Source: Candidatus Zixiibacteriota bacterium
GTDB lineage: Bacteria > Zixibacteria > MSB-5A5 > GN15 > FEB-12
Direction of reading: 5' to 3'
Assembly: GCA_040756055.1 (NCBI GenBank)
Contig: JBFLZR010000001.1
Coordinates: 499,849 to 563,848, forward strand
Length of the DNA stretch: 64,000 nucleotides
The first letter of the stretch is position 1, and the number at the start of each line of letters is the position of its first letter. Below, in pieces: positions 1-64,000 of the stretch. Made by a program: the position numbers and the translations under genes. The notes beneath the pieces were generated by a model. It ran no database searches and was not told the origin of the DNA. It saw only the letters and a program-made list of their open reading frames with translations.

Positions 1-1256
1 TTGACCAGTCGTTCAAGGTAGCCAGTGATGCTTTGTGCCTCCCCGAGGACAACCGTGTCGTTGGCACTCTCTCGGGCGGGGAGCGTCGACGGGTGGCGCT
101 GTGCAAGATTCTGCTGGAGAAACCGGACCTTCTGCTTCTGGACGAGCCGACCAACCATCTCGATGCGGAAACGATAGACTGGTTGGAAGAGCAGCTTCGC
201 GAGTATCCCGGCACGGTCATCATAGTAACGCACGATCGGTATTTTCTCGATAATGTCACCGAGTGGATACTGGAACTTGAGGGGGGACAGGGAATACCGT
301 GGAAAGGGAATTACAGTTCGTGGCTCGAGCAAAAGCTGGCTACTCTGGTGGAGGCGGAGAAGAGTGACGCACCTCGCTCCAAGGCCCTCAAGCGTGAGCT
401 GGAATGGATACGCATGAGCCGTGGCGATCGCAATGAGCTGGCCCGAAGCCGCATAAGAGAATACGAGCAACTGGTGGCCCGCGAGACGGCCAGGGCGAAG
501 TCGGCAAGCACGGTCATTCAGATCGCGCCCGGCCCGGATCTCGGAAATCAGGTGGCGGAGTTTCATGATGTCAGTATGGGATTCGATGATCAGAAGTTGT
601 TTGAGAACCTGTCGTTCGCGGTCCCTCGCTCGGCGGTGGTTGGGATGGTAGGCCCCAACGGTACCGGCAAGACGACTTTACTGAAACTCATTACCGGCGC
701 TCTTGAGCCTGTCGCGGGAAAGACGGTTGTTGGTTCTACAGTAAAGTTTGCCGTGGTCGATCAGGAGCGGGAGTCCCTTGGAAGTGAGCGCAGTCTTATC
801 GAGGAAGTAGGCGAGGGACTCGATGAAGTGACAATCGGCAACCGCAAGGTTCCTATTCGCCAGTATCTGGCGCAGTTCGGATTCAAGGGGGCATCGCAGC
901 AGAAGCTTGCGGGGCAACTCTCGGGTGGTGAGCGTAATCGGTGCAATCTTGCCAAGGTGCTGAAGATCGGCGGTAATTTGCTGCTGCTCGATGAGCCGAC
1001 GAACGATCTCGATGTCAATACCCTGCGCATGCTTGAAGAGGCAATTCTGGATTTCTCGGGTTGCGTGATGGTGATAAGTCACGATCGGTTCTTTTTGGAT
1101 CGCATCTGCACTCATCTGCTCGTATTCGAGGGAGAAGGTAAGGTGCGCTGGTGGGAAGGGAACTTCTCCGCCTATCAGGATTGGCGGAGCAAGGAGCTGG
1201 GCGGGCGGATGTTCGAGAACCGTCGGAATCGATATAAGACGCTGGTGCGATCTTAG
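1..1256 (+). CDS. ettA: ABC-F translation factor EttA, C-terminal part (5' end outside window)
   Basis: Soluble ABC-F ATPase that acts at the ribosomal E site and links translation to the ATP/ADP ratio (family knowledge). The open frame is already running at base 3, so the true start lies upstream. Visible are the first signature (LSGGERRRVAL) and Walker B (LLLLDEPTNHLD), then the second domain with Walker A (GPNGTGKTT), signature (LSGGERNR) and Walker B (LLLLDEPTNDLD). The segment GIPWKGNYSSWLEQK and the linker after it match EttA more closely than Uup or other ABC-F members, as I remember those sequences. Only Walker A of the first domain is missing here. The C-terminus ends soon after the second ATPase domain, as is usual for EttA. 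The next gene follows after about 30 bp. Confidence 0.93.
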   Translation, partial: DQSFKVASDALCLPEDNRVVGTLSGGERRRVALCKILLEKPDLLLLDEPTNHLDAETIDWLEEQLREYPGTVIIVTHDRYFLDNVTEWILELEGGQGIPWKGNYSSWLEQKLATLVEAEKSDAPRSKALKRELEWIRMSRGDRNELARSRIREYEQLVARETARAKSASTVIQIAPGPDLGNQVAEFHDVSMGFDDQKLFENLSFAVPRSAVVGMVGPNGTGKTTLLKLITGALEPVAGKTVVGSTVKFAVVDQERESLGSERSLIEEVGEGLDEVTIGNRKVPIRQYLAQFGFKGASQQKLAGQLSGGERNRCNLAKVLKIGGNLLLLDEPTNDLDVNTLRMLEEAILDFSGCVMVISHDRFFLDRICTHLLVFEGEGKVRWWEGNFSAYQDWRSKELGGRMFENRRNRYKTLVRS

Positions 1257-1286
1257 GAATGCAGTCTCGATGGCCGGGTTTGAACG

Positions 1287-2159
1287 ATGAGCTTGACCTT
1301 TCGAACAGACTACTGGGATGATGCTCAGGCGAAATCCGCATTCATCCGCTTCCTGCATCACATTCACCGACTGGATTTGACACTCTGGGACAAGCTGGGG
1401 TCCTGGGACCACAACTATCGACCATTCTCTTACTTCGATGGCAATACGATAGCCGCGAGCGTGTGTGTTTACTCGATGGACATGATGGTAGAGGGGAGGC
1501 GATGTTCTGTCGCGCAAATCTCGGGGGTTGGGACGGATGAGAAATATCGGCGCCGGGGGCTTAGTCTCGCACTGACCGAAAGAGCTATCGAGTGGGCGAG
1601 TTCACGACATGAGTTCTTTTACCTTTTCGCCGACGCGGATGCATTTAAACTGTATGAGAGAGCCGGGTTTCGTCGCGTGGTGGAGCACAAGACAAGGATA
1701 CCGGTCGAGGGTTGTAAACCGCGCGGCAATGTAGTGAAGCTGGATATCGAAAACAAGAAACACCTTGAATTAATTTATCAACATGCGGGTAAGAGAACTG
1801 CTGTTTCGGATAGGCTTGGCGTGTTCAACGAGAAGTTGTTTATGTTCTGGTGTCTGTATTTTCTCCGCGACAACATTTACTATATTGCCGACCTGGATTT
1901 GCTGGTTCTCTACAAGCGGGAGAATGGACTGTTGACTTTTTGCGATATTGTGGGCAGTGAGATTCCGGAGTTTACCAGTATCTATCCTTATATCAGTGAT
2001 GAGAGAGACCGCGAGATTGAGTTTCTTTTCATGGTTGATAAACTGAAGCTCAGGGGGTCGATGAAGACTATCGCCGTCGTAGAAAACGGAACTCACCTGT
2101 CCGGCGATTTTCCTCATGAGGGTAGCCCATTCATTTTCCCCCTTACCAGTCGGGCTTGA
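1287..2159 (+). CDS. GNAT-family N-acetyltransferase (290 aa)
   Basis: Predicted acetyl-CoA-dependent acyltransferase of unknown substrate. The acetyl-CoA loop is visible around residues 75-88 (GVGTDEKYRRRGLS), followed by the helix and the strand that ends in the typical LYERAGFRRV turn. Another 150 residues follow the core domain, so this is longer than a minimal GNAT and resembles the two-part Eis-like or YitF-like forms. The start is an ATG about 30 bp after ettA, with no strong ribosome binding site. It may be co-transcribed with ettA. The family is clear; the substrate cannot be inferred from sequence or context. Confidence 0.8.
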   Translation: MSLTFRTDYWDDAQAKSAFIRFLHHIHRLDLTLWDKLGSWDHNYRPFSYFDGNTIAASVCVYSMDMMVEGRRCSVAQISGVGTDEKYRRRGLSLALTERAIEWASSRHEFFYLFADADAFKLYERAGFRRVVEHKTRIPVEGCKPRGNVVKLDIENKKHLELIYQHAGKRTAVSDRLGVFNEKLFMFWCLYFLRDNIYYIADLDLLVLYKRENGLLTFCDIVGSEIPEFTSIYPYISDERDREIEFLFMVDKLKLRGSMKTIAVVENGTHLSGDFPHEGSPFIFPLTSRA

Positions 2160-2273
2160 GACCAATAACATAGCCGGATTTGCCGGCTCTGATTCTGATT
2201 GATTAATTGGGGAATGACGCTATATTTGTGTATAACCTCACGCCGGCATTGAAATCGAGGGTTCGGGCGGTCG

Positions 2274-3041
2274 ATGAAAATCACATATTTACGCTACAGC
2301 ATACTGCTCATTGTGTTGGGGCTTGTCACGTGGACGGCGCTGGGGTATGGCAGCAGGTCGTTTGAGGCATTCTGCCCGTTCGGTGGCGCCGAAAGCCTGT
2401 GGGGATTGTTTGTCCACGGTGAGTTCAGTTGCGCTCTCGGTCCGCTTAATCTTTCCATGTTTATCGCGCTGATAGTTCTGGCGCTAATTTCCAAAAAGTC
2501 GTTCTGCGGCTGGGCCTGTCCCATAGGATTCTTGGGGGAGCTTTTCGGGCGGGCTGGCGGCCATATTACAGGAAAGAGACTTCGTCCGGCAAGAAAACTC
2601 AACGGCATTCTCAAGCTGACCCGCTATGTGGTACTTGTGCTTGCGCTGTTTTTTACCTATCGAACCGGCGAACTTATCCTTCGGGGTTACGATCCTTTCT
2701 ATCTCATCTTTTCGGGCTTCGGACACGGAAGCGTCGGCATGATATCGGTTATCGTATTGATCGCGCTCGGTATAGCGACACTTATAATACCGATGTTTTT
2801 TTGCCGCTATCTTTGCCCGCTGGGGGCCGTATTCGATCCGTTCAGCCGTATGGCGGTGATAAAGATCGCTCGTAACGAAAAAGGGTGCACTCAGTGCGGA
2901 AGTTGCCAGGCGGCGTGTCCGCACGACATACCGGTCCATGAGTTGGCCAGCGTCAAACATCGCGACTGTACGAACTGTTTCGAGTGCGTGGAGGTCTGTC
3001 CGGAACCCGAAGTGCTCGGGGTTCGCGCGAGTTGGAGATGA
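2274..3041 (+). CDS. NapH/YccM-like membrane-bound 4Fe-4S protein
   Basis: Integral membrane electron-transfer protein with about five hydrophobic segments. Two membrane-side CxxxCP motifs are visible (CGWACPIG and CRYLCPLG), as in NapH, CcoG and NosR. Near the C-terminus are two 4Fe-4S clusters (CTQCGSCQAACP and CTNCFECVEVCP). The family usually moves quinol electrons to a periplasmic or membrane partner. No nitrate or nitrous-oxide reductase gene is nearby, so the partner is unknown. The next gene starts 4 bp after the stop and encodes a small membrane-anchored metal-domain protein, suggesting the two work together. Reductant for metal-centre assembly or thiol maintenance would fit but is inference. 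Confidence 0.85.
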   Translation: MKITYLRYSILLIVLGLVTWTALGYGSRSFEAFCPFGGAESLWGLFVHGEFSCALGPLNLSMFIALIVLALISKKSFCGWACPIGFLGELFGRAGGHITGKRLRPARKLNGILKLTRYVVLVLALFFTYRTGELILRGYDPFYLIFSGFGHGSVGMISVIVLIALGIATLIIPMFFCRYLCPLGAVFDPFSRMAVIKIARNEKGCTQCGSCQAACPHDIPVHELASVKHRDCTNCFECVEVCPEPEVLGVRASWR

Positions 3042-3045
3042 TATT

Positions 3046-3417
3046 ATGAAAATACCCAAGATAGTCGTACCGATCCTGGTTGTCATATCACTATTCGGTG
3101 GATATGCTCTCAAGGCCGCCTTCACTCAGCCGACGACATCCACCATGCCTACCAACTCCGGCGGTTCGAAGCTGGAGTGCATCGTTGATGGCGTCAAGTG
3201 CAAGGGGACAGCCTCGTTTTTCGTGTCGCTGTTTGAGAATGTGGCCGGTATCAATGGTATCGAAACATATGCCACCGACCATCGCGTTATCTTCAGTTAC
3301 GATCCCTCTGTCATCACCCCTGATGAGATTCGAACGATAATGGAAGCGCCCGTGCCTCTGCAAGACGGCCGTGTGATCCGGATTTTCACCTGTCTTTCGA
3401 TGGATGAAATGCCTTAA
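3046..3417 (+). CDS. membrane-anchored HMA-like small protein (123 aa)
   Basis: One N-terminal hydrophobic segment (about residues 4-22) precedes a domain of roughly 75 residues with the beta-alpha-beta pattern of heavy-metal-associated domains. The candidate metal-binding pair is CIVDGVKC, a CX6C rather than the usual CXXC, so copper binding is uncertain. A further cysteine sits near the C-terminus (RIFTCLSM). I chose the ATG at 3046 because it lies 4 bp after the upstream stop and places the hydrophobic segment at the very N-terminus; longer in-frame starts would overlap the ferredoxin gene. The close coupling to the NapH-like gene suggests a periplasmic partner. Confidence 0.6.
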   Translation: MKIPKIVVPILVVISLFGGYALKAAFTQPTTSTMPTNSGGSKLECIVDGVKCKGTASFFVSLFENVAGINGIETYATDHRVIFSYDPSVITPDEIRTIMEAPVPLQDGRVIRIFTCLSMDEMP

Positions 3418-3615
3418 GAGGCTTTTCTATCGCTTCAATCCATTCAACACGCCGTTGAATCCTGTTGTGGTGCAATTATGGATACGGCGCTTACGGCTTA
3501 AGCCAGGGGCCGGAATTCCGGTCCGGGCGATTGAGTCTTCTCGACCGGGGATTCATATATGCCATCGCGCATGTGCGGGGAGGCTCGGAACCTGGCATGG
3601 AGTGGTACGAGTATC
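3410..3615 (+). pseudogene. remnant of oligopeptidase B / S9A prolyl oligopeptidase
   Basis: A short stretch translates to pieces that match the start of the oligopeptidase B catalytic domain: [13 protein letters not shown] in one frame, then [26 protein letters not shown] and WYE in another. The family signature YGSYG...[21 protein letters not shown] is easily recognised. The two pieces are separated by a frameshift near 3465. The catalytic serine, aspartate and histidine regions that should follow are absent, because the sequence after about 3615 no longer resembles the family. There is no propeller domain upstream, only the intact small gene ending at 3417. This is a deletion and frameshift relic. 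The remaining frame to 3830 codes for nothing I recognise. Confidence 0.7.
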
Positions 3616-3871
3616 TCGAGAAATTCGCCTTCGGGTCGGCGTTCATAGTTGATGTTCTCGAAAGAGAGATCCGGTGGCGCGAGGCAACCATTTGTGGTAC
3701 AAGAGTTTATGATGGCGCCTGTCGGGTTGGCGTAAATAGTCTTGACAGAACAGAGGAACAATGTTATGGTATCTCGCGTTTTCGCGGTGCTCGGTCACTT
3801 AATTGGTGGCTGAGAAACGAGGACTGCTGATAGAAGGACTAATCAATCTCAGTAAGGAAATTTTTTAACGA

Positions 3872-3894
3872 GTTGAGACCATCGCCGTCTCAAC
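3872..3894. repeat. perfect inverted repeat GTTGAGAC-N7-GTCTCAAC
   Basis: An 8-bp perfect inverted repeat with a 7-base loop lies in the 160-bp gap before the lipoprotein gene at 3994. It lacks a following T-run on either strand, so it is a poor terminator. It could be an operator or an RNA hairpin in the leader of the envelope operon. Apart from this, the stretch from about 3615 to 3993 shows only unrecognised sequence. Confidence 0.4.
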
Positions 3895-3993
3895 GAAAAT
3901 AAACAAGGCGTACATGCGTCGGCCGAACGTGTGTGTGTCTTTTTTTTATGAACCTTTTATTCTTGAGAGAATATCGGCCGAAAGGATGAGACA

Positions 3994-4593
3994 ATGATTA
4001 TGCGTGTGTCGTCGGTGTTGGTGGCACTCGCCCTATTTGGATTTGCCGCGGGCTGCAGCGAGGCGCCGGTGGCCAAGTTCGATGCCGGCAAGTCGGCAAT
4101 TGAAAGTGCCCGTGCCAATGAGGTCGAATTGTATGCTTCTGAGACTTTCAAGCAGGCGACTGATTCATTGAATGCCGCGGCGGTTGAGATGCAGAATCAG
4201 GATTCCAAGTTCTCGCTGCTTCGCAGTTACGGACGCGCGGAAGAGTTGATTGCCGCCGCCGAGAGACTGACACAGCAGGCGGAAGCGGAAGCGGTGACCG
4301 AGAAAGAAAAGACGCGTGTTGCCGATTCGATTCTCATTGCGGAGCTTGAGTTACTCCTGGCCGAAACGAAAACCGCGCTTGCCTCGGCTCCCAAAGCCAA
4401 GGGTACCGCGGCCGATCTGAAGGTTCTTCAGGGTGACATTGAGGCTGCCTCGAACGCTCTGGCGGTTGCCGCTGCGGATTACAATTCGGGTCAATATATG
4501 GCTGCGAAGGCCAAGCTGGACGCAATTAAGCCTCAGGTAGAGGGTGTAAAAGCCCAGGTAGAAGAGGCTATCAAGCGCATTACAAAGAAGTAA
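3994..4593 (+). CDS. coiled-coil lipoprotein, DUF4398-like
   Basis: Likely outer-membrane or periplasm-facing lipoprotein. The signal peptide ends in a lipobox at about residues 18-21 (AAGC). The mature protein is almost entirely helical, rich in Ala, Glu and Lys, with the repeated pattern of small helical hairpins seen in DUF4398 proteins, in which a conserved Ala/Glu-rich pair of helices follows the lipid anchor. Such proteins often accompany OmpA or peptidoglycan-modifying enzymes. Here it is first in a run of same-strand genes that continues with two L,D-transpeptidases, so a role in anchoring or organising the cell wall is a reasonable inference. The family assignment is moderate. Confidence 0.75.
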   Translation: MIMRVSSVLVALALFGFAAGCSEAPVAKFDAGKSAIESARANEVELYASETFKQATDSLNAAAVEMQNQDSKFSLLRSYGRAEELIAAAERLTQQAEAEAVTEKEKTRVADSILIAELELLLAETKTALASAPKAKGTAADLKVLQGDIEAASNALAVAAADYNSGQYMAAKAKLDAIKPQVEGVKAQVEEAIKRITKK

Positions 4594-4693
4594 GGCGTTT
4601 GTCCCGCTGTTGTTTATTTTTGCAGAGGCCGGGATCTCCGGCCTCTGGCGAAATGGTATAAGGTCCGTACACACATCGTTCCTCGAAATCTCT

Positions 4694-5782
4694 ATGACTG
4701 CCCGTACAAAACTCTTCATTTGGATTCCCCTTTTGACTGTTCTGGTCGCAGGTGGACTTATCGCCGCGCGTGAATGGAGGCGTCCTCCGCTTGAATCAAT
4801 GAAGCGGGCGTTGGATGCTCTGGGTGTGGCCAAAGCCACTGAGAACCGCAATCACTATAAGTCGACCTTGAAGCAGGCCGAGCAATGTCTGCTCGAAGGT
4901 GAAAAGTCGCTTCGAAAGCAGAATGCCAGCTGGTGGCCATTTGTGTCCTACGAGGTTGCCGATTCCCTGTTTGAGGAGTCAATTCGCCTGTCAAGAAAAG
5001 TGGTTACGATGGCGACCAATCACACCGATGCACGGCGTAGCGCTTTACTTTCAAATATCGAATCGCTGACGGATTCCCTCAACTATCTCGGCGAGGTTCT
5101 GAGTGCAGAGCTGGGGCGCACCGATGTTGAGGCGCTTTATCGCAAGGTTAGGTTGAAATTGGATTTGGCCACAAAACTCGCTGAAACGGGTTCTTATGCC
5201 TCGGCCCAGGTCTATACCGACAGTGTCCGCAGCAGCATGGCGGTCCTTTCGGGGCGACTGCTCGAGCACCAGGTTGTGCTCGAAGAGCTTTTGGCCGATG
5301 CCGACCGGTGGGTGATAGAGACCGTCAAGCGTTCATCGGAAACACGCGAACCGGTGCTGATCGTAGATAAATCGGCACATCGCCTCTACGTATTAAGACA
5401 TGGGGCTGTTGTCGATTCATATTCGTGTGACCTCGGTTACAACGCCGGCTACCAGAAAAAGATGTCCGGCGACGGTGCTACTCCGGAAGGCATGTACCGT
5501 GTTGTCGAGGTAAAGAAGAACAGCAAGTATTACCGGGCGTTGCTTCTGGACTATCCAAACAAGTATGATCGCAGACGCTTTCAGAAGAACTTGAGTGAAG
5601 GTGTCATACCCTCACATGCTCGCATAGGCGGTTTGATTGAGATTCACGGCGAAGGCGGGCGTGATGAGGATTGGACGGAGGGCTGTGTCGCCGTGTCCAA
5701 TGATGATATGAACAAATTGATGAAGATCGCGTCCGTAGGCACCCTGGTAACCATTGTGCGATCGTGGGACGGTATTCAGTGA
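4694..5782 (+). CDS. L,D-transpeptidase (YkuD domain) with helical N-terminal region
   Basis: Peptidoglycan cross-linking or protein-anchoring enzyme acting outside the cytoplasmic membrane. An N-terminal membrane anchor (FIWIPLLTVLVAGGLIAA) is followed by about 200 residues of helical, probably coiled, sequence and then the YkuD domain. The catalytic region shows IEIHG followed by DWTEGCVAVSN, giving the conserved His and the catalytic Cys. The TKxxH-type substrate loop is less typical. A longer reading from a TTG at 4610 exists, but the ATG at 4694 places the anchor at the N-terminus and is preferred. The stop overlaps the next gene's start (GTGA), so the two transpeptidases are translationally coupled. 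Confidence 0.85.
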   Translation: MTARTKLFIWIPLLTVLVAGGLIAAREWRRPPLESMKRALDALGVAKATENRNHYKSTLKQAEQCLLEGEKSLRKQNASWWPFVSYEVADSLFEESIRLSRKVVTMATNHTDARRSALLSNIESLTDSLNYLGEVLSAELGRTDVEALYRKVRLKLDLATKLAETGSYASAQVYTDSVRSSMAVLSGRLLEHQVVLEELLADADRWVIETVKRSSETREPVLIVDKSAHRLYVLRHGAVVDSYSCDLGYNAGYQKKMSGDGATPEGMYRVVEVKKNSKYYRALLLDYPNKYDRRRFQKNLSEGVIPSHARIGGLIEIHGEGGRDEDWTEGCVAVSNDDMNKLMKIASVGTLVTIVRSWDGIQ

Positions 5783-6417
5783 GATCAATCTACGCCATCA
5801 CAATTTCTCTCGTCGTAGCGTCTCTCGCACTTGTAAACACTTATTATCGTTCAAGCGGAGACCTTCATATTTTTCCTCGCGAATCATATGCTTATGACGA
5901 GTCAGCCGATTCTGCGATGTCGCCGCCAGCAGATAGTGCTTCTTTATCTCGGAATTCGGGGAGACCATACCGGGCGAAAGAGCCCTATATCGTCATCGAT
6001 CGTTACAGCAATAGACTTTTTCTCCGGACCGTTGACACGGTGCTAATCGACGCGCTGTGTTCGACCGGGTCGGGAGGCGAGCTTGCGGATAGCTTGACGG
6101 GAAGACGCTGGAAGTTTGAAACTCCGGCCGGAATATACACGGTTCACACCAAGCTGGAGAATCCGTGGTGGCGTAAGCCGGATTGGGCGTTTATCGAGGA
6201 GGGGTTGCCGCTGCCCAAGTCGGACAGGGAGAGGTTGGATGCCAACATGATGGGGGAATACGCGATTGGTTTCGGCGACGGCTACTTTGTGCATGGAACG
6301 ATCTATGAGCGACTTCTCGGCGCGGCTGTCACTCACGGTTGCGTGCGTCTCGGAACCAACGACCTCAGAGATGTGTACCGGAGAAGTTATATCGGGATGA
6401 GAGTGTATGTCTTTTAA
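5779..6417 (+). CDS. second L,D-transpeptidase (YkuD domain)
   Basis: A shorter paralogue-like enzyme with a membrane anchor at about residues 3-20, a Ser/Pro-rich linker, and a YkuD catalytic domain. The active-site signature is seen as FVHG followed by THGCVRLG, with the His and nucleophile Cys in the normal context. This is the classic HxGC(V)R form, whereas the upstream enzyme has GCVAVSN, so substrate use may differ. I chose GTG 5779 because it overlaps the upstream stop and has a GGA-type ribosome site; GTG 5764 is an in-frame alternative adding five residues. The gene overlaps the following one by 11 bp. Confidence 0.85.
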   Translation: MRSIYAITISLVVASLALVNTYYRSSGDLHIFPRESYAYDESADSAMSPPADSASLSRNSGRPYRAKEPYIVIDRYSNRLFLRTVDTVLIDALCSTGSGGELADSLTGRRWKFETPAGIYTVHTKLENPWWRKPDWAFIEEGLPLPKSDRERLDANMMGEYAIGFGDGYFVHGTIYERLLGAAVTHGCVRLGTNDLRDVYRRSYIGMRVYVF

Positions 6418-7072
6418 TCCGTGGAACTATGCCCGTCGTTACAGACTTCATGCCGGGGCCATAGCGCTTCTATTGTTGATGCTTTCGCCGGTATTTCTGT
6501 CCGGGCGGTATGAACTTTCTCAGCCCCCCGAAAACATATCGTCGCCTTCTTCAGGCAGCGCCGGTCAGCACGCCGCCGAGGTATTTCCATACCTCGTGCT
6601 CGATCTGAAGACAATGACTCTATCGATTCAGATTGAGGGCGTACCTCTGCGTGACTGCCGGGCTACGGCGGCAAACGATACCGCTACGGTCGGCGAGTTT
6701 TCCCGCGACTGGCTGGAGAGCGGCGCCGCTATCCAGCGAATTTCGCGAGTTCATCTTCTGTCGGGGGCCAAGACGCTGTCGCAGGTGGAGCTGGAGGCGA
6801 TAGCCGAGGTGACGGGCTTGAGCGAAGCGGCGACCCAGCGCTATTTGCCTGCTGAAATGATCATCGAGACATCGGAGGGTCAGCGCCTGGAGATTCGAAC
6901 CGATCTTGAGGGTGAGGAGATTTCCGCTCTCGGTGGTTTCGAAGAGACTCTGCGTCGTATCGTGTCGACGGTCGAAGGCAAGGAAACGCTGCGTCTTTAC
7001 ATGTCAGGTCCCGACGCCATGTCGATTTTCGGGCTGGCAAGGACGCATCCCCTTATCATTCTGAAGGGGTGA
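6407..7072 (+). CDS. membrane-anchored hypothetical protein of the L,D-transpeptidase operon
   Basis: Function unknown. One N-terminal hydrophobic segment (about residues 16-31) is followed by a Ser/Gly linker and a periplasmic domain of about 175 residues with no cysteine pair or catalytic motif that I recognise. The phrase VFPYLVLDLKTMTLSIQIEG resembles the entry strand of a YkuD-like fold, where the two upstream proteins have YIVIDRYSNRLFL and VLIVDKSAHRLYV. It could therefore be a non-catalytic relative that keeps the N-terminal strand but has lost the His/Cys site. It overlaps the preceding gene and ends 28 bp from a convergent gene, so it is probably the last gene of the operon. Confidence 0.6.
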   Translation: MSFNPWNYARRYRLHAGAIALLLLMLSPVFLSGRYELSQPPENISSPSSGSAGQHAAEVFPYLVLDLKTMTLSIQIEGVPLRDCRATAANDTATVGEFSRDWLESGAAIQRISRVHLLSGAKTLSQVELEAIAEVTGLSEAATQRYLPAEMIIETSEGQRLEIRTDLEGEEISALGGFEETLRRIVSTVEGKETLRLYMSGPDAMSIFGLARTHPLIILKG

Positions 7073-7099
7073 AGTCACAGCGTCTCTTGCGCCGCATCG

Positions 7100-8080
7100 T
7101 TACAGTTCGATATTCACGCCAATGCCCGCAGCCACCGCCTTATCATATATGAGCTTCGCCGTGGCGGCATCCTGAATGGCCAGACCGTTGGATTTAAAGA
7201 TGGTAATCTGCTTGTCGTCGCGACGTCCGTACTTTTTCCCTGTCACAATCTCGCCAAGCTCCGCTTTCATGTGCGATTTGTCAATCGCTCCTTCCTGGAT
7301 CGGGATCATGATGTCCCCGGCTTCGCTGAGGCATGCCTCATAGGAATCAGCGACGAGCATCGAGCGCTTGATTATCGCGGTATCGAGTTCGCGGGCGTTG
7401 GGTGTATGACTGCCAATGCCGTTGATGTGGGTTCCCTCGCGTACCTTGGAGCCGTCGAAGATGGGCGTGGGGGACGAAGTCGCGGCGCAAATTATATCCG
7501 CCTGTTCGAGCAGATGGTCGGCGGAATCGGCTTTGGCGATATCAAGGTTGAGTTTTTCGCTCCATGTCTTGATAAAGTTGTCGACAGCTTTTTCGACTTT
7601 GTCGTAAACAAGGGCTCGTGAAAGCGGGCGCACGGCAGACATTGCCCACAGTTGCGCGCCGGCTTGGACACCCGCGCCGAAGATACCGGCAACCTGGCCT
7701 TTGACATCGCGCGCGAGATATTTCGTGGCGACACCGCTGGCGGCGCCGGTCCTTATGGCGGTGAGGTAGCCGCCATCCATGATGCACATTACATCGCCCG
7801 TCTGCGGATCCTGAAGCAGCACCTTGCCCACAACAACCGGCATGTTGTGTTTGGCCGGGTTGTCCTTGTAAACCGTTACGATCTTACAGGCAAGCGCGCC
7901 GAGTCTTTGAAGATAAGCTGGCATATACAGCGATAGACCATCGGGGGGCTTGATATTGGTGCGCAGAGGCAGCACGGCGGTTCCATTGGCCATTTCGGCG
8001 AAAGCCTGCTGGGTAACCTCGATACAGTCCTTCATATCGAGCACCTTCATGACATCCTGGCGTGACAGCATCAACGGCAT
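7100..8080 (-). CDS. ornithine cyclodeaminase / mu-crystallin family dehydrogenase
   Basis: NAD(P)-dependent enzyme of the OCD/mu-crystallin family. Members interconvert alanine and pyruvate, cyclise ornithine to proline, or reduce cyclic ketimines. The Rossmann glycine motif GIFGAGVQAGAQ sits near residue 133, and the preceding RTGAASGVATKYLA helix is the family hallmark. Length (326 aa) is normal. In place of a strict ornithine cyclodeaminase pattern it shows the general family pattern, so substrate is open between ornithine, alanine and imine. It is transcribed alone, convergent with the L,D-transpeptidase operon, with a reasonable ribosome site (AGGA) before the ATG. Confidence 0.85.
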   Translation of the reverse strand: MPLMLSRQDVMKVLDMKDCIEVTQQAFAEMANGTAVLPLRTNIKPPDGLSLYMPAYLQRLGALACKIVTVYKDNPAKHNMPVVVGKVLLQDPQTGDVMCIMDGGYLTAIRTGAASGVATKYLARDVKGQVAGIFGAGVQAGAQLWAMSAVRPLSRALVYDKVEKAVDNFIKTWSEKLNLDIAKADSADHLLEQADIICAATSSPTPIFDGSKVREGTHINGIGSHTPNARELDTAIIKRSMLVADSYEACLSEAGDIMIPIQEGAIDKSHMKAELGEIVTGKKYGRRDDKQITIFKSNGLAIQDAATAKLIYDKAVAAGIGVNIEL

Positions 8081-8230
8081 TTTATCCTCCTGACGTATGT
8101 ACTTTGCTTCTCATCAATAAGTGATCGGATTAAGTGTAAAGGCAGTATGCTAATTTCAGTTGCCGCTGTCAATCCCGTTGATGATATTTACGGTCGAATG
8201 CCTGGATTATGATGCTGCAGGGAGAGATCT

Positions 8231-8722
8231 ATGGAATATCGCCTCGATAAGATGTCACCCGATGACGAGGGAGCTGTTGTCGACATCTTCAATTATTTCG
8301 TCGAGAACAGCTTTGCCGCTTATCCCGAGGAAAAGGTTGGGCACGAATTTTTTCAGCGGTTTGTGGCGATGGTTGGCGACTATCCGGCGATTGCCGTGAA
8401 GACCGATACGGGCGATGTGATAGGATTCGCTTTCATGCGTCCGTATCATCGGGCCAAAACGCTCAGTCGCGTTGCCGAGGTGACGTACTTTATTTTGCCG
8501 GAGCACACCGGACACGGGTTGGGAAGTCGTGTGCTCGAGTATTTTATCGAGCAGGCGAAGCTTCGCGGCGTAGATAATTTTCTCGCTTCGATTTCATCAC
8601 TCAATGACCAGAGCCTCCAGTTTCACCTGAGGCACGGTTTTGTCGAGTGTGGTCGTTTCAGAGACGTTGGTGTCAAGAAGGGCAAATCGTTTGATGTCGT
8701 CTGGATGCAGCGCAGGCTCTGA
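8231..8722 (+). CDS. phosphinothricin-acetyltransferase-like GNAT
   Basis: Small GNAT enzyme of 163 residues resembling the Pat/Bar/YncA group, which acetylates phosphinothricin, methionine sulfoximine or related amino acids. Visible features are the N-terminal DxxxVxxIFNYFV helix, the acetyl-CoA loop (LPEHTGHGLGSRVL) at about residues 95-108, and the typical end of the fold FHLRHGFVECGRFRDVGVKKG. The ribosome site GGGAGA precedes the ATG at a good distance. No biosynthetic neighbours point to the natural substrate; detoxification of methionine sulfoximine-like compounds is a family-based guess. Confidence 0.82.
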   Translation: MEYRLDKMSPDDEGAVVDIFNYFVENSFAAYPEEKVGHEFFQRFVAMVGDYPAIAVKTDTGDVIGFAFMRPYHRAKTLSRVAEVTYFILPEHTGHGLGSRVLEYFIEQAKLRGVDNFLASISSLNDQSLQFHLRHGFVECGRFRDVGVKKGKSFDVVWMQRRL

Positions 8723-8730
8723 GGCGGGCG

Positions 8731-9411
8731 CTACTGTTTAATTTTGCCAATCAGGTAACTGACGCCGAAACTTATTTCCGGACCGCTGTAGTTTTTGCTC
8801 GCGCCGATCGGTTCGCTGAAGTCGGGCATGAGGTTGTAGCCGAGGTTGAGACCCATCAGCACATGCGGCCCGACGAGAAGGTCTACTCCCGCGGCCGCCT
8901 GTCCGCCGACAACCACTTCGCTTCGAGACTCCGACGTTACGAGGCTGCTTACCTGGGTGCTGGTCTGACTGCCAATGCATGGTCCCACCATCGCTTTCAC
9001 ATAGGGTCGCAGCGATGAATTGAAGGTTGAACCGGGGAGGTATTTTTTCAATCCGACGAGGACGCGTCCGATGTAGGCGCTTTCGGTTGTTATACCGATG
9101 TCCTCGATTTGGGTTTCAACACTGGCCAGCATGCCGCCGACGCTGGCATTTAGAGCCAGGCCTTCAGTGAACCAGTATCCATAGGTCAACTGCCCCATGA
9201 ATCCGTTAGCATTGACGGTGGATGTTACGTTGCTCGAGACGCCGCTGGCAGCGATGCTGGTGGTGGTGAGTGTCAGGTCGGAATTGGATTGGTTGAACAT
9301 CCCCATTCTCAGTTCCAGCTGGTGCCGATTTTCAAGAGGACCGGCTCCGGTTGAGGTCGCGAGAATGAAACTGGCGAGAACGATTGTTACGATTATCTTC
9401 GTAGTACGCAT
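8731..9411 (-). CDS. outer-membrane beta-barrel protein (OmpA/OmpW-like porin fold)
   Basis: Probable eight-stranded outer-membrane barrel of unknown function. The chosen ATG at 9411 has a strong AGGGGA ribosome site and gives a clean signal peptide of about 23 residues; the open frame extends upstream without support. The mature part alternates polar and hydrophobic residues with aromatic girdles (TYGYWFTEGLALNASVGGML, VKAMVGPCIGS, LMGLNLGYNLMPDFSEPIGASK) and ends in a final strand (FGVSYLIGKIKQ), although the last residue is not aromatic. It stands alone, convergent with the upstream GNAT. Confidence 0.72.
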   Translation of the reverse strand: MRTTKIIVTIVLASFILATSTGAGPLENRHQLELRMGMFNQSNSDLTLTTTSIAASGVSSNVTSTVNANGFMGQLTYGYWFTEGLALNASVGGMLASVETQIEDIGITTESAYIGRVLVGLKKYLPGSTFNSSLRPYVKAMVGPCIGSQTSTQVSSLVTSESRSEVVVGGQAAAGVDLLVGPHVLMGLNLGYNLMPDFSEPIGASKNYSGPEISFGVSYLIGKIKQ

Positions 9412-9588
9412 AAGATATTCCCCTGCATAAATGTGAGTGTTCTGGGTTTTACATACGCTGCTTAAGAGCAGTCGGTTTCGTACCCTCTGGCCAGGGGCAA
9501 GCTTTGCGCCGAAGCGCAATTGATTTTGTATCTATTACCCTTATAGGTGCGGAATATTCAGGATCTTTTGAGTGAAGTGAAAGATGGA

Positions 9589-10974
9589 CTAAAAGACAGT
9601 TGATTTGGGGCCGGCGGTGCCATGAATGATGGCGCTGATAAGGCGCAAGCCGCGCTCGAGGTCTTCGATAGTGTTCTTGCCGCCCAGACACAGTCGCACG
9701 GCGTTGTCCATGTCATGGGGGTCGACAGCGAATATGTCGGCGGGCGCTACGACTACACCGGTGCGATGAGTCTCGGCGGCGAATTCGCCGGTGTGCCATC
9801 GCGCGGGGAGTTTTAACCATACGAAATAACTCGAGGGGTGGCCATAGTATTCGAGGTCCCCGAGGATGTCGGCGGCGATGGCGCTTCTTTTCTTCGCCTC
9901 AGCTCTCTTGCGGAGCACACTTCTTTCGGCGGTACCATCACTAATCCATAGCGACGCCAGTTCGGCGGCGAGCGGCGAAACCATGAGGGTCGATCCGAGT
10001 ACAGCTTTGTAAAGCTTTTCGCGGTTACTCTGCGGAGCGACGAGGTAACAGATTCGCAATCCTCCCGCTACGACTTTAGCCAGCGAGGCAATCAAGTAGG
10101 TACGTCCGGGAGCCATGGAAGATATCAATGGATACGGCTGTTCAAGGAGCCTTCGGTTGATTTCGTCTTCGATAATCTCCACGCCGTATTTTTCGGCGAC
10201 GCCGGCGATGGTATGTCGACGGGATTCGGATAGAATCGCGTTCGTTGGGTTATCGAGCGACGGTATACAATAGAGAAATTTGACATTGTGTTTGCGGCAG
10301 CACGAATCGAAAGCGTCCGGCAGGAGCCCATCGCGATCCGCCTCAATCCCGACCAGTCTCAAGCCCAGCAGTTCCGCGACCCATTTGACGCCGGTGTAGG
10401 TGTGCCTGGCGGTGGCGATTGTGTCGCCTCTGTCGGTCAGGGCCATCAGCGTCACGAGAATGGCATGTTGCGCGCCTGCGGTGACAATCACGTCCTCTTC
10501 GCCGACCTTCAAGCCCAGCGTGCTGACCCACTGCGCGCCGATTTCCCGGTGGCGGGCGTAGCCTTTTGGCCCGGTGTAATGCATGAGGTAGTTTATCTCG
10601 CGGTTGGAAAGCTCGGCGAGAGCATGCCTCAGGTCCGGATCGGTATCGGCCGGGGGATAATAAGGACTCAGGTCAATTAGTCCGGGCTCGGACTCTATCG
10701 ATAGGGTTGGGGATTTGGGCTGGTGCTTATGGCCGGCGACAAACGTACCGCGTCGACCATCGCCTCGGATTAAACCGCGCCTCTCGGCCTCCAGATAAGC
10801 TTTTGTCACAGTTCCAATGGCCAATTTGAGGTGGTCGGCGAGCTCTCTGTGAGTCGGTAATCGCTGTCCTGGCTGGAGAGAGCCTGATACAATATCACGC
10901 TCTAACGCGCCAAGAATGGCGAGATAAACCGGCAAATCGGCTTTTTGTATTTCCGGTGACCATGCTTCAAACAT
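9589..10974 (-). CDS. MocR-type regulator (GntR DNA-binding domain fused to aminotransferase fold)
   Basis: Transcription factor of the MocR/PdxR group. Residues 15-80 form a winged-helix GntR domain (LPTHRELADHLKLAIGTVTKAYLEAERRGLI). The remainder is a fold-type I aminotransferase domain with conserved NPTN turn and the PLP-binding lysine in SLAKVVAGGLR. Family members use PLP or an amino-acid adduct as effector. The gene is divergent from a GNAT and a 2-aminoadipate-type aminotransferase, which are its probable targets; a promoter and symmetric site lie between them. Length (461 aa) is normal. Activator versus repressor action cannot be told from the protein. Confidence 0.88.
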   Translation of the reverse strand: MFEAWSPEIQKADLPVYLAILGALERDIVSGSLQPGQRLPTHRELADHLKLAIGTVTKAYLEAERRGLIRGDGRRGTFVAGHKHQPKSPTLSIESEPGLIDLSPYYPPADTDPDLRHALAELSNREINYLMHYTGPKGYARHREIGAQWVSTLGLKVGEEDVIVTAGAQHAILVTLMALTDRGDTIATARHTYTGVKWVAELLGLRLVGIEADRDGLLPDAFDSCCRKHNVKFLYCIPSLDNPTNAILSESRRHTIAGVAEKYGVEIIEDEINRRLLEQPYPLISSMAPGRTYLIASLAKVVAGGLRICYLVAPQSNREKLYKAVLGSTLMVSPLAAELASLWISDGTAERSVLRKRAEAKKRSAIAADILGDLEYYGHPSSYFVWLKLPARWHTGEFAAETHRTGVVVAPADIFAVDPHDMDNAVRLCLGGKNTIEDLERGLRLISAIIHGTAGPKSTVF

Positions 10975-11063
10975 GCTTTTAATATAAGGAGTTAACTTAA
11001 TCAGCGCAAGACAAAAATACTCCAGTTCGCGATTCTATGCCACTTCTGTGTTAGTATATTGTT

Positions 11064-11129
11064 ATAGTACAATGATTTCGCTTGACTATTTTGCAACAAA
11101 TTATATACTACTATCGTAATAGTACAATG
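11064..11129 (+). promoter_or_regulatory. sigma70-like promoter with overlapping MocR candidate operator
   Basis: A near-consensus promoter reads TTGACT at 11082-11087, 16 bp spacer, TATACT at 11104-11109, facing the GNAT and aminotransferase genes. A perfect inverted repeat TACTAT-N4-ATAGTA at 11109-11124 covers the -10/start region. Its right arm belongs to an 11-bp word ATAGTACAATG (11119-11129), which occurs again as a direct repeat at 11064-11074 just upstream of -35. This two-site layout between a MocR gene and its divergent neighbours suggests binding by that regulator. The promoter is seen in sequence; the regulator assignment is inference. Confidence 0.6.
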
Positions 11130-11183
11130 GTGGCATTATGAGATGTGTAAACTCTGCCACCCTTGAGACAGGAGGGTGTTGAT

Positions 11184-11774
11184 ATGAAGACAGTTAGAAT
11201 CTGTTGCCGTGGCAGGGCTGCCCTGAGGCCTGCCAGTGCATTTGACCTGGACTTCATCCTCGCCAGCGAAAAGCATTCCGACAACGCTCCGTTTATCCGC
11301 CAGTGGTCGGTCCGCCAACACGAGGCCGCCATGAGCGATCCAAACATCGGTCATTTTGTGGTTGAAAGCGTACCCGGTGGGCGGCCGGTGGGACACGTTA
11401 TCCTGGTCGGTCTTGAGAATCCTGATTTTTGTCTTGAACTTAGAAGGATAGTCATCTCGAAGAAAAGCTGCGGCTACGGCCGCGAGGCGCTTCGTCTGAT
11501 CAAAGCATACACCTTTGATACGCTCACTTTTCATCGGTTGTGGCTCGACGTTTTTACCAACAATAAGAGGGCATTTAAGCTGTATAAATCTGAAGGATTT
11601 ACAGTCGAAGGCTTGCACCGGGAAGCGGTGCGTTACAATGATGGCTTTGTCGATGTGAAGGTAATGTCAATTCTCAGAAGTGAGTATTACGGGAGGATTG
11701 AATGGCGGCCCACACGAATTATCGGGGATGTTCTCGATATGAGTGAGCAATCCGGCGGGCTGTGTATCAGATAA
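11184..11774 (+). CDS. RimJ/RimL-type GNAT acetyltransferase
   Basis: GNAT enzyme related to the ribosomal-protein/spermidine acetyltransferase group (Acetyltransf_3). It shows the N-terminal LRPASAFDLDFI strand-helix, the acetyl-CoA segment with GYGREALRLIKAYTFD, and the terminal LDVFTNNKRAFKLYKSEGFTVEG motif. ATG 11184 is preferred over an upstream in-frame ATG because AGGAGG sits at ideal spacing before it. The aminotransferase gene follows after 18 bp, so the two form an operon behind the MocR-type site. This suggests acetylation of an amino acid or amine handled by that aminotransferase, which is inference. Confidence 0.82.
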   Translation: MKTVRICCRGRAALRPASAFDLDFILASEKHSDNAPFIRQWSVRQHEAAMSDPNIGHFVVESVPGGRPVGHVILVGLENPDFCLELRRIVISKKSCGYGREALRLIKAYTFDTLTFHRLWLDVFTNNKRAFKLYKSEGFTVEGLHREAVRYNDGFVDVKVMSILRSEYYGRIEWRPTRIIGDVLDMSEQSGGLCIR

Positions 11775-11792
11775 CGAAACAGGAGAAATAGA

Positions 11793-13022
11793 ATGACATA
11801 CTCAAAGACAGTTTCTGAGGTAGCGACACGCGAGGCAAGCTCACGACTATCGGAGAGCATACTCGCGTCGCGTACGAAGGGGATGAGCGCCAGCGCTATT
11901 CGGGAGATTCTCAAGGTAGCGTCGCAGCCCGGTGTAATCTCGCTGGCGGGAGGGCTTCCCGCGCCGGAAAGCTTTCCGGTGGATTATATGCCCGAATTGG
12001 TGGCGGGCGCTCTGCGCAAGTACGGACCATCGATTTTTCAGTACGGTCCGACCGAAGGGTTCCCCCCGCTGAGAAAGATTCTTTCGAACTATCTTGCTCA
12101 CAGCGGTGTGGAGGCAACGCCCGATGAGGTCATCGTCACGACCGGATCGCAGCAGACTCTCGATGCTTTCGGCAAGGTCCTTATTTCGCCCGGTGACAAA
12201 ATCGTCGTGGAGTCGCCCACTTACCTGGGTGCCATCTCGGCTTTCAATCCGTACGAGCCTCATTATATAGGGCTTGAGTCGGATGATGACGGTGTCGTTC
12301 CTGAGGCTCTCGACGACGTGCTTACGGAGAACGATGTCAAGTTCGTTTATCTGATTCCCAACTTTCAGAACCCCTCGGGAAGGACTATCCCGCTGGGTCG
12401 TCGCAGAGAGATCGCCGGTATAATCAAAAAGCACAACGTGCTTCTTTTCGAAGACGATCCCTACCGGGCGCTGAGGTACGAAGGTGAGCATCTTCCGACG
12501 ATATGGTCGATGGCTCCCGAAAATGTGGTTTACGCCGCCACGCTTTCGAAGGTTTTGTCGCCCGGTATGAGGTTGGGGTATTTCGTGGCGCCGCCGCTCA
12601 TTCGCAAATGGATCGTTCTGGCCAAGCAGGGTATAGATCTTCATACCAGCTCGCTTGATCAGGCGATAGCCGCGGAGTATATCGGCGAGGGCTATCTGAA
12701 GCGACACCTGCCGCATATTGTCGATGTCTATCGACCCAGGGTTAGGGCTATGTTGTCGGCGCTGAAGGAGAATTTCGGAAATGACTTCTCCTGGTCGCAG
12801 CCGGAGGGAGGGATGTTTGTCTGGCTGACCGGTCCGGATTCGCTGGATACTTCGGAATTTTACGAAGACGCCGTGAAGCACAAAGTGGCCTACGTACCGG
12901 GGAAGTACTTCTTCACCCGTAAGGGACAGGGGCTTAACACCGCCCGGCTGAATTTCTCGACGGTTAACGAGTCAGCCATAAGTACGGGGATACGGATACT
13001 GGCGACCCTGCTGCGCGCCTGA
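11793..13022 (+). CDS. PLP-dependent aminotransferase, 2-aminoadipate (LysN) family
   Basis: Fold-type I aminotransferase similar to LysN/Aro8-type enzymes acting on 2-aminoadipate, aromatic or branched-chain amino acids with 2-oxoglutarate. Diagnostic features are the N-terminal ISLAGGLPAPESFP, QYGPTEGFPPLR, the NFQNPSGRTIP turn, DDPYRALRYEG, and the PLP lysine in TLSKVLSPGMRLGY. Length (409 aa) is standard. It is the second gene behind the MocR-controlled promoter. No lysine or leucine biosynthesis genes are adjacent, so the physiological substrate is uncertain. MocR regulators beside aminotransferases of the same fold are common. Confidence 0.88.
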   Translation: MTYSKTVSEVATREASSRLSESILASRTKGMSASAIREILKVASQPGVISLAGGLPAPESFPVDYMPELVAGALRKYGPSIFQYGPTEGFPPLRKILSNYLAHSGVEATPDEVIVTTGSQQTLDAFGKVLISPGDKIVVESPTYLGAISAFNPYEPHYIGLESDDDGVVPEALDDVLTENDVKFVYLIPNFQNPSGRTIPLGRRREIAGIIKKHNVLLFEDDPYRALRYEGEHLPTIWSMAPENVVYAATLSKVLSPGMRLGYFVAPPLIRKWIVLAKQGIDLHTSSLDQAIAAEYIGEGYLKRHLPHIVDVYRPRVRAMLSALKENFGNDFSWSQPEGGMFVWLTGPDSLDTSEFYEDAVKHKVAYVPGKYFFTRKGQGLNTARLNFSTVNESAISTGIRILATLLRA

Positions 13023-13170
13023 ATCATAGAGGGCGCCGGTGGTCTTTGCAAAGCAACCTGTTTAGTGGTTGGTAGCTGATATTTGGAACCAATCGTGGTC
13101 CGATTTTGTCTTAGATATTAAAGGCAAAGTTAATTAGTTATTTCTCAAGGACCAAGGAGGCTATCGCCCC

Positions 13171-14160
13171 ATGCTATCAACCAAGAATTCATTAGTCCGA
13201 TTGATGGTGTGGGGAGGGCTGGTAATAGTCATCGCAATCGGATTCATCGCGCTTACCTCCACATCGCAGGAGAGCCAATCCCAAAAGAAGTCGGAGCCAT
13301 CTATGAAATACAAAAAATTGACGCCCGAAGAGGAGCGTGTCATCATACACAAGGGGACCGAGATGCCCTTCACGGGCAAATTCGATAAATTCGATAAGCA
13401 GGGCACATATGTCTGTAAGCAGTGCGGAGCTCAATTGTTTGCCTCAACCTACAAATTCGATTCCGGCTGTGGCTGGCCGAGTTTCGATGACGCCATAGAA
13501 GGCGCGGTTAGGCGCACGCTCGACGCCGATGGTGTCCGGATGGAGATAACCTGCGCCAACTGCGGCGGTCATCTGGGGCATGTGTTCGTGGGTGAACGTC
13601 TCACAGATAAGAACACCCGGTACTGTGTCAATTCTATCTCAATGGACTTTATTCCGGCTTCTTCACAAAGGAAGGTCGCGACGGAGAAGGCGTATTTTGC
13701 AGGTGGATGTTTTTGGGGAGTCGAGCATTTGCTCGAGGATCCCGATGGCGTGATTTCGGTGCGCTCCGGATATATGGGCGGGCATACATCCAACCCCACC
13801 TATGAACAGGTCTGTACCGGAACCACCGGACATGCGGAGACGGTTGAGGTTGAATATGATCCCGCAAAGGTAGATTACGCCACGCTGGCGCGTTTGTTTT
13901 TCGAGATTCACGACCCGACCCAGAAGAACCGTCAGGGGCCCGATGTTGGCACTCAGTACCGTTCGGCTGTCTTCTATGTTGATGACGCCCAGAAGAAAAC
14001 CGCGGACAGTCTTGTTACGATACTAAGGGGGAAGGGGTACGATGTTGCCACGGAGGTGATCAGGGCCGATAAGTTCTGGGCGGCGGAGGACTATCATCAG
14101 GATTACTATGACAAGACCGGCAAGCAGCCGTACTGTCATATCTACACGAAGCGGTTCTGA
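13171..14160 (+). CDS. msrAB: membrane-anchored MsrB-MsrA methionine sulfoxide reductase fusion
   Basis: Repairs oxidised methionine in exported or surface proteins. An N-terminal membrane anchor or signal (residues 11-30) precedes the MsrB domain (about 45-165) with zinc cysteines C82/C85 and C128/C131 and catalytic C152 in RYCVNSISMDF. The MsrA domain (about 172-329) has the nucleophile C180 in GGCFWGVE and the end motif DYHQDYYDKTGKQPYC. The domain order B then A is the reverse of the better-known neisserial PilB order. A strong AAGGAGG site precedes the ATG. The reductant for the periplasmic enzyme is not encoded next to it. Confidence 0.93.
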   Translation: MLSTKNSLVRLMVWGGLVIVIAIGFIALTSTSQESQSQKKSEPSMKYKKLTPEEERVIIHKGTEMPFTGKFDKFDKQGTYVCKQCGAQLFASTYKFDSGCGWPSFDDAIEGAVRRTLDADGVRMEITCANCGGHLGHVFVGERLTDKNTRYCVNSISMDFIPASSQRKVATEKAYFAGGCFWGVEHLLEDPDGVISVRSGYMGGHTSNPTYEQVCTGTTGHAETVEVEYDPAKVDYATLARLFFEIHDPTQKNRQGPDVGTQYRSAVFYVDDAQKKTADSLVTILRGKGYDVATEVIRADKFWAAEDYHQDYYDKTGKQPYCHIYTKRF

Positions 14161-14183
14161 TGGGTTGTCCTTATCGCGGATAG

Positions 14184-15233
14184 CTATTTCGGATAGCCGA
14201 ATACGGCTATTCCGATAGCGTGGTCATTCTTGAGCCAGTTGATATCATTCACCTTTTCGATAAAGCCCTCTGGATAACGGACAATGGTGATCGGCTGTCC
14301 GCTTTCCTCTGCCTCCTGAAGTTGCTTCAGGTCGGCAAGGAACCATCCGATTGGGAGTGTACGCCAGGAAGTGTTACGGAGAGAGTCGGGGCAATCCGGC
14401 CAGTCGCTGAGATAAAGGGCGGTATAGTGCTCACCAGCCCATCGAAGAAACTCGTACTCCGGTTCATGGAAACAATCGGGGCATCTTCTGGGCGAACTCC
14501 ACGTCAACTCGCCTTGGGTGGTCGTCCAGATCGTTAGTCGAATCGACCTCGACTCGTTCTTGTCAAGTGTCTCAAGACTCAGCGAATCAACATCGGAAAC
14601 CGCCAAGAGCGTGTCCGGTCTAACGGGGATATTGTGAAGCGAACTCTGAACCAGTCTTTTAGTCAGCCCATGATAATGTGCCCACGAAATTCCGGCATCA
14701 GTTCCGGAAGCAACATATCTGAAAGAGAGAATCGGCCACCTGCTTCTCTTTACTTCTACAGACCCCGGAGACCGTGGCAATGAGGGCCAGACATAGACTA
14801 ATTCCGATCCAAATCCCAGACCAATCGAGAGAGTCTGCCGGGTAGCGGAATTTCCGAAGACGTATGCGCCCCCAACCTCAAGACGAGGATTGGTATTAGG
14901 ACTCAGCGGCTGTGTATGCGCGTAGGCAATCCAGTACCTGTCCGGCTCACTGTAAGTATAGCGAGCGAAAGACAGGTGGCTCGGCCAGATGAAATTACTT
15001 CCAAACCCCAGGTTTGTCTTCTTGCCGAGTCCTACCCAATAATTAAGATCGGGGAATATGAGGGAGCGTGGCGTTTGGATCTGTGCGAAGTCGAAGTGCC
15101 ACACAACTGATATTTGCCACTCGCTTGTCTCCATCGGCTGCGGCGGTATAAAGTAGTGAGCCGTGCCGCAGCCTGACATGAAAATCGCAGAGCCAGCTAC
15201 AATCAGTGCTTTGATGAATCTCGACACAAGCAC
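14184..15233 (-). CDS. lipoprotein of unknown function (349 aa)
   Basis: No family recognised. The N-terminus is a lipoprotein signal with lipobox MSGC near residue 22. The middle part contains repeated short glycine-rich strands (YWVGLGKKTNLGFGSNF, LEVGGAYVFGN, LSIGLGFGSELVYVWP) that look like beta-barrel or beta-sandwich elements. The C-terminal third is Trp- and Asp-rich, with CPDC and a separate pair of cysteines around WPDCPDS. It ends 23 bp from the convergent msrAB gene and starts 15 bp from the M32 peptidase stop, so it may be the second gene of that transcript. Its stop codon lies within a GGAATAGCCG/CGGCTATCC hairpin. Confidence 0.65.
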   Translation of the reverse strand: MLVSRFIKALIVAGSAIFMSGCGTAHYFIPPQPMETSEWQISVVWHFDFAQIQTPRSLIFPDLNYWVGLGKKTNLGFGSNFIWPSHLSFARYTYSEPDRYWIAYAHTQPLSPNTNPRLEVGGAYVFGNSATRQTLSIGLGFGSELVYVWPSLPRSPGSVEVKRSRWPILSFRYVASGTDAGISWAHYHGLTKRLVQSSLHNIPVRPDTLLAVSDVDSLSLETLDKNESRSIRLTIWTTTQGELTWSSPRRCPDCFHEPEYEFLRWAGEHYTALYLSDWPDCPDSLRNTSWRTLPIGWFLADLKQLQEAEESGQPITIVRYPEGFIEKVNDINWLKNDHAIGIAVFGYPK

Positions 15234-15248
15234 CCTCCCTTCAAAGCT

Positions 15249-16769
15249 CTACCGGCTGATGCCGTAGATGCCTTCGTACTTCTCGTACAGATAATCCAGC
15301 AGCGGCTTGTGCGAAAGCGGCTGACCGGTCACCTTCTTACACAAGTCGTTCGAATAATACTTGAATCCCTGTTGATGAATGTTTTTGCTCAGCCACTGAA
15401 GCAGTCTTGAGAATTCGCCTCTGGCGAAATCTTCCATAATGCCCGGCAGGTCTTTCTTTGCCTGCATCCAGAATTGCGCGGCGTACAGATTACCAAGGGC
15501 ATAAGTCGGGAAATATCCCAGAGCGCCATGCGCCCAGTGCACATCCTGAAGGCAACCGTTGGAATCCTTGTCAACATCGATACCAAAATACTCCTTGAAT
15601 CGCTTGTTCCATTCACCGGGGATGTCGGCAACCTTAAGCTCGCCCTTGATGATGGCCCGCTCAAGTTCGAAGCGGAGCATAATGTGGAGGTTGTATGTAG
15701 CTTCGTCGGCCTCGACGCGAATATAAGATGGCGACACCCAGTTCATAGCGCCGTAGAATTGATCGAGGCTGACGCCGTGGAGTTCGTCGTGGAAGACACG
15801 TTGAAGTTGCGGGAAAAAGTAGCTCCAGAACTCGCGGGATCGTCCCACGATATTTTCCCAGGTGCGCGATTGGGATTCATGGATGGCAAGCGATGGTGTC
15901 TCAGCCATGGGTGTTCCCCAGTGAGTTCTATCCGAATGGCTCATCTCATAGAGGGCATGGCCGGCCTCGTGGGTAGTGCCGGTGATACCTTCGCTGACAT
16001 CGTTGGGATAATAACGCATGAGGATCCGGGTATCATTCGGTCCCAAGCCGTTGCAGCACGGGTGCACGGTTTCATCGATACGGCCGGCGTTGAAATCGTA
16101 GCCGATCGCGGCCGCGAGAATTTCGGCAAACACTCTTTGCTTGGAAACATCGTAGGGGCGTTTGACAATGCCGATATCCGGTTTGCGCGGCGCGTCTTTG
16201 ATTTTGGCGATCAATTCCACCAGATCGGTCCTGAGGCCCGCGAACGCCGTTTCAACATCGGCTGACTTAGCGCCGGGCTCAAATTCGTCAAGGAGGGCGT
16301 CGTAGATTTCGGTCTTGTAACCAATGAGGTCGGCTTTGCGGCGACACAGCTCTACGATTTTCTCCAGTTGGGGCCGGAAAGAGGCGAAGTCGGATCTCTT
16401 GCGGGCCTCGGCCCAGATGCCGATGCCTTTCGATGTCGCCCGCGAGAATTCTTCGACAAATTCGACCGGGAGTTTTGTCTCCCTGTCGTACAGACGACGC
16501 CACTCGCGAACATTAACAGCCGCTTCGGATTCAGGGTCTTTGACCAGATTCGAGGTTTCGACCGCAGAAATCAAATCACCGATTTTGGGATCGGTGAACC
16601 ATTCGTGGCTCAGCCGGTCGAGTTGCGCCAGCTGTTCGGCGCGGTGGTCATCGGCCTTTTTCGGCATATATGATTCCTGATCCCAGTGGAGTACTCCGGC
16701 GGTGGAGCTGATGGTGGCGATTTCTTTCATCCGTTTCTTGAGTTCAGTATAAGCATCTTGCGGTTTCAC
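15249..16769 (-). CDS. carboxypeptidase Taq, M32 family metallopeptidase
   Basis: Cytosolic zinc carboxypeptidase that removes C-terminal residues with broad specificity. The zinc site HEAGH is at residues 267-271, with the third ligand in the following HESQSRTWEN segment. Other family hallmarks are visible: the N-terminal WDQESYMP region, HPCCNGLGPNDTRI (family HPF equivalent), and YIRVEADEATYNLHI. Length (506 aa) is the family norm. The ATG has an AGGAGG-type ribosome site. It is followed on the same strand by the lipoprotein gene, which has no obvious link to peptide breakdown. Confidence 0.93.
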   Translation of the reverse strand: MKPQDAYTELKKRMKEIATISSTAGVLHWDQESYMPKKADDHRAEQLAQLDRLSHEWFTDPKIGDLISAVETSNLVKDPESEAAVNVREWRRLYDRETKLPVEFVEEFSRATSKGIGIWAEARKRSDFASFRPQLEKIVELCRRKADLIGYKTEIYDALLDEFEPGAKSADVETAFAGLRTDLVELIAKIKDAPRKPDIGIVKRPYDVSKQRVFAEILAAAIGYDFNAGRIDETVHPCCNGLGPNDTRILMRYYPNDVSEGITGTTHEAGHALYEMSHSDRTHWGTPMAETPSLAIHESQSRTWENIVGRSREFWSYFFPQLQRVFHDELHGVSLDQFYGAMNWVSPSYIRVEADEATYNLHIMLRFELERAIIKGELKVADIPGEWNKRFKEYFGIDVDKDSNGCLQDVHWAHGALGYFPTYALGNLYAAQFWMQAKKDLPGIMEDFARGEFSRLLQWLSKNIHQQGFKYYSNDLCKKVTGQPLSHKPLLDYLYEKYEGIYGISR

Positions 16770-16895
16770 GCATACCTCCTGCGTTATTTTGATAGTATCC
16801 GATTATGCACAAACCGGTGGGATTTAACAATGATTATTACGAAACCAGGCTGGCAGGGTTTCAAGTCGGGGAGAATCTTGGCTCCCCGGCGCAAT

Positions 16896-18644
16896 TCAGT
16901 AAGGGCTGGGCTGTGAGAGGAAGTTGTCGCCGGGATTTTCGGCGCAGAAAACCCTCGCGGTGACTCCCCAGCCGGCTATGTTTCTGGCCACATCTGGAAG
17001 GAGGTGGTTCCGGCGGTTCGGATCCATCAGACAGATTGCCCTGGGAGTGAATCTCTCAAGAAACAGTTTCAGATCGGAGTTTTCCTCCTCCCCGGGCTCC
17101 GGAACAGGAAGAAAAGCGATATCGACCATATCAGTATATTCCGCCAGCGTGTCGAGACAGCTGCGAAACAAGGCGAGATCGTCTGAGGTATCGCCCGCGT
17201 AGTAGATTGCCAAACCGTCCACAGTACACAGATACGCGTTGGTCGGCATGTAGTCCTCGCTGGTGGGTCTGACAGCCTTTACGAATATGTCATCATTGTC
17301 AAAAGACTCATTGGGTTTCAAATAGACCGTGTTGGTGCAGCCTCGCCACGGATCATCGGCATTGTGAATATAAATTGCACTTTCCAGTGAGTCCTCGAGA
17401 GTGTGTATCAGTTCAAGTTCGCCCGGCTCGCCGTGGTAGCATGTATATATACCACATACGTTCTGCTCGGAGAGTTCCGACAGTGTAACGAATCCGTTGG
17501 TTAACGATGGTTCTGCCGGAAGAATCTGTCGATACTGCTCGTAATCGAAAATCAGCATGTGATTCTGAGTTTTTACTGCCCAGCCGCGATTATTCAGATA
17601 CCATATCGCTGCTTCACCATTAGTCAGTGCCTTTGAAAGCAATTCGGGCTTCCCGTAGTTCTCCTGCATATCCGTAGTCGGCTTCGCGCCTTGTTCGACG
17701 AAGTAATTCGCGAGCGTTTGGTGTCCATACCTTGCAGCATAGCACAGGGGTGTTTGGCCGTATTCGTCTTCTTCACCAACAGAACATCCCGCTTCGACCA
17801 GTATCGCGGAAATCTTGAAATATCCGCGGATAGCAGCCAGATGCAGAAGGTTTCTTCCGTAGAGTTTTTCGACAAACGCGGGGTTGGCTCCTGCCGAGAG
17901 AAGCATTCTCACATTTTCAGCCAGCCCCGACTTAACCGCCAGACAGAGAGGAGAGTCTCCCTCTTTGTCTATTGAGTTGGGATCGGCATAGTTGTTCAAA
18001 AATAACGCGGCTATGTCGGAGTGTCCGCGGGAGACGGCCTCGGCCAGCGGCGTGCGTCCGTCGTGTTCACGGACAATATCCACGATGGCTCCGCGTTCGA
18101 TTAAGAACCGCGCCATTTCGGTATTACCGAATATGGCGGTCCAGAAAAGCCGCGGCATCCCTCGAGAATCGACCTCATTGGGATCGAAAGGCACCCCGTG
18201 TGAAATCAGAAGACTCGTTATTACCGGCGGCGAATTCCGCTGGCACTCTCGCTGAAAGGCCTGATCGACGGGCTTGCCGAACACGGGGTGGTTCAGTTGT
18301 GTTTCGGCGCCGTGTTCAAGCAGCAATCCGACAATATCACCATGGCAACCGTGGATGGCCCACTGGAGAGGGGCGAATCCGCGTTGATCGGGTCTGTTGA
18401 CGTCTGCTCCCGCGTTCAAAAGCAGCGCCACAATCTCTGCTTGACCGCTGTAGCAGGCAGAATGAAGCGGCAGGCCGCCAGTAGGGCCGGGTGCGTTGGC
18501 CTGAGATATATCCTGTTCAAGGACTTCCCGTACCTTTGATATGTCCCCCGACTTTATAGCATCGTGAATCTCTGCGCTCAGGATATGAGTTGTGTGTGCA
18601 AGCAGGCAGGCAACCACCAGCGCTGTGGCAAACCATAGTTTCAT
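16896..18644 (-). CDS. secreted ankyrin-repeat protein with C-terminal degenerate metallo-beta-lactamase fold
   Basis: A signal peptide (about residues 1-23) leads to roughly eight to nine ankyrin repeats (about 25-330; examples GGLPLHSACYSGQAEIVALL and YGQTPLCYAARYGHQTLANY). After residue 330 comes a domain resembling the UlaG-like MBL fold: GWAVKTQNHMLIFDYEQ, a later AYLCTVDGLAIYYAGDTSDD, and DIAFLPV. Where active enzymes have HxHxDH this protein reads CYHGEPGEL, so most zinc ligands are missing. ATG 18644 has a GAGGAAA site and lies one base after the stop of the M56 gene, hence tight operon coupling. Its role is unknown; partner or target of the BlaI/M56 system is inference. Confidence 0.8.
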   Translation of the reverse strand: MKLWFATALVVACLLAHTTHILSAEIHDAIKSGDISKVREVLEQDISQANAPGPTGGLPLHSACYSGQAEIVALLLNAGADVNRPDQRGFAPLQWAIHGCHGDIVGLLLEHGAETQLNHPVFGKPVDQAFQRECQRNSPPVITSLLISHGVPFDPNEVDSRGMPRLFWTAIFGNTEMARFLIERGAIVDIVREHDGRTPLAEAVSRGHSDIAALFLNNYADPNSIDKEGDSPLCLAVKSGLAENVRMLLSAGANPAFVEKLYGRNLLHLAAIRGYFKISAILVEAGCSVGEEDEYGQTPLCYAARYGHQTLANYFVEQGAKPTTDMQENYGKPELLSKALTNGEAAIWYLNNRGWAVKTQNHMLIFDYEQYRQILPAEPSLTNGFVTLSELSEQNVCGIYTCYHGEPGELELIHTLEDSLESAIYIHNADDPWRGCTNTVYLKPNESFDNDDIFVKAVRPTSEDYMPTNAYLCTVDGLAIYYAGDTSDDLALFRSCLDTLAEYTDMVDIAFLPVPEPGEEENSDLKLFLERFTPRAICLMDPNRRNHLLPDVARNIAGWGVTARVFCAENPGDNFLSQPSPY

Positions 18645-18645
18645 G

Positions 18646-20307
18646 TTAGTTTTCCTCAAGGCTGAACTGCATGTTGACGGCGTCCTCAATACCCAGGCTG
18701 GCTGGTATTACTTTCGAGACCCAGGGAGCCAGGGGAGTGGACGATTTATCAACCATCTTGATCCAGATTACCAGGATCGGACCATAAGGGTTGTCGATGT
18801 CCATGCGCATGACAGAAATGCCGTCGTCGTAGCGCGATACCTTGAATCGCCCGTCCTCTCTTACTATCTCTATCCGGTGTTCTAGGTCTTTAACGACGTA
18901 ACCGATTTGCCTCTCTGGATCACCTGAGCCAACGCTTGTTCGCAAAGTAAGAATATATCTCCCGCCTTCGTTTAAGATGGATTTTACGGCCACATTTGAA
19001 ATCTGCCGAAACCCGGTCCTTCTGGCATCGAGCACGGATAACATGTGGTCAACTACACTTTTAAACTCACCGGGCATGAGATTCTCAACGGTCAGTTCGG
19101 GACGGTCAAAGTAGTCACGGCTCAGAAACTGCTCGCGGATAATCCCAAAATCCCCACCCGCATTGAGCGCGTCGTAGAATTCCATCAATGTGTTGACAAT
19201 CTCTTCCTGTTCTGACTCCGATACTCCTTCGAGCACCGTACCTTGGGGTTTTTGCGCGAGGCTGGCCAGAGGAGCGGTGGTCACGGCAAACAGCAAGCCA
19301 ATGAGAAACATCTTTCCTGCCGCCACAGTTCGCCGGTCTCTGGTTCTATCGAGGATACTCATGATTCTCCCTTCCATTTTACTTGTGCGACTGAAGGCCA
19401 TGGCTGAAGCCGCCAATCGCGTTTCGGGTGTTAACATACTGTTTATCTGCACGAGATGATGGGCGTAATCGGTGTCGTTCACGCCGGCCGCGAGAACGAT
19501 GTCATCGCACACGATTTCGCGCTCTCTGTTGAGCTTTCCGACCAACATCCACACGAGCGGATTGAACCACTGCCAGGCCAGGGCAAGCTGACTCAAGAGC
19601 GAAAGGACATTATCGTATCGCCGGACGTGAGAGAGCTCGTGCAGCAAGACGGCCATCAGGCGATCATCCGACCATGCGGCAGCTCCCGATGGAAGTACGA
19701 CAGCGGGCCGAAAGAGTCCGCATGCGAAAGGTATTTTGACCTTGTCCGACAACATCAGTTCGACCTTGCGGTGCAGCTCGATTTGCCGGGCGGCATTTTG
19801 GCCGAGGCGAACTAGGCGCGGGTGAGTCGGGTACGCCGGCTCGGCTGACCGGAGATACCGTCGCGAGTACATAAAACCGCCGAGCAATCGCAGCATAACG
19901 AACGTACAACCAATGAGGTACGCTAAGGATAAGACAGGTATCGTCCAATCTGCACCGGATCGGGATGCATGCTGCGAAGCCGGTGTCACAGGGGCAGGCG
20001 TGATACCGAATTTGGCGGAGGGTGTGACTGCTGAAACCTCTGTAGACAAGACTTTTTCAGTAGCATGTGTGTCGGACGCGCTGCCCAAGGAGAGAATCTC
20101 CCAGCGAAAAGATGTGAGCGCAAGCATTGGAACGGCGATTGTCGCGACAAGCCCTACTGTGAGAATGAAGTGACGCATCGATGCCGACTTCTTTCTGGCG
20201 AGGATATAAAGCCCGAAAACAAGCAGAAGGATCAGCGACACTTTTGCGGTACAGAAGAGAACAAAACCGATCCCATCGCCCGCGGCGATTTGTGAAAAGG
20301 GATTCAT
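18646..20307 (-). CDS. BlaR1-like M56 membrane metallopeptidase (locus 1)
   Basis: Membrane antirepressor-type peptidase expected to cleave or inactivate the BlaI partner. About four hydrophobic segments are visible (near 15-35, 47-65, 123-145 and 335-355). The cytosolic zinc motif HELSH is at residues 223-227, followed by the family's conserved NPLVW and CDD elements. Classical BlaR1 ends in a penicillin-binding sensor; here about 190 residues after the last membrane segment contain no SxxK or KTG pattern, so the signal is not a beta-lactam by any visible evidence. It is 1 bp from the BlaI gene upstream and 1 bp from the ankyrin-MBL gene downstream. Confidence 0.88.
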   Translation of the reverse strand: MNPFSQIAAGDGIGFVLFCTAKVSLILLLVFGLYILARKKSASMRHFILTVGLVATIAVPMLALTSFRWEILSLGSASDTHATEKVLSTEVSAVTPSAKFGITPAPVTPASQHASRSGADWTIPVLSLAYLIGCTFVMLRLLGGFMYSRRYLRSAEPAYPTHPRLVRLGQNAARQIELHRKVELMLSDKVKIPFACGLFRPAVVLPSGAAAWSDDRLMAVLLHELSHVRRYDNVLSLLSQLALAWQWFNPLVWMLVGKLNREREIVCDDIVLAAGVNDTDYAHHLVQINSMLTPETRLAASAMAFSRTSKMEGRIMSILDRTRDRRTVAAGKMFLIGLLFAVTTAPLASLAQKPQGTVLEGVSESEQEEIVNTLMEFYDALNAGGDFGIIREQFLSRDYFDRPELTVENLMPGEFKSVVDHMLSVLDARRTGFRQISNVAVKSILNEGGRYILTLRTSVGSGDPERQIGYVVKDLEHRIEIVREDGRFKVSRYDDGISVMRMDIDNPYGPILVIWIKMVDKSSTPLAPWVSKVIPASLGIEDAVNMQFSLEEN

Positions 20308-20308
20308 G

Positions 20309-20695
20309 CTACTTGCGTTCCTTTCTTTTCTGCTCTATCAGGGCGGTCAATTTCTTGAGTTGCTCTTCGGACATTCTCTCACCTGAAATATCCATGAGAG
20401 CGCTGACCACACTTTCGGCGGAATTTTCAAAGAAAGTCTCCATTAGATGTTTCAAGGCCGTACGACTTCGCTGCTGTTTGGATTGGGTTGGCAGATAAAC
20501 ATACCGCCGGTCTTGTTCAATATGCCTGAGAAATCCTTTTTCTTCGAGGATGCTGAGCAGTTTGCGGACAGTGGAGTAACCGGGTGGTTCGGGAAGATTC
20601 TCGGCAACCTCGGCGGCGTTCGCCTCGCCGAGTTTATAAATAACATCCATTATCTGTCGTTCACGCCTGGAGAGTTGCTGCTGTTTTTCAGCCAT
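20309..20695 (-). CDS. BlaI/MecI-type repressor (locus 1)
   Basis: Small winged-helix dimeric repressor (128 aa). The DNA-binding part reads LSRRERQIMDVIYKLGEANAAEV, then the recognition helix YSTVRKLLSILEEKGFL, and the wing RRYVYLP. The C-terminal dimerisation helices follow (HLMETFFENSAESVVSALM). Repressors of this type are cleaved after their M56 partner is activated. The partner gene follows after 1 bp. Two inverted repeats with TGCGAA arms lie 58-92 bp upstream and are the probable operators, giving autoregulation of the three-gene operon. Confidence 0.9.
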   Translation of the reverse strand: MAEKQQQLSRRERQIMDVIYKLGEANAAEVAENLPEPPGYSTVRKLLSILEEKGFLRHIEQDRRYVYLPTQSKQQRSRTALKHLMETFFENSAESVVSALMDISGERMSEEQLKKLTALIEQKRKERK

Positions 20696-20734
20696 AAGCA
20701 GTATCCCTTCGTTTCGGTTTTATCGTTTCTGGTT

Positions 20735-20787
20735 CAGTATACTGCCCCGTGGTGCGAAAAGTTTCGCAGAAAGCGAAAAAATTCGCA
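20735..20787 (-). promoter_or_regulatory. BlaI operators and -10 element of locus 1
   Basis: Two inverted repeats lie upstream of the BlaI gene: TGCGAA-AAGT-TTCGCA (20753-20768) and AGCGAA-AAAA-TTCGCA (20772-20787), 19 bp apart, about two helical turns. A palindrome CAGTATACTG (20735-20744) supplies TATACT on the minus strand as a possible -10 element; I see no convincing -35. The remaining sequence up to the next gene at 21102 (about 310 bp) shows no gene or further signal that I can support. Confidence 0.6.
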
Positions 20788-21101
20788 CATTTTTTGAAGC
20801 GATTGATTGCTATAGCGTTACGGCCATCGCTGCGCCCCGTCGTCAGTTCAGGATTCGGTTTATCCGGTGTATGCCATCGAATTCCAGGGCTAGCCTTAAG
20901 GGCTAACTCGTTGTATGTGAATGGGGTAGCGACCGGCGTGTTTGCGGTCAGCTTCTTTGGGCGAGGCGATAATAGTTTTTTCGATTATTTTCAATTGACG
21001 GCCTGCCTTGGACTGAGTTACTTGCTGCCCGCCTGGAATATTGACTGCGGGTAAAATTCCTGTTATGAATTCTCTCAGTCCAATATTTCTGGGGAGACAA
21101 G

Positions 21102-21743
21102 ATGAAAGAGCATAAGGCATTCTTTGATACGGCCAGACGTCATCTTTACACGGCATGGTGTGATGACGCCGGTTGTCTGGTGAACCTTGCCGGCGATTAC
21201 GACTATCTCGAGTCGGCCTACTATGTCTCTCAGGATCTGGAGGATCTCGGTCGCGAGGTCCATCCGACCTGCAAGGAGGCTCTCGACGCATACGTGCCGC
21301 CCTTATTTCTGGAGAAATCGAGGCTTCACGGTTTACTCACGCCGGAATTCTATATCAGCAACGGATATTTCGAACCTCCGGTGATAATCGATCCGATCAA
21401 TCCGTTCATGAGTAAGAGTCGCGTCGTTTTAAAACCGGGACGTGAGAAATCTATCGCGAAGTCCATGACGCGCAATTTCACTTATGCGATATGCTGCCAG
21501 GAACTTCCGGCCGACAGCGAGGTCAAATATTTCCGCTCGGTGCTTGGATGGTGCGCTTCGAGTCGTTACCGTGATCTTTCCCGTCAGATTTGGGAGGTGT
21601 TCAGGATTCCGCTGGCGCGGGTGAGAGTGGTTCAGCTGGCTGATGGAAAGATGTTTCTCAGTGATATTTCCCCCTTTCCGTTCGATAAGCTTGGCGCCAG
21701 AGAAATAAAATATCTTCAGGAGCGTATCAGATGGGACGCTTAG
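21102..21743 (+). CDS. RLAN-domain protein (RimK-like ATP-grasp N-terminal domain, stand-alone)
   Basis: The protein matches the RLAN domain, which in most genomes is fused to the N-terminus of a RimK-like ATP-grasp ligase. Visible hallmarks are the entry GDYDYLESAYYVSQDLEDLG and the later HPTCKEALDAYVPPLFLEK. Here the domain is a separate 213-residue protein whose gene overlaps the ATP-grasp gene by 13 bp, so the two products probably form one enzyme. Its own activity is unknown. Four cysteines, including CC in YAICCQELP, are present without a clear metal pattern. The start ATG is preceded by GGGGAGA. Confidence 0.78.
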   Translation: MKEHKAFFDTARRHLYTAWCDDAGCLVNLAGDYDYLESAYYVSQDLEDLGREVHPTCKEALDAYVPPLFLEKSRLHGLLTPEFYISNGYFEPPVIIDPINPFMSKSRVVLKPGREKSIAKSMTRNFTYAICCQELPADSEVKYFRSVLGWCASSRYRDLSRQIWEVFRIPLARVRVVQLADGKMFLSDISPFPFDKLGAREIKYLQERIRWDA

Positions 21744-22615
21744 GTATCTACGTGGAGCGCTATACGATTTCGAGCGCCGACGAGATGAACGCTGTTATGC
21801 GGTTGGCGCAGGTGGCGCGCAAGCTTGGTCATCGGGCCGACTTTCTCTTTCGTCCCGATATGTACAAGATACCTGAGTATGACGCCATACTCATTCGCGC
21901 TCTCACCGATCCGCTCAATTCGGCGTATGTTGCCTCGCGGACGGCGGAGATGCATGGGGTCCGCGTGATTGACGATTCCGATTCGATCAGAATCTGCTGT
22001 GATAAAGTGAATATGTATCGCCATCTGATAGCCGCCAACGTGCCCATGCCGGACACACGTTTTCTGGCGGAATCGGAGTTGACCGAGGCTGTCGGTGAGC
22101 GGTTGCTTGCGGAGTTGGGCTCGCCGCTGGTTTTGAAAGCGCCCCACAGTAGTTTCTCGATGTATGTTGATCGGGCCACCACACCGCGCGAGTTTGTCAG
22201 CATCGGTAAGCGTTTTTTCAGAAGGGCGGACAGAATCGTGGCTCAGCGTTTTGTAAGTTCCAAGTTCGATTGGCGGGTGGGCGTGCTGGGGGGAGAACCC
22301 CTCTACGTATGTCAATACACGATTCCGAAAAAGCGCTGGAAAATTCTCACTTACACCCCCGACGGCCGAACGCTGCATGGTCCGGTCAGGAGTATGCTTC
22401 TTTCCGAGGTAAACCCGCTTCTTTTGAAACGGGCGCTGGAGGCAGCCGCTTCGATCGGCAAGGGATTGTATGGTGTGGACCTCAAGGAAGTCAACGGCGA
22501 CTTTATTGTTATAGAGGTCAACGACAATCCAACTATTATCGCCGGCGATGAAGACCACAAGGCCGGTGAGCTTTATGAGAAGCTGGTGAGATTTCTCATG
22601 CGAGGGAAAGAGTGA
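21731..22615 (+). CDS. RimK-family ATP-grasp ligase
   Basis: ATP-dependent carboxylate-amine ligase of the RimK/GshB type, forming an amide via an acyl phosphate. Visible are the pre-ATP-grasp region (residues 1-95), the strand VLKAPHSSFS that binds ATP, RIVAQRFVSSKFDWRVGVLGGEPLYV, and the metal site IVIEVNDNPTII with the expected Glu and Asn. Length (294 aa) is normal for RimK. It overlaps the RLAN gene and has a GTGA overlap with the GNAT-C39 gene. Whether it adds amino acids to a protein tail, as RimK does, or builds a small peptide is not known. Confidence 0.88.
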   Translation: MGRLGIYVERYTISSADEMNAVMRLAQVARKLGHRADFLFRPDMYKIPEYDAILIRALTDPLNSAYVASRTAEMHGVRVIDDSDSIRICCDKVNMYRHLIAANVPMPDTRFLAESELTEAVGERLLAELGSPLVLKAPHSSFSMYVDRATTPREFVSIGKRFFRRADRIVAQRFVSSKFDWRVGVLGGEPLYVCQYTIPKKRWKILTYTPDGRTLHGPVRSMLLSEVNPLLLKRALEAAASIGKGLYGVDLKEVNGDFIVIEVNDNPTIIAGDEDHKAGELYEKLVRFLMRGKE

Positions 22616-23721
22616 CCACCGTTACCTGTGAAAAAATACGCATTGCCTCGCAGCACGACCTCGATGCTCTGGTGAGTCTGGAGCGGACAGGGTTTGCCAC
22701 TGACAGATTTACCGAAGAGCAAATCGAGTATCTTCTGACGCGGGCGCACGCGATTGTATTCGTGCTTGAATTCGATGGAAAGGTTGTTGGCGGAGCCTAC
22801 ATGCTCTGGCGCCGGGCGCTCGGTGTTGGCCGTCTTTACAATATAGTGACCGACCCTGCTTATCAGGGCAGGGGCTTCGGAGCAAAGCTGCTGGCGGAGT
22901 GTGAGCTTGAGGCGACCCGACGCTATTGCGACCGAATTTCGCTTGAGGTCCGGGTGGATAATCATAACGCTATCAAATTCTATGAGAACCGGGGATACCG
23001 CGCTATCGAGACGCTTCGCGACTACTACGAGGATGGCAGCGCCGGTTTAAAAATGGTCAAACCTCTGCCGCGGCCCGCTACCAGTCAGGTGCGTCTTAAA
23101 GTTCCGTATTTCGCGCAGGGCCTTGACTTCACATGCGGTCCGGCATCTTTGATGATGGCGATGCATCATCTCAGGCCGGATATTCCTCTAAGCCGGACGC
23201 TGGAGTTGAACCTGTGGAAAGAAGCAACGCTCATTTTCATGACTTCCGGAATTGGCGGGACCGGTCCATACGGGTTAGCCCTTTCCGCGGTGAAGCGTGG
23301 TCTGTGGGCGCGGGTGTTGGTGTCGACAGAAAAACCGCCGTTTCTGAAGTCGGTGCGGATCCCGAAAAAGCGCGAGATAATACGCATCGTGCACGAAGAT
23401 ATCAAGGAATCCGCCGTGAATGCCGGGGCCGCTGTGGCCCAGTATGATTTCGCTCTCGATGATATCACCAGCGCCATCTATCGCGGCATGGTGCCGATCA
23501 TGCTGATCTCGACCTATCGTCTAACCGGCGATCGCGCGCCGCACTGGGTGGTAGTCACCGGTTTTGACAAAGACGGTTTTTACATTCACGATCCCGATGT
23601 TGAGTCTTATGGCGGAGATTCATCGAAGGCCCGCAACTTGAAGGTCTCGACGGAAGAGTTCTTTCGGATGAGCCGTTACGGCAAGGACGTCTTCCGCTGT
23701 GCCATCCTTATCGGTCGTTAA
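22612..23721 (+). CDS. GNAT acetyltransferase fused to C39-like cysteine peptidase
   Basis: Residues 1-150 are a GNAT domain of the RimI type (acetyl-CoA loop AYQGRGFGAKLLAECE, then DNHNAIKFYENRGYRAIE). Residues 160-369 are a papain/C39-like domain: catalytic Cys in FTCGPASLMMAMHHL, the His in PHWVVVTGFDKDGFYIHDPD. The GTG start overlaps the ATP-grasp stop. This fusion is known to accompany RLAN/ATP-grasp genes, and the set is thought to synthesise and process a peptide. No small precursor gene is obvious beside it. The C39 part lacks the ABC transporter seen in bacteriocin exporters. Confidence 0.87.
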   Translation: MTTVTCEKIRIASQHDLDALVSLERTGFATDRFTEEQIEYLLTRAHAIVFVLEFDGKVVGGAYMLWRRALGVGRLYNIVTDPAYQGRGFGAKLLAECELEATRRYCDRISLEVRVDNHNAIKFYENRGYRAIETLRDYYEDGSAGLKMVKPLPRPATSQVRLKVPYFAQGLDFTCGPASLMMAMHHLRPDIPLSRTLELNLWKEATLIFMTSGIGGTGPYGLALSAVKRGLWARVLVSTEKPPFLKSVRIPKKREIIRIVHEDIKESAVNAGAAVAQYDFALDDITSAIYRGMVPIMLISTYRLTGDRAPHWVVVTGFDKDGFYIHDPDVESYGGDSSKARNLKVSTEEFFRMSRYGKDVFRCAILIGR

Positions 23722-23836
23722 TCAGCGCCTTCATCTTCTCCGGGCATTTGCGGGTCACCGGCGCCATGACGGCAGTCTTGGTGTCCACTCACAAACACTT
23801 GACAAACTTGGGTTTTTTATCCACTTTACAGTGTAA

Positions 23837-23855
23837 TACTACGTGCTCGGTAGTA
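23837..23855. promoter_or_regulatory. inverted repeat TACTAC-N7-GTAGTA upstream of the transglutaminase-like operon
   Basis: A 6-bp perfect inverted repeat lies about 40 bp before the ATG at 23897, after an AT-rich stretch and a TTGACA element near 23800 that lacks a clear -10 at normal spacing. It may be an operator. Binding protein unknown. Confidence 0.35.
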
Positions 23856-23896
23856 CCATTTAATGCCAAGAGGTGAGAGGGGTTTAACTAAAATCA

Positions 23897-25906
23897 ATGA
23901 AAAAGTATATGCTGCGTTGGCGAGCGCTGAGCTCTGTCGTAATGCGAGGAAAAGACCCGCGACGACGGCGGAAAGTACTTGTGCTCATGGCTCTGACTTT
24001 CGGTATCTCATTTTGTGCGACAACCGTAGCAGGACAACCGGGTTGGCTGAAAGATGCAATTGCTGCTGGTGAGGGATACGAGGTTGATAAGGATGCCAAC
24101 ATCCTGATACTTCATCAGACGGGTGAGGTAGAGGTAAGCTCCGGGGGACACAGTTCGCGACTGGTCCACCTGGCAATGAAGGTTTTGAGTCAACCAGGTA
24201 CAGAAAAAGCCTTTCTTATTGAGAATGTCGGAGAGGGCCGGGAGATAAAGGGGCTAAGCGGCTGGCGGGTCGATTCAAAGGGCGAGTGTCACAAACTCGA
24301 AAAAAAGCATATAGTCGAGGTCGATGTAGGAAGTGCCGCCGGTTACTATAACGATGTTCGGCAGTTGGTCGCCTCGTTCCCGGATACCCGGACCGGCGAT
24401 GTAGTCGCCTATGAATACAAAGTCGAAGAGAAAGGGGAGTGGGAGTCATTTTATCAGGGATTCACGTTCCAAAGAGACCTCCCCGTGATTTTTACGCGCT
24501 TCAGCGTTACTATTCCGTCGGGATGGCAGCACACTGTTTCCAGCAGAAACCTGGATTCAATCGAACATACGGTCGATGGGTCCGTGCTCAGCTGGACTTA
24601 CCGGGATCTTCCGTATCGCAAGGAAGAGCCTCTCATGCCGCCCTGGGAGTATGTAAACCGGGCGATATATGTCAACTGTTACGACCAGCAGAAAGCGGAG
24701 GTCGGGCATTTCGGGGATTGGCGGTCGATCTGTCAATGGGGCGCTGATCTGTATGAGAAACCGTCACTGCCTGATGAAGAACTTGTGGCCCAGGCCGGCC
24801 AAATAATCGGGCAGTCAACTGATCCGTGGGATCGATTCTGCGCCATAGCGAAGTATGTCAGAGACAATATCCGATACGTGGGTGTCGAGATCGGCGAAGG
24901 GAGACTTCAGCCGCGTTCCTGTGGTATGATATGGTCCAATAAGTATGGTGATTGCAAGGACAAGGTGACCCTCATGAGGGCGCTTTTACGAGCGGTTGAT
25001 ATAGACAGTCGGGCGGTTCTGGCCAGTCACAAATCCTGGGTCGACCCCAAGATGCCGTCGCCGTTTCAATTTGACCACGTTATACTTTCGGTTCCGGGCG
25101 ATGTAGTGGGTGACGCCGCCGGAGGCATGCCGGGCTTCACGGACGGCTGGCTGTATTTTGACCCGACCGATGAAGCAATTCCCCCCGGATGGCTGCCGGC
25201 GTGGTTGCACGGTGAAAAGGTTCTGGGTTTGTCCGGCGAAGACTCCTCTCTTGTTCGTCTCAAATCGCTGGACACCAAAACATACAAGAGGACATACCGG
25301 GCCACCGCAAACCTGATGGAGAATAATTCCATAGCCGCGGATATCCGGGTTGTGGACTACGGAGCCCGTGCCCACACGGTTCGCCACGACAGGGCAAACA
25401 CCTCGGCAGAGGATATCCTCCGTGAATGGCGGGAAAGCCTGTCTGCGTCGATGTCCAATCCTCTTATTTCCGATCTGCAGACCGGCTCTGAAGGCGATTC
25501 GACCTGGATCACATTTCATGTTACGGCTGACAATTACCTCAATCATACGGGCGAGTTCGGCCTGCTCAAAGTAGACTTCTTTCATCCCGATGGACCGAAT
25601 GAATTGTCGGCGAAAGAGCGGATTCACCCGGTTTGGTTCGGCCGCTATGGCGCCTACGAAACCGATATCACGTGGAACCTGCCGGAGGGGATCGCGATTA
25701 GTGAGCTCCCGGCCAGCGACACGGTATGCTGTGAATCCGCCAATTTCACTTGCTCATTCAAACCGGACGGACACAGCCTTCGCATGACGATGCAGGCGGA
25801 GTACGATGGCACGGTTGAAGATGTTGAGAATTACGCCAAGGCGCGGGAGTTCTATCGATCCCGTCGGGCTGTGTACGAAGCACGGGCTCTGCTAACGAAT
25901 AACTGA
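23897..25906 (+). CDS. DUF3857 and transglutaminase-like protein, intact catalytic triad
   Basis: Secreted or periplasmic protein with a basic N-terminus and a hydrophobic segment at about 27-46. A DUF3857 beta domain (about 60-250) precedes a transglutaminase-core domain. The papain-like triad is present: C353 in NKYGDCKDK, H394 in FDHVILSV, and D422 in YFDPTDE. A C-terminal beta-rich domain (DUF2569/DUF3858-like position) completes 669 residues. Such proteins are common in Bacteroidota and relatives, with unknown substrates. ATG 23897 is used although the best Shine-Dalgarno-like run (GAGGGG) is distant; ATG 23942 is an alternative giving a shorter signal. It forms an operon with the next gene, 11 bp away. 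Confidence 0.85.
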   Translation: MKKYMLRWRALSSVVMRGKDPRRRRKVLVLMALTFGISFCATTVAGQPGWLKDAIAAGEGYEVDKDANILILHQTGEVEVSSGGHSSRLVHLAMKVLSQPGTEKAFLIENVGEGREIKGLSGWRVDSKGECHKLEKKHIVEVDVGSAAGYYNDVRQLVASFPDTRTGDVVAYEYKVEEKGEWESFYQGFTFQRDLPVIFTRFSVTIPSGWQHTVSSRNLDSIEHTVDGSVLSWTYRDLPYRKEEPLMPPWEYVNRAIYVNCYDQQKAEVGHFGDWRSICQWGADLYEKPSLPDEELVAQAGQIIGQSTDPWDRFCAIAKYVRDNIRYVGVEIGEGRLQPRSCGMIWSNKYGDCKDKVTLMRALLRAVDIDSRAVLASHKSWVDPKMPSPFQFDHVILSVPGDVVGDAAGGMPGFTDGWLYFDPTDEAIPPGWLPAWLHGEKVLGLSGEDSSLVRLKSLDTKTYKRTYRATANLMENNSIAADIRVVDYGARAHTVRHDRANTSAEDILREWRESLSASMSNPLISDLQTGSEGDSTWITFHVTADNYLNHTGEFGLLKVDFFHPDGPNELSAKERIHPVWFGRYGAYETDITWNLPEGIAISELPASDTVCCESANFTCSFKPDGHSLRMTMQAEYDGTVEDVENYAKAREFYRSRRAVYEARALLTNN

Positions 25907-25917
25907 GGACATACCTT

Positions 25918-27918
25918 ATGAAGTTGCCGCGAAATCTGTTTTTTTTGTTCGCCTGCCTTCTGATGGTGGGTGAGGCGGAGGCGAAGAAGAAACCGTTCCA
26001 ATGGAACCCTGTCACCGACGAAGACTGGGCGATCACGAGAGATTCATCACGCCAGATTTTTGACGCTGTCGTGATTTTCGAGAAAGTGCTTGCGGACGAT
26101 CTCAAGATGCAGAAGGGGGATCTATACCGAACGTTGTACAGGCGAATCCGCATTCTGGGACCATCGGGACGCAGCTGGGCAGATGTGGATGTGCCGTACA
26201 TGCACCTTAGCCAGAAGATCAAGGATGTCAACGCGCGTTGCATTCAACCCGATGGTACGATCACGGAACTCACGGAAGACAACGTCTTCGAGAAACGGGT
26301 GGTCAAGACAAAAGATGAAAAGCTGGAACAGACGACATTCTCGATCCCCGGTGTCAGCGATGATTGCATCATAGAATACGCGATTACCTACGAAGTCCCC
26401 AGTTCGCTGTCGGTGTGGATAGTACAGAAGGACATTCCCGTGCTGAAGGCGGAATATCGATGGGTTCTGGGCGAACTCAAGCTGACGGCGTGGGAGGCTG
26501 ACATCCTTCAGAAATTCGTGACACCCAACTATCTGTGGCTGAATACTCACTCGAAACCCAAGGTTACGGAGTTGCCGAATATCAAGGATCCGGAGACGCT
26601 CTTTTTTGAGATCGGCTATATCCCTCCCTATGAGGAGCTGCCATATTCGATTCCGGAGGCGGCTCAGCAAACCAAATTATACTGCTACTATGGTTCGGAT
26701 TTACCGCCCCAGTCTTATTGGGGGGAGCGGGCCAGTGACAACAACGACGGGTTGACGGAATTCTGTGAGAAAAACAAGCGGGTAAAGTCGTTGGTTGGAA
26801 GGTGGGAGGGTCTTGAAGACGATAAAGCCAAAATCGCCGCGGCCTATCGCTGGGTGCAAGACAGTATCCTCAATCTCACCTACCTTGACCTTCTGGATGA
26901 AAAGGGCAAGGAGCAAGAGCCGAGAGAGATTAAATCAGTAGATGATGTTCTCAAGTATCGCTATGGCTCCCGACTTGATATCGATTGTCTGTTCTGTGAT
27001 ATTCTCAGGGAAATGAACATAAAAGCAAAAATTGTCTACCTTAAAGACAGGATGAATGATCTGTTCGTGGCCGAGGCAAAGTACTGGCAAATGAATCGCA
27101 GTTTGGTATCGGTTGAAAATGCTGACGGTACGCTCGGTTTCTACAGTCCCGGCCACCCGTGCACTCCAGTGGATATCGTGCCCTGGTTCTGCGAAGGAGT
27201 CGATGCTCTCATTTGCGGAAGCACCGAGTATCTTCAGCCGGTGCCTTTCTCGGACTGGAGCAAAACGGTATCCAATCTCGCATATCAACTGAGTTTCGGC
27301 GAGGACCTCGAGGTTTCGGGTGTTTTAAAAGCACGGTTGACCGGACACGATGCGCGATCCATGCGGGTGAAATTGCTCGATGAAGACAGCACGGACTTCA
27401 GAGATTTGCTCAAGGAGGAATTGTCCGGTTATGTACCCCAGGCCGAAATCGATTCGGTCGAGTTCGAACCGACTGAAGATATCGCTCAGCCCTTCCGGGT
27501 CAGTTGCCGCGTTGAGTATCCCGCCGCGTCACAGGTGGGCAGCCGCATCATATTGAAGCCCTTCGAGTACGCATCTGAATCCGCCAATCCTTTTACCGAA
27601 CCACAGCGGTCGGCTCCCGTGTTGTTCGATTACGCTTTCAGGTTGAACGAATCGATGCAGATTACATTGCCCGAGGGATACGAAATCGAGGCGCTGCCAA
27701 GGGATACTCTCTTTGAAAACCCTGTGGGAAAATGTGCGGTTCAGTTTCAGCTTGTGGGTAACACCCTGTCGGCCCAACGCATCTTCACTATCACTGCCCC
27801 TTTCTGGTCCGCTCAGAACTACGAATTGATTCAGCGGCTCTTTCAGACACAGGCGGATCTCTCCGGACAGATTGTTTTTCTGACTGAAGCCTCTGAGAGT
27901 GCAGGCGGGGAGCAATAA
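25918..27918 (+). CDS. DUF3857/transglutaminase-like paralogue lacking the catalytic triad
   Basis: Same length and architecture as the upstream protein: signal peptide (1-22), DUF3857 region (about 45-260), transglutaminase-like core and C-terminal beta domain. Aligning YRYGSRLDIDC with the active protein's NKYGDCKDK puts R352 where the nucleophile Cys belongs. The later His and Asp positions read NRSLVSVE and FYSPGHP, so both appear replaced. C357 and C360 lie one helix turn further and do not align with the nucleophile. It is likely a non-catalytic partner or binding protein. A GC-rich hairpin follows the stop. Confidence 0.8.
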   Translation: MKLPRNLFFLFACLLMVGEAEAKKKPFQWNPVTDEDWAITRDSSRQIFDAVVIFEKVLADDLKMQKGDLYRTLYRRIRILGPSGRSWADVDVPYMHLSQKIKDVNARCIQPDGTITELTEDNVFEKRVVKTKDEKLEQTTFSIPGVSDDCIIEYAITYEVPSSLSVWIVQKDIPVLKAEYRWVLGELKLTAWEADILQKFVTPNYLWLNTHSKPKVTELPNIKDPETLFFEIGYIPPYEELPYSIPEAAQQTKLYCYYGSDLPPQSYWGERASDNNDGLTEFCEKNKRVKSLVGRWEGLEDDKAKIAAAYRWVQDSILNLTYLDLLDEKGKEQEPREIKSVDDVLKYRYGSRLDIDCLFCDILREMNIKAKIVYLKDRMNDLFVAEAKYWQMNRSLVSVENADGTLGFYSPGHPCTPVDIVPWFCEGVDALICGSTEYLQPVPFSDWSKTVSNLAYQLSFGEDLEVSGVLKARLTGHDARSMRVKLLDEDSTDFRDLLKEELSGYVPQAEIDSVEFEPTEDIAQPFRVSCRVEYPAASQVGSRIILKPFEYASESANPFTEPQRSAPVLFDYAFRLNESMQITLPEGYEIEALPRDTLFENPVGKCAVQFQLVGNTLSAQRIFTITAPFWSAQNYELIQRLFQTQADLSGQIVFLTEASESAGGEQ

Positions 27919-27944
27919 GGCTGAGTTTTGTAGGATGCGAACAA

Positions 27945-27976
27945 AGGCCGGTCCCGGTTAAATCGGGGGCCGGCCT
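27945..27976. terminator. GC-rich hairpin between convergent genes
   Basis: A 12- to 13-bp stem (AGGCCGGTCCCG paired with CGGGGGCCGGCCT, one bulge) separates the convergent transglutaminase-like operon and M56 gene. There is only a weak T-rich flank (TTTGTT on the minus strand), so it may act as a bidirectional terminator of moderate strength. Confidence 0.55.
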
Positions 27977-27984
27977 CTCATAAT

Positions 27985-29421
27985 TCAGTGTTCCTTCGTT
28001 GTATCAGCATCGTCTAAGGCAAAGACAACTTTGTAGGTCACCCAGCACACTACCGGTTTTCCGTCTTTCAGGCCTGGCTTGAACTTATTCTTGTACGCCG
28101 GAGCCAGAGCAGCGTTGTCGAGTTGTTCGTTGCCCGACGATTTGGAGAGCATTGCTTCTCTTGCGGCGCCAGTGCTGTCAACCAATACCCTGACCCACAC
28201 TGAGCCGGTTAAACCCGCTTTCTTTGCATCCTCTGGATATTCCGGCGCCTCCTGATAGATCATAACGGGCATTACCTCAGCCAGGACGGCATCGTCGGAG
28301 TGCACTGAGTCATCATTGGACGCCTTCGCCTGCATCTGTTTTGCCTTCAGGTCGGCCTCTTTTTGCGACTGCTTTTCTTGTGCGGGATCTGCCGCTTGGA
28401 TCTCAACAATGGCGAGCGGCATCACAAGCAGCAACGTTACGACTGTCGTCCAGACCACCAGGGATCTGCGAACACCGGCGATACGTTTACGGTCACTCAA
28501 TATTGACATAAGTCTTCCTTCCATCTGGGTCTTTCGAGCCATGCCAACCGCAATCGGAACCGAAGCACAGTCGCGTCTCAGGGCGCGTATGACACCCAGG
28601 AGGTGTTCGGCATAAGCGACCTTGTCCGTTCCCGAGCAGATGACATAATCATCGCAGACCTTGTCGGATTCTATGGTTGATTTTTTGCGTAATATCCAAA
28701 CCAGCGGATTGAACCAGTAGAGGGCGGCCGCCAGAAAGCTCACATACACCCAAAAGACGTCCATGCGCTTAATGTGAGCCAGTTCGTGAAGAAAAATCAT
28801 TCTCAGGCTGTCGGCGGACCAGGAATTTGCCGCCACCGGCAGCATCACCGTAGGTCTAAAAACGCCGAACACGAATGGTGAGTCGGTGGCCCCGGAGATT
28901 GCGACACGGATAGTCTGTTTTATGTCGAGGTCGTGTTTGAGCTGGTTTGCCACGGCCATTATTGGACCATCTTCTACCCGCACGGCTCCTTCGACAATTC
29001 GACTCGAGAGAAATGTGCCGAGCGCGACTCGCGATGAAACCGCCATGACTCCAGCCAGCCAGGATAGTGTCAGCCACACTGCCCAAGGTAACATCGCGAG
29101 TCCGCCGGCAGAATTTTCTACAACCGCACTTTGATCAACACTGATGGATGAAATGGTACCGCGCAGATTCGAAACCAAGAACCCGGTCAATTTTATCTCG
29201 AGCCCGGGGAAAATCAGCGGCAACACCGGAAACAGCACAACCGCGGCGAGCGAAAGGCGGATTACAAGACTGCGCTTGGCGGGTGCGGTTGACCGTATCG
29301 CGGCTATGGTAAGGACGGAGAGAAGCAGCGCAAGGCTACCCTTGACCAGGAATGTCAACAGGTAAATCGAAAGCTGAGGATAATCCGCCAGCCGCAATAG
29401 GGACTGTTCGAGCCAATTCAT
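27985..29421 (-). CDS. BlaR1-like M56 peptidase with C-terminal TonB domain (locus 2)
   Basis: Membrane metallopeptidase with hydrophobic segments near 18-42, 55-72, 108-128 and 325-345. The zinc site HELAH is at residues 212-216, followed by the NPLVW segment. After the last membrane segment and a charged helical linker, residues about 390-470 form a TonB C-terminal domain (APEYPEDAKKAGLTGSVWVRVLVDSTG, then WVTYKVVFALD). M56-TonB fusions occur widely in FCB bacteria. The TonB part probably acts as a periplasmic interaction or sensing module. The gene starts 5 bp after the BlaI gene. Confidence 0.9.
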   Translation of the reverse strand: MNWLEQSLLRLADYPQLSIYLLTFLVKGSLALLLSVLTIAAIRSTAPAKRSLVIRLSLAAVVLFPVLPLIFPGLEIKLTGFLVSNLRGTISSISVDQSAVVENSAGGLAMLPWAVWLTLSWLAGVMAVSSRVALGTFLSSRIVEGAVRVEDGPIMAVANQLKHDLDIKQTIRVAISGATDSPFVFGVFRPTVMLPVAANSWSADSLRMIFLHELAHIKRMDVFWVYVSFLAAALYWFNPLVWILRKKSTIESDKVCDDYVICSGTDKVAYAEHLLGVIRALRRDCASVPIAVGMARKTQMEGRLMSILSDRKRIAGVRRSLVVWTTVVTLLLVMPLAIVEIQAADPAQEKQSQKEADLKAKQMQAKASNDDSVHSDDAVLAEVMPVMIYQEAPEYPEDAKKAGLTGSVWVRVLVDSTGAAREAMLSKSSGNEQLDNAALAPAYKNKFKPGLKDGKPVVCWVTYKVVFALDDADTTKEH

Positions 29422-29426
29422 AGCGA

Positions 29427-29813
29427 TTATCCTTTCTCCCGTTTTTCGCGGATGAGTTTTTCGAGTCTCTCCAGTTCGTCATCGGAAACTTTCGCCGCCG
29501 AAGAGTGCACCAGGGCGGCCACGACCGATTCCACCGAACCATCAAAAAACGTATCCACTACATGAGTGAGCGCCGAGCGTCGCGCCTTGTCGCGGCTCAC
29601 GGTCGGCATGTACACGTAGGTGCGCCCGCGTTTGGCGTGCTTGACAATGCCTTTGTCTTCCAGTACGCCCAAGAGCGCTCGCACAGATGAATAGCTGGGT
29701 GGGTCCGGGATAGCATTTTGAACCTGAGCCACAGTGGCCTCGCCTTCGCGAAAAATGACGTCCATTATTTGTCTTTCGCGTTTACTCAGCCGGTCGAAAA
29801 GTCTTTTGGCCAT
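29427..29813 (-). CDS. BlaI/MecI-type repressor (locus 2)
   Basis: Winged-helix repressor of 128 residues when read from ATG 29813, which has a clear AAGGAG site; an upstream in-frame ATG at 29864 lacks one and would add an unusual acidic tail. Key parts: LSKRERQIMDVIFREGEATVAQV, recognition helix YSSVRALLGVLEDKGIV, wing RTYVYMP, and dimer helices. It differs from the locus 1 repressor in the recognition helix by A for K and S for T, while its upstream operators differ at one arm position. The M56-TonB gene follows directly. Confidence 0.9.
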   Translation of the reverse strand: MAKRLFDRLSKRERQIMDVIFREGEATVAQVQNAIPDPPSYSSVRALLGVLEDKGIVKHAKRGRTYVYMPTVSRDKARRSALTHVVDTFFDGSVESVVAALVHSSAAKVSDDELERLEKLIREKREKG

Positions 29814-29871
29814 ATCGTCGTCTCCTTCTACCCACCTGACGGACCCGCCCGCCGGAATGTTCAAGCTTTTA

Positions 29872-29931
29872 TGCTAAAAAATTAGCAATTTTACGGAGTC
29901 CCGTCAAGAATATAATGCTAAATTATTAGCA
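29872..29931 (-). promoter_or_regulatory. BlaI promoter with two operators (locus 2)
   Basis: Two perfect-arm inverted repeats, TGCTAA-AAAA-TTAGCA (29872-29887) and TGCTAA-ATTA-TTAGCA (29916-29931), are 44 bp apart. On the minus strand a good promoter fits between and over them: TTGACG (plus-strand 29902-29907), 17-bp spacer, TAATTT, with the -10 inside the proximal operator. Repression by occlusion is the natural reading. The sites also lie upstream of the divergent gene starting at 30053 and could affect it. Confidence 0.75.
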
Positions 29932-30052
29932 TATAAGGTAAAAAAATAGTTCTGGTTATTGGCGTTTTTCGGCGCAACAACAGGGTAAATTTCGGCGTAT
30001 CAAGAGGATATTTGTTTAAGCAGCAAACCCAGCGAGTAGATTGAGGTATCTG

Positions 30053-32464
30053 ATGAAACTTCGCAATTATGTCGTTATCGCTCTTATTTCTTTGACATTG
30101 ATTCCGTTGGAACTTGCCTGGACGAGGATTTTTTCGGCCGAGTTCTTTTATACTTTCGCTTTTCTGGTGCTTTCGCTGGCCATTCTTGGCCTGGGACTGG
30201 GGGCTCTGGCCTTGCGCCTTTTCAAAGCCCTCGACCGTGACAGCTTTCAGGGTGTCTATCTGGCCCTGGCCGGGTTGTGCTCGCTGGTCGGGCCAATCCT
30301 GGTGTTCAAGCTCGGGCTGGATTTCTCACTAATTTTCACCAGTTGGGCCATGGTGGGCAAGTTGGTGTTGACCGTACTCATTTTGATGTCGTCGTTTTTC
30401 TTCGGCGGGTCCGCTCTGGCTATGCTTTTCAAGCGCAACCACCAGGACATGCCCCGTCTGTACATGGCGGACTTTTTGGGAGCCGGTGTGGGGGTGCTGG
30501 CCGCCATTTGGGCCATGAATTATTTCGGCACGCCGGCAGCATCCTTTTTGATCGCCCTGCCCGTCCTGCTCGCTTCGCTGATTGTAGGTAACACGTGGAC
30601 AAAGGCTCTACCCGTTGTGGTGGCGGTAGCGGTCGTCTGGCTGTATCCATCGGCCGAGAGTCTGCTCGAGATGGAGCGGCAGGAGCGAGCGCCGGTCATT
30701 TACAAGCATTGGGACGCCATGTCCAAGATCAAGGTCTATGATTTCGATGGCAACTATCGGGGTCTGAATATCGACAACGTGGCCAATTCGCCGGTTTATC
30801 CGTTCGATGGCGACTGGAGTCAGGTCAAGCCGGGGGAGACGGATTGGGGCATCAATGTCTCATATTTGATACAGCGGTTCGACTCGTGTGTCTTCCTGTC
30901 GCTTGGCGCCGGCGGGGGCGGCGACGTAATGCAGGCGTTGGCTGAGGGGGCGACCGAGGTCCACGCGGTTGAGGTCAATCCCCACATTAATAGAATGATG
31001 GTTTACGGGGATCCGGACGGTTACCTGCCGCTGTTGCCGCCGCAGAAAGACTCGGCCACTGTTGATTCCACCGGTTCCGACAGCGCCGCTGTCGCGGACG
31101 AAACGGACTCGGCGGTTGCCCAGGCCGAGCCGGAAACAGATTCTTCGGTCACCGAAAACACCCCTCAACCGATCGTTGCCATGCCGGAGTATTCCGGTTA
31201 TCTCTACCATGACCCGCGTGTCAGAGTCATCACTGAGGATGCCCGCGCCTATGTGCGCCGGTTTGAGGACAAATTCGACGTCATCTATTCGCTCAGTTCT
31301 AATTCCTGGGCGGCCCTGGCGTCGGGGGCGTTTGCTCTGGCTGAAAGCTACATTTTCACGACCGAGGCGTTCGTGGACTACTGGCGGTCGCTCACTGATA
31401 GCGGCTTTCTCATGATGGAGCACCAGGTGTACGTGCCCCGTCTGGTTTCGGAGGTGATGGATGCTCTGGATGCCGTCGGGGTGGAGGACCCCGCCTCACA
31501 CTTTGCCGTTTATGACCTGCCGCAGGCGCGTCGGAAGATAATCCTTCTGTCAAAACAGCCCCTGACAGAAGAGGTTCGTTACAAGGCTCTTGGCGAGTTG
31601 ACGCCTGAAAAATTCGAGCTGATTCATCTGCTCTATCCGCCCGCCAATGACTCCCTGAGCGATAACCTGATCAACCGGATTGTCAATGAAGGCTGGGAGA
31701 GTGTTGCTGACTCGGCCCCGGTTGCCATCTCGCCTGTAGACGACGACAGACCCTTCGTAGCCCAGATGGGTCTGTGGCGGAATTTCGACAGAGAGAAGAT
31801 GCAGCGACTGGGGGGGTATGGGGATTTCTACGGTCTGCCTCTTTCTAACCTGATAATGCTGGTCATTCTCGGCGTGATGGTCGTGATTGTCATTCCCATC
31901 AACCTGCTGCCGTATTTTGGAAAGGGCCCCAAGCTCCGGGCGGCTCCGTGGCTTTACTTTTTTGCTATCGGGGTAGCCTTTATGGCGGTGGAGGTAGTAC
32001 TGATCCAGAAGTACGCCCTGCTTATCGGGCCATCGCTCTACAGCATTGTTACTATCCTGCTGACTCTGCTGGTAGCCTCGGGGATTGGCAGCCGGTTCGC
32101 GAAGCGGTTCGGAGATTCTACGGTGTTCATCTTTATTGTCGTCTGGCTGCTTCTGGACGCCTTTGTTTTTAAGTTTATATTTCAGGCCGCGTTTGGTCTG
32201 AACATGCTCCCGAGGATATTGATTTCTGCTGCCTTGATATTCCCCCTTGGCTTCTTTATGGGCATGCCGTTCCCGAAGGGGACCCTCCGGGTGGGCGAGT
32301 TGATCGACTGGGGTTTTGCGGTCAACGGGGTGGCCTCGGTTCTGGGCTCGATCGTCGTGCTGATGATAGCTTTCACCTGGGGTTTCGCTGTTGCGCTGAG
32401 CTTCTCGGCGGCGGTATATTTGGTTGCATATCTATTGATGCGATCCTCGGTGGCGTGGCGGTAG
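30053..32464 (+). CDS. polytopic membrane protein with spermidine-synthase-like methyltransferase-fold domain
   Basis: An N-terminal block of about six membrane helices, a soluble domain related to spermidine synthase, and a C-terminal block of about six to seven helices. The nucleotide-binding region reads CVFLSLGAGGGGDVMQAL with HAVEVNPH as the acidic strand end, and later DDDRPF, typical of membrane-bound SpeE-like proteins. A low-complexity insert rich in Asp, Ser, Ala and Glu (about residues 340-380) interrupts the domain after VNPHINRMM. ATG 30053 follows a GAGG site; a TTG four codons earlier is possible. Polyamine synthesis is not proven for this membrane subgroup. It is divergent from the BlaI gene of locus 2. 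Confidence 0.8.
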   Translation: MKLRNYVVIALISLTLIPLELAWTRIFSAEFFYTFAFLVLSLAILGLGLGALALRLFKALDRDSFQGVYLALAGLCSLVGPILVFKLGLDFSLIFTSWAMVGKLVLTVLILMSSFFFGGSALAMLFKRNHQDMPRLYMADFLGAGVGVLAAIWAMNYFGTPAASFLIALPVLLASLIVGNTWTKALPVVVAVAVVWLYPSAESLLEMERQERAPVIYKHWDAMSKIKVYDFDGNYRGLNIDNVANSPVYPFDGDWSQVKPGETDWGINVSYLIQRFDSCVFLSLGAGGGGDVMQALAEGATEVHAVEVNPHINRMMVYGDPDGYLPLLPPQKDSATVDSTGSDSAAVADETDSAVAQAEPETDSSVTENTPQPIVAMPEYSGYLYHDPRVRVITEDARAYVRRFEDKFDVIYSLSSNSWAALASGAFALAESYIFTTEAFVDYWRSLTDSGFLMMEHQVYVPRLVSEVMDALDAVGVEDPASHFAVYDLPQARRKIILLSKQPLTEEVRYKALGELTPEKFELIHLLYPPANDSLSDNLINRIVNEGWESVADSAPVAISPVDDDRPFVAQMGLWRNFDREKMQRLGGYGDFYGLPLSNLIMLVILGVMVVIVIPINLLPYFGKGPKLRAAPWLYFFAIGVAFMAVEVVLIQKYALLIGPSLYSIVTILLTLLVASGIGSRFAKRFGDSTVFIFIVVWLLLDAFVFKFIFQAAFGLNMLPRILISAALIFPLGFFMGMPFPKGTLRVGELIDWGFAVNGVASVLGSIVVLMIAFTWGFAVALSFSAAVYLVAYLLMRSSVAWR

Positions 32465-32513
32465 GCAAGATTTGGCTGCCCCGGCCAAGCGCGATTTTTC
32501 TGGAGGGTAAGTT

Positions 32514-33662
32514 ATGTTCGACGACCGGCAAGAAAAGCTTGAGGAAATACGAGCACAGGTTCGAGAGTGGGCGATACGCGAATTGACTCCGGTGTCGGAC
32601 CGCTGGGACCGTGAGGTTGAGCCAAAATTCCCCGGCGAATTGTATTGTCGAATGGGCGAGTTGGGGTTCATTGGATTTAACAGTCCGGTGGAATACGGTG
32701 GTCAGGGAAAGTCCAATACCGAGTTCGCGGCCGTCATCGAAGAATTGGGCTATCACGACGTTGCTTTTGCAGTGATGTGCGGAATTGGCAGGTTGTTCAC
32801 GTACCCACTACTCAGGTGGGGGGCCGACCACCTGAAGACCCGGTACGTTGCCGATTGCGTGAGCGGAAGGCGAGTCTGTGCCTTTGCTTTGTCGGAGCCG
32901 GGGGCGGGGTCCGATGCTGCCGGCCTTCAGACAGTAGCCCGCACCGACGGCGACGAGTTTGTTATTTACGGCGAAAAAACACTGGTCACCAGCGGTGATG
33001 CCGCCGAGGTGGTCCTCCTGTTCTGCCGGGTGGAAGGCTACCGCAAGATATCGGCCTTTGTCGTCGACACCGGACAACCGGGATGGAAAGCCAGGGCGCT
33101 GGAACGCAAACTTGGCATTCGAGCGAGCACGACCGCGCATCTGACTCTGGACGGAGTTCGGACTCCTGCCGTCAATCTGGTCGGAAATTTCGACGATGGA
33201 TTCAAGATCGCGATGGCTACGCTCGACGGCGCCCGGATCAGTGTTGCCGCCCAGGGCGTCGGAGTCGCTCGACGGGCGCTGGACGAATCGGTGCGGTACG
33301 CCAAAAAGCGCCACGCCTTCGGCGCCCCTATTGCCAAACTTCAGGCCATTCAGTGGATGATCGCCGACATGGCCACGCGGCTGGAGGCGGCCCGACTGCT
33401 CACCTACCGGGCCGCACACCTCCAGGACCGGGGCGAGTCGGTCTCGCTGGCGGCTGCCCAGGCCAAACTGTTCGCGGCCGAGACAGCCAATTTTTGTGTC
33501 GACAGGGCCGTGCAGATACACGGTGGCTATGGTTTTATCGGCGAATTCTCCCCGGTCGAGAAGCTTTACCGGGATCAGCGGTTCCTTCAGATAGGGGAGG
33601 GGACCTCGGAAATACAGCGAATGGTCATTGCGAGAACGATTCTCGACGGCTCCGGCAACTGA
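32514..33662 (+). CDS. acyl-CoA dehydrogenase
   Basis: FAD-dependent enzyme that introduces a 2,3 double bond into acyl-CoA thioesters. Normal length (382 aa) and domain order. Visible motifs are CAFALSEPGAGSDAAGLQTVA, the DGVRTPA segment, and QIHGGYGFIGEFSPVEKLYRDQRFLQIGEGTSEIQ near the C-terminus. The usual catalytic base region near the end has GEGTSEIQ with E in the expected family place. A strong GGAGGG site precedes the ATG. No electron-transfer flavoprotein or other beta-oxidation genes are nearby. The TetR gene downstream is a plausible regulator of fatty-acid or acyl-CoA metabolism. Confidence 0.92.
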   Translation: MFDDRQEKLEEIRAQVREWAIRELTPVSDRWDREVEPKFPGELYCRMGELGFIGFNSPVEYGGQGKSNTEFAAVIEELGYHDVAFAVMCGIGRLFTYPLLRWGADHLKTRYVADCVSGRRVCAFALSEPGAGSDAAGLQTVARTDGDEFVIYGEKTLVTSGDAAEVVLLFCRVEGYRKISAFVVDTGQPGWKARALERKLGIRASTTAHLTLDGVRTPAVNLVGNFDDGFKIAMATLDGARISVAAQGVGVARRALDESVRYAKKRHAFGAPIAKLQAIQWMIADMATRLEAARLLTYRAAHLQDRGESVSLAAAQAKLFAAETANFCVDRAVQIHGGYGFIGEFSPVEKLYRDQRFLQIGEGTSEIQRMVIARTILDGSGN

Positions 33663-33749
33663 TGTATTCAGACGGCTGCTGGCAGGCTGAAAAAAATCTC
33701 GTTTCCCTAAAAAAAATGTTGCGGAACAAAAAAAAATAGCTGATGTTTA

Positions 33750-33780
33750 CGTCAAATATGACGATAATGTCGAAAACGAC
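33750..33780. promoter_or_regulatory. tandem palindromes upstream of the TetR gene
   Basis: CGTCA-AATA-TGACG (33750-33763) and GTCG-AAAA-CGAC (33769-33780) lie 14-44 bp before the TetR ATG. Position and symmetry suggest autoregulatory TetR sites. They follow an unusual A-rich run around 33710-33737. Confidence 0.5.
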
Positions 33781-33793
33781 GATATAGTCCGAA

Positions 33794-34471
33794 ATGGAAG
33801 CTGTTTTGGTAGAAAGCAAATTGAAAGCGAGGCGGGGGCAGTCGCGTCACCAGCGTCGCTTCAACCGGACCCGGGCCAAGTTAATCGAGGCCGCCCGGGC
33901 GGTGTTTGTCGAGAAGGGTATCGATCGAACCACTGTCGACGACATCACCAAACGGGCCGATGTTGGCCGGGGTACGTTTTACTATCATTTTGAAAGTATT
34001 GGCGATCTTGCCAGCGAGATCATAAAAGAGATGCTTGCCGAGCTGGTGACCGCCATTGAAAATAAATGCCATGATCAGAATGAGTTGGCCGATGTACTTG
34101 ATGCAATGATAGGGGTCCATCTGGAGTTCTTCAGTCAGCGTTGGGAAGACTTTGTGCTGTTCTACCTGGGTCGTGCCGATCTGACGTTGGTTGAAAGCTA
34201 TGAAGGTATCGAGACACCGTTCATAGACTACCTCAATTGTATCGAGAATCTGGTCGATTCAGCAATATCACAGCCGATCCCCAGGCCGATGCTGCGCCGG
34301 TTGGCGTGTGCCGTAGCCGGTTTCATTTCCGGTTACTACTCTTTTGCGGTCATCGCGTCCGAGGGTGAGGATGTCGACAAACCTTTTATGTCGTTAAGGA
34401 GCGCGTTTGTCGCCAGTTTGGCCCGGTTTATCAAAGAGGCTATTCCGGACAAGAGGAAGAAGCGGCATTAG
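33794..34471 (+). CDS. TetR/AcrR-family transcriptional regulator
   Basis: An N-terminal helix-turn-helix (residues about 23-75) reads TRAKLIEAARAVFVEKGIDRTTVDDITKRADVGRGTFYYHFESIGDL, here described in two parts: the first helices and the recognition segment GRGTFYYHF. The ligand-binding helical domain (80-215) is not specific to a known ligand class. The N-terminus carries an extra basic stretch (KLKARRGQSRHQRRFNRTR). The tandem palindromes just upstream are the candidate autoregulatory sites. It follows an acyl-CoA dehydrogenase gene on the same strand after 131 bp, and precedes the SpeD-like operon by about 217 bp; that gap shows no clear signal. Confidence 0.88.
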   Translation: MEAVLVESKLKARRGQSRHQRRFNRTRAKLIEAARAVFVEKGIDRTTVDDITKRADVGRGTFYYHFESIGDLASEIIKEMLAELVTAIENKCHDQNELADVLDAMIGVHLEFFSQRWEDFVLFYLGRADLTLVESYEGIETPFIDYLNCIENLVDSAISQPIPRPMLRRLACAVAGFISGYYSFAVIASEGEDVDKPFMSLRSAFVASLARFIKEAIPDKRKKRH

Positions 34472-34688
34472 GCACCGGTCCTGATCCACGAATCCTCGCG
34501 ACGGGTCTTTGCCGTCGCACTCGGGCGATAACAAAGCCACGAGACTATTATTAGATCCAGGTCTGAGCTTGCGCGGGAGAAATTTCCCCGGGCACCTCGG
34601 ACCAAAATACCGGCGCGGTGAGGCGGTTTTCTTCGGGGAGCCCCGCTCGCGCTACTAAGAGAACATCAATTGTGGAGACACAAAGAAA

Positions 34689-35138
34689 GTGAAAACAGTC
34701 TTCAAACCGGGGCAGGCCGCTGAAGGTGCAGTAAGCCGGCTCACTGCCTACAATGAACTGGGTAACGTAAGCGCCCACGATGTTGAAAACGCCTGGGGTC
34801 TGGCGTGCAGTTTCGATATCTATGACTGCAATCCCGATACGATTCGAGATGCGGACAAGATAAAACAATTCGTATACGAGCTGTGCGATCTGATAGCCAT
34901 GAAACGATTCGGCGAGTGTCAAGTTGTGAATTTCGGGGAGGACGAGCGCGTGGCCGGCTTTTCCATGGTTCAGCTCATTGAAACATCGTTGATTTCGGCT
35001 CACTTTGCAAACCAGAGCAACGTGACCTACCTGGATGTATTCAGTTGCAAACCCTACGATCCGGCGGTGGTTGAGAAATTCGCCACCGAGTTTTTCGGCG
35101 GTTCGCACTGCCTCACGCATGTGAACCTGAGGAAATAA
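34689..35138 (+). CDS. SpeD-like pyruvoyl-dependent decarboxylase homologue (atypical)
   Basis: Related to class 1b S-adenosylmethionine decarboxylase. Relative to the Thermotoga enzyme, the self-cleavage serine (S100), the His five residues on (H105) and the Cys twenty residues on (C120 in LDVFSCKPYDP) are all conserved at exact spacing. The residues around them are not: the family ESH...HTWPE reads TSL...HFANQ here. The N-terminal extension of about 35 residues is also unusual. Altered SpeD proteins are reported to decarboxylate ornithine or arginine instead of AdoMet, so the substrate is open. Start is GTG 34689 with a weak GGAG. Two bases separate it from the next gene of the operon. Confidence 0.72.
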   Translation: MKTVFKPGQAAEGAVSRLTAYNELGNVSAHDVENAWGLACSFDIYDCNPDTIRDADKIKQFVYELCDLIAMKRFGECQVVNFGEDERVAGFSMVQLIETSLISAHFANQSNVTYLDVFSCKPYDPAVVEKFATEFFGGSHCLTHVNLRK

Positions 35139-35140
35139 CG

Positions 35141-36130
35141 ATGCGCCGGATATCGGTTGTTTCGGATATTGACGAGTGCCAGGATATCTGGCGTAAGGCG
35201 ATGCCGCAGGAATTTCTTTCGGATCTGTGGGATGTGCGCGGTGCTTTTCACAGGCACTACAATCACCGTCCGCACTTTGTCGTCTGTCATGATGGCGGCG
35301 AGATTTGCGGTCTTCTTCCGCTGGCTTTCAACGAAGAAACCGGGTCGCTCCAATATTTTCCGGGCGAGACCTGGCACGGGAAGACCTGGCTGGAGCAGAA
35401 CCGCATAATTGCCGGTGACAGGTATATCATGAAACGTTTGCTGGCGCGCGCCGGGGACAGTTACAACATTCGCTATGTACGTCAGTCGGGGAATCTTCTG
35501 GGAAATTCTCCGGTAGTTGACGAGGTCGGTTATTTCTTTTTGCCCCCGAAGTACGATTTCGATATGCAGAAGTATTTCGAGGAGTTCTCCCACAAGACGG
35601 CCAAGCGGCTGAAGAGAGAGCTGATCGAGTGGGAGTCGCGGGGGGTCTCGTACCGGTACGATGACATGGCCGATTTCGAGACTCTGGTTGCCATGAGCTT
35701 GCAGTCGTACGGCGAGGATTCGTACTTTTTCGATCCGAGATTTCTCAGGAGTTTCCGCAGCCTGTTGGGCCTGCTCAAAGCGAGGGGCTGGCTGCGAATC
35801 ACGACGGTGCTGGTTGAAGGCAGACCGGCCGCTATTGATATGGGAAGCACCTATAATGGTACCTATACGCTTCTGGCGGGCGGGACCAACCAGGAGTTTC
35901 GTGGCATCGCCAAACTGATCAACATTCATCACATGAGTTGGTCTTGCGAGAAGCGGTTTGATCGCGTGGATTTTCTCTGTGGCGATTTCAACTGGAAGCC
36001 GCAGTTCCATCTGACACCCCAGCCGCTGTATCTGCTGGCTAATGATGTTAGAGCGGAAGTCGCGATAGAGACGGTGGACAGTCTGTCGTGGAAGACAGCG
36101 ACCGCGGGCGCGAGCGTCAGGAGCATGTAA
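35141..36130 (+). CDS. CelD/BcsL-type GNAT acyltransferase
   Basis: Acyltransferase of the Acetyltransf_6 (CelD, FemAB-like) type, which transfers acyl or aminoacyl groups. The central FSHKTAKRLKRELIEWESRG helix and the later GGTNQEFRGIAKLINIHHM and FDRVDFLCGDFNWKPQF segments match the family pattern in which a GxxLL-type helix is followed by DFLxGD. Length 329 aa is normal. It lies between the SpeD-like gene (2 bp) and the ATP-grasp gene (1 bp), so it belongs to the same transcript. A role in acylating the amine made by the decarboxylases is inference. Confidence 0.75.
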   Translation: MRRISVVSDIDECQDIWRKAMPQEFLSDLWDVRGAFHRHYNHRPHFVVCHDGGEICGLLPLAFNEETGSLQYFPGETWHGKTWLEQNRIIAGDRYIMKRLLARAGDSYNIRYVRQSGNLLGNSPVVDEVGYFFLPPKYDFDMQKYFEEFSHKTAKRLKRELIEWESRGVSYRYDDMADFETLVAMSLQSYGEDSYFFDPRFLRSFRSLLGLLKARGWLRITTVLVEGRPAAIDMGSTYNGTYTLLAGGTNQEFRGIAKLINIHHMSWSCEKRFDRVDFLCGDFNWKPQFHLTPQPLYLLANDVRAEVAIETVDSLSWKTATAGASVRSM

Positions 36131-36131
36131 C

Positions 36132-37487
36132 ATGACTGACTTTCGCACGCTGGTAGTCGGCACCACCGCCGACTATATAGCCATGCTCGGCGAGCGCTTT
36201 CCCGGTCGGGTGCTGTTTGTCACCGATAAGTCACAGGCGGTGCGTCGCGAGATGCCCGAACTGGATAGCCGCACTCAAATTCTTCTGGACCTTTCCGTAA
36301 CCAAGAGAGTGATTCGGTCGATCGAGCGTCACCTGGAGCAATGGAATATCAAGCTCCGAGGTGTAGCCTGCTATGATTGCGAGTGGCTGGTGCTGGCCGC
36401 GGAGATCGCCAGACATTTCGCACTCGAGTATCCTTCCGCCGAATCAGTCGCCCTTTGTCGTAACAAGATGGCCTCTAAACAGCGGTGGCTGGACGCGGGT
36501 CTGCTCTGCCCGCGGGCATCGATTGTATCTTCACCGCAACAGGCAGCCGGGTTCGCTTCCGAGGTCAATGCCCCGGTCGTCTTGAAGCCGCTGTCCGGTA
36601 GCGGCAGCGAATTGACATTTGTATGCGAAGACCCCGCGACGGCATCGAGGATGTATCAAGTTGTCGATAAAGGTCTGCGCGAACGGATCGATTTGCCGAT
36701 GTTTATGCCCGTAGTGATCGAGGGGCGGCAGTCGGGAGCGCCGCAGGAGATTGTGGCCGAAGAATTCGTGGCGGGAAGTGAGTACAGTTGCGACGTCTTT
36801 ATCGACGGTGACGAAGTTGTAATTATCAGGTTTGCCGAGAAACTGCCCCGTCCGGCTCCGCCCTTTGGAATAACTATGGCCTATCTGGTCCCTGGTCGGA
36901 TGCCCGAAAAAGTGAGTGAGGCTGAGCTCAGAGATATCCTTTTCATAGCCGGGCGGTCGCTGGGATTGAGGCGGTCGCTCTTTATGGCGGATTTTATCGT
37001 GCGCAACGGCCGGGTGTTTCTCTTGGAACTGACCCCGCGGATCGGCGGCGACTGTCTGCCGTATCTCATTAAGCAGAGTTGCGGACTTGATATGCTCGGC
37101 GTGGCTCTTGATGTTGCTGAACAGCGTCCGCTGATTGTTCCCGAGGCGCCGCTGTGGAAGCAGCTTGTTGGCCTGCGTCTGTTCGCCGATAAAGGCGGCG
37201 TGATAAAAAAGATGGATAGCAGCCGTATTGAAAAGGATCGGCGGGTTCAGGAAGTTTATTTCAAAAGACTGGCAGGTGATGGCATAACGTTGCCGCCGAA
37301 GGATTATGATACGTGGATTCTCGGGCACGTGATATTTCAGCCGGACTCAATATCGAATTTCGATTTGGAGGGAGGGGAGATCGCGGCAAAACTCAAAGTG
37401 CGAATGACGAGACATTATGATGACAAGAAACCCGGAAGAAGCGATGAAGATAGCCGGGCTGCTCAAGAGGCAAACACCACAACTTGA
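36132..37487 (+). CDS. ATP-grasp carboxylate-amine ligase
   Basis: Makes amide or peptide bonds with ATP. The pre-ATP-grasp domain spans about 1-125. The ATP-binding strand reads APVVLKPLSGSGSELTFV, the adenine/hinge region IVAEEFVAGSEYSCDVFI, and the metal-binding end FLLELTPRIGGD replaces the commoner ExNPR. A C-terminal extension of about 130 residues follows and includes VYFKRLAGDGITL. Length 451 aa is typical of amino-acid ligases such as those making dipeptides or siderophore-like amides. Its 3' end overlaps the next gene by about 44 bp, indicating coupled translation. Confidence 0.85.
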   Translation: MTDFRTLVVGTTADYIAMLGERFPGRVLFVTDKSQAVRREMPELDSRTQILLDLSVTKRVIRSIERHLEQWNIKLRGVACYDCEWLVLAAEIARHFALEYPSAESVALCRNKMASKQRWLDAGLLCPRASIVSSPQQAAGFASEVNAPVVLKPLSGSGSELTFVCEDPATASRMYQVVDKGLRERIDLPMFMPVVIEGRQSGAPQEIVAEEFVAGSEYSCDVFIDGDEVVIIRFAEKLPRPAPPFGITMAYLVPGRMPEKVSEAELRDILFIAGRSLGLRRSLFMADFIVRNGRVFLLELTPRIGGDCLPYLIKQSCGLDMLGVALDVAEQRPLIVPEAPLWKQLVGLRLFADKGGVIKKMDSSRIEKDRRVQEVYFKRLAGDGITLPPKDYDTWILGHVIFQPDSISNFDLEGGEIAAKLKVRMTRHYDDKKPGRSDEDSRAAQEANTTT

Positions 37488-38775
37488 CAGCGGCGAGCTA
37501 CGGAGTTTTGTCAGTAGCTTCATAGACAGACGCCAATCATTTCTCGAGACTGTCCTGAAGCACGGATCTCCACTCTATGTTTTGGACGAGGCCGCCCTGC
37601 TGAATCGTGCCCGCCAGTTCAAGACGGCTTTCGCGAGCGTTTTATCGAGCGTGAAGGTGTTCTATGCGGTCAAGAGCAACAGCCATCCCGCGGTGGCGCG
37701 GGCCGTAGTGCGTGCCGGCTGCGGACTTGATGTATCGAGCGGACTGGAATTGGGAGCGGCTCTGGAAACCGACGCTGAGGAAATCATTTTCAGCGGACCC
37801 GGTAAGATGGACTCCGAGCTTCACCTGGCGGTTCAAAACAATCAGCGCGTCACGGTTTTGATGGACAGTTTCGGCGAGCTGCAGAAGCTTGAAAAGGTAG
37901 CTGTCGGTCAGGGCAAGTCAATCAGGGCTGGTGTTCGTCTGACTACCGATGAGAGCGGTATCTGGCGGAAATTCGGAATTCCGCTTTCACAGTTATCGCG
38001 GTTTTTCGCCGAGGCCGACAAATGCCGGCATGTAGAGCTGTCAGGGCTGCAGTTTCATCTTAGCTGGAATCTCAATCCCGATAAGTACGTGGTCTTCATA
38101 GTCAGTCTCGGCTCAGCGCTTCGCGGCCTCGAGAGAAGTTACAGACAGGCGATCAAGTTTCTTGATATTGGCGGAGGGTACTGGCCGCCGCAGGGAGAAT
38201 GGCTGCAAGCCGCGGCTACTCCTGAAGGAGTGCTGCGTCAGACGCTTCTTCAGACATCCGGCAATACATCGGACCACTACAAGTACGCATCGGTGACAAT
38301 CGATGACTTCGCCAACCACATCGCGCAGGCCCTGAAGAAACAGATTCCCGATGATATGTCATACACGGTTTACACGGAACCGGGAAGATGGCTGTCCAAC
38401 GAGGCGATGCACATCCTGCTGACGGTAGTGGACCGCAAGGCGGCCGATGTGATTATCACCGACGGCGGCACCCATGCCGTAGGCTGGGAGCGGTTTGAAT
38501 CCGACTATTTCCCGATCATTAATCTCTCCCGACCATCGCTATCCGAGAAAGAATGTCTGATTGCGGGGTCGCTTTGTACTCCGCATGACATATGGGGATA
38601 TACGTGCTTTGGCGATGATGTTCAGGTTGGAGATGTTCTGCTGGTTCCCAATCAGGGAGCCTACACTTACAGCCTTCGTCAGAATTTCATAAAGCCGCTA
38701 CCGGAGGTTGTTGAGCTTGTTAACGTGGAGTCCGGGGTTCTGCTCCCGAGCGCCACGAGAAAGCCAGGTAGTTGA
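37444..38775 (+). CDS. PLP-dependent fold-III decarboxylase (LysA/ODC/NspC family)
   Basis: Alanine-racemase-fold decarboxylase acting on a diamino or polyamine-related carboxylate. The PLP lysine lies in VFYAVKSNSHP; the ring-stacking His in LQFHLSWN; the phosphate loop FLDIGGGYWPP; TEPGRWLSNEA binds PLP phosphate; and the catalytic Cys from the partner subunit is in GSLCTPHDIWG. That last motif differs from both CESGD of diaminopimelate decarboxylase and CDGLD of ornithine decarboxylase, so the substrate is unclear. ATG 37444 has GGAAG at good spacing; ATG 37417 adds nine residues. It overlaps the ATP-grasp gene. Confidence 0.82.
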   Translation: MKIAGLLKRQTPQLDSGELRSFVSSFIDRRQSFLETVLKHGSPLYVLDEAALLNRARQFKTAFASVLSSVKVFYAVKSNSHPAVARAVVRAGCGLDVSSGLELGAALETDAEEIIFSGPGKMDSELHLAVQNNQRVTVLMDSFGELQKLEKVAVGQGKSIRAGVRLTTDESGIWRKFGIPLSQLSRFFAEADKCRHVELSGLQFHLSWNLNPDKYVVFIVSLGSALRGLERSYRQAIKFLDIGGGYWPPQGEWLQAAATPEGVLRQTLLQTSGNTSDHYKYASVTIDDFANHIAQALKKQIPDDMSYTVYTEPGRWLSNEAMHILLTVVDRKAADVIITDGGTHAVGWERFESDYFPIINLSRPSLSEKECLIAGSLCTPHDIWGYTCFGDDVQVGDVLLVPNQGAYTYSLRQNFIKPLPEVVELVNVESGVLLPSATRKPGS

Positions 38776-38801
38776 TTAGCTAGGTTTGGCAGAGGCCTCA
38801 A

Positions 38802-40229
38802 ATGATTGTCAACGGAAGCGGAGCCGGCACAAGTTCTTCCGGCACCCCCAAGCCCAATAGTCGCTTACAACTGCGGTACGTTTCTCGCGAGGCGGCATAT
38901 GCGCAGGTTTTCATATCTCTGACCGGGGGTGCATTTCTTACCGGTCTGGCGCTGTTTCTTGGCGCCTCGGATTTCGAAATAGGTCTCGTGACGGCATTGC
39001 CTTTTATCGCTCAGATCGCACAACTTCTTTCTCCCTGGCTGATGCCATTTCTGGGTGGACGCAAAGGCATCACGGTCCTGGGTCTTACAATAGGTCGCTT
39101 GGTTTGGTTGCCGCTAATACCCGCCCTGTTTTTTCCGGGGGCGTGGCGTTTGTATCTTCTGTTCGCGGTTCTTCTGGTTTCGAGTATTGCGACTATGGCA
39201 GCAACGCCGTCGTGGTTTTCCTGGATGGCTGATATTGTCCCGCGCAGAATTCGGGGGAGATTCTTCGGGACGCGAAGCGCCGTGATCGCGATCTCAACTC
39301 TCATAGCCACAGTGGGTGGGAGTGTCGCTCTGGATCTGTTTGTGGTTCGCGACAAGGATGCTTCGGGCTATGGTCTTTTGTTGGCCCTCGCTTTGATGAC
39401 CGGTTTCTGGGCATTGCGGGTAATGAAGCGATTGCCCGATTCCAGCAAACCGATCGAGCCCTCAAGATACGATCTCCAGGAGATGCTTCGGCCGCTGTCC
39501 GATAAAAAATTTCGAAGCCTTCTCAAGGTCTTTTTCTCCTGGAATCTCTCCATCGGTCTGTCGGCCGGCTTTTTTGCTCCCCACATGCTGCTCAATCTCA
39601 AAATGAGTTTTTTCCAGATTGGACTTTATTCGGCGGCCGCGACTATCGTGGCCATCGCGACCAACCGTCCTTGGGGAAAGGTAATTGACCGTTTCGGGCC
39701 CCGAGCTGTTCTGACTGCCTGCGCGGCTGGCATAAGTATGATACCGCTCATCTGGCTTTTCCCCAGGGCAGATTATCTGTGGGTGCTGATTCCGGAAGCG
39801 ATATACTCGGGTTTGTGCTGGACCGGCTTCAACCTGGCCGCGTTTACGATCCCGCTCGACAAGAGTCCGAGGGAAAAGCGTCCGGCATATCTGGCCATGT
39901 TCGCGGTGGTGACCGGCATTGCCTTTTTCATAGGTTCTGTATTGGCCGGATTCATTGCCGACGTTTATGCCGAGATGGCTATAGTCGTTGGGGCACAGGT
40001 ACTGGTCAACTACCACATACTGTTTGTGGTATCGGCGATAATGAGAATGCTTACAGCCGCCATGCTGGCCTCGCTGAGGGGACCGGCCGAAGTCCGGTTG
40101 CCGGTAATGATTCAGCTTATGGGATATGCTGTTTTGAAACGTATGTCTATAAGCCGTCAGCTCGTGCCATTTGCGATAGATGACGGTTCCGATGATGATG
40201 CGGATAATACACAAAATAACCATACGTAA
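38802..40229 (+). CDS. MFS transporter (about 12 membrane segments)
   Basis: Major-facilitator-type transporter with roughly twelve hydrophobic segments in two halves, a cytoplasmic loop near the middle (RLPDSSKPIEPSRYDLQEML) and typical basic loop motifs (RRIRGRFFGTRSA and DRFGPRAVL). Length 475 aa. It starts 26 bp after the decarboxylase gene and ends the run of biosynthetic genes, so export of the pathway product, or uptake of its precursor, is likely. The C-terminus is acidic (DDGSDDDADNTQ). Substrate cannot be read from sequence. Confidence 0.85.
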   Translation: MIVNGSGAGTSSSGTPKPNSRLQLRYVSREAAYAQVFISLTGGAFLTGLALFLGASDFEIGLVTALPFIAQIAQLLSPWLMPFLGGRKGITVLGLTIGRLVWLPLIPALFFPGAWRLYLLFAVLLVSSIATMAATPSWFSWMADIVPRRIRGRFFGTRSAVIAISTLIATVGGSVALDLFVVRDKDASGYGLLLALALMTGFWALRVMKRLPDSSKPIEPSRYDLQEMLRPLSDKKFRSLLKVFFSWNLSIGLSAGFFAPHMLLNLKMSFFQIGLYSAAATIVAIATNRPWGKVIDRFGPRAVLTACAAGISMIPLIWLFPRADYLWVLIPEAIYSGLCWTGFNLAAFTIPLDKSPREKRPAYLAMFAVVTGIAFFIGSVLAGFIADVYAEMAIVVGAQVLVNYHILFVVSAIMRMLTAAMLASLRGPAEVRLPVMIQLMGYAVLKRMSISRQLVPFAIDDGSDDDADNTQNNHT

Positions 40230-40256
40230 GAGAATATCGAACGAGGAGATTCAACA

Positions 40257-40460
40257 ATGAAACAGGAACTGCGGATGTTCAAGTGTCCCAGATGCGGTTC
40301 CCGTAACCTTCAGGTTGCCGATTCAACCAGCGACCGTGAGACACTGATATGCTGTCTGGACTGTGACGCTACCTTCGAAAGACATCAGAAAGGAAAAGAA
40401 AGACGCAAATCAAAACATGACTACGATGACGATTACGGCTCGCAGGGCAAGCGCCGTTAG
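40257..40460 (+). CDS. small zinc-ribbon protein (67 aa)
   Basis: Two CxxC knuckles are visible (FKCPRCGS and CLDCDATFE), as in TFIIS-like or rubredoxin-like zinc ribbons. The C-terminus is highly charged, basic then acidic. The ATG follows an ACGAGGAG ribosome site. It lies 27 bp after the MFS gene and may be its last operon partner. A nucleic-acid or protein-binding adaptor role is possible but unsupported. Confidence 0.75.
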   Translation: MKQELRMFKCPRCGSRNLQVADSTSDRETLICCLDCDATFERHQKGKERRKSKHDYDDDYGSQGKRR

Positions 40461-40516
40461 CATTATCGTGCGTTGATGGAGTTGGACGATCGCTTCGCCG
40501 ATCGAAGGTTCAGTCG

Positions 40517-41143
40517 CTATCGTATCTTCTTGAAAATATAGCCGCCGGTTCGGGCGCCCCAGACCTGGTTGCCTTCAGCGTCAAAGCCGCGGTCCCAGCT
40601 GTAAAGCGCCGACTCGGTGATCTTCACCTCCGAAGTGGCATAGGAGGCTCCACGCAGATCGCTCTCGCAGTCGGTGTCTCGGGTGCTTCCCACGAAAGCC
40701 GTTTCGTTTTCGAGTTGAAGGTAAATAGAGCAGCCCGCCCTTTCGGTCAATGAATCCGGAGAAAGAACGTTGAGACGGAACGGTTCTTTCCAGGCGCCGG
40801 CGAAGCGGAGCGGCTCCTCGAAAGTGTATACTTCGGAAACAAAGGTACCGTCGTACCGCAGGACAAGGTGATAGATTCTCTGACGATACGGCTCATCGAG
40901 ATTGGTCGCTGCGGCCTGCTCAACATAGAGCCAGGCGCCGTCTTCACGATCGGGCCAGATCGGCACCATGTGCAGTCGAATGTCATAGAAATTGGAATCG
41001 GCGAGAGACTGTTCGCGGCTGCTGAAAGAGCCGGTCATCCATTCAACGAGTTGCTCCAACCGGAAATCTTCCGACTCCTGCGCCTGTGGTATAGAACCTG
41101 CAAGCAGCAGAGAGCAAAACAGCAGAGACAACATTGTCCTCAT
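40517..41143 (-). CDS. secreted CpeT/CpcT-like protein
   Basis: A signal peptide (about residues 1-21) precedes a domain matching the CpcT/CpeT family, whose cyanobacterial members attach bilins to phycobiliproteins. Diagnostic parts are LVEWMTGSFSSREQSL, LYVEQAAATNLDEPYRQRIYHL, and the end motif YSWDRGFDAEGNQVWG. Outside cyanobacteria secreted relatives exist and cannot act on phycobilisomes. It has two cysteine pairs or single cysteines (GCSIYL and TDCESD), likely a disulfide. The gene stands alone on the minus strand, convergent with the operon ending at 40460. Confidence 0.78.
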   Translation of the reverse strand: MRTMLSLLFCSLLLAGSIPQAQESEDFRLEQLVEWMTGSFSSREQSLADSNFYDIRLHMVPIWPDREDGAWLYVEQAAATNLDEPYRQRIYHLVLRYDGTFVSEVYTFEEPLRFAGAWKEPFRLNVLSPDSLTERAGCSIYLQLENETAFVGSTRDTDCESDLRGASYATSEVKITESALYSWDRGFDAEGNQVWGARTGGYIFKKIR

Positions 41144-41285
41144 AATTTAGCCATTACTCCTTTCGGGTAGATCTCATCTGTCATGAGATACAAAGGTAAG
41201 GAATCCCGGCGGCGGTGCAAGTCGAATTTTGACCGCCGCATCGGGACGCGTCCAGGCGCAGGTCATTAGAGTAACTGAATATCTC

Positions 41286-42560
41286 TCAACGCAATGTCTT
41301 GAGCACCTCGGTGGCGTTCGTGTTATCGGGGTTGAGCTCGAGTGATTTTTCGTAATTGACTATGGACTGAGCCGTGTCACCCGCGAGCAGCAGCGCCTCG
41401 CCGTAACTATCGTACACGTTGAACGACTGAGGATAGGCCTGAACGTTCAACTTGAAGATCTCTATGGCATCATTTATTCGCTGACGCATAAGCAACTGGT
41501 ATCCGAGTACGTTAAGGTGAGCTTCACCGAAATCGTATTTGTCCGGCTCTGTAGATTTCAGGCGCGAATAACATTCTATCGCGTCATCGATCGTTCCGTC
41601 GGCAAGCGCTTTCGTGACTGGCGCGCAGATTGATGGCTTACCGTCCGTCCATCCCGATTCCTCGGCATACACTGTTTGTGTCCAAGCCGCCAGGCTGGTG
41701 GTGGGGAACGTGCCGTTGAAGGAGGACCAATCCGCGAGAACACTGTCGTCAAGCATCTGCTGAAGTGTTTTGCCTTCGGCAATGGCTTGCCGTACCGCGC
41801 CTACGGTGCCGGTCAGCATATCATAGTACTCCCGAAGATCCGCTTTGGTGTAGTTGCGACCGTGACCCGGGACGAAAACGACATCATCGGGAAAGTCATC
41901 CATGAATTTCTTTATCTGCGTCACATATCCCGTCACGGTTCCGCGAGCCGGCAGGTCCACGTAAGGGATTTCGTCGGAAAAGAACAAGTCGCCCGCGGCG
42001 ACAACTTTTGAGCCAACGAAGTAAACATAAGCGTCACCGTCGGTGTGGCAACCGGCCGTATGCACCACGCGGATCTCTTCGCCGTTGAACTGAAGCGACA
42101 GGGAATCATAGAATCCGATGTTCGGACGATCGGGGCTGGGTGTTCCTCCGAGATTGAAGAACTTGCCATTGAGCCTGTCCAGAACGCCGGCATGGGCAAG
42201 CGTTACGGCGCGATCGGCAAAGAAGTGATTCCCGGGTACATGGTCACCGTGGTAATGGGTATTGATGATCAGTTTCAGATTGCCATTACCGAGTGTTTTT
42301 ATGGTGTCCGATAATTTCTGGCCGGTAGAAACGAAACCGGCGTCCACCATAAGAATGCCATCCGGGCCCACCGAAGTGACAAGGTTGGTGCCGTAGGGAG
42401 GCAGGTTGAATTCAGGGCCTCCCACGGTGGTGATGATGTACATTCTATCGGTCAGTTGTGAGATTCTGACAGGATCGATGATTTGTTGAGAGGCAGTCTG
42501 TCCGAAAACGCAGCAGGCAAGCGACCATATCAATAGCAGCGGTAAAACGGAGCGCTTCAT
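41286..42560 (-). CDS. secreted metallo-beta-lactamase-fold hydrolase with TPR tail
   Basis: A signal peptide (1-20) leads to an MBL domain with the zinc motif HYHGDH at residues 102-107 and further ligands in HTAGCHTDGDAYVYF and VPGHG. The pattern is close to subclass B3-like and QuinoproteinA-associated MBL proteins rather than to resistance enzymes, and beta-lactam hydrolysis should not be assumed. The C-terminus holds a tetratricopeptide repeat pair ending in YEKSLELNPDNTNA. An almost identical TPR tail ends the PD40 lipoprotein at 59021-60475. The gene lies alone between other minus-strand genes, with 202 bp of sequence without clear features upstream. Confidence 0.87.
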   Translation of the reverse strand: MKRSVLPLLLIWSLACCVFGQTASQQIIDPVRISQLTDRMYIITTVGGPEFNLPPYGTNLVTSVGPDGILMVDAGFVSTGQKLSDTIKTLGNGNLKLIINTHYHGDHVPGNHFFADRAVTLAHAGVLDRLNGKFFNLGGTPSPDRPNIGFYDSLSLQFNGEEIRVVHTAGCHTDGDAYVYFVGSKVVAAGDLFFSDEIPYVDLPARGTVTGYVTQIKKFMDDFPDDVVFVPGHGRNYTKADLREYYDMLTGTVGAVRQAIAEGKTLQQMLDDSVLADWSSFNGTFPTTSLAAWTQTVYAEESGWTDGKPSICAPVTKALADGTIDDAIECYSRLKSTEPDKYDFGEAHLNVLGYQLLMRQRINDAIEIFKLNVQAYPQSFNVYDSYGEALLLAGDTAQSIVNYEKSLELNPDNTNATEVLKTLR

Positions 42561-42762
42561 AAGCTGGAATTCCTTTCTCGATGACGGTTGAGTGAGTCTG
42601 CCGGCCGGCAGCCTGAAGCCGGCCGCAGAGCCACGAAATTTGGTGTCTGGCTTATTGACGCTGGAACTTCAGGATGCGTTCAAACAAGATGCTGTGGTGT
42701 CAAAGTGGAGTGGACGGCCCCTGCTGTCATGACAACTGACTGTGCGGCAAAGGGTTGTGACG

Positions 42763-43737
42763 TCAAACGTGATTTCGGAGCATCATCTCTTTGGGGTGCG
42801 GGTTGAGGTAAATCTGGTCGGTCAGGTATTCGATTTGGAATTTTTCAACGAAATGTCTCAACAGAGTAATGGGGACAATCAGCGGGACAAGCTGTTTGTG
42901 GTAGTCCTCGATTACCTGGTGGAGTCTTTGCCTGTCATCGTTGTCAGCGACATTTTTTATAAACCCGGCCATATGCATAAGCACATTTGTGTTCTTGGCG
43001 GTAGTTGACTTGAATTTAAGCCCTTCCAGGAACAGAGCGCTGTACTGATCGCAAAAATCTGATGGAGTCATGTGCTTGACCGAGGCCACAAGTTTTCCGA
43101 GCAACTGATAATGTTTCGGGCTGTGAGCCAGAAGAAGATATTTGTGTATGGTATGAAACCTGACCACATCGGCTCTCTTGTAGCCATTGGAGAAAAGACT
43201 CTGCAGGCGGCTATAGGCGAAGACTCTGATTATAAAGTTCTCCCGCAAGACCGCATCGTTGAGCCTACCCTCCTCTTCCACAGGCAGTAGAGGATGGCGC
43301 TCCAGCAGGTGGCGGGCGTAAAGACCGATTGTGCGTTGGTCGGTTGCCTTACCGTCGAGAGTGTACAATTTCACCCTTTCCATTCCGCAACTTGGGGATT
43401 TAGCTTTGAGGATGTAGCCGGACAGCCTGTACTTTTCTATCTGTCTTGCTTTTCTGGCGCTGTACTGATTCATAGCCTGCGTCCAGTCCTTGCCGGTGCG
43501 GCCGCCAACCATTCTGGGGGCATCGGGTATTCCCGCCAGATGCACCGCCTCGCGTGGCACGCCCATGCCAATGTCCACTTCCGGACAGATGGGAATGAAT
43601 TCAAAATATTCGCCGAGAAGATCGGTGATGAAGCGGTCTCGTTTGTGCCCGCCATCGAACCGCACCTTCTGGCCAAGAAGACAGGTGCTGATACCGATTC
43701 GGATGGGAGCGTCTTTCTTGCCTCTTATTCTCGCCAT
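42763..43737 (-). CDS. DUF523-DUF1722 protein (YbgA-like)
   Basis: Two domains: DUF523 (about 10-155; GISTCLLGQKVRFDGGHKRD, CPEVDIGMGVPREAV, KSPSCGM) and DUF1722 (about 180-320; FHTIHKYLLLAHSPKHYQLLG). The arrangement is that of YbgA-type proteins, often found beside photolyase genes. Conserved cysteines in CLLG, CPEVDIG and SPSCG suggest a metal or redox site. Here it is the last gene of the light-response operon. DUF1722/YbgA is known to accompany LitR-type light regulators in other bacteria. Function is unproven. Confidence 0.86.
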   Translation of the reverse strand: MARIRGKKDAPIRIGISTCLLGQKVRFDGGHKRDRFITDLLGEYFEFIPICPEVDIGMGVPREAVHLAGIPDAPRMVGGRTGKDWTQAMNQYSARKARQIEKYRLSGYILKAKSPSCGMERVKLYTLDGKATDQRTIGLYARHLLERHPLLPVEEEGRLNDAVLRENFIIRVFAYSRLQSLFSNGYKRADVVRFHTIHKYLLLAHSPKHYQLLGKLVASVKHMTPSDFCDQYSALFLEGLKFKSTTAKNTNVLMHMAGFIKNVADNDDRQRLHQVIEDYHKQLVPLIVPITLLRHFVEKFQIEYLTDQIYLNPHPKEMMLRNHV

Positions 43738-43782
43738 AATTCTATTCCACCCTTGTAGTGTCGAAACAAATAGCGATGCGAC

Positions 43783-44706
43783 TCAAGCCGTGACCCCGGT
43801 GTTTATGCCCAGAGACTGAAGGTCTTCTTTTTCAAGTGCCGCGCGAGCAGCCTGTTTGAAATTCATCGGGGTGACATGAAAAATACGGCGCGCCAGATCG
43901 TCTGAGCAGACGGTTTCACTTCTTACCGATTCGATCAACGCTCTCGCCAGAGAGGCCTCTATCGGCGTTACGAGATTCACCCAGTGAGACGACAGCCAGG
44001 GTGTAAGGACCGGCACCGGGATGATAAGACGTTTCAGGCCGAGAATGCGCGCGACATCTATCAGCATCTGACGGTAGCTGAGGATATCGGCTCCGCCGAT
44101 GTCGATTGTTCGGCCGAGGGCGTCAGGCAATGTCAGACTGCTGGCAACGTAATCAAGCACATCGGCTATCGCTATCGGTTGAGTTTTGACCTGCACCCAT
44201 CTGGGACAGATCATGATCGGTAGTTTTTGAACGAGATGCTTGATCATCTCAAATGACGCCGACCCGCTCCCCACGATAACGGCCGCCCGAAGTTCGGTGA
44301 CCGCAATTTCGCTTGAACGGAGTATATCGCCAACGCGGTGACGGCTGCGAAGATGGGGTGTCTGCAGATCGGTTCGCTCACCGAGGGCTCCAAGATAAAC
44401 GATTTGCTTAATGCCGTAATGCCGCGCCACCTCGGCGACATTAGTCGCAATCTGCATATCCGTCTGCTCGAAATTTTTGTCGGGGCTGCGCATGGAGTGG
44501 ATGAGATACACGACCTTCTCGACACCGCCCATCGCCCTCATCAAAGCATCAATATCGAGCGCATTCCCGGCAAAAACTTCGTTCCTGTTACCGGTAAGGC
44601 TTCCGGGGTCGCGTACCATGCACCGCACATTATGGCCCCTCGTTAAAAGGTACGGGACCAGTCTTTGTCCCACATATCCCGATGCTCCCAGAACAAGTAC
44701 TTTCAT
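43783..44706 (-). CDS. NAD(P)-binding atypical SDR (NmrA/NDUFA9-like)
   Basis: Extended short-chain dehydrogenase-like protein with the Rossmann motif VLGASGYVGQRLVPYL at the N-terminus and a VVYLIHSM segment that lacks the YxxxK catalytic pair, as in atypical SDRs such as NmrA and the complex I NDUFA9 group. Length 307 aa. The start overlaps the SRPBCC gene stop by 4 bp, so they are coupled. Its place in a photolyase operon is common in LitR regulons. It may bind NAD(P) as a sensor or reduce an unknown compound. Confidence 0.83.
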   Translation of the reverse strand: MKVLVLGASGYVGQRLVPYLLTRGHNVRCMVRDPGSLTGNRNEVFAGNALDIDALMRAMGGVEKVVYLIHSMRSPDKNFEQTDMQIATNVAEVARHYGIKQIVYLGALGERTDLQTPHLRSRHRVGDILRSSEIAVTELRAAVIVGSGSASFEMIKHLVQKLPIMICPRWVQVKTQPIAIADVLDYVASSLTLPDALGRTIDIGGADILSYRQMLIDVARILGLKRLIIPVPVLTPWLSSHWVNLVTPIEASLARALIESVRSETVCSDDLARRIFHVTPMNFKQAARAALEKEDLQSLGINTGVTA

Positions 44707-45212
44707 GAAGCCTTTACCTTTTTGTCTGCCGTATCGGCGCCCGCCTCACGCGACGAACTGCTACGGAATATCGCTTCAATTGCCTTCGCACGAAAGTCAA
44801 AAATGTAGTCCAGCTGTCGCCTCACCCAAAACCGACGGACCAGCCTTCCGATCCACCCCAATGGCAGGGCGTAGCGAACCTCGTCGCGCATTATCGTTCC
44901 CTGCGTTGTCTTTTCGAAAGTGTGAGTGTGGTGCCAGTAGCTGTATGGCCCCTTAAGGGCAACATCGGTGAATCTGTGAGGGGGATCGTAACTTGTGATT
45001 AGAGTGGTCCATCTTATGGGAAAGCCCATCGGGCGGATAGTATAGTCCAGAACCGCTCCGGGGTGCATGGGAATTGGTCCGGGAGTCAGAATTACAAAGC
45101 CGACTGAGGATGGGGTTATTTTCTCGAGATTTTCCGGGCGCTCGAAGAACGAGAACGCCTCCTCAATGGGCCGCGCTATTATTTGTTCGCGTCTCAAAGT
45201 ATATATTTTCAC
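44703..45212 (-). CDS. SRPBCC (START/polyketide-cyclase-like) ligand-binding protein
   Basis: A single SRPBCC domain of about 150 residues: EEAFSFFERPENLEKITPS at the start, YDPPHRFTDVALKGPYSYWHHTHTFE in the middle and the long C-terminal helix (RRFWVRRQLDYIFDFRAKAI). Such proteins bind hydrophobic ligands. The gene overlaps the photolyase stop by 4 bp and the SDR start by 4 bp. An SRPBCC next to an SDR and a photolyase is a recurring trio in light-controlled operons. Ligand unknown. Confidence 0.85.
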   Translation of the reverse strand: MKIYTLRREQIIARPIEEAFSFFERPENLEKITPSSVGFVILTPGPIPMHPGAVLDYTIRPMGFPIRWTTLITSYDPPHRFTDVALKGPYSYWHHTHTFEKTTQGTIMRDEVRYALPLGWIGRLVRRFWVRRQLDYIFDFRAKAIEAIFRSSSSREAGADTADKKVKAS

Positions 45213-46567
45213 CCGGCAGCCCCCGTTTTGTGGCGGTTTATATACGTAACTATGTCAAATTTGCGGTTTGCTCCGCTGTAGCTCATGTAGCGTACCTTGC
45301 CGAAAATCTCGTGCTCGAACCACGGGCGGTCATGTACGCCACCTATCGACCACGCAATTCCAGTGTAACCGTTGGGGTCGCAGCCGTCAAGCTCATATTT
45401 GTCGTTTAGGTAGATAGCGGTATCCAGGGCCTTCTCGGGCGAGATGGTCCACTCAAGAATCTTTTTGGCCCAGTACATACGCATGTAACCGTGCATCTTG
45501 CCGCGCGTTACCATCTCTGTCTGTGCCGCGTTCCACAGTTCATCATGGGTTTGTGCCCGCTCCAATTGATTGGGCGAGTAGAGGTAGGGGCGTGGATCCG
45601 ACCGGTGTTCATCGAGAGATCCTCTGGCCCAGGCCGGGAAACCTGCGAAAGAGTCATAAGACTCATTGTAAAGACAGAAATTGTCGGCAAGCTCACGCCG
45701 AACAATGAGCTCCTCCAAAAAGGCCTCTTGCGATTTTATGTCTGTGGCGCGCAATTGTGTCTCGATAGCGACCCGCTGGGAGGATATTTGACCGAAGTGC
45801 AGGTAGGGGGAAAGATCCGATTGAACTTTCATCGAGGCATCGTTCCGATACTGATGATAATCGGGTAGCCTTTTTTTCAGGAATGTGTTCAGGGTCGCTT
45901 TGGCCCTTTTTTCTCCCGGCAGCGATACAGGATCCGACAGAGCACTGTCGTATGCCGGTGTGAGTCCCCGCGATAGTCGCGGCACGGGTGTGCTCACGGC
46001 ATACGGATGTTTTTTTAACTGCGGGAACCCGGTGAGAAGCTCTTTGATGTGCCGATTGATTTTAGGGCGAAAAGTATAGGCCGCATACTCCTGCTTCGGT
46101 GAGGCTATCCAGGCCGGGACAATGTTGTGTGCGTCCACTTCATATAAGGGCAGCACTGCTTTATCGGCAAGAGACGATTTCCAGGCGCGACTTTCACGCA
46201 GGGGTGAAAAATCGGTGACCAGCAGACCCGGCTGAATCATGCCGATCAATTTCAATAATTCGGAAGGTTTATCAACGTCTGATAGGAAAAATGTGATGTT
46301 CAGTTTCTGAAGTTCGGTTTCAACCTGCTTGAGACCCTCGAGTGAGAAAGCGAGTTGTCGCCGGCTTATTCTGGGATAATCGAGCTTGGGAGCGCCAATT
46401 ACTATCATGGGGCGCTTCAAATCAAGGGCACGTTGTTGCGCAAATAGGAGTGCCCAATTGTCGGTAACCCTCTGGTCGCGACACATTAAGCAGGCAACCG
46501 GTCCTTCTGCCGGGGGAGCCTCTCTGAGCGCCCGAACTCTTCTTTCATCAATTCGCAACTGATTCAT
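45209..46567 (-). CDS. phr: class II CPD photolyase
   Basis: Light-driven flavoenzyme repairing cyclobutane pyrimidine dimers. The N-terminal domain starts VACLMCRDQRVTDNWALLFAQ, typical of class II enzymes. The C-terminal FAD-binding part shows LSPYLHFGQISSQRVA, ELIVRRELADNFC, MHGYMRMYWAKKILEW and DPNGYTGIAWSIGGVHDRPW, all class II hallmarks. Length 452 aa is normal. It is second in the operon, 30 bp behind the CarH-like regulator, which fits light-induced DNA repair. Confidence 0.95.
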   Translation of the reverse strand: MNQLRIDERRVRALREAPPAEGPVACLMCRDQRVTDNWALLFAQQRALDLKRPMIVIGAPKLDYPRISRRQLAFSLEGLKQVETELQKLNITFFLSDVDKPSELLKLIGMIQPGLLVTDFSPLRESRAWKSSLADKAVLPLYEVDAHNIVPAWIASPKQEYAAYTFRPKINRHIKELLTGFPQLKKHPYAVSTPVPRLSRGLTPAYDSALSDPVSLPGEKRAKATLNTFLKKRLPDYHQYRNDASMKVQSDLSPYLHFGQISSQRVAIETQLRATDIKSQEAFLEELIVRRELADNFCLYNESYDSFAGFPAWARGSLDEHRSDPRPYLYSPNQLERAQTHDELWNAAQTEMVTRGKMHGYMRMYWAKKILEWTISPEKALDTAIYLNDKYELDGCDPNGYTGIAWSIGGVHDRPWFEHEIFGKVRYMSYSGANRKFDIVTYINRHKTGAAG

Positions 46568-46597
46568 GATCTATCTCTTTATGTCTGTAAATACCAC

Positions 46598-47536
46598 TCA
46601 ATGAAAAACCTTCCTGCTTTCTCTTAGTTCAATTAGCCGCCGACGAAAGTCCGCCAGATCGGTGACCGTGACGGCGCCAATCTCATCAAGCACCGGCTTG
46701 AGGGCATTGGAGGCTCTGCCCCCGGCTATCAGGCTTACGTTATCAGGCAATAAACGACGGAGTTTTTTTAGTTCCAGCAAAAGGCGAGGGTCATCGCCGG
46801 GATAGACTACACTCAGCGCCACGGCACTGGCTTGTTTCTGCTTGACCGATGATGCAATCTCCTCGGCGGGCAAATCCGGACCCAGATAAAGCGAGCGCCA
46901 TCCGAGCGATGTTGCCATCACCGAGGCGATCAGCGCCCCCAGCTCGTGGTGCTGACCGGATGGTGTGGTGGTCAGTAGCAGGGGAGAACGACGGTCACTC
47001 TTTTGCGAGAGCACCATGCTGCCAAGCAAAGATCGTATAACCGATGATGCCAGATGTTCGTGCGCTATTTTGAGATCGCCGCTAAACCACGACTCGCCCG
47101 TCCTTTCCAATAAAGGGGCAAGTACCTTTTCCAGGAAAGCCGCTTGTCCGAGGTCAGTAGAAGCGGCAAGCAAGGTTGTCTCCAGAGAAGCCGAGTCAAA
47201 ATCAAAAATGGCACGCTGACCGGCGTTGATATAGTCATCGGCCGATTTCTCGTTTGGCATTCCAATGGCAGGCGTCTGCGTCAGCGGTCCGTTACTATCG
47301 AGCAATTCCGAAAGTTCCTCGTCGGTCAATCGCGCTACCTGGCTGATAGTTTCACCCGCGGCGGTCGCTTGTCTCAACAAAGATAAACGAAGAATATCGC
47401 TGTCGGTGTACAACCTTCTGCCCGATTCGGTTCGATCCGGCGTCACCGCCCCATACCTTCGCTCCCACATCCTTATTAATTGTGGGGAGAGGCCCGTTTT
47501 TTTCGCAACCACTCTTATTGTGTGTTTATGTTCCAT
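46598..47536 (-). CDS. carH: CarH/LitR-type MerR regulator with cobalamin-binding domain
   Basis: Predicted AdoCbl-dependent light-sensing repressor. The MerR helix-turn-helix is at about 5-75 (IRMWERRYGAVTPDRTESGRRLY). The four-helix cap contains the Wx9EH motif, W150 with E160 and H161. The B12 domain has Q195-x-H197-x-x-G200, the lower-ligand His with Gln in place of the usual Glu/Asp. In darkness AdoCbl drives tetramer formation and DNA binding; light breaks the Co-C bond (family knowledge). It heads a photolyase operon. Three direct repeats 170 bp upstream are the probable binding site. The residue after W150 is Phe, discussed in findings. Confidence 0.9.
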   Translation of the reverse strand: MEHKHTIRVVAKKTGLSPQLIRMWERRYGAVTPDRTESGRRLYTDSDILRLSLLRQATAAGETISQVARLTDEELSELLDSNGPLTQTPAIGMPNEKSADDYINAGQRAIFDFDSASLETTLLAASTDLGQAAFLEKVLAPLLERTGESWFSGDLKIAHEHLASSVIRSLLGSMVLSQKSDRRSPLLLTTTPSGQHHELGALIASVMATSLGWRSLYLGPDLPAEEIASSVKQKQASAVALSVVYPGDDPRLLLELKKLRRLLPDNVSLIAGGRASNALKPVLDEIGAVTVTDLADFRRRLIELRESRKVFH

Positions 47537-47706
47537 CGAACTCTCTGCCCTATGTTAATATTTTGTTTAACTTATCAACATCTGAAATGTCTAATTTGTT
47601 TCCATAATATCAACTTTTTAATAGTCGGCCGGTATCTTTGGACAGATAGAACCTGTTGTTGTATAGTCGTTTGCGCCTACGCGAGCCGTCGCGCCCCCAA
47701 AAACAT

Positions 47707-47739
47707 ACAAAATTTATACAAAAATGGAACAAATTTGGT
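47707..47739. promoter_or_regulatory. three 11-bp direct repeats, candidate CarH operator
   Basis: The word ACAAA begins at 47707, 47718 and 47729, exactly 11 bp apart (units ACAAAATTTAT, ACAAAAATGGA, ACAAATTTGGT). Known CarH-DNA complexes bind three tandem 11-bp direct repeats. The array lies in the 263-bp gap between carH and the divergent gene at 47800, overlapping weak -35/-10-like elements for leftward transcription. Spacing is seen directly; the binding assignment is inference from the family. Confidence 0.68.
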
Positions 47740-47799
47740 ACGGTTTCTGGTTGTATAGTCTAAACAAAACGAGAAACCTAAGAACAAAGGAGAAATGAA

Positions 47800-48021
47800 A
47801 TGAAGAGTATGGATGTAATCGTAGCAGTGCTGCTGGTAGTCGGCGGTTTGAATTGGGGACTGGTTGGGATCTTGAAATTTGATCTGGTGGCGACCATTTT
47901 TGGCAGCGGTTCACTCCTTGCGAATATTGTCTACTCGTTGGTCGGTATTTCAGCTCTTTACCAGGCGATGCAGTGGAAGGCTATCCAGCGCCGCTGGATG
48001 CCGTCCGCTTCCAGAGCTTAA
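47800..48021 (+). CDS. DUF378 small membrane protein (73 aa)
   Basis: Two hydrophobic helices with the DUF378 signature VVGGLNWGLVGILKFDLV and YSLVGISALY. Such short proteins are widespread and uncharacterised. A strong AAAGGAG site precedes the ATG. It is divergent from carH and lies just downstream of the repeat array, so it could be under the same light control. The lipoprotein gene follows after 56 bp. Confidence 0.88.
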   Translation: MKSMDVIVAVLLVVGGLNWGLVGILKFDLVATIFGSGSLLANIVYSLVGISALYQAMQWKAIQRRWMPSASRA

Positions 48022-48077
48022 TCGGTTCGAATGACAAAACCAAGGTAGTAAACAAACAAGAAGAATAGGAGATAACA

Positions 48078-48785
48078 ATGAGAAAACACTTACGCCATTT
48101 GCCCCTGGTTGGGATGCTGCTAGCTGTCCCTATATTAACCGTCTCGTGCAGTGACGACGACGACAGCAATCCGGTGCTCAGCACCCCCGCGCCGACTGCC
48201 AATGTCATTATAGTCCACGCGTCGCCCGATGCTCCCGGGGTTGATATCGTGGTCGACAATGGAGCCCCGGCGGTTGAGGATTTGGAGTTTCTACAGAATA
48301 CCGGTTACGTGGCCTTGAATTCAGGTACACGAAACGTGAAAGTCAACGTTGCTAATTCCACTACGACTGTGATCAACGCCGACTTGAACCTCAGCCCTAA
48401 TGTCAACTACTCGGTTTTCGCAGTCAACTCGGTGGCAAACATTGAGCCGCTGGTTCTGGTGGATGATCTCTCGGCGCCTGCCGCAGGCAAAGCACATGTG
48501 CGTTTCGTACATCTTTCGCCCGATGCTCCGTCGGTTGATGTTGCTTTAGCCGGTGGCGGAGCGGTGGTTTTCGGCAATGTCGCGTTTAAGGAGTTTCTTG
48601 GCTTCACACCGCTTGATGCCGGTACCTACAACCTTGAGGTGCGTGTGGCCGGTACCGCGACTGTCGCTCTACCCCTGCCGGGTATAACCCTCCAGGCAGG
48701 TAAGATATACACCGTCTTTGCCAAAGGCTTCTTGTCCGGAACCGGTTCCCAGGCCCTCGGTGCGGAGATAATTGTCAACAACTAA
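48078..48785 (+). CDS. DUF4397 lipoprotein
   Basis: Lipoprotein signal with lipobox VSC near residue 24, followed by an acidic SDDDDS stretch. Two DUF4397 units of about 100 residues: the repeat hallmark VIIVHASPDAPGVDIVVDN recurs as VRFVHLSPDAPSVDVALAG. Predicted beta-sandwich surface protein of unknown role. An ideal GGAGAT site lies before the ATG. A strong intrinsic terminator follows. Confidence 0.88.
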   Translation: MRKHLRHLPLVGMLLAVPILTVSCSDDDDSNPVLSTPAPTANVIIVHASPDAPGVDIVVDNGAPAVEDLEFLQNTGYVALNSGTRNVKVNVANSTTTVINADLNLSPNVNYSVFAVNSVANIEPLVLVDDLSAPAAGKAHVRFVHLSPDAPSVDVALAGGGAVVFGNVAFKEFLGFTPLDAGTYNLEVRVAGTATVALPLPGITLQAGKIYTVFAKGFLSGTGSQALGAEIIVNN

Positions 48786-48839
48786 ACAACGATACACAAG
48801 AGTCCGCAACCCCTTTGACCATTTGACCAACCGCAATTC

Positions 48840-48879
48840 GACGGTCGGTTCGAAAGAACCGGCCGTCGTTTTCTTTTTT
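48840..48879 (+). terminator. strong intrinsic terminator
   Basis: A 12-bp stem (GACGGTCGGTTC with GAACCGGCCGTC, one G-T pair), GAAA loop, then GTTTTCTTTTTT. It closes the DUF378/DUF4397 transcript. Confidence 0.9.
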
Positions 48880-49012
48880 CGTTAACATCGGTATCTCTAT
48901 TTTCCACAGGCCAGAGTAACCGAGCCAGCTGATTCAGTAAACAGAACAATTCCGTCGGTTTTTCGTCTAATAAACCATAGACTGAGATAATCCAACCCGC
49001 AGGGAGATATCA

Positions 49013-49882
49013 ATGACCTGTCATTGTGAATTTTTGTCCGAAGAGAAGTTTCCGCAGATTGCCGGAACCTTCGATGAGGCCTTTGCCGACTATTATCAGA
49101 AATCCACACGCAAGGCCGAAACGTGGCTATTTAATCGCGCGGCAAAGAACGGTGTGGAATGGGATTACAGCGTGGGGGCGTTCGATGGCGAGAGAATGGT
49201 TGGGATCACGCTGATTGGGATCAGTGAGTGGATGGGAAAGCTCGCGGCTTTCGATGCCGGCACCGGCATTGTGCCGGATTATCGCGGTCGTGGTCTCGCC
49301 GCCGAGATGTTCCAACTGGCTGTGCCGAAACTAAAGCAACGGGGAGTGACAAAATTCCTTCTTGAGGTTCTTCAGGTCAACGAACCGGCCATCAAAGCGT
49401 ATCAGAAAAGCGGCTTTAAAATCACACGTGAGTTCGATTGTCTGGGTCTGAAGAAGGAGACATTTTCGGTAGAGGCCAATCCGAAACTGTCTGTTGAGAT
49501 AAAGCCGTTGCGCAAAGACCGGGTGGCGCAACTGGCGCCATTCGCCGACTGGCAGCCATCGTGGGAGAACATGTTCAGTTCGATAGAGAGAATTCCCGAC
49601 GATGTTGTCATAAACGGGGCGTTTCTGGACGGTGAGTTAGTCGGGGCGATTGGCTATTATCCTCTACTGAATTGGATTGTGACGCTGGTGGTCAAACCCG
49701 AATACCGTAGACAGGGGACAGCCACCTACCTGCTCAAAGATTTTGTCGACAACTTTGACCGCGATATCGCCCAGATAAATCTTGTCAATGTTGATCGTTC
49801 CGATAGCGGCATGCTGGCCTTTCTTGAGAGGATGGGATTTGAGAGCTTCACCTCGCAGTATGAGATGGAGCTGGAGTTGTGA
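49013..49882 (+). CDS. tandem GNAT-domain acetyltransferase (289 aa)
   Basis: First GNAT domain (about 1-150) has FDAGTGIVPDYRGRGLAAEMF and LQVNEPAIKAYQKSGFKITREF. The second half (about 170-289) is a further GNAT-like domain with LVVKPEYRRQGTATYLL and MLAFLERMGFESF. Both acetyl-CoA loops look intact, which differs from many tandem GNATs where one half is degenerate. GGGAGA precedes the ATG. No informative neighbours. Confidence 0.85.
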   Translation: MTCHCEFLSEEKFPQIAGTFDEAFADYYQKSTRKAETWLFNRAAKNGVEWDYSVGAFDGERMVGITLIGISEWMGKLAAFDAGTGIVPDYRGRGLAAEMFQLAVPKLKQRGVTKFLLEVLQVNEPAIKAYQKSGFKITREFDCLGLKKETFSVEANPKLSVEIKPLRKDRVAQLAPFADWQPSWENMFSSIERIPDDVVINGAFLDGELVGAIGYYPLLNWIVTLVVKPEYRRQGTATYLLKDFVDNFDRDIAQINLVNVDRSDSGMLAFLERMGFESFTSQYEMELEL

Positions 49883-50003
49883 CCTAAGAGATTAGCCCGG
49901 GAAGTTTCCGGTTCTCCGTGCCATTGCCAATCAATTTCTTGTTGATGAACCCTGGCGCTGTCATTAAGTTGTGCCAGGGTTTCTTCATCGCGGAGGTAGT
50001 GTC

Positions 50004-51116
50004 ATGAAAGCCTTTACTTGTTTTCTCGCATCAGTCGTCTTAGCACTTACATCGGGCGTTTTCGCAGACGACAACAGCGACTCTACAATTCCTAATTTCA
50101 ACGATGGTCCCCACGTGTACTGGCACGACGATTCCACTGTCACCATACTCTATTATTGTAACGAAACGGTCGACAGCCAGACAGTAACTATCGGAACGGC
50201 GCTGAGCTTCGGCGGTTTTTGCGATGATTCCCTTACGGAGTACCTGATTACCACCGGAGACAGACCGGCGGAGACGCAAATTGTTGAGGGAGCTTCAAGA
50301 ATTATGGCTCTGAGCGACATTCATGGCGAATATGAGTATCTCGTTGATATCCTTCAAAAGAGCGGTGCCATCGATGAGAACCTTCGCTGGAGTTGGGGAG
50401 ATGGTCACCTGGTTATCGATGGCGACATATTCGATCGCGGCGATATGGTCACGGAATGTCTGTGGCTGGTTTATGGCCTTCAGCAGCAGGCGAGAGCGGC
50501 GGAGGGCGAAGTGCACTTTGTTCTGGGCAATCATGAGTTGATGGTGATGCGCGGCGACAACAGATATGTAAATGATAAGTACATCGAGGGAATCTGTCGC
50601 AAGACGAGAATCAAACACGAAGACCTCTTCGGACCCGACATGGAACTCGGGCGATGGCTCCGGCGGCAGCCCACTCTGCTCAAAATAAACGACATACTTT
50701 TCGTGCACGGAGGCATATCACCCTCGCTATTGAATCGCAGTCTGGATATTGCGGCTATTAATGATGAGACCTGTCGCGGTTTCGATCTACGCTCCTCACA
50801 GTTGGCTTTCGACCAACCGGCTCGGTTCCTTTTCGGCGGCGAAGGCCCCTTTTGGTACCGTGGTTTTCATTACGCAATGGATGATGATTACGCGATGGCT
50901 ACTCCTGACGGAATTGACAGCATCCTCTCCTATTTTGGTGTTTCAGCCGTTGTTGTCGGGCACACTCAGGTTGACAGCGTCATGGGGCTATTTGAAAACC
51001 GCGTGTTTGCTATAGATGTACCTTTTGAGGATATTTATTCGCTTGAAGCCCTGCTTTGGGAGGATGGGAAATTCTTCCGGGTGAGCGGTTCGGGTGAAAA
51101 GATGTTGCTAAAATAG
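50004..51116 (+). CDS. secreted PPP-type metallophosphoesterase (Shelph-like)
   Basis: Signal peptide from ATG 50004 (GGAGGT site at good spacing), then a binuclear-metal phosphoesterase domain: DIHGEYEYL, DGDIFDRGDMVTE, LGNHELM, FVHGGISP and VVGHTQVDS. This is the order of PPP-family Ser/Thr or Tyr phosphatases, and the secreted bacterial form resembles Shewanella-like phosphatases. An N-terminal beta region of about 100 residues precedes the catalytic core. Substrate unknown. Confidence 0.87.
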   Translation: MKAFTCFLASVVLALTSGVFADDNSDSTIPNFNDGPHVYWHDDSTVTILYYCNETVDSQTVTIGTALSFGGFCDDSLTEYLITTGDRPAETQIVEGASRIMALSDIHGEYEYLVDILQKSGAIDENLRWSWGDGHLVIDGDIFDRGDMVTECLWLVYGLQQQARAAEGEVHFVLGNHELMVMRGDNRYVNDKYIEGICRKTRIKHEDLFGPDMELGRWLRRQPTLLKINDILFVHGGISPSLLNRSLDIAAINDETCRGFDLRSSQLAFDQPARFLFGGEGPFWYRGFHYAMDDDYAMATPDGIDSILSYFGVSAVVVGHTQVDSVMGLFENRVFAIDVPFEDIYSLEALLWEDGKFFRVSGSGEKMLLK

Positions 51117-51342
51117 GCTTCTCCTCAGAAATCTCTCCAATATCTTTTTTTTCAGGCAAAATTCCGGCTGGCTTTGCTTTGATCGTCATCTGGACTAAGT
51201 TGTGATATTACAATGCCTTAATCAGTCCACGGCGGCTGCCTGTTCTTTTGTGCTTTGACGGCACAAATTGTGGTAAATCCCGACTGTATAAATCGATTTT
51301 TTGTAACTTGCCGGAACTTTACCCGTATATCTGAACTGACAC

Positions 51343-51408
51343 GACCCCGGGGTCAACACCTGGCAAAGAAATTTGCTTCGAGCGGAGAGAACCAGGACAT
51401 AGTCCTGG
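51343..51408 (+). other. structured leader before the DUF5916 gene
   Basis: The 385-bp gap 51117-51501 has no supported gene. It contains a perfect palindrome GACCCCGGGGTC (51343-51354), a GCAAA-GAAA-TTTGC hairpin (about 51363-51376) and a CCAGGAC-ATA-GTCCTGG hairpin (51392-51408). The segment CCTGG at 51359-51363 could pair instead with CCAGG at 51392-51396, giving two exclusive folds. It does not match a riboswitch class that I recognise. Confidence 0.35.
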
Positions 51409-51501
51409 CGACAAATTGCGGTTGAACTGTCAGGAGAAAAGGCCGGAAGAACCAATAAAGGTTAGTTGGGTGATAGAAGGCCATAAAGTTAAGGGGTCCA
51501 A

Positions 51502-53784
51502 ATGAAAAGCACATCAATCAGTTCGAAGATCCTTAGTGGTCTTCTCATAATAGCGGCGGGTGTGCTGCTGATCAACACCTCCGCCGTGGCAACGAAAACT
51601 TTCGAGCCCGTCTTCAGTCCGTCACTCGATGCGGTAAAGACGACCGTTGCCATCAGCATCGATGGCCAGCTCAACGATTCCGGTTGGCTCATGGCCGGAC
51701 AGGCCGACAACTTCACCGAGCGTTCGCCCAACGATCTGGGGCAGCCCGATGTTGAGACCAAGGCCTATATAACTTATGACGAGAATAATCTGTACGTGGC
51801 TTTCATCTGTCTGGATGATCCGGCGTCGATTCGCGCCACCATGTGCCAGCGTGACCAGTTCGATAACGATGATGCTGTGGCGCTTCTTATCGATACTTAT
51901 GGCGACGCTGCCTGGGCGTACGAATTTCTTGTGAATCCTTATGGAGTCCAGAAAGACCGGCTGTGGACGAGTGTCGCGGGCGAAGATTCCGGTTTCGATT
52001 TGATTTGGGAATCGGCGGCTCATGTTACCGACTCCGGCTATCAGGTCGAAATTGCCATTCCATTTTCGAGTCTTCGCTTTCCCAACAAGGATGTGCAGAG
52101 CTGGAAGGTGGACTTCTGGCGTGAACGTCCCCGCGAAAGCTTCAAACAGTACTCGTGGGCGGCCTATGACCGTAACGATCAGTGTTGGGTTTGTCAGTGG
52201 GGCACCGTGAACGGCATCAGTGACGTTCAGCCGGGCAAAGGCTTTGAAATCCTTCCGTCGGTAGTCGCCAACCAGACTGGCGCTCTGGTTGACCGCAACG
52301 ATCCCAATTCCGATTTCGAGAATGAGAAGATTGACGGTGATATCGCCCTGAATGCCAAGTATTCGGTGTCCTCCGACGTCTCCCTTGAAGGAACACTGAA
52401 CCCGGATTTCAGCCAGATTGAGGCCGACGCGGCGCAGATCGATGTCAACACGACTATCGCCCTGTTCTACCCCGAAAGACGGCCGTTCTTCCAGGAAGGG
52501 TCCGATATTTTCCGCACCCTGTTCAACTCGTTTTATACCAGGACGGTAAATGATCCAAAATTCGCGGCGAAATTGATCGGGCGTACGGACAAATACAATA
52601 TCGGTTTCCTGACTGCTCTCGATGAAAATACGCCTTATATGATTCCGATGGAGGAAGGAAGCATTCTACTGAATACCGGCGAAAGCTATGTTAACGTTTT
52701 GCGCGGGTCCGGCACCGTAGGCGGTGACAGCCGGGTTGGTTTCCTCCTTGCCGACCGTCGTTTCGACAATGCCGGCTCCAACTCCGTATTGGCGTTTGAC
52801 CACGATATAAGGCTCTCAAGAGCTCTCAGGTTCGATGGTCAGTATATTCTCACGCACACAGCGGAGCACGATGAAGCTGGCGAGACATCGGGGCTTGAAG
52901 GCATCACCATTGACAATGGCAATCACAGCATCGTGTTTGACGGTGAATCGTTTTATGGTAATGCCGTGATCTCCAGGTTGCGGCATAACTCCCGTCACCT
53001 GAATGTTCAAGTGACCTACGACCAGGTGAGTCCGACCTATCGAACCGAAGTTGGTTATGATCCACTTGCCAACGGCAGAAGGATACAGTATTTCACCGGT
53101 TACCACATTAGACCGGCTACGGGCCTGTTTCAGAGGATCACACCTCAGGTTTATATCATGAGGAAGTGGAACTACGATGGTCAGAGGAAGGATATCCTCA
53201 CCAACTTCAGCCTTGACAACAGCCTCAGATACGCGCAATTGAATTTCGGCGCTGCCTATAATTTCGGTTCGCAAATGTGGGATGGAGTCGAGTTCGATAA
53301 TTTGTGGCACGCGGAGTTTTATGTCAACGCTCAGCCGACCGATGCTGTCGGTCTGAACTTCAATATATCGCGGTCCAAGACAGTGGCCCTGTTCGCTCTG
53401 GCCAAGGGTGACGAAACCGGCGTCTTCGCGGCGCTCAGCCTCAAGCCTCTTGACAGGCTGACGATCGAGCCGACGCTCAACTATGCCAGAAGCACTCATG
53501 AGGAAACAGGTGAGGAACTTTACGACGGTTATATCACCAGAACCAGATTTCAGCTGCAGGCAAACAAGGAGCTTTCGGTTCGTCTGGTGGTGCAGTATAA
53601 TGACTTCCGCCAGCGCTGGGATATTGACCCGCTTTTCACATACCGGCTGAGTTCATTCTCGGTATTCTATGTCGGTTCGACCTATGATTACGCGCAGTTC
53701 AACCCGGCGCAGGATGAAACCTCACAGTGGTCACTTACTTCGCGGCAGTTCTTCATGAAGCTGCAGTATCTGTTCCAGATTTAA
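51502..53784 (+). CDS. CBM9-like/DUF5916 outer-membrane protein
   Basis: Signal peptide (about 1-28), then a carbohydrate-binding family 9-like domain (about 45-230; IDGQLNDSGWLMA, YDENNLYVAFICLDDP, SGYQVEIAIPFSSL), then a long DUF5916 region rich in alternating strands. The middle contains FYPERRPFFQEGSDIF, a DUF5916 hallmark. The C-terminus ends in a strand LQYLFQI, consistent with an outer-membrane barrel, although the last residue is Ile. Such 700-800-residue proteins are typical of FCB bacteria and are predicted to sit at the cell surface. AAGGGG lies before the ATG. Confidence 0.87.
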   Translation: MKSTSISSKILSGLLIIAAGVLLINTSAVATKTFEPVFSPSLDAVKTTVAISIDGQLNDSGWLMAGQADNFTERSPNDLGQPDVETKAYITYDENNLYVAFICLDDPASIRATMCQRDQFDNDDAVALLIDTYGDAAWAYEFLVNPYGVQKDRLWTSVAGEDSGFDLIWESAAHVTDSGYQVEIAIPFSSLRFPNKDVQSWKVDFWRERPRESFKQYSWAAYDRNDQCWVCQWGTVNGISDVQPGKGFEILPSVVANQTGALVDRNDPNSDFENEKIDGDIALNAKYSVSSDVSLEGTLNPDFSQIEADAAQIDVNTTIALFYPERRPFFQEGSDIFRTLFNSFYTRTVNDPKFAAKLIGRTDKYNIGFLTALDENTPYMIPMEEGSILLNTGESYVNVLRGSGTVGGDSRVGFLLADRRFDNAGSNSVLAFDHDIRLSRALRFDGQYILTHTAEHDEAGETSGLEGITIDNGNHSIVFDGESFYGNAVISRLRHNSRHLNVQVTYDQVSPTYRTEVGYDPLANGRRIQYFTGYHIRPATGLFQRITPQVYIMRKWNYDGQRKDILTNFSLDNSLRYAQLNFGAAYNFGSQMWDGVEFDNLWHAEFYVNAQPTDAVGLNFNISRSKTVALFALAKGDETGVFAALSLKPLDRLTIEPTLNYARSTHEETGEELYDGYITRTRFQLQANKELSVRLVVQYNDFRQRWDIDPLFTYRLSSFSVFYVGSTYDYAQFNPAQDETSQWSLTSRQFFMKLQYLFQI

Positions 53785-53812
53785 TGGTTTGTGTTGATAT
53801 TGGTGGAGGCAG

Positions 53813-53842
53813 AAGGCCGGTGAGATTCTCACCGGCCTTTCC
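53813..53842 (+). terminator. intrinsic terminator after the DUF5916 gene
   Basis: A perfect 12-bp stem (AAGGCCGGTGAG and CTCACCGGCCTT) with a 3-base loop, followed by TCCTTT. Good rho-independent form. Confidence 0.85.
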
Positions 53843-53923
53843 TTTGCAAGTGGTTTGACGCTGTGTCATCCTTTACATCTGCTCAGGTGTCATTGTAATT
53901 TAGAATCAGAAAAGGAGAGCAAG

Positions 53924-54958
53924 ATGTACAGCGCAGTAATATCCCGAAGCTTCTTGTTTGGTTTAGTTGGCCTCTGTCTAATTTTCGTAGCCTGTCTTGA
54001 GCGTACAGAGTCTATCACAGTGGACCCTAACGGTAACACCACCATAAGGGCGGAATTCAACGGTAGGAAAAAGGCCTTCGACCCTCCGGTGGCGCTTCCG
54101 TTGGAGCCCGAGTGGACCATCTTAACAAGAAATCTGGACTCAGCCGATGTCGATGACATTCGCATGGAATTGGTGGCGGAAAAAACAGTACCTTATGGTG
54201 AGCTAATTCCGGATTCGTATGGTAGCAGCACCGATGATTCTCTCGGGGGAAATTTTCGCTTTCCCACTGAGGTGAAGATGTGGTCTAAAGACGGCCGTAC
54301 CTACTATGAATTCCGACGCACCTATATTGCTCGAAAATACGCAGCTACCAACATAACGGGCGGGATCTTGTGGGATCAAGAACTTGAAAACCGTGTTCTC
54401 GAAGTGGGTATTTTCAGTGTCTCGGAGCAAGACCGTCAGGATTACCTCAACCAGTATACCGACGCTCTAGGTTATCTTCACTGGCGCCTGCTGTGGGAGA
54501 CTATGGGCCGTCTCGTGCAGGACAATCAAGTCACGTTGGCAACAAAAGCAGAAGTTGAGCAGGCAGCGCTACGATATGTTGAGAGTATTGTCACACCGGT
54601 CAGGGTCCTTGGCATCCTGGGTAAGCCGGAGAATTCCATAGCTCCCGCGCTTGACAATCTGGAAACAGAAGTACATGATAGTTTTTACAGGATCTTCTCC
54701 GACATGGTCGGGGGGGACAAAACGACCGTGTTGCGGCAATTCAAAAGCAAATTTGCTGCTGTCATCCTCGACTATAATATTACTGAGTCGCTGGCCGGGC
54801 AGACTATATCGGTTACACTTGATCTGCCGGGGACCGTCATTGCGACCAATGGATGGGTTGACCCTGAAAAGCAAGGTGGTGTTGACTGGAACTTCAAAGG
54901 GGAAGATATATTTGACGCAGATGTGTCTCTTTACGCTCTTTCGGTTGTAGAACACTGA
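53924..54958 (+). CDS. lipoprotein of unknown function preceding an ECF sigma gene
   Basis: ATG 53924 has AAAGGAG at ideal distance and gives a lipoprotein signal with lipobox VAC near residue 24. The remainder (about 320 residues) shows no family I recognise. An early beta-rich part (VDPNGNTTIRAEFNGRKK) precedes a helical region with many Leu and Glu, ending in another beta segment (VDWNFKGEDIFDADVSLYAL). It lies 28 bp before the sigma factor gene and is probably in the same operon. It may be a sensor or target of that sigma system. Confidence 0.65.
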   Translation: MYSAVISRSFLFGLVGLCLIFVACLERTESITVDPNGNTTIRAEFNGRKKAFDPPVALPLEPEWTILTRNLDSADVDDIRMELVAEKTVPYGELIPDSYGSSTDDSLGGNFRFPTEVKMWSKDGRTYYEFRRTYIARKYAATNITGGILWDQELENRVLEVGIFSVSEQDRQDYLNQYTDALGYLHWRLLWETMGRLVQDNQVTLATKAEVEQAALRYVESIVTPVRVLGILGKPENSIAPALDNLETEVHDSFYRIFSDMVGGDKTTVLRQFKSKFAAVILDYNITESLAGQTISVTLDLPGTVIATNGWVDPEKQGGVDWNFKGEDIFDADVSLYALSVVEH

Positions 54959-54986
54959 ATGGTTTTGAAGAGTCGGAATCAAGACG

Positions 54987-55511
54987 ATGGAAATCAAAGC
55001 TGTACACGATTATTCCAGCATTGTATCTGAACTCAACGATGACGTTTTCCGGTTGATTCGCCGAATTGTCGGCGACAGGGATCAGGCTTTGGACCTGACA
55101 CAAGATGTTTTCGTGAAGATTTTGTCCGGTGATATTAAAATCAAAGACTGGTCACGGCGCAGAGCCTATGTGCTCAAATCAGCCTTCAATGTTGCCCTCA
55201 ATTTCAAGAGGGATCGCGGCCGGCGGACAGCCAAACACGAATTGATTCGGCAGCAGGCAGAAACGCTTGATGAACAGCACCAGGTCACGCCGGAACTTGA
55301 CGATACCTGCGTCAGGCTAACCGCTGCCCTTGAAAGTCTGGCCGCAAAACAGAGAGAGGCGCTGACGCTGCGATTTTTTGGAGATTTGAGTATTGCTGAA
55401 GTGGCGCTAATCATGTCAGTCTCGGTGGGCGCTGTCAAAGTGCATCTGGCCAGAGGACTGAAGAATCTGCATCGCTTGATGCGCGAAGATTCACAAAAGG
55501 AGTTAATATGA
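54987..55511 (+). CDS. ECF-family RNA polymerase sigma factor
   Basis: Group 4 sigma factor of 174 residues with region 2 (DDVFRLIRRIVGDRDQALDLTQDVFVKI, quoted in short: QALDLTQDVFVKI is the core) and region 4 (AKQREALTLRFFGDLSIAEV and SVGAVKVHLARGLKNL). It initiates transcription at extracytoplasmic-stress promoters. The stop overlaps the start of the anti-sigma gene (ATGA), the usual arrangement. The upstream lipoprotein is likely part of the same unit. No target promoter motif was identified. Confidence 0.93.
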   Translation: MEIKAVHDYSSIVSELNDDVFRLIRRIVGDRDQALDLTQDVFVKILSGDIKIKDWSRRRAYVLKSAFNVALNFKRDRGRRTAKHELIRQQAETLDEQHQVTPELDDTCVRLTAALESLAAKQREALTLRFFGDLSIAEVALIMSVSVGAVKVHLARGLKNLHRLMREDSQKELI

Positions 55512-56029
55512 ATTGCGGAAAATATGAAGAGGAACTTGCCCTGTATGCGATGGGGGAACTCAACTGTGGAAAGGCGGAAGAACTCAGGCTGCATATGGAA
55601 GGATGTGAGAGTTGTCGAGACACCGTTCGTGAATACGAGAACATGATGACAGCCTTTACCCGATCTAAAGAGAGTGACCTCACCGAAATCGAGAAACTTC
55701 GTCTTGAAAATAGCGTATTCCGGCATGTTGCTGCCAGGTTTGTGTTGCGCTCGAAAGGCGGACGGTCCCGCCTCGTACCATATCTGCTGAGGGTAGCGGC
55801 TGCCTTGGTCGTTTTCCTGTTTGGCTACGGTGTGAGTCACGTGTTTGATTCCAGCAACCGCCCGGTACCTGTAACCAGCTTACAGATGATGTCAGGGCTG
55901 ACAGAGGGGGAATACAGATACACCACCGCTACATCACAGCTTCGGTTCTCCGCAGAGGGACTCAAGCTGATTGCCAGGGGGCAATCGGCTCTGCCAGACA
56001 AAAAAACGAGGCCCACGGATAATCCGTGA
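55508..56029 (+). CDS. zinc-finger anti-sigma factor
   Basis: N-terminal zinc anti-sigma domain with H29, C33 and C36 (LRLHMEGCESC), one membrane helix at about 91-110, and a short periplasmic tail. It is expected to hold the ECF factor inactive at the membrane. Its start overlaps the sigma gene stop. The tail is rich in Ser and Thr. The last codons (KKTRPTDNP) coincide with the poly-A and hairpin that form a terminator for the opposite strand. Confidence 0.88.
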   Translation: MNCGKYEEELALYAMGELNCGKAEELRLHMEGCESCRDTVREYENMMTAFTRSKESDLTEIEKLRLENSVFRHVAARFVLRSKGGRSRLVPYLLRVAAALVVFLFGYGVSHVFDSSNRPVPVTSLQMMSGLTEGEYRYTTATSQLRFSAEGLKLIARGQSALPDKKTRPTDNP

Positions 56030-56035
56030 ACCTCG
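56000..56035 (-). terminator. intrinsic terminator of locus 3 overlapping the anti-sigma 3' end
   Basis: On the minus strand CGAGG-TTC-ACGGAT pairs with ATCCGT-GGG-CCTCG (an interrupted 11-bp stem), followed by CGTTTTTTTG. The T-run is the poly-A tract at the end of the anti-sigma reading frame, so the terminator lies partly inside that gene. Confidence 0.75.
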
Positions 56036-56074
56036 CAGAGCAGAAAAGCATCTATTCAAAGTATCAGATCGGGC

Positions 56075-58234
56075 TCAGTCCCTATCCTCCCCCCGGCGGT
56101 AGCGATCACCGTAGCCGTGGATCTTGTACTCTATCAGTCTGTCCGGTGACAGGTTCTTATAGCCGCGCTCCTGCATCTTCCGAATAAAGTCCGGCGTGAC
56201 ATCGTGAATCCGCATTGCCACCAAATCGGACGGGTCGACGTCATCATATCCCAACTCCGCCAGACCCTTTATGAAGTAGGGATCCACCCGATGAATCTGC
56301 ATTTCCACCAGTTTCGACGGACTGAGATGTGAATAGCCGAGTTCGGACAACGCCCTGATCACCTCGAGGTCTACACGGTGAATCCGCATCTGAACCAGTG
56401 TCGAGGGATCCAGATTCTTGTAACCGAGTCCTCCGAGTTCCGCGACATACTCCGGAGATACGCCGTGAATGCTCATCTCGACCAGCTTTGAGGGATTGAT
56501 GTTGTCATAGCCGATCTCGCTGAAACGGCGAATATAGTCGGGATCAACCCGGTGTATTCGCATTTCCACGAGCTTGGATGGAGCGATGTTTCTGTGTCCG
56601 AATTTACCGAGCTGTTCGATATATTCCGGCGTCACGCCGTGAATACGCATTTCTACCAGACGGTCCGAATCCAGGTCTTTGTAGCCGAGACGGTCGAGAT
56701 CCTTGATGAATTCCGGAGAGGCCCCGTGGATGTACATGGCAATCAGCTGGTCCAGCGACAAATAGTCATAGCCCAGCTCGGCCAGCCCGCGGGCAAAAGC
56801 CAGATCAACATCAATCAGGGCCATCGAGACCAGCTTATTGTCGGACCTGATTCGATATCCGAGTTTCTCCATCTGGTCGACATAGTCGGGATCGGGACGG
56901 AAATGACATTCGCCATCACCCCAGAGTCCGTCCTTGTCGCGGGAAACATCGCCCTCGAAATAAAACGTGCCGGCATCGCGCACCAGCCTGAACTGAACGT
57001 TGTCTCCATCGGTCAATCCCTGGAGCTTGTTTAGATCAACAGGGAAGGAGGTCTGGCCTCTCCTTGTGAATCTCAGAGTAAGGGTGGGTCGGTCGGAGTC
57101 GTCCGATTGCTCCAGTTCCCAGTCGCCATCGATATCTCCTGACTGCCGCTGATAGACATTGTCAGCCTGGGCATTGACCTTGGCCGGCACAAGCGCGGTG
57201 GTCATACTTATGGTCAGCGCCAAGACTGTTACTACCGCAGCCGTGCTGATCAGGCTGAAACTCTGCCATCGGCTGCGAACATCAGGCACACCCGCCAGTC
57301 GTCTTACACGATGCAGCAGCGAGGTGCCATCGGCGGCCGGAGCAAGGTGCGGACGAGGCGATCGCAAGGCTTCGAGATTTGCCAGCGCTCTCGCATACGC
57401 GACCCGATCACCACAGGTATCCACCGCCAGGTCATCACAAATGTGCTCCCGCTCCATTCGGATCTGTTTGGAGATAAACCATACAGCGGGGTTGAAGAAC
57501 AGCAGTGTCTCGATTGCCGTCTGAAGATAATTTATGAGAACGTCGTGGCGACGTATGTGTGCCAGTTCGTGCGCGAGAATCATCTGAAGATCGGTCGCGC
57601 TCAAGTTCGTGAAGACCGTAACCGGCAACAATACCGCCGGTTTTATCCAGCCGACCACACAGGGGGTTTTTAGAAATGGTGACTGCATCAGAGTCACGCG
57701 CTGCCGAACACCCAACCTGTTAGACAGGTGTGTAAGGGTTGCGAGCCATTTTCCGGGGACGGGTTGCGAGCCAAGGCGTACCAACCTGTTGGCGTGACGC
57801 CACCCGAAGACATGATAAAGCGAGAGCCACGCAACACCCATAAGCCACGCCAGGAAAATCCAGGAGCCGGGCGTACTTTGCTTGAGCAAGTCCAGTCCGG
57901 TCGTGGTGTAGAATACCACATCACTCCCCTCAGAATCTGCTGTTTCAGTCAAAGATGGCGTTTCAGCACCAATCACCTGCGTAGTGTTTTGAGTGGCAGT
58001 TGCGTGCCCTTGATTTGGCGAGTGATATGTGACAGTCAGAATGCTCAGGGGAAGGATTAGTCCCAGGGCTATGCAAGTTGACAGATATCTGATCTGGGGG
58101 CGAACTCGACGGGCGCCCGCAAGCAACGCAGCCGTAATTGCGGCCACAAGCACCCCCAACCACAGCGAATGAATCAGCACCCACACCACGGTTTCGGCTG
58201 TGCTGTGTACGGTTAAAAGTAAGCTTTCACTCAT
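56075..58234 (-). CDS. BlaR1-like M56 peptidase with nine 29-residue repeats (locus 3)
   Basis: Membrane metallopeptidase with hydrophobic segments near 17-38, 53-70, 125-142 and 335-355, and zinc motif HELAH at 222-226. After the last membrane segment comes a beta-rich domain (about 365-455; GDWELEQSDDSDRPTLTLRF). Then nine tandem units of 29 residues follow (460-719) with consensus LVEMRIHGVTPEYIxxLxxLG. The repeats are periplasmic by topology and replace the penicillin-sensor domain, so they probably bind an unknown signal or protein. The gene overlaps the BlaI stop by 4 bp (ATGA). Confidence 0.9.
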   Translation of the reverse strand: MSESLLLTVHSTAETVVWVLIHSLWLGVLVAAITAALLAGARRVRPQIRYLSTCIALGLILPLSILTVTYHSPNQGHATATQNTTQVIGAETPSLTETADSEGSDVVFYTTTGLDLLKQSTPGSWIFLAWLMGVAWLSLYHVFGWRHANRLVRLGSQPVPGKWLATLTHLSNRLGVRQRVTLMQSPFLKTPCVVGWIKPAVLLPVTVFTNLSATDLQMILAHELAHIRRHDVLINYLQTAIETLLFFNPAVWFISKQIRMEREHICDDLAVDTCGDRVAYARALANLEALRSPRPHLAPAADGTSLLHRVRRLAGVPDVRSRWQSFSLISTAAVVTVLALTISMTTALVPAKVNAQADNVYQRQSGDIDGDWELEQSDDSDRPTLTLRFTRRGQTSFPVDLNKLQGLTDGDNVQFRLVRDAGTFYFEGDVSRDKDGLWGDGECHFRPDPDYVDQMEKLGYRIRSDNKLVSMALIDVDLAFARGLAELGYDYLSLDQLIAMYIHGASPEFIKDLDRLGYKDLDSDRLVEMRIHGVTPEYIEQLGKFGHRNIAPSKLVEMRIHRVDPDYIRRFSEIGYDNINPSKLVEMSIHGVSPEYVAELGGLGYKNLDPSTLVQMRIHRVDLEVIRALSELGYSHLSPSKLVEMQIHRVDPYFIKGLAELGYDDVDPSDLVAMRIHDVTPDFIRKMQERGYKNLSPDRLIEYKIHGYGDRYRRGEDRD
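56078..56857 (-). repeat. tandem 87-bp coding repeat, nine units
   Basis: Encodes residues 460-719 of the M56 protein. Each unit is 29 residues; the middle six are closest, with LVEMRIH or a close variant in five of them. The first unit (KLVSMALIDVDLAFARGLAELG) and the last (RLIEYKIHGYGDRYR) are more diverged, the usual pattern of a protein array with degenerate ends. Unit-to-unit DNA identity is moderate, so this is an old expansion, not a recent duplication. Confidence 0.88.
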
Positions 58235-58617
58235 TGGGACTCCTCTTCCATTTGATCCAGCAACTTTCTTATCTCCAAAAGCTCTTCTCTGGACGCCGGT
58301 CGTGCTGAAAGCGCCCTCATGACAAGGCTGCTCATAGAGTTGTTGAAGGCTTTGTCCATAAGGTGGGTTATCATCTTGGTTTGAGTCTGCTCCAGGCTGA
58401 CGTCGACACGGTAAACATGAGCCCGCTGACTTTCGTCGCGCTTCACCAAGCCCTTGTCAGCCATGATCTGAAGGAGCTTCAGGACAGTTGTGTAGCCCCG
58501 ACGCGGGTGATCCGGCAGTTTTTGATGAATTTCTTTGACAGTACCCGGACCGTGCTCCCATAGGACCCTGAGAACATCCAATTCCGCATCAGTCGGCTTA
58601 ACTTGTTTAAGTACCAT
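58231..58617 (-). CDS. BlaI/MecI-type repressor (locus 3)
   Basis: Winged-helix repressor of 128 residues: PTDAELDVLRVLWEHGPGTVKEI, recognition helix YTTVLKLLQIMADKGLV, wing RAHVYRV, and dimer helices (MDKAFNNSMSSLVMRAL). It is more like classical BlaI in helix 1 than the other two repressors here. The start of its M56 partner overlaps its stop. One inverted repeat, TACGAA-N4-TTCGTA, lies 73 bp upstream. Confidence 0.9.
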   Translation of the reverse strand: MVLKQVKPTDAELDVLRVLWEHGPGTVKEIHQKLPDHPRRGYTTVLKLLQIMADKGLVKRDESQRAHVYRVDVSLEQTQTKMITHLMDKAFNNSMSSLVMRALSARPASREELLEIRKLLDQMEEESQ

Positions 58618-58689
58618 AAGTTATCTCCAATATTAAGCCTCTCTGGCCAGACCGAGGCACAGATTTTCCAAAAAATAGACAATTATTAT

Positions 58690-58705
58690 TACGAAGGGTT
58701 TCGTA
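58690..58705. promoter_or_regulatory. BlaI operator of locus 3
   Basis: Perfect-arm inverted repeat TACGAA-GGGT-TTCGTA, within the longer match TTACGAA...TTCGTAGTAA. It has the same 6-4-6 form as the operators of the other two BlaI loci. No second site was seen. The rest of the 403-bp gap 58618-59020 holds AT-rich sequence without a supported gene. Confidence 0.65.
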
Positions 58706-59020
58706 GTAAGGTTTCAAAAAAAATCGGCGGATGGTTTTTTTCTACTGACGAGATGACGCAGAAATCTGGAAAGCGCCGGATATCAAACCGTCATACGCCA
58801 GAGATAGTGTCGTTGTCATAACCGGATTTTTCCGAATCCCCCATTTGACATTTTTTATTCTCGGTTCGCAGAAGATTTGCATCTAACAGCTTGCCAAAAG
58901 ACCACAATTGCTGCAGAATAAATGATAAATCAAAACGAACGGTGCTTTCTGCCGTCTTTTATGAAACATGCTTTTCCGATTCGAAAGGTTACACCAAAGA
59001 GATCAAACAAGGAAATTTAT

Positions 59021-60475
59021 ATGAAGTCGATTGTCTGGATCATAGTGGCCGGCATAGCCGTACTTGCTACGGCAGCCTGTGCGCAAAGTGATAGCGCCGA
59101 CACCGCTACTGCGTCAAACGACATCTGGGCCAACCAGCCCGGATTTAAGCCCGTTCTTTTTGCTCCGGGCCTGATTTCTACTCCGGATCACAATGAACGT
59201 GATATCACTTTTTCGCCGGACTCCAAAGTCCTGTATTTCACCCGGGACGCCAGAATCATGGTTACACATCTCACCGATACTGGATGGTCCGAGCCGGTGA
59301 GGGCATCGTTCTCCGCTGACTATCCGGAGTTCGAGGCGTTTGTCAATCGCGATGGAGGCCGCTTGTATTATATCACCAGTCGTCCGCTCTCCGGCGAGGG
59401 TGAGCCGGAGGACTATCAAATCTGGTTCGTCGACAAGGATACGACCGGTTGGGGGACACCTCAGCGGTTTAATGAGGAAGGCGACTTCTATCCAACAATA
59501 ACGGATAACGATATCATGTATTTCACCGGCGCCGACAATAATCTCTATTTCTCCAGATTGATTGACGGTCGTATGGCGGGTCGTCAACGGATGAGCGATT
59601 CGATAAACACCGCCTCGGCCGAGTATAATGCGTTTGTCCCCCCCGACGGCAGTTATATCATTTTTACGTCGTTCGGGTGGGGAGACGGGTTCGGCGGTGG
59701 CGATTTGTTTATCAGTTTCAAAACGAAGGATGGCGCCTGGACCCCGGCGAAGAATATGGGTGGCGGCATAAACACCAATGGACACGACTATTGTCCGAGC
59801 CTGTCACGTGATGGCCGCTGGTTTTTTTACACGAGCAATATCGGTGGATCGGAGGATATTTACTGGGTTGATGCCGGACTGATTGATTATCTCAAGACCC
59901 ATGACCTCAATACGGCCGACATGCTATACAGCACGATAACTGAGAAAGGACTCGAGCAGGGACTTGTCCAGTATGAAGCTTTCAAATTGCGATTTGCCGA
60001 TTATTGTGTTTTCGATGGCCGCCTTCTGGCCGGAGTGGCCGATCGTCTGATTATTGCCGAAAAAATTGAGGAAGGGGTATCGCTGATGCGGGAGAGCTTT
60101 GCCATGTATCCCGAGTCGCGCTCAATCATACAGCGATTGAAGCTGGCGGCACTGGCCAATCAGCAGGATACGCTTTCAGCTATAGCTGAAGAGTTGAGAT
60201 CGACAGAGAGTGTTCTCAACAGAGGTCTGGAAAACCGCATCAATCGTCTCGGGTACCGTCTGCTGGGCTGGAACAGAATCGATGCAGCCAGAAGAATAAT
60301 GCTGCTGAACACCGAGCTTTTTCCGGAATCGTTCAACGTATTCGACAGTTATGCTGAAGCGCTGATGTTCAGCGGCGATACTGCCTCGGCTATTATCAAC
60401 TACGAGAAATCACTCGAATTGAATCCGGACAATAATAATGCCGTTGAGCAGTTAAGATTGCTCAATGGTGAATAG
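59021..60475 (+). CDS. PD40/TolB-like beta-propeller lipoprotein with TPR tail
   Basis: ATG 59021 with AAGGAAA gives a lipoprotein signal (lipobox TAAC near residue 20). Residues about 40-300 contain WD40-like PD40 repeats (DITFSPDSKVLYFTRD, SLSRDGRWFFYTSNIGGSEDIYWV). A helical region follows and then TPR units ending FNVFDSYAEALMFSGDTASA and YEKSLELNPDNNNA. This last part is nearly the same as the tail of the secreted MBL protein at 41286-42560. Likely periplasmic scaffold or sensor; function unknown. A longer in-frame start at 58922 lacks a signal peptide at the N-terminus. Confidence 0.82.
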   Translation: MKSIVWIIVAGIAVLATAACAQSDSADTATASNDIWANQPGFKPVLFAPGLISTPDHNERDITFSPDSKVLYFTRDARIMVTHLTDTGWSEPVRASFSADYPEFEAFVNRDGGRLYYITSRPLSGEGEPEDYQIWFVDKDTTGWGTPQRFNEEGDFYPTITDNDIMYFTGADNNLYFSRLIDGRMAGRQRMSDSINTASAEYNAFVPPDGSYIIFTSFGWGDGFGGGDLFISFKTKDGAWTPAKNMGGGINTNGHDYCPSLSRDGRWFFYTSNIGGSEDIYWVDAGLIDYLKTHDLNTADMLYSTITEKGLEQGLVQYEAFKLRFADYCVFDGRLLAGVADRLIIAEKIEEGVSLMRESFAMYPESRSIIQRLKLAALANQQDTLSAIAEELRSTESVLNRGLENRINRLGYRLLGWNRIDAARRIMLLNTELFPESFNVFDSYAEALMFSGDTASAIINYEKSLELNPDNNNAVEQLRLLNGE

Positions 60476-60481
60476 ACCGTC

Positions 60482-60508
60482 AGAAACGGCGCACTAAGCG
60501 CCGTTTCT
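60482..60508. terminator. shared hairpin between convergent genes
   Basis: AGAAACGGCGC-ACTAA-GCGCCGTTTCT, an 11-bp perfect stem. It contains the stop codon of the aspartase-fusion gene on the minus strand and lies 7 bp after the PD40 gene stop. It can terminate both transcripts, though T-runs are only inside the stem. Confidence 0.65.
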
Positions 60509-62368
60509 ATTGCGTGGTTTGATCATCGTCTCTGGCGCCAGTAGTCTGTCGAGCTCTTCTTTGGACAGAAGGTTCTTTTCCAGAACCAGTTCATAAACGC
60601 CGCGATTGGAGGCGAGCGCCTCTTTCGCCAGCATCGTGCACATCTCATACCCCAGCACCGGACTGAGTGCGGTCACCACACCGATACTGCTCTCGACCAT
60701 CTTTCGGCACACCTGCTCATTAGCCGTGATACCGTCGATACAGCGGTGTCTTAACGTGGCCATACCGTTTCTGAGCATTTCGATTGACTCGAAGATACTC
60801 TGGGCGATCACTGGTTCCATGACATTTAGTTCGAGTTGTCCAGCCTCAACGGCAAGCGTGACTGTCAAGTCGTTGCCAATTACTTTGAATGCGATCTGGT
60901 TGACTACCTCGGGGATGACCGGATTGACTTTGCCGGGCATAATCGAAGACCCGGGCTGCATCGGCGGCAGATTGATTTCATTAAGGCCGGCGCGCGGGCC
61001 GGAGGAAAGAAGCCTCAGATCATTGCAAATCTTGGACAGCTTTACGGCAAGGCGCTTTATCGCCGAAGAGTACATGACGAAAGCACCCGTATCCTGGGTG
61101 GCTTCGACCAGATTCGGAGCCAGCTTGATATCAAGTGATGTAATCTCGCGCAGATGTTCGATCACCTTCGCAGAATATTCCGGGTCGGCGTTGATGCCGG
61201 TACCGATGGCGGTTCCACCCATGTTTACTTCGAGGAAAAGGTTGGCGTTCTGACGCAAACGGTCGATTTCCTCTTCCAGTGTTACGGCGTAAGCCTCGAA
61301 CCCCTGGCCGAGGGTCATCGGGACCGCGTCCTGAAGCTGGGTGCGACCCATTTTGATGACATGAGCGAATTCGACTGCCTTGGCTCTGAATGAATTCACC
61401 AGAAGCCGCAGGCTGTCAGTGAGACGCTTGTTTTTCATTATCAAAGCAATTTTGAGCGCGGTGGGATAGGCGTCATTCGTCGATTGCGAAAGGTTCACGT
61501 GATTGTTCGGGTGACAATATTTGTATTCGCCTCTTTCATAGCCGAGAATCTCCAAAGCCCGATTGGCGATAACCTCGTTGGCGTTCATGTTGGTTGAGGT
61601 TCCAGCGCCCCCCTGGATCATGTCGACCACGAACTGGGTGTGGAGCTTTCCGTTGATGATCTCGCCGCAGGCCTGCACGATAGCTTCGCCTACCGGCTTC
61701 GATAACAGCCCCAGCTCCACATTCGTCTTAGCCGCCGCCATTTTGACTATGGCCAGAGCGCTGATCAGCAGGGGGAACTGGGCGAGTGAGATTCCACTGA
61801 TATTGAAATTTTCGAGTCCTCTCAGGGTTTGGACGCCGTAGTAATACTCATAGGGAACGTTACGGTCTCCCAGTAAATCATGCTCTTTGCGGGTGCGGCC
61901 CGACACATATTGAGCAGCTATGTTGACGACGCGTGTGCCGGCCTGACGCATTCTTCGGGAAATGACACGGGCCACCTGCGATAGAAGCCTCACGCATATC
62001 TCCGGCCGGTCGTGGCAGAGCCTGCTGAAACTATCCCGGCTCACTGTCACCAGCGTGGTTTTCAGAAGTGTTCGGGCCGAAGTTGAATGCGGATAGTCAT
62101 CCATCAGCGCGCCTTCACCCAGGAAGTCATACTTCCCAAAAAAGGACAGCCGTTTCTCCTCTCCGAAGGCTGTCTTTTTGAACAGTTCAACCTCGCCGCT
62201 ATAAATCATGTACAGTCTCTTACGTGGACTGTTTTCCTGGAAGAGAAACTGATTCGGCTCCAATTCCAGGACCTCGGCGTTTTGTGCGACAAGTTCTCGT
62301 TGGTCCGGGCTGAGGTCCTTGAACAGTTCAATACCGCCGATAAACTCATTTATAACCGATGTCTTCAT
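60494..62368 (-). CDS. cyclic-nucleotide-binding domain fused to aspartate ammonia-lyase
   Basis: Residues about 10-140 form a CRP-like cyclic nucleotide-binding beta-barrel (FLFQENSPRKRLYMIYSGEV, FFGKYDFLGEGALMDD). Residues about 160-624 are a full aspartase/fumarase-superfamily lyase with GGAGTSTNMNANEV, STNDAYPTA and the signature GSSIMPGKVNP. The aspartase pattern is favoured over fumarase by overall similarity from memory. In the nucleotide pocket, the Arg that contacts the cAMP phosphate in CRP appears to be His (PHSTSA), so the ligand may differ. ATG 62368 has GGAGAG at good spacing; an ATG four codons earlier lacks one. No DNA-binding helix-turn-helix is present. Confidence 0.9.
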   Translation of the reverse strand: MKTSVINEFIGGIELFKDLSPDQRELVAQNAEVLELEPNQFLFQENSPRKRLYMIYSGEVELFKKTAFGEEKRLSFFGKYDFLGEGALMDDYPHSTSARTLLKTTLVTVSRDSFSRLCHDRPEICVRLLSQVARVISRRMRQAGTRVVNIAAQYVSGRTRKEHDLLGDRNVPYEYYYGVQTLRGLENFNISGISLAQFPLLISALAIVKMAAAKTNVELGLLSKPVGEAIVQACGEIINGKLHTQFVVDMIQGGAGTSTNMNANEVIANRALEILGYERGEYKYCHPNNHVNLSQSTNDAYPTALKIALIMKNKRLTDSLRLLVNSFRAKAVEFAHVIKMGRTQLQDAVPMTLGQGFEAYAVTLEEEIDRLRQNANLFLEVNMGGTAIGTGINADPEYSAKVIEHLREITSLDIKLAPNLVEATQDTGAFVMYSSAIKRLAVKLSKICNDLRLLSSGPRAGLNEINLPPMQPGSSIMPGKVNPVIPEVVNQIAFKVIGNDLTVTLAVEAGQLELNVMEPVIAQSIFESIEMLRNGMATLRHRCIDGITANEQVCRKMVESSIGVVTALSPVLGYEMCTMLAKEALASNRGVYELVLEKNLLSKEELDRLLAPETMIKPRNRNGA

Positions 62369-62442
62369 CGTGCTCTCCATTTCAATTTTGTGGTAGGCAT
62401 ATTATAAGGTCAGGGCCGCGAAATAGACAAGCAACATTATTT

Positions 62443-62481
62443 GCGTGATTACTTACCGTTTTAAATCGAATATAATCACGC
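62443..62481. repeat. inverted repeat GCGTGATTA-N21-TAATCACGC
   Basis: A perfect 9-bp inverted repeat with an AT-rich 21-base loop, about 75 bp upstream of the aspartase-fusion start. Possible operator or cruciform element. The rest of the gap 62369-62754 shows no gene that I support. Confidence 0.45.
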
Positions 62482-62754
62482 ACCGCGGGTATATACGATG
62501 GAGTGGCAAAAGCTCTTGGCAAAAAGAACTGAGCAAGCTATATTATCACATCAGTAGCGGGAGCATCAGGCAGGACATGAGGGCTGCCGGAACGAAAACA
62601 CATTCAGCCTTTGCAGACTACAGAGATTTTGCACGCTTCCTGGCGTAACCGGCCGCAGGTTCGAAAACCGCTATAGAAACAGTCGGTGATTGCGCGAAGT
62701 GCCATTTCAATTTTTGCGGGACAGATAAATGAACTGCGTTAGGAGGTGATGCTT

Positions 62755-63270
62755 TTGGCTATCTTTGCCACTTTGTTCGGAGTGGGGTTTTTAATCCTGC
62801 TTTTAAGCGTAATTTTCGGCCATGACGCCGAGGCCGATGGCGATACTGACACCGGTGGTGATAGTTCCGGTCCCAGCATCTTCAGCGTAAGGATGATATC
62901 GTTGCTCATGGTCGGGTTCGGAGCCGCCAGCTTCGGCGTCAGAGCTTCGACTGATGCCACTATGTTTGTTTCATCCATGGCCGGGGTCGGCGGAGCTATT
63001 GTCGTCGGGGCATTCGGGTATCTTATTATAAGAATGTTCTACGCCAGTCAGGAAAGCTCGACGGTGGTGGACAATGATATAATAGGCTGCAGAGGCAATC
63101 TGATCGATGCTATTCCACCGGGAGGCAGCGGCCAGATTGCGTGCGTCATACGCGGTAGGGAGATGACATATCTCGCCCGCTCAAAAGATGGTAGCCCTAT
63201 CGGTCGGGGAGTTCCAGTGCGCGTAATCGGCAAGACCGGCAATACCGTTACCGTAGAACCGCTTGGGTAA
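62755..63270 (+). CDS. NfeD-like membrane protein
   Basis: Short membrane protein: one helix at the N-terminus, an acidic loop (HDAEADGDTDTGGDSSG), two more hydrophobic segments, and a C-terminal OB-fold (GCRGNLIDAIPPGGSGQIACVI...GRGVPVRVIGKTGNTVTVEPL). This is the NfeD/YqiJ arrangement, usually next to a flotillin gene, as here. An AGGAGG at 62741-62746 lies too close to the GTG/ATG at 62746/62749; TTG 62755 is at ideal distance and is preferred, though 62746 is a valid frame start. Confidence 0.85.
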   Translation: MAIFATLFGVGFLILLLSVIFGHDAEADGDTDTGGDSSGPSIFSVRMISLLMVGFGAASFGVRASTDATMFVSSMAGVGGAIVVGAFGYLIIRMFYASQESSTVVDNDIIGCRGNLIDAIPPGGSGQIACVIRGREMTYLARSKDGSPIGRGVPVRVIGKTGNTVTVEPLG

Positions 63271-63309
63271 GTAAAATTCGTTTAGGTTTTTAATAGGGAG
63301 AAGTGTGAT

Positions 63310-64000
63310 ATGGATAGTTTTGTCCCGTATCTGACCTGGCCGGTGATCGGCCTGGCTGTTGTAATCGCCTTTTTTATTCTGGTCAAGGCCCTGTCGGCTT
63401 ACTATGTGAGGGTTCCCCCGAACCAGGCGGCCTTTTTCTACGGCGCCAGGAGCGGGAGGCGTGGTATGAAGCCGCTGGAAGTGTCCGCTCCAGGTGTGCC
63501 TACCGCCACCGTTCTGCCCCCGGGAACGGTGGTTGTGACTGGCGGCGGACGTATACGCAAACCGATTATCGAAGCGGTCGAATTCCTGGATCTTTCGGAA
63601 ATAACCCTTACCGACATCAGGGTGCAGAATATGCCCAACATCGATGGTGTTCTGGTAACGGTAGATGCGGTGGCCAATATTCGCTTCAGAGATGATGCGG
63701 AATCACTGCTCGCGGCAGGCTCAAGATTTCTCAAGATGGAGCGGACCCACATTATTATTACCGCTCGAGAGACCCTGGAAGCGAACCTTCGTGGTGTCGT
63801 GGGCACTCTTACGGTCGACGAATTGATTAAGGACCGCGACGCTTTCCGGCAGAAGGTTCTGGGTGAAGCCGGGGAAGACCTCGCGCGGCTGGGTATGCAG
63901 ATTGACGTATTCAACCCGCAGTCGATTACCGATGAGCAGGGATATATCGAGGCTCTGGGAAAGAAGCGTACCGCTGAGGTGAAGCGTGATGCCGCGATTG
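63310..64000 (+). CDS. flotillin/SPFH-domain protein (3' end outside window)
   Basis: ATG 63310 with GGGAGAAG starts a protein with an N-terminal membrane segment (about 9-27) and an SPFH/band-7 domain: YYVRVPPNQAAFFYGARSG, PIIEAVEFLDLSEITLT, GVLVTVDAVANIRF, ETLEANLRGVVGTLTVDELI, then the start of the coiled-coil region (EALGKKRTAEVKRDAAI). The frame is open to the window end. Flotillins organise membrane microdomains; an NfeD partner directly upstream (39 bp) is the common pairing. Confidence 0.9.
   Translation, partial: MDSFVPYLTWPVIGLAVVIAFFILVKALSAYYVRVPPNQAAFFYGARSGRRGMKPLEVSAPGVPTATVLPPGTVVVTGGGRIRKPIIEAVEFLDLSEITLTDIRVQNMPNIDGVLVTVDAVANIRFRDDAESLLAAGSRFLKMERTHIIITARETLEANLRGVVGTLTVDELIKDRDAFRQKVLGEAGEDLARLGMQIDVFNPQSITDEQGYIEALGKKRTAEVKRDAAI

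Follow-up and report, generated by a model that had tools for sequence, protein, structure and literature searches.

The window analyzed here, the whole stretch of 64,000 nt from Candidatus Zixiibacteriota bacterium (assembly GCA_040756055.1, contig JBFLZR010000001.1, positions 499,849 to 563,848), carries a unit with the gene order tetR-A-B-C-D-MFS on the plus strand. Its first gene (33794..34471) codes for a TetR-family regulator (Pfam TetR_N, 1.6e-15), and 5' of it lie two tandem palindromic operators, GAC-N6-GTC, at 33760-33771 and 33778-33789, unassigned to either strand and 18 bp apart from start to start. Gene A (34689..35138) encodes an AdoMetDC-like pyruvoyl enzyme of predicted SpeDC type (AdoMet_dc, 2.2e-21), gene B (35141..36130) a PF13480 tandem-GNAT protein with a predicted fold like those of FemX and aminoacyl-tRNA-dependent peptide synthases (Acetyltransf_6, 8.5e-22), gene C (36132..37487) an ATP-grasp ligase whose nearest fold is the L-amino-acid ligase BL00235 (ATP-grasp_4, 8.5e-11), and gene D (37417..38775) an alanine-racemase-fold PLP decarboxylase resembling BtrK and SbnH (Orn_Arg_deC_N, 5.4e-33). 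An accessory MFS transporter gene follows (38802..40229; MFS_1, 3.7e-23).

A preliminary description of this DNA had placed A through the MFS gene in one uncharacterized operon at 34689-40460. All five open reading frames are present on the plus strand and are matched by Pfam, and the intergenic distances it gave agree with ours (2 bp between A and B, 1 bp between B and C, a 71-bp overlap of C and D, and 26 bp between D and the MFS gene). The gene set of that span stands but its end does not, as the MFS gene stops at 40229. Likewise, A-B-C-D is retained as the core, but the tetR gene, which is kept in place and has its own operators, belongs to the unit too, and the MFS gene lies outside the core. 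The conserved arrangement bears out a single operon, uncharacterized as far as the literature was searched.

Two further genes were considered as members and rejected. An 807-aa protein at 30041, which matches Spermine_synth at 16.2 bits (below the 22.9 cut-off), has no homologue in 11 corresponding regions from relatives or in 80 named loci, these being the best 80 of 214 matches to the A profile. An acyl-CoA dehydrogenase at 32514 has a homologue in 0/11 of these regions and one remote homologue (L089) among the best 80 of 214 loci.

Conservation and distribution of the gene block

Strong matches to A and strong matches to C fall in the identical 10 of 61 related genomes, and the order TetR-A-B-C-D is retained around them. 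Gene B was found in 15 of the 132 genomes of the phylum, so that the operon is sporadic there, and A is upstream of B in all 15. In the profile search with A, B lies directly downstream of A in 74 of the 80 named loci (best 80 of 214) and is absent beside A in the other six; a collection scan with C as a single-protein query returned no matches. The coincidence of A and C in the same 10/61 genomes, together with the adjacency of A and B, puts the arrangement far beyond chance. Failure of the neighbors to stay together had been set beforehand as the outcome that would tell against the operon, and they are conserved together in related genomes, phylum genomes, and named loci alike. Complete A-B-C-D sets occur in named loci under 11 phylum labels among the matches listed. 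At L080, C is incomplete and D is missing even though the contig continues; in the remaining 11 loci where C or D is missing, the contig ends too early.

Distances for B, for C, and for D rise and fall together (Mantel r 0.78-0.86, 0/500 permutations each; 55 four-gene loci, window included), and those for A follow the other three less closely (r 0.50-0.54, 0/500 permutations each; 55 four-gene loci). These comparisons, and the counts of 81 A and 60 D sequences below, cover loci other than the four copies L044, L045, L047, and L052 in which the best match spans at least about 70% of the window protein for A, or about 80% for B, C, and D. The evolution of gene A is slower than that of the other three core genes and less in step with theirs, which, with the 6 of 80 A loci (best 80 of 214) lacking B, suggests that A can work alone. 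The A-family tree has few columns and many unsettled forks, and for this reason we claim no number of transfers. Phage records contain 10 distant A-like matches (28-33% identity).

An MFS homologue adjoins the operon in 4 of 10 operon-bearing genomes, the present one included, and in 2 of the 80 named loci (best 80 of 214), one of them only 25% identical. With neither a transporter nor any additional partner gene conserved, export is not general; the MFS gene is accessory, and the movement of the product across the membrane proposed for it would be optional. Among other neighbors, an RLAN/RimK/GNAT-C39-peptidase three-gene cluster lies directly 3' of the operon in L033 and L034 (families typed on the window copies), and C39-like peptidase genes forming one sequence cluster lie near it in L074, L076, L080, L082, and L104 (typed for L074, L082, and L104).

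Regulatory sites

In the relatives, a TetR protein 54-71% identical to that of the window adjoins the operon. Of 35 loci, all but L075, which has no operator, carry GAC-N6-GTC sites 5' of tetR (34/35). In this count L044, L045, L047, and L052 are represented by the loci of which they are copies (L034, L043, L033, and L040, respectively), and L050, with a TetR match below 100 bits, is set aside. The operators form arrays of up to six sites, mostly at 18-bp steps. The window's own genome has a single instance of the tandem pattern, at tetR, and three of a reversed control pattern elsewhere, so the significance of the operators lies in their position and conservation. Across operon-bearing genomes the tandem pattern was found in 12 of 14 (it is absent from G002 and G048), with the reversed control at comparably low numbers, and the extra site in G001 lies inside an open reading frame; given these control numbers (one versus three in the own genome), we claim no wider TetR regulon.

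In other loci the regulator is a sigma-54 activator, and a matching promoter is present in 22 of the 24 loci checked from this 27-locus activator family (all but L077, L098, and L119); in L095 and L118 the promoter scored better on the opposite strand. In 17 of 74 operon loci (best 80 of 214), the DNA covered contained neither regulator. Shuffled sequences used in the sigma-54, operator, and Fur-box scans preserve single-base content only. A sigma-70 scan gave a promoter count below that of shuffled DNA, with no promoter at tetR. Control by TetR or a sigma-54 activator suggests conditional use of the operon.

The four core enzymes

Gene A is not a canonical AdoMetDC: it scores 27.3 bits against TIGR03330 (cut-off, 75.65), its residues differ, and the genome's other SpeD scores 140.9 bits. 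Ser100, His105, and Cys120 are invariant in 10/10 operon proteins, align with canonical SpeD, and correspond to the SpeDC processing and catalytic set Ser63, His68, and Cys83 (T. maritima numbering); the pattern Q..ETS..S.HF.......Y.D.FSC is present in all 81 A sequences. The A profile reached no solved structure by sequence. SpeDC proteins are described as pyruvoyl L-ornithine decarboxylases derived from AdoMetDC, whose central region carries Gln, Thr, Phe, and Tyr as four diagnostic residues (Li et al. 2023, PMC10407285). Gene A shares the Ser/His/Cys residues, lacks the AdoMetDC proline, and has Q95, T99, F106, and Y114 at positions matched to the signature from their order and their differences from canonical SpeD. 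We conclude that A fits the published signature of a pyruvoyl L-ornithine decarboxylase, the activity itself being predicted. In the sections of that paper used here, SpeDC genes sit in spermidine or homospermidine clusters, unlike A, and a term search of the paper did not find "ATP-grasp". A is also an unlikely housekeeping source of putrescine, because contig C2 of the same genome carries a separate SpeD grouped with a PF02784 decarboxylase and SpeE. The reading of this PF02784 protein as an ODC rests on its neighbors and its motif, since its best score is to LysA and below cut-off; SpeE was typed from a 177-aa piece, just below whole-protein cut-offs and above the Pfam cut-off.

Gene B had been described as a CelD-type acyltransferase that acylates the product. 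The GNAT family is confirmed, but the AlphaFold2 model (pLDDT 87.7) has a FemX-type tandem-GNAT fold and matches Sba18 (Z 18.7) and FemX (up to 18.3; range for FemX, Sba18, and Sbb17, 17.7-18.7) better than CoA-dependent tandem GNATs (Z about 12-14), so aminoacyl transfer is the more likely role. Identity to these nearest folds is only about 10%, and use of aminoacyl-tRNA, like the acceptor, is at most predicted, as fold likeness is no proof. The B profile reached no solved structure by sequence, and B scores 18.8 bits against the XrtA/PEP-CTERM FemAB family TIGR03019 (cut-off, 260.35).

The model of C has an ATP-grasp fold with an L-amino-acid ligase as its closest structure, BL00235 (3vot; Z 36.4, with 396 residues aligned at rmsd 3.1 and 18% identity). 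Only BL00235 stands clear; RizA (Z 31.0) follows, and BacD (about 30) is barely above PurT at 29.3 and the PurK-type enzymes, which reach 28.6. C thus resembles L-amino-acid ligases, but fold likeness does not prove a substrate, and ligase activity is predicted.

In D, Lys86, His214, EPGR 321-324, Cys387, and Asp391 are invariant in 10/10, and the CTPxD motif is present in 59 of 60 D proteins, the remaining one lacking it in the span searched. The window protein has GSLCTPHD, compared with CTPED in BtrK, CTPKD in 6knh, GPICETGD in the LysA structure 2p3e, and CMQHD in FslC. The best whole-family score of D is to the diaminopimelate decarboxylase LysA, TIGR01048, but it is below cut-off (155.2 bits, cut-off 297.9), and the motif differs from that of 2p3e. 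The N-citrylornithine decarboxylase FslC (7kh2) tops the list of solved relatives yet lacks CTPxD, and D scores 99.9 bits against the FslC family NF041039 (cut-off, 500). Also near is 6knh, which we take to be SbnH and whose record is titled probable diaminopimelate decarboxylase. FslC and SbnH act on citryl-amino acid conjugates, in pathways defined by NIS synthetases. D resembles decarboxylases of conjugated amino acids, and the two decarboxylases of different type noted in the preliminary description can be told apart, A having the SpeDC residues. A parallel to the C-D pair is found in butirosin biosynthesis, where the ATP-grasp ligase BtrJ is paired with BtrK, an alanine-racemase-fold CTPxD decarboxylase acting on a conjugated amino acid; the operon differs in having no carrier protein among its genes and in its extra SpeDC-like and FemX-like enzymes.

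Candidate pathway and alternative explanations

The four-enzyme block very probably makes something useful, as it is found whole under 11 phylum labels (among the matches listed), keeps its signature residues, and has two dedicated switches. At about even odds (a probability near 0.5), we propose that the operon is a dedicated, NRPS-independent route to a small putrescine-containing pseudopeptide; the earlier reading of the genes as a toolkit for an amide or polyamine conjugate is in line with this. A would cleave itself at Ser100 to form the pyruvoyl cofactor and convert L-ornithine to putrescine, and C would link an amino acid to an amine, in the simplest case putrescine. The bond would probably be made at a side-chain carboxyl, as in Glu or Asp, which would leave the alpha-amino acid head free. 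D, like BtrK, SbnH, and FslC, may then decarboxylate this head to give an amide-containing polyamine, for example 4-aminobutanoyl- or beta-alanyl-putrescine, and B may extend a free amine by one more amino acid, with aminoacyl-tRNA as the probable donor. TetR would repress from the operators at 18-bp spacing, a sigma-54 activator would turn the operon on in other lineages, and the MFS protein may export the product in some genomes.

Among the nearest folds to B are also those of FemX and FemA, enzymes that make the bridges of peptidoglycan, so that B and C might instead modify peptidoglycan or a protein with a diamine or amino acid, and the RimK and C39 neighbors described above would suit such a role. 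We regard this as unlikely: the antibiotic synthases Sba18 and Sbb17 are equally close to B, the nearest fold to C is a ligase of free L-amino acids, those neighbors occur in a minority of loci, and presence in 15 of 132 genomes is unlike a housekeeping wall trait. Somewhat less probable again is an ordinary polyamine route, with A supplying putrescine and B-C-D elongating it to a compound replacing spermidine. A does come from a polyamine enzyme family, and D is weakly similar to carboxynorspermidine decarboxylase (43.3 bits), but the genome already has SpeD, the PF02784 decarboxylase, and SpeE together, no carboxyspermidine dehydrogenase is among the five typed genes, and the conditional use suggested by the regulators does not fit such a role.

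The siderophore-like product suggested earlier fares worst. A metallophore pathway akin to those for rhizoferrin, vibrioferrin, or staphyloferrin B would combine an FslC/SbnH-group decarboxylase with the ATP-grasp and MFS proteins, and it draws on the structural relatives of D and on a weak match of the MFS protein to FslB (17.7 bits, cut-off 600). It would have to do without NIS synthetases: as the preliminary description had said, no known siderophore synthetase is present, and a search of this genome (97.7% complete) for the IucA/IucC family (PF04183) gave no match, with positive results in the E. coli and Haloferax controls. As to iron-responsive operators, which had been proposed as a check in relatives, the window itself has no Fur-box-like site 5' of tetR or A that beats shuffles (best scores 10/19 and 9/19, equaled by 97% of shuffles); the best Fur-like site in the region (14/19, reached by 1 of 20 shuffles, or 5%) is inside the MFS gene. 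With TetR or sigma-54 activators as the regulators where seen, the MFS gene not conserved, and no receptor among the subset of neighbors typed, we consider a metallophore quite improbable.

If the pseudopeptide reading is correct, SpeDC enzymes gain a role outside plain polyamine synthesis. A broader version of it is speculative: the product might belong to a class of hybrid polyamine-peptides not described before, and its makers might be numerous bacteria of which metagenomes are the main record, with the four-gene block passed between phyla under two unrelated regulators, and TetR may sense the product, pointing to a conditional stress or signaling metabolite. The block contains no NRPS, PKS, or NIS gene, and miners keyed to these would probably miss it. 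We found no account of the operon or its product in the open-access literature, a scope outside which most subscription papers lie; work by Iyer et al. in 2009 on amidoligases reportedly might mention related neighborhoods. In the fungal E-64 pathway, too, an ATP-grasp enzyme ligates an amino acid and an amide is then formed with an amine, no NRPS being involved; that pathway differs in its epoxysuccinate warhead and its amide bond synthetase, and the abstract names no pyruvoyl decarboxylase (PMC12568646). The whole block is present in records titled Desulfobacter vibrioformis DSM 8776, Desulfogranum marinum DSM 2058, and Dethiosulfatarculus sandiegensis SPR, and since these are named strains the product can be sought directly.

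Gene content and phylogenetic spread

The five genes named in the preliminary description are all present, each in its claimed family: an AdoMet_dc-family (SpeD-like) gene A (34689-35138), tandem-GNAT gene B (35141-36130), ATP-grasp ligase gene C (36132-37487), alanine-racemase-fold (AR-fold) PLP decarboxylase gene D (37417-38775), and an MFS gene, in the window at positions 499849-563848 of contig C1 of the 3.3-Mb genome G000. Spacing is as compact as proposed, with gaps of 2, 1, -71, and 26 bp (A-B, B-C, C-D, and D-MFS, respectively), but the MFS gene stops at 40229, short of the proposed end at 40460. A TetR gene (33794-34471) lies ahead of the set. Further upstream, an 807-aa protein (30041-32464) with a sub-threshold spermidine synthase-like stretch is encoded 5' of an acyl-CoA dehydrogenase gene (32514-33662); it was not found beside the operon in the relatives' regions.

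Strong matches to A and C occur in an identical 10 of 61 genomes, G000 included, and the order TetR-A-B-C-D is held around them in regions fetched from relatives wherever the contig extends far enough, so that the operon passes the suggested check on neighborhood conservation; the MFS gene adjoins the operon in three of nine relatives. Among 132 genomes from the phylum, a profile of B matches 15, each with A beside it. Scanning named genomes with an A profile gave 214 confirmed loci, and among the best 80, which were retained, B lies downstream of A in 74, C in 66, and D in 62. B is missing from L068, L109, L110, L117, L122, and L123, with only ~1 kb of downstream DNA covered in L109 and L117. 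Twelve operon loci lack C or D; 11 of these end too early, and L080 does not. L078 and L080 belong to one genome (CP070689) with two inverted tetR-A-B copies ~23 kb apart, the second with an incomplete C and no D. The A-like genes of SpeDC type (SpeDC being the pyruvoyl L-ornithine decarboxylases derived from AdoMetDC) without adjoining B in L109, L110, L117, and L123 come from three genomes titled Parcubacteria, Adlerbacteria, and Kaiserbacteria and one titled just 'bacterium'.

By tree labels and gene content, the best 80 of the 214 loci place all four genes under 11 phylum labels (Zixiibacteriota, Auribacterota, Armatimonadota, Deferribacterota, Planctomycetota, Verrucomicrobiota, Krumholzibacteriota, Thermodesulfobacteriota, Nitrospirota, Omnitrophota, and Sumerlaeota), individual ones of which may be wrong because most records are metagenome assemblies; Myxococcota and Pseudomonadota labels, from vaguely titled MAGs, are left out of this count. 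Contigs labeled Lentisphaerota, Eiseniibacteriota, and Hydrogenedentota run out after the first two or three genes. Across 55 four-gene loci (window included), B, C, and D have mutually correlated pairwise distances (0.78 to 0.86), and the correlation of A with each of them is 0.50 to 0.54, values reached in none of 500 permutations; this shows joint inheritance and not interaction, since shared host descent would also produce correlation. Median pairwise identities are 0.74 (A), 0.47 (B), 0.40 (C), and 0.51 (D).

Two types of regulator

Among the 74 operon loci from the best 80 of 214, 30 have TetR, 27 others have a sigma-54 activator family member, none has both, and 17 have neither in the DNA covered. 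In 34 of 35 loci (window and relatives included), tetR is preceded by GAC-N6-GTC sites, putative TetR operators; the window has two, at 33760-33789. In total, 88 sites were observed versus 1.2 expected from shuffles, and one was found in 34 control stretches within tetR. From one site start to the next, the step is 18 or 36 bp, bar one of 25 bp, with a maximum of six sites. Six consecutive sites are present in L037 (steps of 25, 36, 18, 18, and 18 bp) and L040 (all 18 bp), which suggests several TetR dimers bound side by side.

The activator gene is divergent from A in all 24 loci examined; two products were typed as sigma-54 activators by Pfam, and all 24 have a GAFTGA or GSFTGA motif. A -24/-12-like site is directed at A in 22 of the 24 (L095 and L118 being the exceptions), scoring 13 to 15 of 15 (shuffle fraction ≤0.045), versus 9 to 12 on the opposite strand. 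That the same four genes come under two unrelated switches speaks for a conditional and dedicated product.

Candidate activities of the four proteins

A belongs to Pfam AdoMet_dc, and scores 27.3 bits against the AdoMetDC equivalog model (cut-off, 75.65), compared with 140.9 for the genome's other SpeD. According to Li et al. (PMC10407285), AdoMetDC homologues converted to ornithine decarboxylases retain Ser, His, and Cys and have diagnostic Gln, Thr, Phe, and Tyr. Aligning canonical SpeD (GVVVIAESHISIHTW) with A (SMVQLIETSLISAHFA) places Ser100, His105, and Cys120 in register, with Q95, T99, F106, and Y114 differing; the fit to the published residues is by residue order and contrast with canonical SpeD. 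This SpeDC-type pattern is present in 81 of 81 A sequences, including six solo genes. SpeD, an AR-fold decarboxylase, and SpeE adjoin one another on contig C2 of G000, and A is therefore probably not the housekeeping putrescine enzyme.

The best structure matches of a D profile are FslC (7kh2), a LysA (2p3e), BtrK (2j66 and 7ru7), and 6knh. All 10 D proteins compared share Lys86, His214, the GGG and EPGR motifs, Cys387, and Asp391, and D is thus expected to be an active PLP decarboxylase. Its C-terminal CTPHD resembles CTPED of BtrK and CTPKD of 6knh, unlike CMQHD of FslC and CETGD of the LysA, and CTPxD is kept in 59 of 60 D proteins. BtrK, SbnH, and FslC use amino acids already joined to another group, and we therefore propose that D acts after a ligase, although its top whole-family score is to LysA, albeit under the LysA cut-off.

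For a model of C (32 sequences; pLDDT, 91.1), the top structural match is the L-amino-acid ligase BL00235 (Z, 36.4; rmsd, 3.1; 396 aligned), followed by RizA (Z, 31.0) and BacD (Z, ~30), hardly above PurT (Z, 29.3). B, modeled with AlphaFold2 from 35 sequences (pLDDT, 87.7), is nearest in fold to two aminoacyl-tRNA-dependent peptide synthases, Sba18 and Sbb17 (Z, 18.3 to 18.7; rmsd, 3.6 to 3.8; 261 to 263 aligned) and FemX (Z, 17.7 to 18.3), ahead of MprF-type enzymes (Z, 14 to 15) and CoA-dependent tandem GNATs (Z, ~12 to 14). B may thus function like FemX and these synthases, a reading of the fold only, as identity to the closest structures is ~10%.

A putative pseudopeptide pathway

From the parts list observed here, with its conservation and regulatory sites, we infer that the operon makes a putrescine-containing pseudopeptide without an NRPS. 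A would supply the diamine, C would form an amide in such a way that an amino acid head stays free, D would decarboxylate that head, and B would add an aminoacyl group. A metallophore pathway is a rival explanation, but neither an NIS synthetase in the genome nor a Fur-like site upstream of the operon was found. The operon could alternatively serve envelope or protein modification, or be a route to an alternative polyamine. For the pseudopeptide pathway, the kinds of enzyme are already known; their combination was not found in searches of the open-access literature (which omits most subscription papers) and would apparently be a new addition to the known NRPS-independent amide pathways.

Three genes 11 kb upstream of the operon (21102-23721) encode an RLAN domain, a RimK-like ATP-grasp protein, and a GNAT fused to a C39-like peptidase (DUF3335). 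In relatives L033 and L034, this cluster is immediately 3' of the operon, and L041 and L054 have a copy of its third gene near the operon. In other lineages, C39-like peptidase genes (families typed for L074, L082, and L104) are near the operon in L074 (2844-3578), L076 (3200-3967), L080 (7553-7921), L082 (12897-13622), and L104 (4535-5281), upstream in three loci and downstream in two. The peptidase is a possible partner in product processing or degradation.

What the first reader, a model, noticed from the sequence alone, without database searches (positions are those of the whole stretch)
47707..47739. Three direct repeats at exact 11-bp spacing upstream of a CarH-type photoreceptor gene
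ACAAA occurs at 47707, 47718 and 47729. CarH tetramers are known to contact three consecutive 11-bp direct repeats. The array sits in the intergenic region between carH and a divergent small gene, over promoter-like elements. Exact period, copy number and position all agree with the family model, although the repeat word was found by eye in AT-rich DNA.
Basis: partly seen in the sequence, partly recalled or inferred. Interest (0 to 1): 0.72.

Follow-up and report, generated by a model that had tools for sequence, protein, structure and literature searches.

The report
Light-sensor operators flanking a carH gene
Next to a gene for a vitamin-B12 light sensor in an uncultured bacterium lie two sets of evenly spaced DNA repeats that very probably let the sensor shut off its own DNA-repair operon and a neighbouring membrane-protein gene in the dark; this is a known type of switch, here attached to a gene and an apparent promoter type not found linked to it in the papers searched.

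Summary
The neighbouring protein is a CarH by its signature motifs, sequence match and predicted fold. In the whole 3.3-Mb genome only three places match that well; two are O1 and O2. In 14 carH/DUF378 intergenic regions, ACA pairs at 11-bp spacing number 34 against 2.8 in shuffles. Unlinked DUF378 copies in two carH-bearing genomes carry repeats too; five DUF378 paralogues not associated with carH do not. O1 and its relatives sit on or beside a conserved GGAAC-N17-19-GTT element that looks like an ECF-type promoter, not the sigma-A promoter of studied CarH systems. Verdict: a real CarH operator pair, a new member of a known kind. New are the conserved DUF378 target, likely autoregulation of a repair operon, and CarH apparently acting at an ECF-type promoter. 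Binding and light response are not shown.

The parts
47700..47732 (+). O1: CarH operator, three tandem 11-bp repeats R1 AAAACATACAA, R2 AATTTATACAA, R3 AAATGGAACAA, pointing at DUF378
   Evidence: consensus from PMC8156234
47733..47743 (+). R4 ATTTGGTACGG, a degenerate fourth repeat in register; TnnACA in many relatives (TAGACA, TATACA)
47726..47730 (+). GGAAC, -35-like element of the DUF378 promoter, lying inside R3
47750..47752 (+). GTT (of GTTGTATAG), -10-like element 19 bp after GGAAC
47552..47584 (-). O2: second CarH operator, on the minus strand CAGATGTTGAT AAGTTAAACAA AATATTAACAT (one degenerate and two perfect repeats), just upstream of carH
   Evidence: tandem pairs at the same place in L003, L012, L014, L016, L019, L022, L041, L010
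46598..47536 (-). carH: MerR-type HTH plus AdoCbl-binding domain; motifs Wx9EH and (Q)xHx2Gx41SxVx27GG
45209..46567 (-). class II DNA photolyase, 30 bp after carH, likely same operon
44703..45212 (-). SRPBCC-like (polyketide cyclase) protein, overlaps the photolyase gene
43783..44706 (-). NAD(P)-binding epimerase-like protein, overlaps the previous gene
42763..43737 (-). 2-thiouracil desulfurase (DUF523) plus DUF1722 protein, possible end of the operon
47800..48021 (+). DUF378 small membrane-protein gene, target of O1
48078..48785 (+). DUF4397 lipoprotein-like gene, second gene after DUF378; order also kept in L003

Best explanation
The array is a CarH operator (O1) for the divergent DUF378-DUF4397 genes, paired with a second CarH operator (O2) for carH and the photolyase operon. 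In the dark, AdoCbl-loaded CarH oligomers would occupy O1 and O2 and block RNA polymerase; light below about 530 nm breaks the Co-C bond, CarH falls apart and leaves the DNA, and both divergent transcripts are released. At O1 the blocked promoter is probably an ECF-type promoter (GGAAC-N19-GTT) whose -35 lies inside repeat 3. Shown here: the repeats, their register, conservation, placement genome-wide, the identity of CarH, the conserved promoter-like pair. Inferred: binding, AdoCbl and light dependence, repression, the sigma factor, operon structure.
For: Repeat unit, period and copy number match the published CarH operator. In 3.3 Mb only three places match 13 of 15 consensus positions, and two are O1 and O2. 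In 17 genomes five of six near-perfect hits lie in the carH/DUF378 intergenic region. Pooled intergenic ACA pairs at 11 bp: 34 against 2.8 +/- 1.6 in shuffles; without the window and its nearest relative 28 against 2.3; triples 10 against 0.04. carH and DUF378 co-occur: 15 of 16 carH genomes against 5 of 63 others, Fisher p = 4e-11. Unlinked DUF378 copies in carH-bearing G010 and G013 carry tandem repeats; five DUF378 paralogues not associated with carH do not. CarH identity. Promoter pair in 16 of 18 promoters, 0 of 5 controls, 0.1 expected in shuffles.
Against: Only R2 of O1 is a perfect repeat and R4 is degenerate; the reversed-pattern control gave 6 hits where the true pattern gave 3, so the count alone is not an excess and the argument rests on where the hits fall. 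L041 has a weak array and L015 only a pair. The B12 motif has Q instead of E/D before the ligand histidine, and the NCBIfam CarH model scores 127 against a cut-off of 400. The related genomes share ancestry, so counts are not fully independent. No binding or expression data exist.
Confidence: 0.9

Rival explanations
1. The repeats are chance periodicity in AT-rich intergenic DNA.
For: The region is 36.5% GC; within it alone a score this high arises in 0.25% of shuffles, and the word was picked by eye.
Against: Conserved 11-bp register in diverged relatives, genome-wide hits fall on this very intergenic region, unlinked targets carry repeats and carH-independent paralogues do not.
Confidence: 0.02
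2. CarH here activates rather than represses: like other MerR proteins it remodels a promoter with a long spacer (19 bp), and light changes activation. Streptomyces LitR is described as promoting litS transcription in light (PMC12705666).
For: MerR activators act at 19-20 bp spacers (own knowledge), and GGAAC-N18-19-GTT is long by one or two against EcfG-type promoters (own knowledge of their spacing); in most of the 18 promoters repeats lie on or close to the -35.
Against: In L017, L018, L067 and L075 the array lies at or beyond the -10, where a bound protein would block; the direct-repeat arrangement is that of repressing CarH, not of palindromic MerR sites (PMC8156234).
Confidence: 0.08
3. 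GGAAC-N17-19-GTT is not an ECF promoter but part of an extended CarH or other regulator site (AAC...GTT is an inverted repeat), and transcription starts at an ordinary sigma-70 promoter, for instance TTGGAC-N18-TATAGT at 47638-47667. This rival concerns the promoter type only and is compatible with O1 being a CarH operator.
For: GTTGTATA contains TGTATA, the reverse of a CarH half-site; a sigma-70-like pair exists upstream in the window; no ECF gene of this genome shows a convincing autoregulated copy of the motif.
Against: TGT is not invariant whereas GTT is; in four promoters the pair is kept although the repeats lie elsewhere in a different register.
Confidence: 0.3

Closest known systems
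Thermus thermophilus CarH and its operator (PDB 5c8d/5c8e)
   Same: Protein architecture and motifs; three tandem 11-bp TnnACA-type repeats overlapping a promoter element
   Different: Less perfect repeats at O1; target is DUF378 and a photolyase operon; O1 promoter looks ECF-type
Myxobacterial CarH operators (S. cellulosum, H. ochraceum, Cystobacter; PMC9304148)
   Same: Mixed perfect and degenerate repeats bound by CarH; divergent promoters; sites on -35 and/or -10
   Different: There they control carotenoid genes; here no carotenoid gene was seen in the carH cluster
Bacillus megaterium CarH operators (four repeats, or three plus a degenerate one)
   Same: O1 read as three repeats plus degenerate R4 fits this layout; relative L014 has four ACA repeats
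   Different: Targets and promoter type
Streptomyces LitR-LitS and Pseudomonas class II LitR regulons
   Same: LitR-family light regulator linked to an ECF sigma factor, or photolyase and partners under LitR control
   Different: LitR acts on the sigma gene, which then drives targets; here CarH repeats lie directly on an ECF-like promoter. Class II LitR lacks B12 binding

Membership tests
[quoted passage not shown]
   W150 and E160-H161 in alignment A1; present in all relatives listed except L010
CarH (AdoCbl-dependent LitR class I) | E/DxHx2Gx41SxV/Tx22-27GG B12-binding motif | tested here: inconclusive
   QxHx2Gx41SxVx27GG: met except Q for E/D at the first position (motif from PMC8156234)
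CarH (AdoCbl-dependent LitR class I) | N-terminal MerR HTH plus C-terminal B12-binding domain, CarH fold | tested here: met
   Pfam MerR_1 and B12-binding_2 over cut-off, B12-binding just below; Foldseek top 13 hits are full-length Thermus CarH
CarH (AdoCbl-dependent LitR class I) | NCBIfam TransRegCarH equivalog cut-off (a naming threshold, not a published defining feature) | tested here: not met
   127 bits against a cut-off of 400; best-scoring family nonetheless
CarH (AdoCbl-dependent LitR class I) | Dark AdoCbl-dependent oligomerisation, light-induced disassembly | not testable with these tools
   needs purified protein
CarH operator | Three or four tandem 11-bp repeats nAnnTnnACAn (some may be degenerate) | tested here: met
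   O1 13 of 15, O2 13 of 15
CarH operator | Overlap with a promoter element of the target gene | tested here: met
   R3 contains the GGAAC of the conserved promoter-like pair; promoter itself not mapped experimentally
CarH operator | Bound by CarH in the dark, released in light | not testable with these tools
   needs EMSA or footprint
ECF-type promoter | GGAAC-type -35 and a GTT/GTC-type -10 at fixed spacing | tested here: met
   16 of 18 strict, spacing 17-19; similar to RpoE GGAACTT and EcfG AAC/CGTT boxes (PMC8103513)
ECF-type promoter | A cognate ECF sigma factor that needs it | tested here: inconclusive
   19 sigma region-4 matches in the genome; only one (L086) has the strict motif upstream of its frame, which chance could give

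The most novel reading that the evidence does not exclude
In Zixibacteria CarH directly represses an ECF-sigma promoter, so that DUF378 is made only when light has removed CarH and a second stress signal has activated an ECF sigma factor: a light-AND-stress gate on one promoter, with DUF378 a conserved and so far unrecognised photoprotection protein.
Probability: 0.4. Interest if true: 0.6.

Novelty: new member of a known kind. Interest (0 to 1): 0.42.

Why it matters
It extends the CarH operator code to a phylum of uncultured bacteria with a clean comparative test, ties a family of unknown function (DUF378) to light response, and predicts control of repair genes (photolyase here, UV endonuclease UvdE in the nearest relative) rather than carotenoid genes. 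The apparent ECF promoter under CarH repeats would join two light and stress pathways at one site, which can be tested directly.

Tried and rejected
Perfect TnnACA triple search of the own genome with 1 mismatch gave chance-level hits (6 against 10 for the reversed pattern); the fuller consensus was needed. The duplicated 11-mer GTTGTATAGTC (47658, 47750) was considered as a CarH half-site on the other strand: no partner at 11 bp by inspection. Search for the ECF sigma factor by autoregulation gave no clear candidate. The strict promoter pattern in the window is at chance level overall (5 hits in 64 kb), so it is informative only by conservation. The apparently carH-less array of L074 (G067) lies about 100 bp from a contig end, so it is not a counter-example. 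L055 gave no readable start and was left out of the controls. No paper found links DUF378 or Zixibacteria to CarH.

Full report
OBSERVATION. ACAAA stands at 47707, 47718 and 47729 on the + strand, between carH (46598-47536, minus) and a 73-aa gene (47800-48021, plus). In dinucleotide shuffles of the 263-bp intergenic region a 5-mer tripled at 11 bp never occurred in 1000 trials, and at any spacing from 5 to 20 bp in 0.8%. Taken alone this is suggestive, not conclusive.

THE REGULATOR. The 312-aa protein has MerR and B12-binding domains; its best solved relatives are Thermus CarH/LitR. The review PMC8156234 defines CarH homologues by two motifs. Wx9EH is present (W150, E160-H161). The B12 motif is present as QxHx2Gx41SxVx27GG, with Q where E or D is usual. 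An AlphaFold2 model from 17 related sequences (mean pLDDT 90.9) has full-length Thermus CarH, including the DNA complex, as its best Foldseek matches. The NCBIfam CarH equivalog cut-off is not reached, so it is a distant CarH, but the motif definition fits.

THE OPERATOR. Published CarH operators are three or four tandem 11-bp repeats nAnnTnnACAn; degenerate copies are tolerated and even one perfect with two degenerate repeats is bound (PMC9304148, PMC8156234). Read this way the array is AAAACATACAA / AATTTATACAA / AAATGGAACAA (47700-47732, 13 of 15 consensus bases), followed in register by a degenerate ATTTGGTACGG. A second array lies on the minus strand at 47584-47552: CAGATGTTGAT / AAGTTAAACAA / AATATTAACAT, the last two perfect, ending 15 bp before the carH start codon. 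In the 64-kb window these are the only two places of score 13 or more. In the whole 3.3-Mb genome only three places match at two mismatches or fewer: these two and one on contig 7. The reversed pattern gave six, so the number is not above chance; what is beyond chance is that two of three lie in one 263-bp stretch beside carH.

RELATIVES. Seventeen carH loci, the window included, were found in 16 of 80 genomes of the order; in 14 regions, counting the window, carH is divergent from DUF378. Their pooled intergenic ACA pairs peak at 11 bp: 34 against 2.8 +/- 1.6; without the window and its nearest relative 28 against 2.3; triples 10 against 0.04. In 17 genomes the stricter pattern (one mismatch) has six hits; five are in carH/DUF378 intergenic regions and the sixth is inside a coding frame. 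DUF378 occurs in 15 of 16 carH genomes and 5 of 63 others (p = 4e-11). In G010 and G013, where DUF378 is unlinked to carH, its promoters still carry two or three tandem ACA repeats; five DUF378 genes not associated with carH (four in carH-less genomes, one a second copy) have none.

A SECOND CONSERVED ELEMENT. Sixteen of 18 non-redundant carH-associated DUF378 promoters hold GGAAC-N17-19-GTT, and the other two hold it with one change; shuffles give 0.1 on average, other spacings almost none, and the five controls have none. In most the GGAACA is itself a repeat. In four (L017, L018, L067, L075) the pair is kept while the repeats lie at or beyond the GTT in another register. So the pair is a separate element, most simply a promoter of ECF type (compare RpoE GGAACTT and EcfG AAC/CGTT, PMC8103513). 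Studied CarH operators overlap sigma-A promoters (PMC8156234). The sigma factor was not identified: 19 region-4 matches exist in the genome, none with a convincing copy of the motif. By contrast O2-type sites in relatives L010, L014 and L016 include a TTGACA box, as in known CarH promoters.

TARGETS. carH is followed after 30 bp by a class II photolyase, then overlapping SRPBCC and epimerase genes and a DUF523-DUF1722 gene; in the nearest relative carH is followed by a UV endonuclease (UvdE) gene. DUF378 is followed by a DUF4397 gene in both. No carotenoid gene was seen among the genes annotated around carH; the one phytoene/squalene synthase homologue found is on another contig.

MECHANISM. 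Dark: AdoCbl-CarH sits on O1 and O2 and keeps RNA polymerase off both divergent promoters. Light: photolysis, disassembly, release. The steps from sequence to conserved operator are shown; binding, light response, repression and sigma factor are inferred from the CarH family. An activating MerR-like role is less likely because the position of the repeats relative to the promoter moves from -35 to beyond -10 among relatives.

NOVELTY. The operator and regulator are a known kind. New, as far as the searched papers go, are DUF378 as conserved target, the Zixibacteria setting, and CarH repeats on an ECF-like promoter.

Noticed in passing
47658-47668 and 47750-47760 (+): The 11-mer GTTGTATAGTC occurs twice exactly, 92 bp apart, in the same intergenic region; the first has a sigma-70-like TTGGAC 18 bp before TATAGT, the second follows GGAAC. 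Not explained.
   Followed up: partly
L004:982-1644 (-): On a contig titled Akkermansia (verrucomicrobial MAG) the gene divergent from carH is an ECF sigma factor, recalling Streptomyces LitR-LitS.
   Followed up: partly
54987-55511 (+): An ECF sigma factor gene lies 7 kb from the operator; possible but untested partner.
   Followed up: no
L008, upstream of carH (before 6001): A Latescibacterota carH has TAGACA/TTGACA/GAGACA-type repeats at 11 bp pointing away from carH, so the same operator code appears outside the phylum.
   Followed up: partly
pooled intergenic regions of 14 loci: ACA pairs are also in excess at 35 bp (10 against 2.7), not a multiple of 11; cause unknown.
   Followed up: no
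40517-41143 (-): A CpeT/CpcT-family (DUF1001) protein 2 kb downstream of the carH operon, a family best known from phycobiliprotein lyases.
   Followed up: no
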